DNA of 64,000 nucleotides from Datnioides undecimradiatus (lineage: Eukaryota; Chordata; Actinopteri; Lobotiformes; Datnioididae), in contig WARS01000013.1 in assembly GCA_008933995.1 (NCBI GenBank), forward strand, positions 15,255,806 through 15,319,805. Reading direction: 5' to 3'. Below the pieces are notes generated by a model that saw nothing but the letters and a program-made list of their open reading frames with translations, had not been told where the DNA came from and did no database searches. A program made the position numbers and the translations under genes. Within the stretch, counting starts at the first letter, position 1. The number at the start of each line of letters is the position of its first letter. Shown here piece after piece: positions 1-64,000 of this stretch.

Positions 1-2094
1 AACATGGTAGACACACACTGTGATAATAATCTTAAGGTCACAGTTTGACAAATGAAAACAATGGTTAGCAAATTTAGTCTTGTGCTTAACTTGATTAGAT
101 TACTAGCACATTAACAAAACATATTTCAGAATACACTGAAAGCAAAAATGACTGAGAGCAAGTAATTTTAATAAACTAAAGCTATTACATACATGAACCA
201 ATCCATTGCTTAGGGATTTATCATAAAGATTTATTATCAAGCTTCATGCAATTTTTTAAAAATCATTGCAAACCATTCATTTGTCTGGAAATCTGTGTCA
301 GTCCTCTCCAAAAGAGATATTTCTGAAAATTTAAGGTGATCTAACCCCCTAAATTTTAAATACTAACTGGAATAAATAACTAAACAACTAGATCTAGCCT
401 TAAACCAACTAAATGCAATGCAAATGCATCATCAGCATCTCTTCCCTGAGCTGTACTCAGTTGGCCCCCATGTCTTCACTCGACTCAGAGCCACATCACT
501 GGAGGCGTCTTTGGATGTTTCCCACCCCACAAGAGCTTATGTGGTGATAAACGCTAACAGCTGGCGCATGCCTTTACAGTTCATTTGTTGCGTGTAATCA
601 ACACGCTCCACCATTAAGGAAACTAACTTGGATTTGCAGGTGCACACCTCAAACAAAAGATTCACATAAAATGCTGGTGGTATCTGAAAATATAAAGACG
701 GCCCGCAGGTCCTTACTGAGCAGAGACAGACCAAAAAACGGCCACCTCTGTCATTATGGTCATTACATGCGCAAGCTTGCGGTGTTTCAAAGAGTCATAA
801 TCATTTTTCAGAGGGAGCATCATTTCAATAAATTTCACACCAACTCTCAAAACCAGGACTTTTGCTGTTTCCAAAACCAACATCAGCAACTAAACAGCCA
901 TGGGCCACCCTGCATTTTGCACTAGTTTGCACTTACTTTGCAGTATGATGGAACTAATTAGGTATGATCTTAGGAGTCACTGAAATGTTAGCATAAACTA
1001 CACACATTTGAGGTCCAGAGAATAACCCCCGCAATCACTTAAAAAGAACACCAGCTCCTGTGCAAACACTATGTTCAGGACCTGGTTTTCTTCTTATGTT
1101 CATCTCGTTATTTGGAAATTCCTCCTCAGGGTACAATCTAAAACATCAACATGGGCAGCTGCACTGTAGGTCACATACCCCTTAAAATACAACCTTTCAT
1201 TCACAATTAGTTCCTTTTCCCAGAACTCTCCATAAAACTTTTTTTTACAACACAGGGGTCACAGATAAGTAAAAACAGTTGGAAAAAAATGCCCTTAGGA
1301 AGTATTTTGATGTGCAGCAACTATAACTTTAAGTGGACCATTAACTCTTTAATGTGTTGTCATAGTCACTGTATAGTTGTTACAGACACCCTTCATTTCA
1401 AACTAAGAATAACTGTTTCTAGTTTCTCAATGAATGGTCATTTGACTCCATGAAGTCAGCACTGACATGTGGCAATGAGCATGTTTTAAAAAAGGACTCT
1501 TCTGCCTTAAACTGTGGCGTATGGCCACCATCCTGAGTGAACTGACCTTTTTCCATGTTTCTCAATGGAGCAGTCACTACTGCTGTGGGTGTGTGCCGAT
1601 GTGTGTGTGTATGGTCATTGAGGTCATCAGAGTCACCCTTCCTGAGTTGTGCGCAGGCAGCATCATTCAGAACAGCTACTATCAGCAGTGTAAACTTCAC
1701 TTCCCCTCCAGATCAGATAATAGGCCGATAGGGAACGGAAAGCTTGAATGAAGTAGCCAAGCCTGGCCTGGGATTTCAAAGAGATACACTTTAATTGTGT
1801 AGCTTTCAAAATCTCAGTTTATTCCCTCAGCCCCCACACCGACAGACTTTCTTGGCCTGGTGAACTTGTCTTCATTACAAGACACATCCATATGTAGTCA
1901 ATAGAAAAACCAGCTGTACAACACACAGACCATTGAGCCATTTAAGACCAGTTGTGTTGTGGTGCTGTACGACACACATTGAAATGTAAATGACGAACTC
2001 TATGAGAGGAAAATTAAATTCATTGTATTGGAAAACCAAAGTAATGTGTAATTGAAACCATAAGTTGCATTTTTATCACAGAAAAGCAACAACA
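1..2094. other. non-genic AT-rich sequence
   Basis: No exon, RNA gene or repeat family recognised. Open frames on both strands are short and lack coding character. Confidence 0.6.
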
Positions 2095-2655
2095 AAGAAT
2101 ATCTTTTTAATCAGTGGTCTACAGCTATGCTTGTGGCTCTGTGAAGCATGGCACTTTGGTATTTTGGGCTAAATGCTACCATCAACATGCTGGCACGCTC
2201 TCATTGCCAGTTCTAACATGCTAATGGTAAAAAGGTTTTATGTAAAGTTTACCATGTTTGCCCTCTTAGTCTAGACTGTTATCATGCTAGTATTTGCTAA
2301 TTAACATGAAACACAAAGCAGAGCTCAGAATAATAGCAATACCATTAGTGTTGCAGGTTATTTAACAAAATATTGGATGAATTTAAATACTGATCTGGTG
2401 ATGACACTAATTAAAAAGTAAGATCACTGAGTGATTTCAGTTCATGTAGCTATGCATGAAATTTCAGCCGACAGTTGTTGAGACATTTCACACAAAACCA
2501 CAAATGTCATGCTAATGGTCAGACAAGAGGAAAGGTCAGGAGATCACCAAACTTAATAGTCCACCGGGGACCATGAATGTCTGTACAAAATATCATGGGA
2601 ATCCGTCCATTAGTTGTTGAGATATTTCAGTCTGGACCAAAGTAATGGATTATTT
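2095..2655 (+). repeat. degenerate teleost interspersed repeat (family C)
   Basis: In order it contains GTGGCTCTGTGAAGCATGGC, GGGCTAAATGCTACCATCAA, CTTAGTCTAGACTG, ATTTGCTAATTAACATGAAA, GTCAGGAGATCACCAAACTT, CCATGAATGTCTGTACAAAA and GTTGTTGAGATATTTCAGTC then TGGACCAAAG. This is the order of a repeat frequent in percomorph genomes. A short internal duplication of AGTTGTTGAGA-ATTTCA occurs at about 2472-2492 and 2612-2632. No coding sequence. A second copy is at 46600-46970. Confidence 0.65.
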
Positions 2656-4514
2656 TGCCAATAATTTTCAGTCAGTACTACGATGTTGTTCCCTTATCTA
2701 CTGAAGACGACTTTGGGTGTTTTTGTGTGCACGTGTCTGTGTGTGTGCGTGTGTGTATCTGCACATAATACATGTGATTGTAATGAGTGAGTCCTGCAGC
2801 AAATGTTTCCCAGAGAGACAAAGCATGATTTCTGTGGCTGCACACTGATTACGTCTTTTAGCATGGGACCACTTGGACTTCCAGCAGTAATTTGGTAAAC
2901 ATCCAGAGACACAGAGGCACATGGCTCCCTCAGACCTGCAGGCATACACGTACAGATGCGCACACATGTTCAAACACCAAGCTGTTCAAACATCACATGC
3001 CCTCACTCTTTTAATTGGCAAAGCAGACAGCAGGCGATGAGAGCTTTACCAGGGAGGGAGAGAGGGGAGGTGATTCTGTAAATGGATTTTTAGGATGGTC
3101 CTGGGCAAGTTTATGTTGGGCGAGAGCAGAGTGAAAACAACACTCAACTTCTCAAGTGCAATTAGGACTTTGGAGGGGCTTTCACAGACCACAAGATAGG
3201 GGTCTGGACCATGCCCAAGTAGTACAGCAGCTGTCAGCAGGTCCCTCCAAAATCCAAATGCTTCCCAGATTCTCTGGCTCTCAGTAGAACGGCAACAATA
3301 AAGTTGATGCCAGGCAGACACCAAATTAATCTGACCTCAGACTGAAGCAAAGAAAAAAGTCATCAGACCTGTAGTGTAGCCTGGATACCAGTGTGACATA
3401 ACATTTGCCACACACAAAGGGGACTCAAACTCAGTGGCCCTCTTAGTCCTTAAAAGTACTCAGCGCTTCCACGAACTCCTTTGTTTACAGAAGACTAAGC
3501 TAAGTGAGTCATTCTCCCTCCACTAAAACCTTACAGAAGGGCATGTATTCTTTCATAACATGATTATGTTGAGTTCACTACGTTGAGTGGTGGGGTTATA
3601 GGGTACAGTTTGGGGTATAGTAAGCTGAGAAGCTGAGGTGTAAGGTGTGCAGACCACCTCTTCCAATCTGACTCACCATGATTATGATATTGTGTAGCAG
3701 TGATCTTGTGTTTCAGGGTCCTGATGTCATCTGTTTGCAGTCTTACACTGGCCCCAGCATGTTCCCCTGTCAGCTCACTTGGCACCCTGTGCTTAACAAA
3801 AGGACAGCATGATGACCTAATCGCTCTCAGCTGCAAGTGAAAGTGGGAAAAAAAGATGTTGTGACACCCTTTAACCACCTGACTTTTTGTACGGACACAG
3901 CACAGCTGGAGCGAAAGACTGAGTGTAGAACAAAAGAGAAGGGCAATGGACTATATGGGAAGGAGTGAGATTAACACTTTTCCTCTTCTGAAAACACACA
4001 CTTATTCAAAATTCCTTCTTGGATACGACAGGCATGGTCCTCGAGTTCTCTCTCTCTTTCCAGCTGTTTTGCGCAGTACCAAAGAGACAAGGGGAACAGG
4101 TAGTATAGGCTCACTCACAGATGAAGATTTACATGTTAATCCAAAACACATGTGCCTTTTCGCCCCACGTGATCACTGGTGGTGAGATTCCACACGCGTG
4201 TGAAAGTGACATAGTCTCTGCACATCAAATGATGTCATCACATTAAAATAAAATACTTATATACTGGTGGCAATGCAAAAAAAAAAAAAAAATCGTGTGA
4301 GATTTTTCACCTATGACCCTTTGTGGTGCGTTGAATGACACTTCTAGAAGCTGTATGCACTAAATGACAGTTTTAGTTACAGCAGTGGTTTTCTTTACAT
4401 CCTCAACCCACATATGACTGTACAATAAGATCTATTTCTCCTCTGCTCCATCTACCCCTCTGTCATATTGGATATAGTTTAGTGTTCTGGGTCAGAGACT
4501 CTATTTTGTGGCTG

Positions 4515-4684
4515 TCAGGGCTTGTAGAATAGGCTGGCCCGGGTCCTGCTGGCAGGGCCACTGTGTAAATGGGTCGTCTGGGACCAAGAGGAGCCAGCGA
4601 GCTCACTATAGCTGACAGGCGCACAGCAGTGTGCACCAGGTCCACAGTTGGAAATGAGGGGGGAATCTTTACCACACGGAAGGC
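4515..4684 (-). CDS. candidate terminal exon of the same unidentified gene
   Basis: The acceptor TTATTTCAG follows a long pyrimidine tract. Entered in phase 1 it reads LPCGKDSPLISNCGPGAHCC, APVSYSELAGSSWSQTTH and LHSGPASRTRASLFYKP, then stops at 4517-4515. It is noticeably more GC-rich than its surroundings, as coding exons in this window tend to be. The phase-0 frame is also open to a stop at about 4463, so the reading is not certain. No family is recognised. The Cys-rich GAHCC segment might be structural or acylated, which is speculation. Confidence 0.3.
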
Positions 4685-4875
4685 CTGAAATAACACGAAG
4701 ATGAATTAAATAGAAAAAGGGGAAAAATAAGTTTTAGTACATTTCAGCTGCAGACAGAAATCTTTACACTGGTTATGAATGGTTAAGTGAGATATGTATA
4801 AGTCAGATATATGTATAATTGATGTGAACATTATCCGTACTGTGTAGTTCCAATAAGTGACTTCGAAACTGTCAC

Positions 4876-4985
4876 CTGGAATATTTCCATCTTCAGTATG
4901 AGAAGCCAAACTGAGGGTCTGTTTCACTGGTTGGAGCTCATTGTCTGTCCCAATATAATCTTCCAGAAGCCACTTAGGATTATCA
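4876..4985 (-). CDS. candidate exon of an unidentified minus-strand gene
   Basis: Between a plausible acceptor (TTTCTTTGTTAAG) and a donor (CCAG before GTGACA) one frame is open, reading DNPKWLLEDYIGTDNELQPV then KQTLSLASHTEDGNIPG; the other two frames are closed. It enters in phase 2 and leaves in phase 1. A 191-base intron with a long pyrimidine tract separates it from the next candidate at 4515-4684. I do not recognise the protein and found no upstream exons, so it may be chance. Confidence 0.25.
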
Positions 4986-7900
4986 CTTAACAAAGAAATT
5001 ATTTTTCACCAAATCTGATTTAATGATTAAATAATCGTATTATGGTTTTAACACAGCAGGGTGAATGGCACCGAGTAATGACTGTGACAGCTTTGACTGA
5101 CAGCATACAACATGGGCCCTGGAGACCCCAAATTATGTACACACATGCGCACAAAAGGGTAAGTCTTGGGCCTGCAATACACTATATAGAGGTATAAAAC
5201 ATCAGAAATGAATTCACACTGAAGCATGATTTTATACATCTTGATATAATATATAACTAATTATAAAAATAAAAAGTTAGACATCTAAAAGAAACATTAA
5301 AGCCCTATATATAAATCTTTTATTAATATTTCAAGTTAGATTGGGATAAATATGTAAGTATCTGTTTGTACCTAAGTGAAATAATCCCAGTAAAAATGGT
5401 GTTTACATGATGCTTCCAGCCAAAAGAACCAGGAACAGATGGGATGATTTTCACAATATGGAAGAGCCACAGGAACCTTGTTTGAAAACCTTAAACAATA
5501 CAATATGATGTATGCTATACTATAATTATGTAACCTAACAAAAAGTTTGACAAAATGCAAAAAGCATTTGGAGTAGACAACAATGAAGCAATACAGGCTT
5601 TCAAATGCAGATTGTTGTTTACACATAAAGGGAAATAAGAGGTGAGCAATTTCATGTTTGCTTTGTCTAGCCTCATCTTATTGACTCCATAATCAGATGC
5701 CGGTGTTAGTCGCCTCCATAATCATTTCAGGCTTTTCTCAAACTGAATGTGAAGCAGCTATTCTGTGTGCTGACAGTATATCAATGCCTGATTTGCCATG
5801 AAGCTGTGCAAACTAAAGAGCTGCAAATACCTGCAAATTGTTTTCCTAAACATCATGATAAAGTCTTAAGTGAAACTAGTCGTAAGGTACTTAGTTATCC
5901 ACATTTCTTCTGATCACAATTTAGAAAATCATTAAGACCCAATCTGTGATTACTCTCATTATATGATCTTTATTTTCATATTCAGGAATTTACTTTACAG
6001 TTACAAACTTGTGTTGCTTTATTTATTATAAATATGGCTTTTGCATGAAACCCACAGATGTACATCATGCTGCTACGTGCAGCAACACCTTTTAGACTCA
6101 TGGCAGTTAGGTGACAGTTGCTGTGGTTACACTTGTCATCACCCCATCAAAACATTTGAACTTGCCAGGCTGGGAAAATGCCAATTTTGATTTGATGAGC
6201 ACCGAAAGTCATGGCACGTGGTCTAACTCTGTGAAAGTGGGAAAGAGAAAAAGAGAAAGAGATATTATCATCACCAAGCTTTATGCACATTCCTAATTTG
6301 GCTGTTTTACTGCTGATGGTATTTCCAAAGGTCAAAAGGACTGCACTGGTTTTGAAGAAGAAAACAAGGGCAGCCACCTTGTCACAACCTCTTTTGTTTT
6401 GCATCTAAACACCACATACTTTTGTGAAAACATTTGAGGATATAAGGGATGAAGAAGTTGATTATTGATTGAATTTTGATGAGCATTGCTTACTTAGCTT
6501 TGATCCAAGTTCTGTGAGCTCTATATGTCTCCATCCATTTTTCCATGAAGATCATTCTGTAGTTTGAACAGCATCCCAAGAGTTCAGCAAAAGGCTGCCA
6601 GATTTTGCAAAGTGGCAAATGAGAGGGGAACTGTGGGTGCAGGAAACAGAGCGAAGTTAAATATCAATCATTTGCATATACTACTGTTATTATACAAATG
6701 TGGTTGAAAATCTACATTTCCCTTTAAGTTATTGACCATCTGTCTTTTACTTGTTTAAGTATTTGAAAATGAACATTTTGGTGACATGGATCTGTTTGTA
6801 GTGTAGCTTTTTATGATGTATTTAGGTGCTTTCTGGAGAATCAGCAAATTCTGGCTCCCTCTATTCTGCTGCTCTATCCACAAGACACAAGACAAATAAA
6901 CCTATACCTGCTGTAGCATTAAATAGCAAACAATCATTTTTTCTGCACTGCACCACTTCATGCAGTGTTCCTAGGTAATATTTGTGCTGAAAATACCAAT
7001 ATGCACTACATGTCTTACACATATGCTGTTGTTCATTAGCCTTTGGCCATTCAAACTATGCTGTGCCACTTTGTACATTTCTGTTTAGGAATGGATGGCT
7101 TCAGAGGTACAGGAAATATCCCATGCTGGATGGCTAGGATTCCTTTAGATTACATCCCCTGGAAACAGTCATTCCTCAGTCAGATGTAACGTGAGGGCAC
7201 TTGTCTATGAAGGAAATTTGGTACCCTAAACAGTTATTTTTGATATTCCTCTGTGGCCTATGTAGCCTAGCTGCTCCATGCATTAAGATGTGATATAACT
7301 GAGGTTTAATGCTTTTTATTACACAAGGCTGCACAGACACACACACACACACGGGGGAGGGCAGGCAAACCAACAAGATTAGCTTTGCTCACACTTGCTC
7401 TGCTTTGCTTTAGCTGTGCTGTTTTTCACATTTACTCCCACTTGGGTCACCCTGAGGTTCAGTTTTGAGCCACTTCAGGCACTGCAGTCTTATAGGTTAG
7501 GTCACATAATCACACGTTAGTCTGAGTTGCCCGTGGGACTTAAATTCTCTGTCACACCTCTGGTCAAACGTTAGGATGGTAATTTAACCTGAGCTTCAGC
7601 ATTGCTACAAAAGTCCTCTTGTTTTTGTAGTAAGAAAGGTCAGTGATCTGAGTAAGGGGGATCAATGATAGAGTCAAATCAGATACAGACATTTGGAAAT
7701 AGCGTGATTTATCCATTGACTCATATACAGTATACTCACACATGATGTGCATACTTGAAATAACAGTTGACTTTAGCTTCTGAATAACAAATGAAGCACT
7801 CTTATCCAATTTTATGTGGGCCAGAGCAAAACATGGCAGGGTTTTATAGAATTTTATAAATATATGAAAGCACTCGATTATGCATAAACATGCCTTAAAA

Positions 7901-10900
7901 ACAAGTAGGACAAAGAACCTGGTGTTTTGGAGGCATGGAGGAGTCAAAGTGGTTTCATAAGTGAGGCAATCTCTCTCTTGTGGCACCTCATTGTTAATCA
8001 CATCCTCTCAGGTCAGGGCTGGAAAATAGCTGTACAAGAATGTTTTAATATTACAGGAATGCCAACTTTGACACAAAAACAATGCTAAAAGTTGAAAACA
8101 GCATGCGATTCTGCAAAATTCAGAGAGGCAGAGAGCTGCATTGTTTCTTGTGTAGGAGGAGCAGGGCTCTGTTTTTGACATTAGGCAGTAGAGAAAGTGT
8201 AACTGTTTTCAAAACTAACACGCATACCTCTTCTGAAAATATCACTTTGTTGAGATAATCAAAGTTCTGACCCCCTCAAAGGAGACATACCACAATCAGC
8301 TAATGGTGGTCAAATGCGGGCTGGCTTCTAATCAGTGTGGAATGGCAAGTTAAATTTCTGCACAGCTGGGCTTTCACAGTTCCTTGCTCAGAGACAGCAA
8401 CAAGTGGACAGGGTTTTTGGCAACACACGAATGTTGACTTTGAGCTACACAGTGTAATACAGATTTCATGAGCAGCGACTGTGACACATACCATTTTACA
8501 ATGCAAAACCCTCGGGGAATGTAGGGATTTGGATGTTGTGAGAAGTGTGCTGTTGACAGAAGCCGATTCACAACATCAAATAAATTTGGTAAGTGCAAGA
8601 TAATTATTGTGCTGTCCTTCAAAGGCTACTGTCAAAATGTCCCTACTAATCCCAGTGATGCTGTTCAGCAGTCATCATTAACATTGCATCTAATTAGTTA
8701 CTGCTGCAACACCTGTTGAGCTGTCTTTCTTGCCTGGCACATATGCGGTTGATAATGGCAGCAGATTTTCTTCTGAAATGTACAGCTGTGGTACACACCA
8801 CTTGTTTTACCATGTCAGAACAGATCAATTTCACAATGCTCTACTTGTCTTCTCACATGACTAAAAGACAAAAATGCGTGGATTTTATAAAGACAAAGAA
8901 AGGTCAATCTGGCCGGATTAGAGCGTCAGATGTTTGAATCAAACCTCATGTTCCTAACGCAAGAGCTGGAAGAAGAACATAAGAAACAGGTGGACAAAGC
9001 CCTGATGTCAGAAACTGATGAACTTACAATGGTCCCATCTGTGCCTCGACTGCCACAACTGTGGACGATACCTACAAAGATTTCTTAAAAAGCATTAATG
9101 TCATTTTTTTTTTTTGAAGGTAGAAATTTGTGCAGGACCTGAGGGTATTCTTGGAGGTGTTTAAGGAACACTTACTGATTCTCTATTAAACAACCATTAA
9201 CAATTACATCCTAGTTATTAGCATAATGTTCTTGTCAATAAGAGCAAATATTGATATTTTGTTTTCTATAGTTTCCATTTCTTATAGAAAAGGGTGACTT
9301 AGTAGTGTTCAGGGTGTGTTCCCCTCTCCTTCAAATGTTGGTTTCTGCTCTGCTCTCTCCTCTACTTGCCTGCTGTCTGTTGGACATCCTGCTGACACTA
9401 TTTTAGCCCCTTTCACAAGGGTGTGCTGACCGCAGTCTGCCTTTGTAGTTTGTATACTAAATGCACAGCAGAGAGGGATCCCTTTTGGGCCCGTGGTTTC
9501 CTGAAACAAGCCATCTGCAACTGCTCTGCTCTCGATGAGTACATGCCCTAAGGAAAGAAGACAGGCATAAATAAAGTGGATTCATATACTGTATGGACCT
9601 CAACAAAGAATTCATTCATTTTGTCGTCCTGCTGTGGGCAGAATTACTTCGACCCATAAAACCTTTTTATGGGCTCCACTCATAGCAATTAGCATCTCTT
9701 TTTGATGTTTGAGAAAGTCCTTTCCCTCAAAATCAAGGTCCATTTTTTTTCTAAAAAGGGACACCATATAGATGTTAAAGGTCGACTCTCAGGTTTCATA
9801 TCTGAACTTTTTTATTTAACCTTTCCTTCATTCTTTCTTTTTCAGCACTCTGACCATTTAACCTAATGACCCATCTTTAGTGTGGGTCATGGTAGCTGAT
9901 CAGGATGTTGGGCATTGGTGATGAGTGTTAAACCTCAAGGAAACTTCAACAACATCACTTTAGGTATGTTTATCGAAGTTTTCAGTAGCTCCCTCGACAG
10001 TATTCTGATGGGCTGCAGGACAAAAGCCAGCAAGGGTGTCCCTAATCTTCACTTCAGATACAGAGCGAGCTCTGTGAAGTTTCACCTTGCGATTAGAAGA
10101 GAACAGGAAAGAAGTGGGGGGAACAGACAGAGAGTGAAAGAGAGAGTAAAAAAAAAGAAAAACAGAGGAAATACTATTTGGCAGAAAGAGTATCACTTCT
10201 TTCCAGAGATTTTAGATGCAATAGAAATCAATTAGAAATGGTGAGTTGAAGGCTGCAACAGCACTTCGTGAAATATTTTATTAACTGGTAACTAGTACCT
10301 GGAATGGTGGAGATATGGTGCAGATAATGTTTGCACCAAATACAAACAATGTGCAAACAATAATGCACACTGTACATTAAATTGCACTTGCAATTTACTC
10401 AGATGGAAGCCTCTGGCAAAGGAAAATACAAATCTACCAGCCAATTTATGTATAACTTTACCACAACCCTTACTCCCATTATTTTTAATGTGTGACCATA
10501 AAACTTGAAAACATTGTTGTCTGAGATAAACAACAATGTAGAAGGAATGTATGTAATCTAAGAGGTTGGATTTCATGTTTATTGCATTTAACAAGAGCCC
10601 TATACACAACTGAATAATATGGTTCTTCAGTCGGACTGCAGACACTTTCAAAAAGGACACATCTTACACAACAACACATAGGCTTGTGTGTATTATATCA
10701 AAATGTTACATACAGCACTTAATGTATATTAATTTAATTGCCTGAAAACTCCCAAGTCAAACAAATATATTATAAATATACAGTCTGTTCATAAAAAGTC
10801 TGTCAATTCCAACAGTTATGAAAGAGCTGGCAGCTATTAACTCACAATCACAAAGGTTTGTGAATAATAACATCTGACAGATGAGCTGACAATGAAAGGA

Positions 10901-13808
10901 CTGTATTCATGAAAGCTTGTCTGAAAACCTGCTGCCATTCTTTCGATGTTAGATGGGTATCGCAGCATTTCAGTCACTTCTTGAATCCAACGGTCTCACT
11001 ATTTATTCATTTAAGAAACCACAGAAACTGGAACCTTGAGTCCAAAATTACAGACCCTGTCATTTTCTACTGCTCAAATTGAGAATTACTTCAAAACCAC
11101 AACAAAACAACTCTCAAAATGACTGCATGCACTACCACTACATGATGCGCCAGCCAAATCCCTTCAGGACTGTCGAAATCAGGGAGTATTTCAATAAAAC
11201 CAGCATATAATTGTATCATATTAAAATGGCAGAAGCATAAACATGTCATTCCTTATTGTGGAGTTGGCTTTACAAAGAGCCACTTTCATAAAAAAATCCC
11301 TATATTTTATTATTTCTGATTTTCTTGCCAAGTCAGGGGGGTCTTAAAGAGGCTTGTGCTAGAGACACTGCTGTTCTGCATCAGTGTCAAAACAGACTCT
11401 CCACAGTGTCCTATAAAGATCTCATAAAGTACAGATCAGAAGTATCAATCAATAAGTTGAATAGAAAACAATTGATTTCAGAAAACATGAGCTGGCTTCG
11501 CTGCAGCAAAGAATATTGCAGGCTTTTCCCTATGAGCGCTTGTTGCAGACTCCACTCTGTACACCCCAAAGAACCTAAGTGGCTACACAAGGACTGGGCC
11601 TTTAAATGAGCAACAGATGAATCTAATTACATCATTTCCATCTCATTAGTTTAAAGCTTTTAACCTGATGATTCCCTCAGTTTTTGTTTTTATCTGATAA
11701 GGCAGCCACAAAGTGCCCTGCAGGGTAAAGGGCAGTAATGAGTGAGCTCAACACCAACCCCCCTGTAAGATTACCCAGCTTGCTGTGCTTCTTCTAGATA
11801 TGTCTGTTGAATCAGCTTTAACAGATTTATTTTAATGTTTTGTTGTCATCTCCTTCATCATTCAGAAAATCTGCTTGAGTTTGGCGAATGGAAGAGCAAC
11901 ACTTGTGTATCGTGACACTGGCTTTGCCACAGATAATTCTCTAATTACAGTCTTCAAATGTTCATTTAACGACGCTTTCACAGTTTTCCCACACTTCTAA
12001 CGGGATCACTCTGGAAAAGCTCTGAGCACTTTAAACAAAACCATGAATTCATCAACTGGCCATATGTTTTAAGTCTGTTTCTGTTGGAATTATTTCACTG
12101 TGGTTATCATTGGCCCAAATTATTCAGAAATGTCTCAATATTGCCTTCTACATTTTTTCTGTTATCAGTTTACATACAGTATTGAAGTCTGTAATGTCAA
12201 GATAATTTTTCCAAAGATCTTACATTGCAAATATGAAAGTCAATCATTATGTTGAAACAGGAAAATAAGAGAAAATGAACACTGCCAGATGAAACCACAC
12301 GTCTCATTCTTGTGTTATTGTGTGCCGTAATGCAATCAGTGAAACAGACCAAGTATTTTCCATATCGGCACCATGTGGGGCCGCAGATACCGGGTCTCCT
12401 TTTCTTTCTCTATCGGTTTGTTGTAAAACTGAAGTGACCTCTGCAGTGCCTTCTGAACCTGTGGCATCTGTTCCAGATGCTCAGATAAGCGCGGTCGTAC
12501 CCCCCATGCTTTGATAACATTAACAATATACGACACATTATTCTCTTTTTTGCAGATTTAACCATGAAATAAACAGAAGAGATTAAGATGAGATAAATAA
12601 GAAGAGATTTGTATTTCATCTATTTCCCTAATTTTCTGCTCAAACTGTTTTACCAAAACATAAAATTCAGAGAATTTCAGATCACATAAAGATGTAAAGA
12701 GATTTACAACATGAGCTTCAGCTCAGATACAGCAGATGGACTTTAATTACATTTTAGCCTCGTTTTCCTCAGTGTTACTCCATCCTGCTGGATCTTGTCA
12801 GCATGGGCTTTTAGCTGGGCAGCCATTTCCAGTGTTTTAATCAGTGTTTATAAGAGAGTCTGCCCGACCCTGATATGGGTTGGATGTGGTAGCCCAGGGG
12901 AGCAGGGACCGGCACCCTCCCATCCTGCCAGCTGAATGAAAATCAAATGGGAGATTGCATCTTCAAACACAACCAAGTATCATACTACTACACAACCAAA
13001 TCTTAAGAGCAGAGGAACTCTGAACACTCGCCATATCCTTTCACAGAATTCAGCGCCCTATGGCCCGCCCCTCCTACCCCAACACAACCACCATCCTCAC
13101 CATCCCCACCCCCTCGCCTCTTGGCAGGAGTGACGACACTACCGGTGAACAAATCGTTTCCAGCTCAGGTCACATTCGGGATGTTTAATCTGAGGGAAGT
13201 CCAGATGTGCTGAGCAAAAAGCAAACGTGGCCTCTTTTGTTTATGAGTAACGTGATGTCTTTTGCAATGTCTTTTACTATTTGGGGAGCGAAAAAGCAAA
13301 ACTTGCTAACGATCTTTCACTTCCACTTCTTGAGCTTATTGGCTTAAGTATTTCATTGCTTGAGCTACAAAGACACACCATAAAACAGAGAACAAGATTC
13401 AGTCCAAGTTGGATGACTGAACAAAACAGCATGTCAGCAAACCAGAGGGTAACACACTCCTGACCAACTGAATTTTATCATGGAGTTAACCAGTGGTGCC
13501 CTCAGATAAACTGTGCTGTTAAATAATATATATATATAATAAATGTCTGTTACAAGCGCCCTTGATCTTCCTGAACATACTGTGGCACATTTTCCTGAAG
13601 CATTATAAAAAGACACTTCAAAAAGACATTTTAAGGGGCAAAAACGAAAATAAACCAAAGTCTATCTCCTAAATACAGCTAAAACAATACGGAGTTTGAC
13701 TTGAGTTGAAATCTTCAAAGAGCAAGAGCACTAACATCTCTTCACAATATGATTTGCTGTGTTGTCATTCTCAGGGAGATGGTGTGTCTGTGTGTGTGTG
13801 TCTGAAAA

Positions 13809-13826
13809 GGGGGGGGGGGGGGGGGG
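13809..13826 (+). repeat. G18 homopolymer
   Basis: A run of about 18 G flanked by GT-rich sequence; may form a quadruplex and is prone to sequencing length error. Confidence 0.9.
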
Positions 13827-15296
13827 CAGGGGGCCTGAGTGTGTGTGAGAGTGAAGGAGACACCACAATACAAATGTTCCAATGGCGGTGTTTCTAGGAA
13901 AGCAGTGAGATGAGCTCATAAGTGGAGAAGAGCTGAACCATATGGTAGGTCACACTAAAACAAGATATTATGAAAACACAGGCAGTCGGGAACACCCTGG
14001 GGAACAGGACTGGCTGTGCCACTGCAGTGAGTTGTGAATGTGTAGGATTTTGCACAGTCGTCATTCAGATGCTTGTGCACATATGCTCACAAACACAACA
14101 TACATGTGGTGTGAAAAGGAACAGCGGTGTTCTGTGCTCACTCTACAACAAATGCAAAACGCCCCTATTGCAGAAAAATAATTTTTGTTTGACAAGAAGT
14201 TTGTATTTATCTGCCATGATACCTCTTTTGTGGTCATACATAAAACACAGGGTTTTTTAGAGGGTTTTTCGGGAGGATGGGGTGAGAATGCTGGTTAGTT
14301 TAAAGACTTTCAGGTATGGAAGACTTGCTTGGGATCCATCATCTCTTTGTGCAAGATGTTCCTTTGTCTTTCCTTTGCTTTGACTCCTCTGACATGCAGC
14401 GGAAGCTCTACAGGAAACAAAATACCCAAGAAAACCTTACGTTTGTGTAATCCTGTCCTGACTGACATGCAACACATAGATTTACTGTCCAACTACTTTA
14501 CTTATTTACTGTGGCTTTTTAGATGTATTTTGAGAATGAAGATTTATGACGGCATATTGCTTGTTTGCCTGAAATTGTTTATATGCAACTGTCTTCCTGT
14601 CTTCCACTGTTTTGGATCTCAATATATTTAATGTGCCCTAAATTTAGGGTTGCTGTACATATGTAAATATAATAAATAAGATCAGTTGACAAGGAAAAGA
14701 ATGAAGGATGGCAAGCAGGCAAGAAGGAATGAACAGAGGAGGCAAATAAAGAAATAAAGGGAAGTATTTAGTCCACTTCAAACTTAATGTACTTTGGTGC
14801 AATATTTGACTGAATGTTCCGCGTGAATTTGGCTCAAATAACAGGATACTAAAGCTGCCCATTTTTATCTGAGGAGCAGAGATAGGCGATGTCTGTCAGA
14901 TAAGATTTCTAGTTCAAATATAATTATTTTTCAGAAGGAACCAACAAACAGGCAGGGATGGCAAATAAAATTCAATTTCTGCAGGTTATCTGGACACTGA
15001 TTTGTTCGAAGATTACAGTGTAGAACAGGTCAGACAGTGATATTTAGAAAAATTACTTTCTAAATACAAAAAAATGCATCAACAGATGAAATGAAAGGGA
15101 GTTTGGCCTTCTTAGAACACCAATTTATTTTATTTGGCTTAATATCAATATTGAATTCAGATTATGTTTATAGAAGCAGAGACTTGAATTACACCCAGTA
15201 CTGGCTGAAAAATATGGTTTTTCCACTTACAATCAATCAGTCAGAAATGTTGTATTATTGAAAATGTGATAACTCTCACAACCACAAGTGGAAGAC

Positions 15297-15334
15297 TATT
15301 CACATACTTTTCATCAAGGACAAGTATGTGAATA
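15297..15334 (+). other. perfect 13-bp inverted repeat with 12-base loop
   Basis: TATTCACATACTT (15297-15309) is followed after 12 bases by AAGTATGTGAATA (15322-15334). No gene context. Confidence 0.9.
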
Positions 15335-18300
15335 CTCTGTAGCTTTGCATCCAGTCTGAGAAAAATGGTGTGTTTGGGAAAGGAGGAACACCTTTTCATC
15401 TTCTCAAGGCAGTGTATTTCTCAATATATGTACCTTTTGCTTTAAGCTGATCTATTTTAAAGTTTCTTCTTATCATCTTTCTGGTAATAATTAAGGCAAA
15501 TGTATAGATAACTCCGAGCAACAATATACTGTGTTGGATCTACTGGCTCTGTCACTACAGAGGATTTTGGCTTGCTTGTTGAATGTGAGACAGGTTTCTG
15601 ATTGGACAAAGAAGCTGCCTTGAACTAATCAACTAGACAAGTGTCAGCTGTAACTATCATAACAGTAAACTAGAGATGAACATGTCACTGAGTGAAGAAA
15701 AAGGAAACATAAAAACAAACTAGCAGGCACTGTACGTGAACATGCACCAAGATGCACACACACGCTGTCAACAACTTTAACTTCTAACACTGTTGCCAAT
15801 AAAGCTGTGGTTTTGCAGCAGTGCTCAGTGTTATCAATTAGTCCTTGGGAAGTTATGGAATAGACTAAATAGTCTAGTTCTGTTTGATATACACTGGTTC
15901 CTCTCTTCCTGTTTCTCTTCCATTTGATATGTCTGGTCAATGGCCTCATTGCCAGGTGGATGATCAGACCACATCCTAATATTCATCTCTGCATCTGCGC
16001 TCATTTCTCTCCCCCCACGCCAGGGTCTACAAGGGATCTGACTCGGAAATATCACAGATTACACATTTGGTGTAATTTTGGGTGCATTTTGACATGAAAC
16101 ATAGGGCATAAAAACCAGAAATTACAAAACAAACAGGCTTGGAACAAGTTTGGTTAAAACTCAACTAATCAACATGACAGGAAGATGAAAGGCAGTTGTT
16201 GAAGGGGCATGGTGGAATCATGAAAGTCTTGTTTGCTATCGCCTGGTACCAATCAAACTGTGCATATTTTAGTCTCAGTCTCTCACTCCATTTTTTGCAA
16301 ACCCAAGATGGTTTGGTTGTGATATGCAATACATTTCATAAAGCTTCATGTGTTTACAACCTCAAAATGAGTATGGGCTGCTATTCTGTCATTGTTGAAC
16401 CCCCTGCCAGTCATTGAATTGCAGACAGTGCAACTTCTTTCAAAAATACATCAATACACATGTGATCTAGGGACTGTTCAGCCTGCGTGTTGCACGCCTG
16501 TGTTTCCAAATATTACCTAAACCACAAGAAAGGTTTGCACTGTAATTCTCAACATCTTTAAAAATCGTTTTGTTATGGGCCTTGTTGACAGATTTACAAA
16601 AAAATAGAGCAAAAAACTTTTCAAAGCATCAGTCAGGCACAGAAATCCAAACTTTTCACTTTGGTGGATAGTTATTGATGCCAACATTTGCCCTAAGGGA
16701 ATGTGTTAAAAAGTTTGTGCTGAACTCCAGCATGTGCCCCCCCCCACCCCCCACTTTAAGACGGCTGCATCCAGTTTGTAATTAAGATGTTTTAATTAGG
16801 CTTAGCCTTTCATGTTGGGTGGAAGCAAGACCACAGTTGTGCCTCTCTGTGAGAGCAGAGGTGACACGGGATTTAAACTGTGCCAGAAATGCTGTGGTCC
16901 GCCAACCACAAACCACCGCTGCTTTTTATCTGTCTGCAACATTCAGCAAGAACATCCTCGATGAGGTCAAAAGACCAAGCTGAACAAGGGCACATCTTGA
17001 ATCCTTTCTTTGCCATCAAGCAAAAATATCACTGCACATTTTTTTTCAGAAAGGAGTTTCACTATCATTGTTGTTGAGCCATGTGAACAAACATGTCTGA
17101 ACATTAGTGAGCCTGGGCGTGTGGAAAAGCACATGAAGCTTTCAGACTGTCAGTGACAGGCAGGCTTAATTGAATAAACGGATGTGTTATGTGTAACGAT
17201 ATGGAGTCCCGGGCCAGGGCTTTCGTGTGGAGGATGTGTTACTAATTCTTCCTTCCTGGCCTTGCTCAGGACTGCTGCATTGTGTTCAAGAGGTTTTCAT
17301 CAGCAGAATCTGGCTTTCACTACCATAGGTGGAGGTATGTGCCTAAACTGAAGTTCAAGGTCAGCCACAGAGGCCTCTCAGAATTTGTACATGGGATTAA
17401 TTGTAAGTAAAAAGTAGTTTTACAGGTTTGACCTTTATATACAAAGTACAAGTTGATCATACTTGGACAACAACAAATTCAGGCAGTGAGGTAAGACAAC
17501 TGGGATCTCACAACTGACTATGCAGTAATGTACTGTTTGCTTCACCAGGCTGCTGTAGTGCAGAAGGAAGATAGTGATCTGCAATCCCTGACCACAGTGA
17601 TCATACACCACCCAGTGTTATATCAGTAAATATTAACTCAAGGGGACATGGAAACACTAGCCATTGTGTGGTCTTCATCTACAAACTGCAACACATGAAA
17701 ACAACAAAGACAAATAAACCTACACTGAAACAGAAAGATCCAGTTTGCTTTCAAGACAGCATGAATATGGATGTGACCACAGAAATTCATAGTAAATTTC
17801 AAGTCCCCATTTTACTGTAACAAGACACAACAAGGAGTGTATTATAAACAACATGTTCCTAACTGGGGTTTCATTACTTGGATTGTTTGGTGTTTCATGT
17901 GTTGCTGAAGACTGCAAGTTTTTGCAACTCATAATTTTTCTTTCTGTACTTGTTACAGTTCTACTCAAGAGGAACATGAGGATGGCTTTCAACAGATCAC
18001 ACTTTTAAGACATGTCTTACATGAGCACCCAAAATGCATTGTTTCAATATTGCTGCATTAATTCCACTTTACATCATGAGTTCATCTCAGCAATATCCAC
18101 TTCTAAAGTGTGTAAAACTTTATTCACCACTTCCGTTGACAACTTGTCAGACAAGTCAGCAACAGGAGGGGAAAGACGCGTGCCTTGAGGAAGTGTTGGA
18201 CTGATAAGAGCAGGGAACGGAGAAGGGTCCAGGACATGTGAGCAAGAGAAGAGAGAGTCGGTTTATTTACAGCTCCGCTGGAAAAGGGATGAGCTCACAG

Positions 18301-20164
18301 ACCAGCTGCATTTTGTGGGGAGCAATACAGCAGGAGTAAAAAGGAGGAGGGAGGAGAAAAAGAGAGGAGATCAGAGATCATCTCTCATTCCCCAGACTCA
18401 GCTTCAAAGTCCTGCAAACACAGCAGGGAGGCAAAGCCACAAATATGGCCTCCAAACTCAGCCACAGACAAAGACGCGCTACATGTATTCTGTATGCATC
18501 TGCAGCACGAGCATGGACACGCTCATGTACACGTAAACACTGTAAACATGCAGACACAGCTTGGGGTCGCAGACACAAACAAAGTAGAACTGTTCTGCTG
18601 AGTCTGTGGTGTCTGGATTAGGAGATGAGGAAGGGAGGGGCAGCGGGTGAGGAGAAAGTCACTACTTGGGAGATTGTTTGTGTTATTAAATGACAGACAA
18701 TGACACACAATCATTGCCTTGCTCTTTTAAAGATGCACGAAAGTAACTGACGACAAGTGTCATGTTAATGCTTATGGAGCAGTAAGGTCTGATTGTAGCA
18801 GGGGAACAGAAGTGACAGCAATGTTTATAGGTTTATTACAGTTCAGACCTACAAGTCAATGGCTTTGCCCAAAAAGTGTCTCTACTGACCCCACTGATCA
18901 AACGTTTTCTCTACAAGGCCCGTAAGAAATATATCACCACAGGTTTTCAACACTGGCAGGAGGCTCTGCAAGGCTTTTATTTCTAATGAACAGTCCTCCT
19001 CTTTTCTCAGCGCCTGTGTAATATTCCCACAGTGCATTGTTGTTATTTCGCATTCCACAAAGGTATTGTCCCATTTTTGTGCCGAGGTATACACCAGAGG
19101 TTTCCCAGGAAGTGGTGTAATGAGCGGGGTTTGACAGAGGTTGACAGAGGAGAATTAGTGTCTGCGGAGTCCCTCAGTTGGGGGCAGATGAGGGCCAAAG
19201 CCAAGGCCTTTTGTCCTCACCAGCAGGTCCCAGTCACTGTGTCCAAGCACCAAATGGTGCCTTTAAGTCCCAAGCATTGGCTGGACATGCTAGGCTACAG
19301 CGCCAGTTCAACTATCCCACAGATTTTTTGATGTTCGCTTTGCAAAGCCAAGGATCAAATCCTTAGCTTAGCTTTGTCTAAAGTCTGGATCTTACCACTA
19401 AACACTTCCTTCTGAATGCCAGTGTGGAGTGGGAGCAACACAGTTAAGCTAACCTCAAACCTTTACACAAACACAAACACACTGGGTACAACCATAAAGA
19501 TGTGGAAAGTTTTGAAATCTCCTAATCCTATAAAATCACTATCAGAGAAAGCAGGTTTTCAAACAGGATTTAGAAGTGAGTCAGAAAATCAAAGTAAAAA
19601 CTCAAAGAGCCCAAATATCCCAATCCATGCTCATGTTAACTAATAACTACTGACTTGTGCGTCTAACCTACACTCTCAGACATTGTTTCCACCCAGATCC
19701 AAATGTCCACCCACAAAGATGAAAGATAATTCCTCTAAACAGCTCCGCTTCCAGGGTGGGAGGCTAAACAAGAACCTGGTGGCATGGCAGAGGACCAGAG
19801 ATGCAGATGAAAAGCTCTGTAGGCTGATAAGGAAGCCAGGCAGACTGGATGATGAGAAACCAGAAACATGGCCTGTAATGGTGAATTGGTGACTTACTGA
19901 GTCTTTCTCTGTGCCACTGGCTGTGGTTCTCTTCAGTGACAAGACTAGGCCACCTAGATAGAGAGAATGAGACAGGACAAGGACAGCATCAGAGGAAGGG
20001 GCTAATAGAAAGATTGATCACAAGAGCAGCTTTTACAGATGTTTATCCTTGATTTAACCTTCTTATATGTCATATACTACATATCATGTTATTGAAGGCA
20101 TTAATTATGTTCACAATTAGATTTAACATTCTTTGAAAATAACAGCATTTTGTAAACATAAGCA

Positions 20165-20520
20165 CAGAGAAACAGCTTGAAACTCTTAGATGAAAGGATC
20201 TACTATCGCTCTCATGGATATTTTTTTAATGTGGAGTGCAAGCGTAGCATTAGCTTAGCATGAAATAGGGGAAACAGTAAGTTATAACAAACCTGCATTT
20301 TAGCATCTGTAAAGCTCACGAATTTAGATGTTATGTCTTGCTTTTTAATTTGTGCAAAGTGTAAAAACCACATGTTGTGGGATTACAGTGGCAGTAACTT
20401 CCTGTCTCATCTCAGCTGTCAGGCAGAAGACAGGACTCAGGAAGTTACTGCACCTGGCCAAGACGTTCAACCCCCATAAAACCACAACCTCATTGTCACA
20501 CATTGTTTTTGTGTGAATTC
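20165..20520 (+). repeat. degenerate teleost interspersed repeat (family A, hairpin end present)
   Basis: Segments such as GAAACTCTTAGATGAAAGGA, TAGCATTAGCTTAGCATGAA, AATAGGGGAAACAG, TAAAGCTCACGAATTTAGA, TGTTATGTCTTGCTTTTTAA and the inverted arms GCAGTAACTTCCTG and CAGGAAGTTACTGC match the remembered fish repeat that contains TTAGCTTAGCATAAAG and a hairpin around AGGAAGTTACTGCGCC. The arms span about 20391-20452. It is diverged, hence old, and carries no ORF. Confidence 0.6.
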
Positions 20521-21717
20521 AGCAAAAAAAAGAAGTTACATTTTAATTAGAAAGTTTTGGTAGACAAGGCTTTCCCCCTGCTTCTGTTTATCATGCTAAA
20601 TAAATTTAAGTAAAGGTATGGTATAGATCGAAGACACAAATCAATTACAATTTGGGAGGTTTCATGGCAAAAAGAAACACAACGCTTACGAAGGATGAAG
20701 ACAGGCAGAAACAGAATCCATAATAAAACGAAAACCAACAAAAAATATAAATCTAAGTCAACAAAGTAAAGCAAGGAACAATGGGAACACTGGGAATCGG
20801 CTGAAGCACAAGGCACATACATGATGATGGTCTGATGACAAACAACCTCATAGGTCAAACAAGACGCAGGTGAAACAGGTCAACTAATGAGACAGGTGAC
20901 AATGACAAAGGAAACAAGGACACAGAGACACAGGAGGAAGACTCTTCAAAGTACATTCCAGGACATAACTAGAAACATTTTGCTAAACTCTCTCCTGGCT
21001 TTACATCCATAATCAACAGAAATCAAATATGAGGGTGGTGTCAACCATTGTCTGCAACTTTCAGTTAGAAGTCCTATAGCATAACACTGTAAAATCAACT
21101 GTGTGTGGGGCCATTAATATATTGTTTTTCAGTCTTTTGATACTATTGTTTCCAAAAACTGGAGTGGCTACATCTACTGCGAGACACTGGCCAGGCCTAC
21201 ACCTGAACAGATTGGAGGTTTATTGACAGATCTGTCACATCTTCAAAGCTCTTCTCTGCACAGTCCTCTTTTCATTATACCTTTTCATACCTTGTGAAAA
21301 TAAGAGCTCAGTGTTCACACCATATATCTGAGAAAACAGCAAAGACACAGTGTGTGAGCAGGTGTCATTTTATGTGAGCCAGCAGAAATGAGAGCATATG
21401 TGTGCTTAAGAGTCAGTTTGTGAAGGCAAAAGTAGCCAGGCAGCAATTTTGATCCTAGAAACCACCGAACACTGACATATTGAGCCACAACAAACACAGA
21501 GCAAACACAGAAACAGAGAGGAGGAAGAGGATGATGAGAAGGAAGAGACAGAAAGAAAGTGGAAAATTGAAAGAGAGGGAAATAATAGCGTTGCTGCATC
21601 TTCACTGCAAATTCACCCCGGTTTCACACTCTGATCACGTCTCTACATCTCCCTCTTCCTCCCACCTCTCTGGGTCTCTGTCTTCAATCTCAGAAGGCTT
21701 CAGATCCCCCTGCATGT

Positions 21718-21738
21718 ACACACACACACACACACACA
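21718..21738 (+). repeat. CA microsatellite
   Basis: About ten CA units in otherwise non-repetitive sequence. Confidence 0.9.
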
Positions 21739-22436
21739 CGGAAAACCTCCCACTCACCCCCTATGGCTTGTGCTCTTGGCCCCATTGTACCAAACCGATA
21801 GCTTGAACATCCAGGGAATGTGTCTTCATCAAAACACTCTCTCGTCTAATTAACAGCCTGACAGCAAGATAAAAGAGAAAGGATGAGATGGTCTGTTTTT
21901 CCTTGTCTCTGCCCTACCTTCCCTGCCAGGTCTGTGGAAGACATAAAGACGAGAAAAAGGAGTAGAAACTGTGGTGCTGAAAATGGTTCGTTTGAGCGCT
22001 CAGGCATTGGCAGATGGACCAAGAGCCCCAAGTGAAGTGAAAGTAGAGCCATTGTCTTGAATTATTGAACTTTGTGCTTTGTTTGTTTATTACAGCTGTT
22101 ACATTATGTCCTTGGTCATATTTGTGGAGTATGGAGAAGATTGTACTGTTAATTAAGAGGAGTTCATATTCTAAGATGACTCACATATTTTGTTTTATTA
22201 TTTTTAAATTGTAGCTTTAAGTTTTTTAAAAAATTAAATTTCACTTTTTAAACCAAAAAAATGCACCTGGGCACTAGTCCCTTGTGTAGAAGGACAAGAA
22301 ATATAATATCATATATTTTCACTGTTTAATGTATTGATGTTTAATGCATTTAATGTATCATAGAATGTGCAGTATTGTGGGTTTTTTAAGTTAAGAAACT
22401 TACACTTAAACTTACAAACTTTGGTTGGTGGATTGT

Positions 22437-22461
22437 AAAAAAAAAAAAAAAAAAAAAAAAA
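22437..22461 (+). repeat. A25 run
   Basis: A pure run of 25 A in AT-rich sequence. No recognisable retroposon body precedes it. Confidence 0.9.
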
Positions 22462-24364
22462 TCTTCCCTGCAGGAATTTGGATGTATTACATCTGAATCT
22501 ACAGTCTATAAACCTGCCCACAGGCAACTGGCATGAAAGTGATGTATAAGAACTTCTGCAGGACACTGGTAAAACTGAATAATGTCCGAGAAAAGACGTA
22601 CATTGTTTGATGGCAAGAGACCTCTTCTCTCATAATAACAAGAAAGTATAAGGGAGTCTGTTTTATGCAGCTATTGTATAGCATGTATTTGACAGTGATG
22701 CATTACTGCAGAAATTCTGCTGTCGGACAAGCAATTTGGATTAGAATTAGGACTATTAGATAACTGCATTTCATATATCATTATGCATTAGAATCTGAAT
22801 ACCAAAGAGATGATTTAGGTGATTTTGGACTCACATGGGCACTTCAGTTGGACAAAATCACATTAACCAGTTGTTCACTTCACCTGCCTGAAGCTCCTTC
22901 TTTAACCTACATGATGACTGCAAACTGTCAAACAACTGTTCTAAAGGTCAGGACTGGACTCTAATACTCAAACGAACCATTTAGTAATCAAAGTATAATT
23001 GTTCACTCCATGTGGAAAATATACTGACATCCCTATGCCCAAAAAAAACCCAAATAAATTAAACTCCTAAACTAAATGAAATAAACTGCATCTCACAGTA
23101 TAGCGCTACTTCAGTTATGACTCTTTTGATTATAGCTTTTTCTTTCAGGACACAGAAATGAATCCAATTTATTTATCCAGTTTATTCATTATAAATGCAT
23201 TATTCTTTTACCATCACCGCCAATATGGGCTGACTCCTTTCCAGTGTGAGAAGTTATGCAAGTTACATAATTAATCCTACCCCACTGAGAGTCAGTAGAG
23301 ATAAATCTGAAGTTTCTTGTAAAGGGAGTAAAACAAACTGAAGGACACCATGAATGAAACCATCAGCATGCACTCTGCTTCTGTGCAGCTGTTATGCCAC
23401 AAACTCTTCAAGGCTCTGCTTTTACTCTGAGGATAATAGCTAGCAAGATTTACACATCTTTCCAAATGAAACGAGAACAAGGGGCTTCAGGCAATCTGTG
23501 AATCAACACTGCTGTTTTAGTGGGAATGAAGTGCTCCAACCTTCAAAGACCAAGCTCAACCTGATGACCCAGAGACACTTAAACTGCCCCAAACCATCCC
23601 ACACTCATCCCTGTAAGCTTTCTACAAGTTTACCATAACATGGGAAGGCTCCTGGCAAACATCTTTATCTTCACTTGCATCCAGAAGCCCCTCTCATTTG
23701 AGTTACAAATCATTAAGGTCAAAGCTCAGATGAAAAAGCCTTGTAGAGCGTAAAGAGTAAACTTGCTTACAGACTCATCAAACACACACAAAACATCTGG
23801 GGTTAAGTCCATATGGATGTCTGCGCTCAAGGGCTACTTCATTCCCTTAGTGTGTGTGTGTGTGTGTTTGTGTGAAGGGGGGATGCTGAGTTAGCATTCA
23901 GTGGCTTATTTGACCACTGTCAGTCTGGTGGGAGCGTTCTAACACTCAAGGCCCAAAACTGCTCTGATAGCCAGTTGTGATAACCTTTGGTGACCTCTGT
24001 GTCTGACATCATCACATCCAGACAGAGGTCAGTTAGAGGGTCAGCCATGAGGGGCGCAGGGGTGACTTACTTGAATATACAAAGGCTCAGTGCATTTGCG
24101 TGTAAGGGTGATGTGGTGTGTGAGTGTGTGTGTGGGTTTATGTGTGTAAAAGCATTTGTAACTAAATTATGCTTCCTTGGCTGATTCCCTCATTTGTCTT
24201 TTCTATTATTAAACTATTAATTATCTTTAATCAAGAGCCAAATGTTAAATGCAAAATTAAATACAAAAAGTGAAGAGAAAGAGCACTGACTTAAAGTCTG
24301 AGTCTGAGTCAAACTCAAGAAAAGTAGCTCCAATTATAACATGACCTGACCACAGGATCACAAG

Positions 24365-24399
24365 CACAAGCACAGCATCACACTGATGCTGTGCTTGTG
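24365..24399 (+). other. perfect 16-bp hairpin
   Basis: CACAAGCACAGCATCA and its exact complement TGATGCTGTGCTTGTG are separated by only CAC. The stem is perfect and the loop minimal. It lies about 60 bases before the CRE-like cluster. Confidence 0.9.
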
Positions 24400-24457
24400 A
24401 CAGACTCTGTAACAGTGGCAATAGCCAGAGCACAGTTTTAAAGTCCTGAGTTCAATA

Positions 24458-24529
24458 GACGTCACAACACTGGAGTGCCAGAGAGCGTTCGCAGGCCCCT
24501 TACGTCAGCAGAGTGAAGTATGGGCGGGA
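24458..24529 (+). promoter_or_regulatory. cluster of CRE-like sites and a GC box
   Basis: GACGTCAC (24458-24465), TTACGTCA (24500-24507) and GGGCGGGA (24522-24529) lie within 72 bases in otherwise AT-rich DNA. The first two resemble CREB/ATF sites, the third an Sp1/E2F site. No adjoining gene is recognised. Confidence 0.35.
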
Positions 24530-25531
24530 AAAATCTGGGCATGCACACATGCTTCAAGAGCTGAGGATTCACTCTTCGAGCCCTGCAAGTCTGGGAAGTG
24601 TTGTTGCAAATTTATTGCCCTCTTTGTACAGACGTGTCCGTATGTTTGTTGTGCACAGACATAAAGGTTTTGACACTAGCCCACTGTGAGTTGATTCCAG
24701 AAAATGATGTAGACAGTAAGCATCTACGTAATCATGTGCTCACACGTGCTCTTAAGCATGAAAAATCTGTTTAAACTGGTGTCAAACAAACTGTTTTAGA
24801 GAAAAGACTTTCACATGGAAGTACTGCGTGAGAAAAGCAGAAAAGGAGAAAAAAGCAATAGAGAGACTGAGATTGTGCGATTTTCTATTTTTTCTGCACA
24901 GCAGGCGAAGCGGTAGAGTCCCTCTAGGGTCTCTCCCAGGAGAAATCCCCGCTAGACTGTGGAGACGTTGGTCAAAAGGGGTCATGGGGCATGCTCAGTG
25001 AGCTTTTCCCACAGAACTGGCGTGGTATTACGTCCTTGGGCCTGCTGTGTGACCCTCTCTTACTACATACTGTGTCATGCCGCCCAGGGAGCTGTCACTT
25101 CCTTGAGACTGCTGGTCAGCCCTGCCCCTCAGTCTCAGCCGAGGCACTGGCCATATCTCTTCTTACCCAAAGAGGACACTAAAACAAAGAATTCAGGATA
25201 GATTTTTTAATCAGATCAGGCAGTATGTCTCTATTTTTGGAGTCAAGAGTTATAAATGACCCCTTACTCTACTTTGTCTAGCCCTCCCTCCCTGGTCTTG
25301 TGGCTCCAAGAGTCCTTCCAGGATGTGAATCCCTTCAGACTTCATGGGGAAGTCCACGTCCGAATGCTTTTTTACACAACCCATCCGGCTGCTCCAGGTA
25401 TTAGATGTTCTGTCCAGCCAAAGCCCTGTCCTATGAATCACAGGCCCGCCCGCCCCCTGCATTGTCCAACACAGGGTGAGGTCTAAGGGTGTGTGAGCGT
25501 CACCTTTCCTCTCCCGGAGCAGCTCTCTCTT

Positions 25532-25578
<47 letters not shown>
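25532..25578 (+). repeat. CA microsatellite
   Basis: About 23 CA units; a further degenerate CA/CACTCA stretch follows at about 25712-25735. Confidence 0.95.
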
Positions 25579-25579
<1 letters not shown>

Positions 25580-28500
25580 GCACCCTTTCGCAATCCTCAT
25601 TCATCCATTTGCTGTAAGACGTCAGATCCTGGACACACGTGCATACTCACACTTACCCGCAGAGGATGCAATACGGGGCAGCGAAGAATTCATGGAAGGA
25701 ACATAGATTCTCTCTCACACACACTCACACACACCCATAGGCCTGGCTCAAAACCTGACACACATCGACTCCCACCCAGTGCTCATGCCTCAGTGCAGGT
25801 GGACGCCCTCTCCTCACTTATTACATTTTATTGCTCAAGAGAACATCCTATGAATCAAGGCTATTTGGCTCCAGACACAAACTAGTAAACTGAAACAGGA
25901 AACACTCCTATTTTTTTCTTCCTGTCTTTGTACATGAAGATTTTAATATTTCCCAACTGAAACTTATCAGTCACGATTTATCAAAATTACCCCCCAACCC
26001 TTCCACCCCCATTTTCCAGTTATCTTCCACCCCTTAAACACAAGTCAGTCTTCCTGTGGAGATTCCTATATTAACACACTGGTACAGAAATAGATTGAGG
26101 CTCCTGTGTCTTCAAATGTGTAACACAAAAGCAAATGCTTTACTTTGCGGCAGTGGCTTTCCAAAAAGGGCCTAAAATATTGAGATTACTTCTTCTAAAT
26201 CTCCATCACTGATTTATCTAGATTTGTCTCCCTGCTGTGTGCTGCATCGCTGTGCCTCTAACAACAACACCACCACAAGGGTTTCCCATGTAAGATTAGC
26301 AATACGTAGAACAGAGAGACTGTCTGCTGGAGCTTTTGGTGAAAGAACAGGCTCATAATAATGATAAATGTAGCAGTAAATGTGGTCTTATTCATTGGTC
26401 TCCTGGGTGGTGTCTCAGGTGTTTTTACAGTGCCTGGTGGCCTCTGACAGTCTATTTAATACTGACAATATTTATACTTTTCTTCTCCAGTGAGAGAAAC
26501 AGAGAGACCTAGACGTGAACTGGCTATTGATCGTCTTTGTCCTCATCCCTCTGTGGTAAACTGTTGCTCATAATAATCACACGCACAGAATGAGATGCCA
26601 CACGTCATGCATTCAAGGGCATTTGTCAAAAAGAATACAGGCTCATGGATTGTGTTGTTTGGTCGCACAAATCACGCTGATTGAAGATGTTCTCAGCGGC
26701 TGGAGAATGGAAGGGAAAATTAATGTGGACCGTCAGATAACTGCCGTGTCTTACCTCTAAATCTTCTTCACTCATCTATTCCTGCCTCAGGATTTAATGC
26801 TGCTTCTCTCTTGGTAATGAGAACTGAAAGTATTTATTTTTGTATTTACTATCCACAACAGCTTCAGTGCTCTTTGGGATAGATTCAGCAAGTCTTTCTA
26901 CTTCACTGGTTTTAAAATTACAATATGTCCAAAAGATTTTCCCTAATTGCGTGATTTAATGATAATAATAAAAAGCACTGTCTCCTTGATCCAAAACCAA
27001 GAGATAGCTGTAGCCAAACAGACATCTGCTTAATGGTAAGCTGCTTAAAAATGATTAACATTTTGGCATTTTTGGTTTGATTAAGATCTAATTGTCTAAT
27101 TAAAGATTTAAAGATGCCTAATCAACATTTTGTTATCAGCCTCTCTGCTGAGTGCCCTGCGACTTTGAGCTCAATGGTTTTCGTTTTAAAACCAACTTTA
27201 CTATTTTGGTTTGGTTGTTTCGGCAACTAGCTGGTCAACATAGTTTAGTGTTTATTTTCCTCAGGATTGGATAGAAAACAAAACTTAAATAATTATAAAA
27301 TGTTGTTCGGAGTCTGCTGGATGTGACACAAAGCAACAAGATATGCCATATCAGCTGGATGAGGTGATGTCAGTGTTTACAGTTTGTGGCACTGCCCCCA
27401 AGTGGTCAATTAATTCAGGTTTAAGTAAACTTGTGGTTCCTTCAGCATCACGGAGCCTCTCAATGTGTAAAAGTCTTCCCAGTGGCGGGGATGGAGCCTG
27501 TGTTTCTGTAATGACCGCCTTTGCATGCCCACTCCAAAGCAACCAGTTTCCTCTGGTCAGCTGCTCCACACCAGTTCACTGCAGCCAGCAGGAAGTTTAC
27601 AGCCACCACAGTCAACCCAAAGTGTGCCTGTCTTTGTTCAAGAGGCCAAGCAGCCTTTGTTCTACTGTAACAAAGAAGAAGCCCCAAAACAGAGAGCACA
27701 GAGAGAGTCTCAAGACTGTTTGGTGCCACGATCTGAGAGCCGTCCAGAAAACAAAAGTCGTATAGACGAGTCCTCCACAGCTCAGGCATGCTGACAATAA
27801 TCAGACCACACAAAATGCTATTGTTTGTGGAAATGTTTATTCCAAATGTACCTTTCATTATTTTCACTTTGTTTTCTGCTACAGGCCAGTGGCGAGGTCA
27901 AAACGCAGATGTATATCTGATGTGTGTTTTCCTTGGCTCACTGCAGGCTTATTAGCATGCTATGTGGATCTCCTTGCAATTCCCCCGTGGTGGAGATCAA
28001 CTATGTGTGTGTGCCCTGTGCAGCAAAAGCAATTCAGTCTGTGTACATTAGATAATGTTGCAGCTCGGTCATATATGCCAAAGCCACACATTTGGGACTG
28101 AATTAAGTCAGTTAATTTCAACAATGGCCCTACAGTGTGTTTTGTTGACTATGTGGAATTCACAAAGCAACACAACCTCATTGTGTTTTGGTAATGGTCA
28201 TAGATGCTGTCAACCAACACAAATCTTTGTCGTCAAGTATAGCTCGTGCAGTTCCTACAATATGGTTATTACAGAGACGCTGCAGGAAAAGGAATCGTGA
28301 AAAGGGCCATGAGAAAACACTTAACTTGTGTCGGCTCAGCATATTTCTTTGCTGGCTTTTGCTGATGCCTCTCACCGTGCCATAGATGAATTGGTACTTT
28401 GATGTAGTGATGCACAAAGGGCTATGGAAAGCACACCATGCAGTGGTCAGGCAATAACTCAACTTGAAAGCAAACCATGTGTTGTTTGTGTGTGAGTGTG

Positions 28501-31500
28501 TTTGTCGGACAGGCATACAGTGTATAGGGAGGGATGTGAGTCACTCTTTTTCATGTAGTAAACACTGAATCGGCCCACGCAGGGCCTCTCGTCTTTTCTG
28601 TGTCCTTGCTGTAAGACTTTTTATATCACTCGCTAAATCATCTGTCAGTTTCACAGGCCATACAAAAAAACCATTGGCAGTTGGGGAATGAGTGTTTAAG
28701 AGTGCAGAGCTCCCTTCTGAGAAGGAAACTAAATGTGCTCAACTCCACTGATAAGTTATCCACTCATCCCCTGTTCGATGAGATAAGTCACTCACAGGTT
28801 TAGTGCCTATGCAATATTTCAATGTGGTGCGTTTCTTCTTAAGGGGGCAGAAAAAAATATCAAAAATTAGGAAAAGAAGTACTTCTCTTATTCAGATACA
28901 CACTGTGCAGCCTCAGGAAAAGGCCTATTCAACAGAGAGTGATTTTTTACCCTTTTTTAACCTTTAAAACCTGTTCCATCTGAGCAACAGTAGAGGGCGT
29001 TTTACCACAACATTAATGACCCTGATCCAGCGTGCCACTGGATGACATCAGTTCACTCTCTGCTAGACTGAATCAATACCACGAACAAAGAAGCTCCAGA
29101 CCATCATCTCCCTCTGACCCTGACTACGACATATACACACAAACACACACATCTGCACACAAATTCCTATGGTGACATATTGATCTGTCTTCTCTCTGAC
29201 AGAGTCCTTGGCCTCATGGTGAATGCGTGACACGCTGGTAGGAAACTCACAGCTTTATAATGGAGAATTGGGGGGTGGGAGTGGAAAAACACAGATTGCT
29301 TTGCTTTTAGAGCATCATTCACACTCAAGATTGTGAGTTATTGTCTGGGAGGTGACGGTTTGTCTGCCACTGGAAGAGGCCTGTTGACTCTGTCTGTTCT
29401 CACGGCTTCAAGACAGCGACGATGCCAGGGAGAGAGGGTGTGATGTCATAAACTGGCCACAAGATGACACTATGGGACACACACAGTGGTTGATTGTTGT
29501 GTACCAGTATTGTGATTCTAACACGAGTACACTTGTCCTTTACCTTTACCTGATGTGCTGAATTTTAAAGTTTACATTCTGTCAGCTGCATCCAGTCTCA
29601 TCAGCAGGTTCCATCATGTCTTGTTTTAGTCTTATCTTTCTGGAAGAGTCTGGATCTGTACTATTCAGGTATGTTATGTTAACCACAGAAATGTAATATC
29701 ACACCTCTATAAAGCTGGGTGACACATAAGAGGCAGATTAAAACAATGCTCAGGACTGATGCAACAGAGACCCAGGAATCCTGACACTAAGTCCATATTG
29801 CCCAAATCATTGGCCGTATGTTTCCAGTCATTTCTGCTTGTTTGGAATCAGTAGAAATAATTCAGAAGTGTGTTGTTCTCATGGCAGCCAGTTATATAGT
29901 GGAAACCATGGCAACATTTCACAGGTTGTGGGGTGTAAATAATGGCGACACATGTCAAGTTATTTATCCAGCTAATCAGTCAAGTTTTGATTGCCAGCAT
30001 AAACTTTCCATTTGTTGTGATCTGTGGTAGGTCATCTGTGTTAAAGATAGCTTCCTGACTAATTATGACTCTTCTTTAAAATACTGATTATACCACTTTT
30101 TCATGGTTATATGTTACTTTTTATACAACATTAGTCAGTAATTTTCATCAATCATTTCAGTTCTATAAATGCTTTTATTTTACTTTGGTATTTAATTACA
30201 TTTTACTATTTAAACTCATTTCTGTGTAATTATGAGACTCCGCTATTAATACTATCAGAATAACCTGATAAGGTACAGCATCTAATCTAATATACACTAA
30301 TACAGATTAGGTTTGATTAAATTAAGACTGCTCTGCAGTATCTTCTGATTCTAATTGTTTCTCTTCTCCTCTCTTGAACTCTCTGTGAGGTGTGACTGAA
30401 GTATTCTGGGAGCTCAGGATCAAACCTCCTCTGCTTTCTCATCAATGAAAAAGAGAAGCAGGACTCATCCACTCTGGAGGACGATGACAAACCCTCTCAG
30501 CTAAGTTCTCTGTATCAGTCAGGTCAAACTAGAGAGCTTCTTCTCTCTTTACCTCTTTGGCCAATCAGAGTTGCTTTTTCAGTTGAGGGACCAATTACAG
30601 AGGCACTGGTCCACTTGAGAAGAGCTCTTCTACTGAAAGGCCTGTAAATCAATGCAATGGCTTTACTGAGTGGTCAACCAGTTGCCACAGTCTGGTGTCC
30701 ATCAGAACCAGTGGACCAAATATTTTATTGTATCCTTGAGCAATCTGCAGCTGTGTTTTACAATCATCAGCCACTTTCCCAAACACAAAGACAGCCAAAG
30801 ACAGTGGTCCTGCCACATTTTAACCAATCACATGATGGATGTCAGCCAATGGAGGTGAATCCACTAAGAGTTTTTTAATTTAAAAAAACCAAACTCACTA
30901 ATTGTGACGTCATTTTTCACTTTTGGATCATCTGCTTCCATTTCTTCTGGATTTTGTATTCCTGGATATTCCTTTCTTCCCTTTTCCAGGAATTCAGGAC
31001 CTCTCAGCCATCTTGATCTGCAGAGTGATTCCAGGTGTGACCCTTGTGATGCCGCATCACTAATAATTATAATTCATTTTATTGTCATTAACAGTTAACA
31101 TGTCATTAACAGTTAACTTATTTTTGTGTCATTGCTTGTGCTGCACTGTATATTACTTGGCCGAAGGGGTTGATGATCTAAAATTTCGATATAAAAAACA
31201 AAAACTGACTAACCAATCAACATTCCTCTACTTTCTAGTTCAACAACAATCAAAGCATCTTTTATCATATGACAAAAGTATCTACTGACAAGATGAAAAA
31301 GGCACCGTGACTGAAAATAACTGCTGTTCATGATTCATATGCCTATATATTAAATGTGCTAAATAGCCAAATATATATTTAGAGGCACCGTTTGTTAATT
31401 TATATCAAATCAGAACACTGTCACATTATTTTGCTGTTGGAACATTAACGTTTTGGATACTGATTGCACTGCCTTTGCCAAGTATAAATATTTATGAAGC

Positions 31501-34500
31501 AGGCTGTGCATTTAGAAATGTGTCAGGAGGGGTTTTTTATGTATGGAGGTCACACAGGAACTTATTTATAGACACAGTGATATTGATTTTCACAAAATGT
31601 GTCTGATCCCCATTTGGATTTGTCTGACTTCTTGATGCAGCGCAGGTGTGTATGCCAGTGCATGCATAAAATAATTTAGCCTTGGGACGTAGCCTCACGC
31701 AAAAGAGTTTTTAAAGAAGAAGCTGGTTGATATAAATTCACTCCACATCATTTGCACTGCAAGTGCTATTATCCAAGGTCCACATCCTACTGTGTCTGTG
31801 AATTTATACAACATTCGGAGCTAATAAATCAAATTTGAAAGTAACACTTATTTAAAAGGTATATTTTTACATATTTTACACATCTGTAAGAGCATTACTA
31901 TGGCGAATGGTGATCTAATGTAAGAACAGATTATCTGATGTCTTTTTTGTCTTTTCCAAATTTGTTAGTAACTTAAAAAAAAAAAATCCTACTCCTTTTG
32001 TATGGCACCAAAGTAACACTCTGCCCCCTCCCTTCACGACTCCTTTGAGGCAACTTCAGAGCATCAATATTTAACTTGACATTGTCAAATCTAAAAAAAG
32101 AAATGATGCTGAAAGGAAGGCAGAGCTTTGAAGCATGTTTGCCTGTAGACTCGCTCTGAACACATGACTGACTTCTTTTCCCAGTCTGACGACAACACAG
32201 ACACATAGTTTGGGTTACTCAGTGGTAACACACACATTACAGTCATGCTGTCTATGCTCATGATTATATAGCCGCTAATGGTGTGCGCAGTAACCTGATG
32301 GGTAGAACAGGAGGGATACTTAACAGGAGGTGATGAATAATGCCCTTATTTACATGTCCTGTCAGCACAAAATGAATCTGGAGTAATATTAGATAAAGAT
32401 GCTGAATTTTACATCTCCTTTCCAACTGTGACTGATCTATGTAGTTTCTTTCTTTTTTTTTTTTTACTAAGCTAAGGGTTAGCATCCCCAGTGCACTTCA
32501 GTAAGTGAATGCATCACCATTCATGCAGCCTGACATTCAGTGCCTGTTCTTCCAAACTGTCTTCAGTTTATTAGTATGTTCAGTCTGTTCAAGTGAGGAC
32601 GCTGAGCTCACTACAAAACAATAGGAGTAGGAGTTCTAGGATCATGATTGTTTCTGCGGCTTTTGTGGTCTTTTAATAAGCCGATGCAGCCACACACAGT
32701 CATGATTCAGTGTGGTCAGTTCAATTTGTTTGTTTGTATATTTATTTTCTGTACTGTACTGGCTGTGTGTGTACACATTCATCTTCTTTGCAGCTGGTTT
32801 CATAGCCAATGTCTTCATCTGCCAGTCTCTGCCAATCTCTTCATGGTCCCTGGATCAGGAAAACAGTCTCATGAGACCACAGAGTAGGTGGTGATCATGG
32901 TTGTGGCCTCCCTGGACCACTGGGTGCCAAATGAATGCATTAGAAGGTATGCTCTGGCCCACTGTTGCAACAGCTTTGTATCTTCATGACTGTGCATCTC
33001 TCTGTGAAGACTTCGGCCTTATACAACCCCGTGATCTACAACTGCAGGAACACTTCGCCCTCACAGCCTTCATCTGCTATCTCTTTAAGAGTGACAACAA
33101 CAAAAACCCACATTTCTTTTACAGACTGAACAGGGACATTGAGATGAGTTTAAAAAAAAGTAAGGTTTTTCATTTTGTCGGCTACAAGTCGTAACATATC
33201 CCGGAGAAGGATTTGAATAAAAGGACTGATCAGAAGGTCTGGGTAGTATATTCATTTTGGAATAACCATGACCACCAAACGGCCGCACACAAAGTTTGAA
33301 ATGAATCATTCAACAGTGCAACAGGCAAAGCCGACATTTCCACATGCATTTCTTATGACAGCATAACTATTTTAGTGGCTCAGTCCGAGGCAGCTTCCAG
33401 AGTGCCATTTCTCTTCTAAGAGTGGATGAGTCACTCTTAAAATTGCATTCTTCTTATCATGAGGTGTAGTGTGATTTGCTTTGATCAGGAGCAATGTATG
33501 CATGAAATGGGAAGTGGGATTTAGCTATGAGACAGAGACCTGATGAGCAGAAAAACACTTGAATCTGTGAACCACAAACTGCATAAGAGTGTGTGCGTGT
33601 GTGTTACTACACATTTCAACAACAGATGCCAGAATTACAAAGTTCAGTGTTTTGATGCAGCTGTCACTCTGAGGACATAACCCCTCCACTTTTGGAGCTT
33701 ACCAGGTGTTGTTGCCGTGCAGTCAGCTGATCCATCGCTCATCAAAGAGCTGTTACCGGTGACAGGTGTAAGTAATAAAATTAACAAGCTGGTTTCCTGT
33801 GCATGCTGGCTCTCAGTCGAAGCCTATTTGGACACCTGAACAAAACAGTATTAGTGACACCTGTGGTTTTCCTCATGTGACGAATCAAAATGTCTTCTGT
33901 GAAAAAGGCAACAGGCTGTAGACACATGTTAACAAAATGGTGACTACTTACATATCTTGCAGACACAATGTATCATTTGGTTTTGATTTTATGGCCTTCT
34001 GTTGAATGAAAATACACTAGTCACTAAGCTGCCACTGGGGAAATGTATTTGACTCTTTGCTCTTCCTTCTCTAAAAGTTATTTGCTAACTTTGTCAGTCA
34101 TTTGGTGCTGGTTTTAGGTTGTCTAGGTTTTCCCTTGCTTGCTGTGTATCACTAGGAGTCTTTTGACTGTGCAGAAATGAAGTACCTTCAGAGTTAAACA
34201 ATCTGGGTACTGTCGGGCTATACATTACAAGGAATTATTCATAAAATAAGATAAATAAGATTAAAACAATCTTCTAGGAAATCACTATCACTGTGATCTG
34301 TGAAAATTAGTGAAAAATAATTGCTATTTCTTCTCATCCCTTAAAGGCCTCATCAAGATGCTGCTTTGTGGAGAGGTCACCCCTTTTTAAGATTTCTGGC
34401 AGTAAATATGGCTGTGATGGCAGACAGAGACTTTTTGATTTTGAGAGCTGTACACCACGTAAACTTTATTTAGCCTTCCAGTCAAAGCAGAAACAGATGC

Positions 34501-36029
34501 CAGCAGGACAGGTGAAAAAACAAAACAAAACATTGCACAAGTCCATATCGAAAGATTTCTGTCTGATTTGCACACGTGTGTCCATGTAGATTCTTTACAC
34601 AAAAACGTCCTTGACATAATCTCCAAGACAATGAAATTACACCTCTCCGAGCAAAGTGAGAAGCAGGCCTTGAAACTGCCCATAGTTGCAGTCCACAAAT
34701 CTTAGCACATTGGGTCACTTAAACTCAACTAAACCCAAAATGTTGGTTTCCAAGAGGGTCAAAAACCTTGCAACTGAGGGAGAACGCAAGCCAGGGGTCA
34801 TCACAAGGACACAGAGGGAGCATACACTAATGCTGCATCCATCTCCATCTCCAGTCCCCTCTTTATTTCAGTTGTTGCTACTATACCTTTTAAGAGTCTG
34901 TCTTTGTTGAAGACATGCACCAAATATGGCAAACCTTGCCGAACCTGGGTGAGGTCAGTCTTGACTTGCAATGCTTTTGCCACTCAGAAATGCCACTCTG
35001 CTCTCTTGTTGCCTCTTCAATTTTCTGAGCTGTGTCAAAGATGATTGACTTTATGTGAAGCTCTGAGTGCTTCAGTGCCTAAAAGGGAAATAGAAAACAT
35101 ATGTATAGAGAGACTCAGTTCTGTATGTTATCTAACACAACATGAGACAAACACCCATATCATGACCCTTTGTCCTGTCTCATAAGCAATTGAATTTGGC
35201 ATCTGGAGATGGCTTTGTAACAATCATACTACCAAATGTAATAATCCAGGGAGCATAAATGCATATGTGCTCTTAAAAGTGTTAGTATTGGCAGATGAAT
35301 TCACGCTGTGTGGTAATTTGAAACAAGCTGTTAAGGTAAATTAAAAACCAGGTTCTTTGGAGCTGTTTGAAAGGTTTACCTTGATATCTTTTTAAAAAAT
35401 ATATCTGAACAGTTCCAGCTAAAGGGTAAATTTAATTAAAAATGACAGACTCTAATCTTATGAGACACAGGGTCTTTCTCAACAGCTGCTCATTGATTAG
35501 TGTGACAATTGCAAAAGGCTGCAGCCATTTTTCTTTTTTTTTTGTTGCAAAAAAACAAAACCATTCACCACAATCGCCTGAAGCCTTACATGTGCATTTA
35601 CCATATACTACTGAGTGCTGTTATTGCAACCATGATAGGAAAAACACACACTACATGAAATGCCCTTTGAGCTGCCACAACACATTCCTTCACCACACAT
35701 CTCTCCCCTAGAAGGTCGATTTCCATGCGCAGCTGAGCATGAGACAGATACAGTATTACAGCTACTACAAGCCAGCAGTGTGGATGTCCATAACATGACA
35801 GCAGTGGGAACCACAACAGGCTTGTTATATAGGACGCTGTAGCTTCCTGTGAGAAAAGTAACTTCAAAATTTAGAAACTTTCTCCCTCTCCTGAGTGAAA
35901 GCATCTTGAAATCCTGAGCACACAGCCAAAAATAACCCCTGCGCTCTTGTTTTCTTTTCATTTACTTTTCTCCCTCTGCCTTGTTTACGCGTCTACAACT
36001 CTTGTCTGCTCCAGTCAGCTTGAGGAGAG

Positions 36030-36060
36030 AGCCCGTTGCATGGGTGTTTCCATGGCAACG
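36030..36060 (+). promoter_or_regulatory. RFX X-box-like palindrome in a CpG-rich patch
   Basis: GTTTCCATGGCAAC at 36046-36059 differs by one base from the palindromic RFX X-box GTTGCCATGGCAAC. Upstream, CCCGTTGCATGG (36032 onward) mirrors CCATGGCAACGGG with one bulged base. The surrounding 36030-36150 is CpG-richer than its neighbours. It may be an enhancer or promoter of an unseen transcript. Confidence 0.4.
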
Positions 36061-37839
36061 GGGGAGCAGAGGGTCTCCAAGGTCAGAGCGAGAGCACCTG
36101 CAGCCGAGCTGATGGGAGAATGGAGTCCTGACCCGGCGGGCTGTCGCTGCGCTGGTCTGTAGTCATGTTGTTATTGGACATTTCATTATCGTCTCTTCCT
36201 TCAGCCTGGCACTGACATGATAAATTGTCACCAGACATGGGTTGTTAATCATTTCTGAGGTCGCACAAGTAATAAAACACGGAGAACTGTTCCTGCATTT
36301 GATGATGAGAAGGAGTAGAGTGTGTCCTGATGAAGAGGGAGAGAGAGAGATTTAAAGAGAGGGGAGGAGAGTGTCTCGGTGCAGGAAAGTGGATTACATC
36401 CATTATTTAGGGGCTGCTTCCCCTTCACTGTGAGAGAGGAGAGAGAAAAGAGGATACAAACATCTCCTCTGTGTGTCTTTGTAGGCTGCAGTACATCCTG
36501 ACTCCTGGATACGGCGCCACTCTTACTCAAGAAAAAGAAACAAAGACCTAATTGTCGTAAAAAATACAAAGTTAAAAAGATCATAATTCTAGTTATTCAT
36601 TTACAATAAACTTCTTTTTGTGCAACGTACATGTTTTAATTAGTAATTTTAAAAGTGAATTGCAATGCATGTGTCTTGCACTAGCACAGGCAGCCAGATC
36701 CATAAATGCAGCCATGTAAAAACACTTTCTGATCATCATATCAAAGGGGGTAAAATGCATTGAGGCTGCTGAATAGCAGAGAAACTGGGCCAAAAAAAGC
36801 TCTGATATGTTACTGTTTGATCATGATGCTTCATCTCTGCTTCACATTTCCTCTCATGAGCTGCAGATTGTGTCCACAGGGTAATCTTAGATGCACACTT
36901 TTGAACATATGGTATTGAGTACCTTGGCATGTGCTGCAGCAACTGCAAGAAACTTCATATGATGTAAGCGCAGAAAATCATAACAGTTTTCTGCACGTTC
37001 AAGCGCACAAACTGTCTGTCATAAAGAATTAGTGGGTGCATTCTTGAATTTTTAAATTATATTATGTTTATAAATATTGTAATGAAAGGTTGAAATCAAT
37101 TCAGCAGTCGCAAATATGCCATGCGTCATCTTTCTGTGTTTCAGCCGACACATCAGACATCATATTTCATTTTTCCACTGTAGTAAATTCCTGCCGGCAG
37201 TCACAGGTCACCAGGAGTGACCACTTTGTTCTCTGCTGTTTTTCTCTTATCTCCCACATTGTTGTTTTCTGGGAGGGGAAGAGAAAAGGAGGGGAAAAAA
37301 AGAAAACAACACAACACAGCCCTCCCCAGCGTCGTCACCCACAGACCGCCATCAGTATACTGAAATAGGGATGCAGATTCCCCGCCGTCTGCTCTCTATC
37401 AAATGAAAAGTCTTTCAACAGTGAGTGGATACAGGAAGGGAAGGACTGTTGAGGACAACAGGAGAAATAGGGCATTGAAAAGGCACAAAAATCAAAGTAC
37501 GCAGTGAGAGGAGGAGTGGAGGAACATTTTTTTAAAAACTGTTCTATCCAGGCTTTGATGTTTTGAAAGGATGGGAGCTCTTTGCTTTACTTTTCTTCAA
37601 AGACTTTATTTCCACACACACATACACTTTTGGGAGGCCTGAGATAACAACATCATCCCCCTCGCTCTTTTGTTTGCCCAAATGATGAGAGCTTAGTACT
37701 CCACAGGCTTTCTACCTGCCACCCAGCATCTGCCTTGCTATGACACTTAGACTTAAACATGTTTTGTATTGTTAAAGCCATTATGAACTTCAGTGCTGAC
37801 TGAATTGACTGTGATAACCAAAAAGACGACACCCTTGTC
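36061..37839. other. non-genic sequence next to the magi1 3' end
   Basis: No exon recognised. It contains a purine-rich stretch at about 36325-36460 and may include an extended magi1 3' UTR to about 37.6 kb. Confidence 0.5.
37605..37610 (-). terminator. second candidate magi1 polyadenylation signal
   Basis: Another AATAAA on the minus strand about 250 bases further downstream, preceded in the RNA by a short GT run. It would give a longer 3' UTR if the first signal is bypassed. Confidence 0.3.
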
Positions 37840-37858
37840 ACTTTGTTGAATATATTAT

Positions 37859-37864
37859 TTTATT
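37859..37864 (-). terminator. candidate magi1 polyadenylation signal
   Basis: The minus strand reads AATAAA about 800 bases beyond the long-form stop, followed within about 45 bases by a T/G-rich stretch (GTCGTCTTTTTGG), the usual downstream element. It is the nearest good signal after the stop. Confidence 0.5.
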
Positions 37865-38029
37865 TTAACATCGTCATCATCATCATAGTTTAACTTTTAA
37901 TTTTCCCTTCATTCATTTAAAATGATCACCTCTGAATGTACACATACTGCAAACTGTCAAAAATATACAAACAAATGCAGGCTTGTGCTATAGTCTGGTC
38001 AAATGTCTAAAAAACAGTGGCACTGGGGA

Positions 38030-38088
38030 AAGAGAGAGAAAGAGAGAGAGTGAGAAAGAGAGAATAAAGGCAGAAGAGAGAGCCAGAC

Positions 38089-38130
<42 letters not shown>
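38030..38130 (+). repeat. imperfect GA microsatellite in the magi1 3' UTR
   Basis: GA repeats with interruptions, pure at about 38093-38129; CU-rich in the RNA. Confidence 0.95.
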
Positions 38131-38132
<2 letters not shown>

Positions 38133-38513
38133 TGAAACCGGTAAAGACATGCACAGCATCATTGTGAGCACCGGTTACAGTGATCCAGGTGCGTGGTACT
38201 TCCATGGGATCCTCGTGGAAAAGTACATACATTTCATCATCTGACAGTGCGGCACAAAATGCCCGTCACATATCAAATCAAAACCAAAAATGTCGCTCGA
38301 TAACGGAACTGTTAGGCACATCATTGTTTTTTATAGTTTTACATTTTCTGGAAAAGTCTGAGTTACTGTAAATGTAGAATGTTTAACCAAAAAGAAGAAC
38401 AAAATAAAGAAAAAAAACATACATTTAAAAAAAGAAAGAAAAAGCCTTCAAAAGTCATTTTGGAATCACTGTTTTGTTAGTAACTCAACTTTGTTACATA
38501 CTGTATGAGTATA

Positions 38514-38515
<2 letters not shown>

Positions 38516-38560
<45 letters not shown>
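38516..38560 (+). repeat. GT microsatellite in the magi1 3' UTR
   Basis: About 22 GT units about 100 bases past the long-form stop; CA repeats in the RNA. Confidence 0.95.
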
Positions 38561-38657
38561 GTCAACTGGGTGCATTTCTGTAGAACCAAGTGGATATGGG
38601 ATTGAGTACTTGAGGTGTCTTGTGGGTAGCGGCTGTGATTGGCTGACAGCCGTCCAA

Positions 38658-39931
38658 TCAGATGCTCAGGTCTTTGGGGTTATCCTTGTAGGTCTTCTTG
38701 GGCTCAGGGAGCGTGGGCTTGGATGAATGACTGGTTTTAGTCTTGAGCGTGCTGTAGTACTCTCTCACTTTTGCCGCTACAAAATTGTCATCGTCCTCTT
38801 CGTCCGCCGAGTCGTCCCTTATGAAGCTCCGGACCGGGGAGATGTCTCGTCCCAGGCTGCGGGTTCGGTACTCTGGCTCGGGGGAACTGGCTCGGCTGGC
38901 GTAGCGCCCGTCCCTCTCCGTCCTCTCAGGTGAGCGCCCCCTCAGCAGCGAGCTGTACCTCTTGTAGGCTGAATCTGAGTCTGGGGTGCGCACTCTAGGC
39001 AAGGTGATGTCTCTGTAGGCGTCTCTCTGGCCACGGGATGCCACGTTCCTCAGCAGGCTGTCCCCCCCGTAGGCTCTATCCATAGAGGAAGCTCTCATCA
39101 GCAGACTGTCCTCCCCAGAAAGGCGCGCCTCCCTTTGCAGCGTTGGAAGTGTGGCCTCCCTATTCAGGCGGTCCAGGGCTGGGCCCTCACGGAGGATGCT
39201 GTCCTCAAAAGGGAGGCTGAGTTCAGGAGTCTTGGATGGCTCCTTCAATACGGCCTCGTCCCCGTTGGGCTTCTCGTTGCTACGGCTCTGTCTCTCTGGG
39301 GAGGTGTACCGGCGGTAGGGTTCTGAGGAGTGGGCATGACGTCTGGTGGGGGAGTGGTGTCGAGAGCGGTGGGGGGACCTGCGGCGGCGTGGTGACCTGT
39401 GGCGGCGGGGCGAGCGATAAGGAGAACGGTGGGGCGAGCGATAAGGAGAACGGTGGGGTGAGCGGTGCCGGTGATGTGAGGAGGGGTGGTGACCATGCCG
39501 TCTGTCGGGGGAGCGGCCATAACGGTGGCCCCCATGACGGCTGTCCAGGGTGTTTTCTGCACTGCGTGACTGGCTGTGCCCCTTATCAGGCGAACGGTGG
39601 CGATGACGGTGGTGTCCACTGGAATGGTGGCGGTGGCCGTCACTTCCCTTGTCATCTTTCTTCTTTAACAGCTTCCCCGTAGACTTTTTCCCCTTGTGTT
39701 TTCCTGTGCTGGTTTTCTTGGTGGGGGAGCGGTGGCGGTGTTTGGAATGGTGTTGCTTGCCGGTGCCGGCAGAGTGGTGGCTCGGCTCCTTCTTGCTCCG
39801 GGATGATTGGTTGGGTTCTGGTGTGTAGCTTGACTCCGATGGTGCATTTGTTGGGGGCATGTTGCTCACTTCCGCAGCGTTTTGTAACCCTGAGGCTGGG
39901 TTGGCTGCGCTGATGTCGTTGGGGCCGCCGT
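38658..39931 (-). CDS. magi1: magi1 last exon, Arg/Ser/His-rich tail ending DLSI
   Basis: The acceptor TGTTGCAG leads in phase 1 to 424 codons including the stop. The order is a Ser/Pro/Asn-rich start (DGGPNDISAANP), a Lys/His-rich segment, a GHRHHSSGHHRHRHRSPDKG region, SRSAENTLDSRHGG, a strong RSP repeat block (HRSPYRSPHRSPYRSPRR), then acidic and charged segments with RYSSLLRGRSPERTERD, DDSADEEDDDNFVAAKVREY and the end KDNPKDLSI. Human MAGI1 long form has RSADNTLERR, a long RRRSPERR block and the end CSTDLSI, so the architecture and last residues agree. The long mammalian form is reported to be nuclear. The tail offers many Ser-Pro and Arg-Ser sites, suggesting phosphorylation control. DLSI fits a class II-like PDZ ligand pattern. 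Confidence 0.93.
39407..39460 (-). repeat. 24-base tandem repeat coding RSP units
   Basis: Within the magi1 last exon a 24-base unit occurs twice in full, followed by a partial third copy. It encodes the alternating RSPH and RSPY motifs, so the RSP block has grown by in-frame tandem duplication. Confidence 0.85.
39866..39931 (-). CDS. magi1: alternative-frame start of the magi1 last exon
   Basis: Entered in phase 0, as the cassette exon at 41014-41093 would require, the first bases of the last exon read TAAPTTSAQPTQPQG then YKTLRK and stop (TGA 39868-39866). I recall a human MAGI1 isoform continuing NQTT with TPAATATAPPP, while the human long form has DPSSDRHGPATGP at the same exon start; those two strings look like two frames of one sequence. 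The fish Ala/Thr/Pro-rich reading resembles the human one, which supports real use of this frame. Confirmation needs transcripts. Confidence 0.6.
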   Translation of the reverse strand, partial: TAAPTTSAQPTQPQGYKTLRK

Positions 39932-41013
39932 CTGCAACAGAGTGTGACATACAGACGAGGGAAGGGGGATCAAACATGCATCTAGACTCTTAAAGCTCCT
40001 ATCTGCTTTCACATGGACCATGCTGAATCACTCAGACATGAAGCTGAGAACATTTTCAATGGAAGCCATTCTGATGTTAATGCCAGCAAAGATGGCCATA
40101 GTTGTTAGATGGCACAGCAACAGCCAATGGTAAACATTAGTGTAGCTTATAGATGAGAATAAAAGGCAGTGACACAAAGGCAGCCATTGCTTGAGGAGAC
40201 TTGTTACCCGCAACAAACCTGTTCCCAGGTCTACCTGGGGTTCACCTCTCTGAAGCAGAATGGGACTTGACCGGTCAGGTGGCTGACTGGAGGCTGATTC
40301 CAGTCAGTGTCAACGTGCTGCATGTTGATGAAGCTGCTTCTTGCTGTACTGATTAGCCATGCTCTTTCATGCACTGTCATGATGCCACAAACACTTTGTA
40401 AATATTTAAAGCAATTTAAACGCTCAAGATGAGATCCAAAAACTATAGCCGTATTGCAGTGACAGCTTGTTAAGGTTGAGGTGGCATTTTACTAAGAAAA
40501 GAAGAATTAAATGATCTGCACAGTCAGTTTTAACTATGTTAGCTTAAGGAACTCCATTGTGTTAGTCTCACTAAACTATCTACATGAACAGCCACCGTAG
40601 TGCTTTCTGTAATATCAAATTCCAAGGATTCAACCATACAGTCCGTCCACTGAGACAGGCTTCATTTTAAGGAAAGGCTACAAACCAAAGGAATATGACT
40701 ACAGTAGAAAACCTGCAGAATGCTATCTGAGGCTTAAAAATATGTGATAGTGATTCCTACTGATCATCTCAATTATTTAACAAGAACAAACTGACACTCA
40801 TCTCACCTTTGGACCAAAACAGTGACTACGGCAGCGGCGGTACTGGCGATGCATTTTGGGTGAATGATTTGTATGCATGGAGTAGAGCATGGGCATGGGT
40901 GACTTAAGGCCATACCACACAGAGATCAGGATGGAGAAAGAGAGAAAGACGAAGAAAAAGAAAGACGGGAAGTGGGAGGGAGAGCCAGACGACAGGGGAG
41001 GACAGTTACAAAC

Positions 41014-41093
41014 CGTGGTCTGATTTTGGAGGACAGAGGCCTCCCCCATCTTGTCATTTCTCATACATGCAGTGAGATGGGGAGCGACCATCC
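41014..41093 (-). CDS. magi1: magi1 alternative cassette exon (GMVAP exon)
   Basis: After a good acceptor (GTCTTCCTTCAG) the sequence, entered in phase 1 from the PDZ6 exon, reads GMVAPHLTACMRNDKMGE then ASVLQNQTT. I recall MAGI2 continuing VPEY with GMVPSSLSMCMKSDKHGS, and a MAGI1 isoform with ACMRNEKLGE and NQTT, so this is a family-conserved alternative exon. A weak donor, ACG before GTTTGTAA, fits the conserved NQTT boundary and gives 80 bases leaving in phase 0. Spliced on, it would enter the last exon in a frame different from the RS-rich one and stop at 39866. If that donor is skipped the frame stays open to a second donor, AAG before GTGAGATG, ending at 40807. Confidence 0.75.
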
Positions 41094-42368
41094 CTGAAGG
41101 AAGACAAGAGCCCAGCGCAATACAGGAAGAAGGGAAGATACAAAAAAAGCAGAAAAAAGAGAAGAGCACAGGGTTTAGATCGCTTTGGAACTTGAAGGAA
41201 GAACAGGAGAATTATTGTGTTGATTTTCAATGAAAAAAATGTGTTTATTTGATCATTGAGTCATTCAGAAGAAAGAAACAGTCCAGGAAATTGCCCAAAC
41301 CCTTCAGTGGAAACCATCAGTTACAGAGAAAAGTCCTGGAACCAAGCACGCACGCATACACACACTCAGGCACCTACACCCACACACACCTAAACATGTG
41401 GACACAGAAGCAGCAGAAACCCAAACCCCAAAAATAAAGACAGTGACACTTGCACACCCACAACAACAGCGTATGAAGCAGTTTTACATTGCTGACAGAA
41501 AATCAAAAGGAATACTGGCGAGACTGTCAAAGGTTGTGCCGAACTAAAGAGTACAAACAATGATCCAAAATATACAGGTTCACATGATGTCATATCGGTG
41601 CAGGTTAAGACAGCACATTCTTAGCGCAAATAAAATTACATTGATGAACTTTTCAAGACAGGCGAATGCATCTCCACTCCACTCAGAAAACAAACAAACA
41701 AAAAATTAAAAAAACAAAACAGCAACAAAAAGAAAAAGAAAACATTTATGATGACTCGTGACTATCAATCAAAACTGGTCAATACGATTAAAAAATGAAA
41801 AGTTCCATAAATATTATGGAAAATAGACAATAGAAGGGAAAAAAAAATTCCAATTTACACTTTTGACAGGTTCATGCAGCAATAGACTTTTATCCATTAA
41901 TATGTGGCTTCGATTCATGGCTCTGTACATGGAACAAAAATACTTGTCTCTATTCTTTTCGTCACTGTACAAAACGTCTATATAATTGGAGCAACTGTTT
42001 CTTTTTGAATGGGGATGGGTGGAGTTCCTATCATCACAGCTTTTCAATGACATTAGACAGTGGGTGCAAATAAAATCCATGGATTAGTGAGTAATGTCAA
42101 GCACAGTATAGTGAGAGTTTCTCTTTGAAATGGTAAAAAAAAAAAAAAAAAGCATCAGACTGCCTTTTCTCCTCAACACAGTTCTCACTTCAAACCCTTA
42201 GGAGTTCAGTAGCTTACATTCACCTTCAATAAATATCATAAATACGTTTGGGTCACGTTCTAACCAAAGCTGCAAGAAGTCCCATTTTAGTTGTGGGATG
42301 CAATGGATCAAGTTTTCTTTTCCTCTCAACGCTAAATTAGTGTCTAATGAGGATTTGGAGCCCTCGGT

Positions 42369-42374
42369 TTTATT
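42369..42374 (-). terminator. candidate polyadenylation signal for the short magi1 form
   Basis: The minus strand reads AATAAA here, about 405 bases past the short-form stop at 42779. The sequence just beyond is not clearly GU-rich, so the assignment is weak. It is the first exact AATAAA I found on that strand after the stop. Confidence 0.35.
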
Positions 42375-42778
42375 TCTTACCCACAAGAAACATTGATTTT
42401 CACTACTCTGGTCGTTCAAACCCTGTAAACAGTTTTCATTGAAGCACTGAAATGAGAACCCACCACCTTTCTGAAAAGTCCCAGCAGAGTGCTTTTGCTC
42501 AGTGGCCAGAAGGTGAAAAGTGACAGCGGGATGACATGGAAACTGAGAGCAGGTGACAGCAGGAGGGGGCCAACAGCACCCACAGGAGCACCTCCACCCC
42601 TGCTACTGCCCCAAAATCCCAAAAGCCCAGAAGTGACCTCCACCAGAAAGACACCAAGACCAACTAACCCCCTCCCCCTCCCTGGTGGGATTGTCCCAGG
42701 GATGAGTGAAGGGTCCTGGGAGGGTAATCTAGTTCTTTCCCCTTTCGACCCACCACCGTCCACTGGGCGTCCCCTGGC

Positions 42779-46130
<3,352 letters not shown>

Positions 46131-46218
46131 CTGAGGTGAGGCTTGTGTTGGGGGTTGGGGAGGAGGTCCTTGTGGGGCTTTAAATTCAAATGACTCCTGT
46201 TTTGGTTTGGTGTTGTTC
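46131..46218 (-). CDS. magi1: magi1 exon, Pro/Gln linker before PDZ6
   Basis: The acceptor CCGTTTCAG is followed by 88 bases that complete an Arg codon and read NNTKPKQESFEFKAPQG then PPPQPPTQASPQ before GTAAGGAA. Human MAGI1 has RNTTKPKQESQFEFKAPQA followed by TQEQ. The Pro/Gln end is longer and richer than human. Entry is phase 2 and exit phase 0. Only about 200 bases of intron separate it from the previous exon (46219-46422), the shortest magi1 intron in the window. Confidence 0.95.
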
Positions 46219-46421
46219 CTGAAACGGAAGGAGGATGACAGTCAGTAAGAAATGTCAAAGACCAAGATTGACCAAGAGAGACTGAATGTATTTAAGGAAA
46301 TAAATTGATGGATGTAATCTGGATATTTTCAACACTTCACCTGAAAACCCTAACATTGTGCTGCCTTTTCACAGGACTGTAGCTGCTCTGCAAAAACACT
46401 TATTTCCCAATGTGTCACTCA

Positions 46422-46970
<549 letters not shown>

Positions 46971-49403
46971 AATCTATTAGTATTGGTTAATTTATTGCTT
47001 TTCATCTTAGCCAGCGAAAGACATTTTTCACACAGTCGGAGAACATTTCTGTGTTGTGAAAATATATATATATATATATATTTGAAAAAAAAACATTTTG
47101 CTACATTGAGCAAATTTTATTGACTTTTGCTTTTTCCATACAGCTTCTAATAATTTCCATAAAAATACTCTCACAGAAGTGTCTCTGGTGTCCTGAAAGA
47201 CTCCGTGTGATGGAATTAAATCCATACTTCACACATCTCTGCGTGAACACTGATGTAGATTCAGCAGCTGTCAGCTACAAACATTAACCTGACCCACAGG
47301 GACCACCACCAGCTCCACCAGCCTCCAGGCTTCCTCCACCACTTAACCAAGATCTGGGGCACCAGAAGAATACAGAGGTTTACATTTGTGCTATCAATCA
47401 TTTTGTCAAGGTTCCTTTTGTGAAAAAAAGTACGTCTCACTGTGGACTGAAGCTCCTCCTGTCTGCCTGTGGCTTGTCAAATGCTAAACAGATACAAGCT
47501 CACCATCTCTGGGGACATAAAAGCTCCTGGTTATTCAGTCTTTTATCCTAACACTGTTTCAATCATTTTGTGTTATCAAAGAATCATACTGCCATGCTCT
47601 TACGATGAAAACAGACCATCATTACACCACTCTTGCCGCATAAAGAAACCTTTCTTCTTCTTAACAACCTAATCTTTCTTGGCCATTTACAGGTAACTTT
47701 GATTTGATTACAACTCTCCACTCAAGTCCCCTACTCGCTATTCCTCTCACAGTCACTTCCCCTCTCATCTATTCATATCCTCCACCCATCCCCTTGGAGC
47801 GTGTTGGCTTAACTCTTTGATTGCCTGTTGCCCAGGAGGTGCAAAGTCAACCAGTCATGCTGCAGCGTGGATGGGTTGGTGGAAATGCCATGGAGGAGAA
47901 CCTTCTAGTTCTGGGTGTATTCAGTGCGGTTCTCAGCGTGAGGTCCCTACATAAGAATTTCTGGCATCGACCACAAACTGTGTTACAATCTCACATATTC
48001 TCTGTTGCTCATTTCTCAATTTCACCAGCCTCACACTTGTCCCGGTAAACCCTATTTGCCCCTCCATCTGCTCATTTGCATAACCCACTCCCTCCATTCT
48101 GCCGCCTCTCTCCATTTATCTCTCCTCCGACTGTTTTTCTGTCTGGAAATTAATCGAATAAGCCCCGTTTCTCTCTGTCTTTCCGTTCCGCTCGCGACCC
48201 ACTGCCTCTTTTTCTCCCCTCTCGCTTAAAAACATTCACGGCGCAAAGAAGAAAAAGCACTGAGCTGTTTCTGTAATTTGTCTCCGGCCCTGGCAATGTG
48301 CCCTCCCGCCCTGAATGGGCCGAGATAGGAACATGAGCAGGTACAATCAAAATGAGAAATTCAGGAGAGAGAAAGAGAAAAAAGGGCTGAGAGGGAAAGA
48401 AAGGGAGAAGAGATAAGAAGAGTGGGAGGGCTGTGCCACACAATACACCGCAGGTTTTTCTACGAAAAAATATCACGTCATATCACCTCAGGCACGTCTG
48501 TCTCCCTTCTCGTACACAATAGGAAGCAATGAGGTGTGCTTGGTCGGCGCCTCAAGTCTATGCTGCAGAGACATACACTTTTATGAAGGTAATACCTGTT
48601 TGTGCATGTATTACTGTGCACCAGCAGGAGGAGTACCATGCTTGTTCTCCTTGTCAGTGCAGAAGTATTGAGCATCAGTCACTACAAAACTCCATCTGCG
48701 TTCCCACACAGGGGAGAGTTGAGCTCAGTGGAAAGGAGCTGAACCTCACTTCACCTTCGACGAACCTCTTGCGTTGCTATTTATTCATTTCAGAAAGTTT
48801 AGACAGGATTTATTCGCACAAAAATAAATAGGCATGCTCAGAATTGTGTAAACAGAGGCAGAGGGAACAGTCACTCAGAGACACAACTCGAAAACACGAG
48901 CCACAATCTTTTCCTGTCACTCTCTCTGTGTCCGTGTCAGACAACGTCTGTTTGTTTGACACATGCACATAAACACAAACCAGAACTTTCCGATAAAGCA
49001 TATCCAGTTATTTCTCTCCGACGCCTTCTCTCTTGCTCTCTGAGTCTTCTTGGCAGAGCAATTCTGGCTCTCTGTTCTCATCAAGCGCTCCACAGGAAAA
49101 AAAAAAACCATACTCTTCATCCATAAGAAGTGAGCCGGAAAGCAACGAGCGGCGGACAAATAGCTCCAATTTCTACCAGCGTGCAGGTTGACAGGGAGTA
49201 TCGCCTTCCTCTAGCAAGCGCACACAAACACACAGACACACACACACACTTAATTAAACAGTATTTGTGAAGCATGCCAGGGTGATCTGTCAGCACAAAG
49301 TAGCGGGAGCTCTCAGCCGCACAGCACAACATACAATGTGCACAAACTTTTCCTTAAAACCACTTTGACAAAAAAGACCCACCCACATACAGAGAGGAGG
49401 CCC

Positions 49404-49449
49404 CTCTCTCTCTCTCTCTCTCTCACAAACAAACAAACAAACAAACAAA

Positions 49450-49496
<47 letters not shown>
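49404..49496 (+). repeat. compound microsatellite TC / CAAA / CA
   Basis: About ten TC units, then about seven CAAA units, then about 22 CA units directly adjoining, in a magi1 intron. Confidence 0.95.
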
Positions 49497-49499
<3 letters not shown>

Positions 49500-49951
49500 T
49501 CTATCATTTAAAAGTGCGGGTATGCTGAAGGCATGAATGTAAGGCCTGGAGAAGTTCCCAAATATCCCCAAAGAGGCAGCCCTGTCAACACCGTGGGTGC
49601 TACAGTCCCTATGAAAGCAAGTGAAACTGCTATACATTAAGACTACAGGCATAGACAATTACCACTCAGTAGAAGCAATGAATGACTTATCCTGCACCTC
49701 AAGTACTATGGAGCAGAGCCACTTGCACAACCTTGCAGATGCTCTGACAACCTCAGAAAACAAGCTCTCATTATAGTTAAATTAGTTAAATGTTTGGCTG
49801 AAGGATACTGAATGAATGGGGCACTGTCATCATGTGCTGGTTATTAATATCCTGCAGCATTGCAAGGACTCTCGAAGGCACCTTTTCGGTTGCTTCATTC
49901 CCATTTTGAAAAACAATTTAGACAAACAGAGACACAAATCATAATGAGCTA

Positions 49952-55378
<5,427 letters not shown>

Positions 55379-57929
55379 TTAGCACTCCTGCATTAATACC
55401 AACAGCCAGCCCAGGGGCCTTCCTGTGCCTGCATCAGTACAAAAAGAGTTCAGCCCTTTTTAATAGAACTCCCTCAATATCACTCTGTTCAGTCAAAATG
55501 TCATGCTATAGCTTTGCCATAAAAAGTGATGGCCATAATGGATGCACCCATTGTTGTCAGAGAAGCAAACCATCTGCCTGCTTATGTCAACATGCAAATA
55601 ATTGTCCTCCCAACTGTTCCGAGCTTTGTCACTAAGATAGCACATTACACAAACAATCTGTCTGGAGGCTTTGGGAAAGAACAAACAACTGATCCATCAA
55701 AAGATTACAAGGATCTATTTTTGGATAAAGAGCATAGGTATAGAGCTTAAATAAACTCAAAAGCGAGACAGGCTGTCAAAACATTTAAAGAAGTCAGAGC
55801 TCCCTCATTCACTGGTCCCACGATTAGATATGAATAGGCTGAATGTCCGAAACAGCATATTTTCTTTAAGCTTTCATTTTCAGCGATGATTCCACAGACT
55901 GGACTTTGCTATTCGAATGGACTACACTGTCTCTTTTATAAAGTGAAGTGTGACACGCGACTCATCCGTATACTGGAGAGCACTTCCCACTCGACATGGG
56001 TGCTAATACATGCTGGAATAGGCTATATATTATTGAGCAGAGGATGGCCAGTTCACAGTCCACTCCCATGCACAAGAGGAAGAAGAAAAGAAGCAATGCA
56101 CTGTAGCGAATGACAGCTCATGGTTCATGTAGCAGTAGAGACTGGGGGGGGCAGAAGCCTCAGGGGGGCTACAGGGGAGCCAGGGGAGAGACACAGCGAT
56201 TGTACATGTGTGTGGCCTCATCCTAGTGGACACACAGTCATCTCTAAGCTTTAAGTATGTGTATATTTATTCATATATGCATGTATGTGCATGCATATGA
56301 ATGGATGCAGCTGTGTTATAAGAGCTGACAAGCATGCACCTCTGAGCAAACTCCCAGGGAGATTTCCTTTTTGCTCCAACACAGGACTCTGCTGCCAAGG
56401 CCACTAAAACCACAAAAGCCACCGAGAGGCGGCAGGGTGGCAGAAGGCATAAACAGCCCGCTCCCAATCTGTTCCTTCAGTCAACAGCTGAAATCCCTGC
56501 AGAATGCAGCTATCTCCTCCAATCTATCACAATGCAACTGTGGAAGAACTGGGAGAGGACGAGTCAAAGGCTAACTGTCGCAATCTGCACCTGCACTCGG
56601 GTGGTGGGGAGGCTAGGGCTGGGGATCAACTGCACAGTTACACCCTGCTCCTGTCGATTAATAGATCTATAAGTGATGCCCACAGTGAGGCAACTGGGCG
56701 TGAATCGATCGATATTTTAGAAAGATGGACGGACCTGCGCAGAGCTCAGAGGGAGGGACTGCAAATAACGAGCAGCGATGGTTCAAACAGTGCGGAAATT
56801 AAACTGGGCCCGTGTTAAAAAGCAGACAATAATCAAAATGAAGACCAATAAAGCATGAGTGAGTTCCCTATCCTCTCCGGCCTCCATTTTTCAGAGCAGG
56901 TTAATGCTGTGTGGGTCTTTTTTGGAGTTGTGGGGATTTTTCTGCAAATGGAAATCGTTCACCACACGGTGTGTTTAAAGACCTTGATCTCAGCGGAACT
57001 TTTCATTACAGCGAACGTTGCGTAGAGAAATGTCTCTGCCGCAGCCAAGGACTGAGCCCTGTGGGGCGCTCACAGCAGCATTTTAGGAGGAGCTCAATGC
57101 AGCGTGAGGAAGAGAAGGATTTACGCCTGCTGGTACAGGTCAGCTGTCTTCCTGTCATTCTCTGTGTGCTCCTCTCTACTTTTCTACACCTCAGATTCCC
57201 TTGATCTCCCGACGCTTGACCTTTCTCACATTCTAACATTTTTCTTTCATGTCACATTTATATGTTTCTGCTGCTTCCCCGTTCATTATCCTTTGGGCTC
57301 TGTATGCATGTTCTTCCATTTGTACTATGCAAACTGGCTCTGACAATTTAGAAAACCCCTGTTGAGACTTAAGACATCTGAAGGCAGGTAAGTACATTTA
57401 GTCTTAGTTTCTTCAAATTCTTTATTTCCTTTTTTAGCCAAACCATATTGTCCTCTCAGCCTTTCACAGCAGCTTGCCAACAGGCGTCTGCACCACTAGC
57501 CCATGCTCAACCCTTCTTTTAACAATCTTCTTCATAGGCATCTAAATAATGAAAATCCTTGACAAGCGGCGCCTGGTGAAGTGATAAGATGTTAAATTTC
57601 CTCAGCCCTTACAGACTTCTGTGTTTTTTTAACTTGACAGTGGATCTGAGGGTTATTCTTTTTAATTGCAGCTATCCCTGTGCCTTGGTAGGGCTAGATG
57701 AGGACAAGGGGATATGCAATCCACTGACATACACTCCACTGCTAATTATACGCCCATGCGTCTCTTTAGGGAAGTCTAGTGTAAAAGTGTGTCAATGGCA
57801 CCGGTGTCGACAATTGGACCAAAGCATCTAAGAGCTTTTAAAAGGACTGGAACCAAGAACACGTGGGAGACTGCTGCTTCTAATGCTGGTCGGAGACAAC
57901 GATTGAATCAATTGTACTTTGTAGCAGTG

Positions 57930-58345
57930 AGGGACTGCTTTAAAGGAAAGTTCAACATTTTGGGAAATACTTTTATTATATTTATATAAGTACACGATAT
58001 TGTCTTTTAGTATCACAGTACTATGATAAGCGTCGTCTTTTCCTGGTTTTTGACCTCACCAGACTGTTCCCACCTTTCTATTATTTGCCCTCACCCATTT
58101 AGTCATTTACCCACATTACCGATGATTATGAATCAATAATCTAAAAATATTTTGTTTGATATTTTAATAGAAAAAATAAAGGGATATTTGATTTTGTCCA
58201 TATCGCCCAGCCGGAGTATGTATAATAAATACTAAGACAAGCAGCAGAAACAGCCAGCCAAATCTGGCTCTGGCTTAACTACAACAAACCTTCAAAACAT
58301 TTTACTAATAAACACTTTATATCTCGTTTATTTAATCAGCACACA
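57930..58345 (+). repeat. degenerate teleost interspersed repeat, interrupted (family A)
   Basis: The left part (about 57935-57978, TTTAAAGGAAAGTTCAACAT then TTTGGGAAATAC) and the right part (about 58238-58345, AAACAGCCAGCC, CTGGCTCTGGC, ATATCTCGTTTATTTAA) match the two ends of a fish repeat I remember, which runs from TTCAACATTTTGGGAAATAC to GGCTCTG and ATATCTCGTTTGTTTAAT. About 230 bases of another repeat sit between them. I do not recall a secure family name. It lies in a magi1 intron. Confidence 0.55.
57985..58215 (+). repeat. degenerate teleost interspersed repeat inserted in the previous one (family B)
   Basis: The stretch contains CAGTACTATGATAAGCGTCG, TCTTTTCCTGGTTTTT, CACCAGACTGTTC, TAGTCATTTACCCACATTAC, GATGATTATGAATCAA and the end TTTGTCCATATCGCCCAGC. 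These match, in order, a common fish repeat I recall ending in CCATATCGCCCAGC. It interrupts family A, so it inserted later. Non-autonomous; no coding sequence. Confidence 0.55.
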
Positions 58346-59053
58346 ACCTTCCAACCTGCTTTCTGCACGAGCAGAGCTGAGCTGATCACATGCTGGCTTT
58401 GGTTTTGTAGAGCACACAAATGTGTGAGTGGTATCTTCTAAGGACAGCAAACAAGCTTGTTTCCAAAATCTACTCTTTTCATTGCATGTTTACATTAAGT
58501 TGACTTAAAACTTCTACATTGCTGTTTTCCTAGTTCTGTGTTGTTTATTATGTACAGACAGTTCAGTCTAATGCAGTCTAATACAACAGTCCGGCAACAA
58601 ATCTAGACACCATGAAGGTTCAGTTTGTGTTTCTTTAAAAACAGCTGGATTCATCTATTTGCTCAGTTTTGATCTTGTAGTTATTGGTTTTATTGAACTG
58701 TATTTCTGTATTGCATTTCTATCAATGAATGTGGGCTAAGTAACAGAAACATCTCCCTGTATAATGCAAAGCAGTTCAACAAAACCACTAACTGCACCTT
58801 TCAAAATGACCTGAAAGTTCAATCAACGCCTCTCTAAAACACTTTGCACAAAAACAGTTTGACTTTCACAAATGGTTTATTGCAGGACTGTTTTAGTTTT
58901 AGAGAGCCCCCCCTAAAAAACAGACAACTGATGAGATAGTAGAGAATAAGCTGACAGCCCAAAACACCAAACTGAGACAACGTTCTCCCTCTAAAAACCA
59001 AATAAGAGCAGGAAAACGTCAGGTCATTGTTGTTTAAGGATATAAACGAGTTA

Positions 59054-61373
<2,320 letters not shown>

Positions 61374-61418
61374 CCTTCTAGTGTAATCTCTGTACGGGGG
61401 AGCCAGATCAAAATTGTC
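61374..61418 (-). CDS. magi1: magi1 candidate 45-base cassette microexon
   Basis: A TTGTTTTGCAG acceptor and a GTATGTGA donor enclose exactly 45 bases reading DNFDLAPPYRDYTRR in phase 0. Because its length is a multiple of three and both neighbours join in phase 0, it can be kept or skipped without changing frame. The human MAGI1 sequence I remember runs from KKSPK almost straight to RKDSQN and has no such insert, so this is probably an optional exon. It adds aromatic residues and a PPY motif. PPY is the kind of sequence WW domains bind, and MAGI1 itself has two WW domains, so a role in self-contact or partner contact is possible but is inference. Confidence 0.6.
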
Positions 61419-62240
61419 CTGCAAAACAACAAATTAACAAACACACGTTCAGTCAGACACAGTCACATTACAGTCCATGAATGCAGAATACGGATGGGTG
61501 ACAAATTAAAGGAAATAAACTGAATAATTGAAAAACAAACACAGATGCCTCCAGACTGGACACCGGGGGTGACTGAATAGTTTGTTTAAGTCATGTAAGT
61601 CATATATTATGGCCTTCACAGTCAGCAGATCAAAACATAACAGCTCAGGGAGATTTTGCAGCATGAGTTGAACATCAGAAGCACTAAAAAGGGGTATATA
61701 CTTTAACAGAATAGTGTTGGTTCCTCCATTGGTGGTTCAGAGGCAATTTATGCACTGAAGTTGTTCTAGCAGCTCGTGGTGGCTCAACACCTTACTGACA
61801 CACTTTATGTTGTTTTTCCTTTACATTTGTCACCCATCTGTATATCACAGGATGAGGCCGTTTCTCAGCTGTGATCATATATTCAACTCTCACTCAGCAA
61901 GCTCAGTACCCAGCGCGGGCGCAATCATCAGCGTGTTAGCAACCCTGCTCACGCTGTGCATCAAAGCCCCTCGTCCCAGCCCCCGCCACAGAGGAGGGGG
62001 GCGCCGATGTGAAGCTACAGGGATCCACCCCCGCAAAGCACAGCATCCCATGTCTACAAACAGAGCCACAACATCAGCGCAAGTTACACCTTACAGAGGG
62101 GAGTTGGGGTGAGGTAGGTCCAAGGAGAGGCTGCGAGAGTCAGCCAAATAAGCAGATACACAACAAGGATGGAGGACAGAAGCCTGAGGGATGGATGATG
62201 GATGGAAAAAGAGAAAATATATATAAGAACAACTACTTAC
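61419..62240 (-). other. magi1: magi1 intron
   Basis: About 820 bases between the VAPAKKSPKL exon and the 45-base microexon. I see no repeat or motif of note. Confidence 0.75.
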
Positions 62241-62272
62241 CAGTTTTGGGCTCTTCTTCGCAGGTGCCACCC
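62241..62272 (-). CDS. magi1: magi1 exon, linker after PDZ3 (VAPAKKSPKL)
   Basis: This 32-base exon is bounded by a TTTACAG acceptor and a GTAAGTAG donor. Entering in phase 1, it completes one Gly or Arg codon and then reads VAPAKKSPKL. I recall human MAGI1 having VPKKSPK directly after its third PDZ domain, which fits the position and makes this the first magi1 exon of the canonical transcript visible in the window. It leaves in phase 0. The exon is too small to identify alone; confidence comes from the following exons, which continue the MAGI1 linker. Canonically it would be joined to a PDZ3 exon beyond the right edge, and its phase also matches the candidate alternative first exon at 62837-62909. 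Confidence 0.8.
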
Positions 62273-62670
62273 CTGTAAAGCCAAACAGAAATGGGAAAAA
62301 GAAAAAGGGAAGAAGGTTACCAATGTACTTTCAGTATATTGTCCACAAAAATAGGAAAATGCAAAAAAAAAGAAATTAAGAGAAAAAAAGCAGACTCCAA
62401 AACAGTGTCACAACAGTGCTCATCTATCCCTTATCTCCTTCTCCCTTCTTTCCTCTCTTTCCCTGCTTGGTTCCTTTGCTCGCACATCCGCGGCTGGCGT
62501 TTGAGGAGGAAGGGAGGGGAGGGAGGGGGTGCAGGCAGCGCGATCTATCTGCATCACTGCCGCGGCCAGCGCTTGGCTTGACTGGTGCAGCGGAAAGAGT
62601 GGGGCCAGCCCCGAGGGCTAACCCTGCGCTCGCTAGACCCTGGCTACCCGATGGCAGCGCACGCGTGTGA

Positions 62671-62675
<5 letters not shown>

Positions 62676-62706
<31 letters not shown>
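62676..62706 (+). repeat. GT microsatellite
   Basis: About 15 GT units at the edge of the CpG-rich region in the magi1 intron. Confidence 0.95.
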
Positions 62707-62709
<3 letters not shown>

Positions 62710-62836
62710 AGGGAGGAAAGTGAGACTTAAGAAGAAAGGACAGAATCCTGGAGAGCAACTAAGCCAGAGAATAAAGAGGGAGGAGTAGAGAGGAGAAAAG
62801 CGAGCTGTGCTCTGGAGTTCCTGGCCGTAGCATTAC

Positions 62837-62909
62837 CCATGGAGAAGGAGTCCAAGATACTGAACATTAAATTATAGGCAACCGTCAGTTCCCCTCTTAC
62901 TGAGACCAT
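62837..62909 (-). CDS. candidate alternative first coding exon of an N-truncated magi1
   Basis: A minus-strand ATG at 62909-62907 has A at -3 and G at +4, a strong start context. The frame reads MVSVRGELTV then AYNLMFSILDSFSM and one base of Gly before GTAATG, ending in phase 1. That is exactly the phase needed to join the magi1 exon at 62241-62272, giving G then VAPAKKSPKL. The product would start just before the linker and keep only PDZ4, PDZ5 and PDZ6. The start lies beside CpG-rich sequence and a long polypurine tract, compatible with a promoter. The donor is only moderate and I know of no described isoform of this kind, so this is a hypothesis. Confidence 0.35.
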
Positions 62910-63140
62910 CTTCCTGTGTCCGCTGAGCGCCGCGCTCCGCTGTCGAAGGCTCCAGCATCTATAGGCAGTTGTCGTGTCCTCCCTGTCTCTCCCTTTCCTG
63001 CTGCCTTTTCCTTTTTTTCCCTTTTTCTCTCTCACCTCGCCGCACACTGTCCTCCCTCCCTTTTCTTCCCTCAGCATCATCACCCTCCCTCCCTCTTCCT
63101 CTTTCTCGCTCTCTCCCTTCCATCTCGGTCTCCCTCCCAC

Positions 63141-63175
63141 CCCCACATGCTGGTAAACATCCATGCAGCTGTGCG

Positions 63176-63207
<32 letters not shown>

Positions 63208-63591
63208 GCTTCGCACCGCGCTCCCGACACAAATCGAAGTGTGCTTAAGGTATGATAGACAGGTTTCTGTGTGAGTGAGCTATGACCAGAAATATCACTG
63301 CAGAAATATCATCACAGGCGAGCACACAAAGAAAGTCTGACGGATGACTAAAATGCTAACACAGCCTGGATCCAGCCAGAGAAATTTGCTCCTTAAGCAC
63401 ATCACTGCCCTCTCCCCCTCCCTCCAACCGTACCTCCCTCTCTCCCTCTCTCCCTCGACTCTGCATGAAATAAACAGTTGTATGAAGTTATGGAAATGAG
63501 AGCAGGAGTAGGAATGCCTGAAACAAAGGGAAAATGCAAGTGTGTATTTACCTCTATAATATTCAAAATTCAACAATGTGTGGAGCATGAA

Positions 63592-63625
<34 letters not shown>

Positions 63626-64000
63626 CTGACACACAATAGGGGTGTATAACACATGGAGAGCATGAGTAAGACTAGGTGATGTCTGATCTATGAAAATGGG
63701 CCACTATTGTGTGTCAATCCTTTAGGGAAACTGAGAGGATAAGATCTCTCTCACACTCTAACACACAGAAGCGCGCACGCACACACACACACACACACAC
63801 ACGCTCATCTTCTTTATCTCTCAGACATCTGGGTTCATTCACAACTGACAGCTCCAACTGTGTTGCATCTGCAGCCTTTTTCTTCCACTCCCCCACTCTT
63901 CCCTCATCTCTCTCCTCTCCCCTTTTCACCCCGTTTTTGCCAATCAATAGGAATCAATCATTCAGGAGAGCATACCAATCGCCTAAATCAGACACAGATG
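63141..64000 (-). other. magi1: magi1 intron, right edge of the window
   Basis: No magi1 exon was recognised here, and PDZ3 must lie beyond the window. The stretch holds CA microsatellites at about 63176-63208, 63593-63622 and 63776-63803 and pyrimidine-rich tracts at about 63410-63455. Confidence 0.7.

Follow-up and report, generated by a model that had tools for sequence, protein, structure and literature searches.

A frame-shifting cassette exon and a two-frame last exon in fish magi1 and its paralogs suggest a splice-controlled C-terminal switch

Three C-terminal isoforms of the mammalian scaffold gene MAGI1, named MAGI1-a, -b and -c, were reportedly described by Laura and colleagues in 2002. 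In excerpts from later accounts, MAGI1A, B and C are splicing variants that differ downstream of the last PDZ domain, where frameshifts produce unique C-termini (PMC8428372). The mouse forms a, b and c are given lengths of 1139, 1171 and 1374 aa, with a c-specific region of 251 aa that carries nuclear localisation signals (PMC8231924, in excerpt); subtraction from these lengths gives a shared part of 1123 residues and unique ends of 16 aa for a and 48 aa for b. MAGI1-c is predominantly epithelial and MAGI1-b is found predominantly in brain and heart, and all three are present in neuronal tissue (PMC8231924). Two general types of event, each again cited from excerpts, are also relevant here. 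In splicing-accessible coding 3'UTRs, independent evolution has been offered as a possible reason for the lower conservation of the extended ends (PMC7392665). In dual coding by non-triplet splicing, described from nematode data, one stretch of DNA yields two peptides according to splice choice (PMC13247117). For dual coding in MAGI genes, or for retention of the two frames by fish genes or by paralogs, our literature search gave nothing among the matches listed; its coverage mostly excludes subscription journals and does not include the founding MAGI1 splicing papers.

The locus studied here lies on the minus strand of the window, by which we mean the whole stretch of 64,000 nucleotides of Datnioides undecimradiatus DNA that was analyzed. 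As read from its translation, the PDZ6 exon (42829..42967) ends in VPEY and exits in phase 1. It is followed by a cassette exon of 80 nt (41014..41093), entered in phase 1 and left in phase 0, which encodes GMVAPHLTACMRNDKMGEASVLQNQTT and is bounded by AG and GT. The last exon begins at 39931, preceded by ...CTCTGTTGCAG, and its coding part in the direct-join frame spans 38658..39931. When the cassette is skipped, the join of PDZ6 to the last exon reads ...VPEYDGGPNDISAANP... and the stretch 39866..39931 encodes DGGPNDISAANPASGLQNAAEV; this frame continues as a 424-aa RS/His-rich tail, ends in KDLSI and stops at 38660-38658. When the cassette is included, ...QNQTT is followed by TAAPTTSAQPTQPQGYKTLRK from the same stretch and by a TGA at 39868-39866. 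The short frame is thus open for 21 codons, an overlap of 63 coding nt. Most of the 424-aa tail lies beyond 39866, in what is 3'UTR for the short form, so that skipping of the cassette carries the reading frame into that region. These coordinates and phases, and the two readings of the last-exon start, had been claimed in a preliminary description, and translation of the minus strand confirmed all of them. If reading continues past PDZ6 into the adjoining intron (42779..42828, minus strand), 16 residues are added after PEY before a TGA is reached, a candidate MAGI1-a-type end, with AATAAA at 42374 and 41249 downstream of it. This 16-aa end is not kept in a second magi1 gene of the same genome, which reads GR and then a stop.

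In a phmmer search, PDZ6 with the cassette-form end matched human MAGI2 (1wfv, E 9.6e-16) slightly better than human MAGI1 (2r4h, E 7.7e-15), and both matches cover the PDZ6 part only. We nonetheless call the locus magi1 and not magi2, because another locus of this genome, on contig C472, matches 1wfv far better (E 3e-22).

Comparison with mammalian MAGI1-a/b/c, to the extent of the excerpted accounts, shows the same gene, the same site after the last PDZ domain and frameshifted unique ends. The unique ends of the fish forms measure 16 aa for the read-through form (62-46) and 48 aa for the cassette form (94-46), equal to those of mouse a and b; for MAGI1-b this is a match of end length (1171-1123 = 48). 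In view of these matches, the read-through, cassette and direct-join forms are very likely the fish counterparts of MAGI1-a, -b and -c, respectively. The long ends differ in size, with 251 aa in the c-specific region of the mouse protein as excerpted and 424 aa in the fish tail. The tissue distribution reported for mammalian MAGI1-b and -c (PMC8231924) fits a tissue-regulated switch, which might by extension operate in fish. The excerpted mammalian accounts make no mention of both frames being kept in fish or in paralogs, nor of selection on the overlap.

Skipping of the penultimate exon of magi1 extends the reading frame into the 3'UTR of the other isoform, as in the splicing-accessible coding 3'UTRs; set against the excerpted account of these (PMC7392665), the proline-rich end in fish magi1 is the short, exon-included one, and the layout is common to MAGI paralogs, unlike the independent evolution suggested there. 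Like the genes with non-triplet-splicing dual coding (PMC13247117), magi1 has a cassette whose length is not a multiple of three and two open frames, so that one stretch specifies two peptides by splice choice. As far as the excerpted nematode study goes, third-position conservation differs there between dual and single regions, and the MAGI genes behave likewise when their overlaps are compared with their tails. Of the overlaps described below, the one in the window passes the 60-nt recoding threshold of that study (63 nt), and those of the second magi1 gene and the magi2 pair (54 nt) would fail it.

Our main reading, to which we give a probability of roughly 0.85, is that splicing controls a C-terminal switch in these exons, with dual coding of the last exon as its basis. 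Both transcripts would be made and translated in this fish. Skipping of the 3n+2 cassette would join PDZ6 directly to the last exon and yield the long basic tail with its KDLSI end, which we take to be PDZ-ligand-like. Inclusion would shift the frame and yield a short Pro/Thr-rich end, with a unique C-terminus of 48 residues, and would in this way remove the nuclear-localisation and PDZ-ligand features of the tail. With each of the two stops inside the last exon, neither transcript would be expected to be a target of nonsense-mediated decay.

The 581-Mb assembly that contains the window was searched for paralogs with the PDZ6 exon and cassette as query. This gave 37 rows, ten of them with E <1e-7, namely nine PDZ6-like exons, all of which were followed, and the cassette of the window itself. 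Contigs C471 and C472 have the same last-exon start and were counted once, which leaves eight MAGI-family loci. These two contigs are both ~7.97 Mb long, with near-identical magi2 regions, and are probably two haplotypes or a redundant part of the assembly. A query made of the window cassette and short frame found its own locus and one weak match (E 0.84); the short ends of the paralogs, missed by this query, were therefore located by where they lie relative to the PDZ6 exon, downstream of it. Apart from magi1 and magi2, the gene names are our own reading of the loci: one member of each remaining pair was searched, and among solved structures MAGI2 1wfv ranked first, followed by the unnamed 2djt. 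A single 8.9-Mb contig carries three of the MAGI-family loci (C496:221126, 4379805 and 5687100), and two of these are a pair on opposite strands whose PDZ6 exons are nearly identical (96% of 49 residues).

A two-frame last exon with a cassette is present in six of the eight loci, that of the window included, and a cassette counterpart is readable in all eight, recognised by eye only in the magi3-like pair. The cassettes of the six two-frame loci are 80, 92, 89, 89, 92 and 92 nt long, all 3n+2. In the second magi1 gene (magi1B, C469) the cassette is 92 nt and the last exon reads either TAAVTGTLPHPGHKTLRK and a stop, or DGSSDGHPPTPGAQNTPEVR...KDLSI and a stop, so that KDLSI is common to the ends of both magi1 genes. 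At the two magi2 loci, C472 and C334, the cassettes measure 89 nt and the short frames read IMPPHGMLALQPPQACRK and TVPAPGIPFLQPTLPCRK, respectively, each closed by a stop; the PDZ6 exon of C472 is identical to human MAGI2 1wfv over 41 residues. In the fourth MAGI-like pair, on C496, the cassettes are 92 nt, a length that depends on the donor chosen, since an alternative GT lies four bases earlier (88 vs 92 nt in C496a); the short frames are AVSTESPPPPSCITPRSRVWLQ and ALRKEHSPPPPLHTQRSRMWIQ, again followed by stops, and the direct-join tails are long and charged. Use of the earlier GT in C496a and C496b would leave a two-residue end after ENT or ENS at both loci. The overlaps amount to 63 coding nt in the window gene (magi1A), 54 in magi1B and the magi2 pair and 66 in the C496 pair. 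In the magi3-like pair (C496:4379701 and C315:1168001) the cassette counterpart carries its own stop (after ...CFYMKPEHH and ...CYYTEHQH), an apparent different solution to the same C-terminal switch.

The direct-join frames of the magi2 loci remain open for 242 aa (C472) and 231 aa (C334), in sequence that follows the short stop and would be 3'UTR in the short form, the form in which standard human MAGI2 presumably ends. Open frames of these lengths have P 0.017 and 0.00035 under a first-order Markov null. Within a set of eight tails, that of C472 matches that of C334 (E 1e-6), and around SPGPWKIPGSDKL/TPGPWKVPSSAKI it also matches both tails of the magi3-like pair (E 9e-5 and 0.002). On this evidence, the direct-join frame of magi2 has the look of a genuine protein tail. 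A Pfam scan of three tails (magi1A, magi2a and one of the C496 pair) matched no family.

Selection on the short frame was examined in three pairs, magi1, magi2 and C496, all paralogs of one genome. The short-frame ends within these pairs are visibly alike: GYKTLRK and GHKTLRK, PPQACRK and PTLPCRK, and RSRVWLQ and RSRMWIQ, each before a stop. In a synonymous null, the main-frame proteins were held fixed, codons were drawn at random and short-frame similarity was measured by BLOSUM score. For the last 8 codons, a window picked after the alignment was seen, P was 0.0014, 0.0068 and 0.00045 (magi1, magi2 and C496; combined 9e-7); for the right-hand 18 codons it was 0.018, 0.004 and 0 of 20,000 trials. 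The test was calibrated on 55, 43 and 51 overlapping windows (149 in total) of the single-coded tails, which gave a mean z of 0.04, 0.45 and 0.30. The dual stretch exceeded the highest tail window of the same pair in each case, with z of 3.34 vs 3.14, 2.81 vs 2.77 and 3.29 vs 2.66. Windows on other exons of the magi1 pair reached z 3.0-3.1.

In the main frame, third-position differences were counted at 17 of 54 codons of the dual stretch, with just 15 codons of the magi1 pair's stretch being alignable, and at 477 of 731 tail codons (P 1.5e-6). The deficit is not significant when exons elsewhere in these genes serve as the reference (230 of 520 codons, P 0.08); this exon control is mixed and not purely PDZ, as it includes the magi1-pair linker and the magi2 and C496 cassettes, and it omits matches with <60% identity, with E >1e-8 or inside the magi1 cassette, as do the exon windows of the synonymous test. 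Tail windows were added as a control because the exons are more constrained than the tail.

In a placement test the number of substitutions was kept and their positions were randomised, with both frames open and the stop codon excluded, for two gap placements and two directions. Pooled over the three pairs, the short frame was spared (P 0.00075-0.004), compared with 0.25-0.48 for the tail frame and 0.19-0.30 for the third frame; without the open-frame and stop conditions, P was 0.0001-0.0014 for the short frame and 0.07-0.31 for the tail. By pair, over the full stretch, the short frame gave P 0.04-0.05 for magi1, 0.08-0.10 for magi2 and 0.006 for C496 (combined 0.0015), such that the magi1 pair is borderline and the C496 pair alone is clear. 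For the last 8 codons, chosen post hoc, the combined P was 0.00035 for the short frame and 0.64 for the tail. Taken together, and best in the pooled data, these results argue with moderate strength that the short frame is constrained in the overlap.

Conservation of the stretch can also be viewed at the level of the nucleic acid. The third frame is likewise raised in the synonymous test (z 2.2-2.4), so that part of the conservation is at the nucleotide level, and the magi2 cassette reaches z of up to 4.1-4.3 in the same test (4.1 in a frame without known use), with P<=0.007 in 7 of 12 windows. As this cassette equals or exceeds the dual stretch, the test is not specific to the dual stretch in magi2. 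Between C472 and C334, third positions of the cassette differ in just 9 of 43 codons, flank included, an unusual conservation that suggests RNA-level constraint. Such constraint is thus one contributor to the conservation, most plainly in magi2. Extended to the whole phenomenon, this becomes the proposal that the stretch is conserved as RNA, as splicing enhancers at a regulated acceptor, and that the short peptide is an unselected by-product. Splicing signals do often sit in the first bases of regulated exons, and the magi2 pair, taken by itself, favours the tail frame (P 0.03-0.04) rather than the short frame when the full stretch is considered. We consider the proposal unlikely all the same, given that, of the three frames, the short one alone is spared by the pooled substitutions, and that the short-frame codon count is kept even though the stop differs (TAG/TGA in the magi2 pair, TAG/TAA in the C496 pair).

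Still more improbable, in our view, is a cassette that represents noise or a poison exon, combined with a second frame open by chance, although openness as such is to be expected: when main-frame codons were swapped for synonyms in 20,000 trials, 94% of these left the second frame free of stops over 21 or more codons. Openness was accordingly rejected as evidence of dual coding (P 0.94 by chance) and says nothing by itself. What speaks against noise is that a cassette counterpart can be read in 8 of 8 loci, always 3n+2 in the six with two frames, and that the end length of mouse MAGI1-b, taken from the excerpted account, is matched at 48 aa; against a poison exon, inclusion leads to a stop in the last exon and hence would not trigger decay by the usual rule. 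As the arrangement is retained by the paralogs of magi1 in this genome, the double use of the magi1 last exon looks ancient and selected.

How old this arrangement is had been addressed by the preliminary description through two putative human MAGI1 isoform strings, one of them TPAATATAPPP, which it proposed to be two frames of one exon start. One DNA can indeed write both, and codon compatibility in exactly these two frames was found in just 25 of 200,000 shuffles of the second human string. A full-text literature search for six peptide strings, including the two human ones (one of them shortened), returned no match. The further proposal that dual coding has lasted since the fish-tetrapod split is supported by the published frameshift isoforms, by the 16- and 48-aa lengths in mouse and by paralogs with a short frame that is protected in pooled data. 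Two scans of sequence collections (genome contigs and viral contigs) gave no copy of the magi1 gene from other species. One PDZ match in the genome-contig scan, CAMUBM010000096.1 from a Tenericutes metagenome bin, is 40% identical to MAGI PDZ6 and is possibly contamination; the viral contigs yielded no match.

Because the arrangement is found in magi2 and in the fourth MAGI-like pair as well, it may be older than the fish-tetrapod split. The split between MAGI1 and MAGI2 dates from the early vertebrate duplications. The cassettes are recognisably alike across the MAGI families, and the last exons of magi1B, magi2a and magi2b each have 18 short-frame codons that end in RK and a stop, behind an acceptor of the same phase. 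Between magi1 and magi2 the short peptides bear a weak resemblance (P 0.03-0.07 for 8 codons and 0.03-0.43 for 18 codons), and the six-locus alignment is poor beyond the cassette; a common origin is therefore argued from the shared layout and not from the peptide. From this layout, the arrangement was probably present before the MAGI1, MAGI2 and MAGIX-like genes separated. On balance we also lean towards a wider statement, less securely than towards the switch itself: the frame-shifting cassette and two-frame last exon would be ancestral to these genes, kept in 6 of 8 fish loci and among the older cases of splice-controlled dual coding in animals; the "3'UTR" of magi2 would hide a conserved tail, close to whose end lies SPGPWKIPGSDKLP; and in the overlap, constraint would act on the short frame and not on that of the long tail.

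To our knowledge, deeply conserved dual coding is uncommon outside viruses, and many proposed cases come without evidence of selection on both readings. The same two-frame last exon across a set of scaffold paralogs would amount to a replicated natural experiment, in which an overlap evolves in parallel in several genes. MAGI2, which is studied in the synapse and the kidney, may make a long-tailed form from what would be the 3'UTR of its short form, and variants in this would-be 3'UTR could matter.
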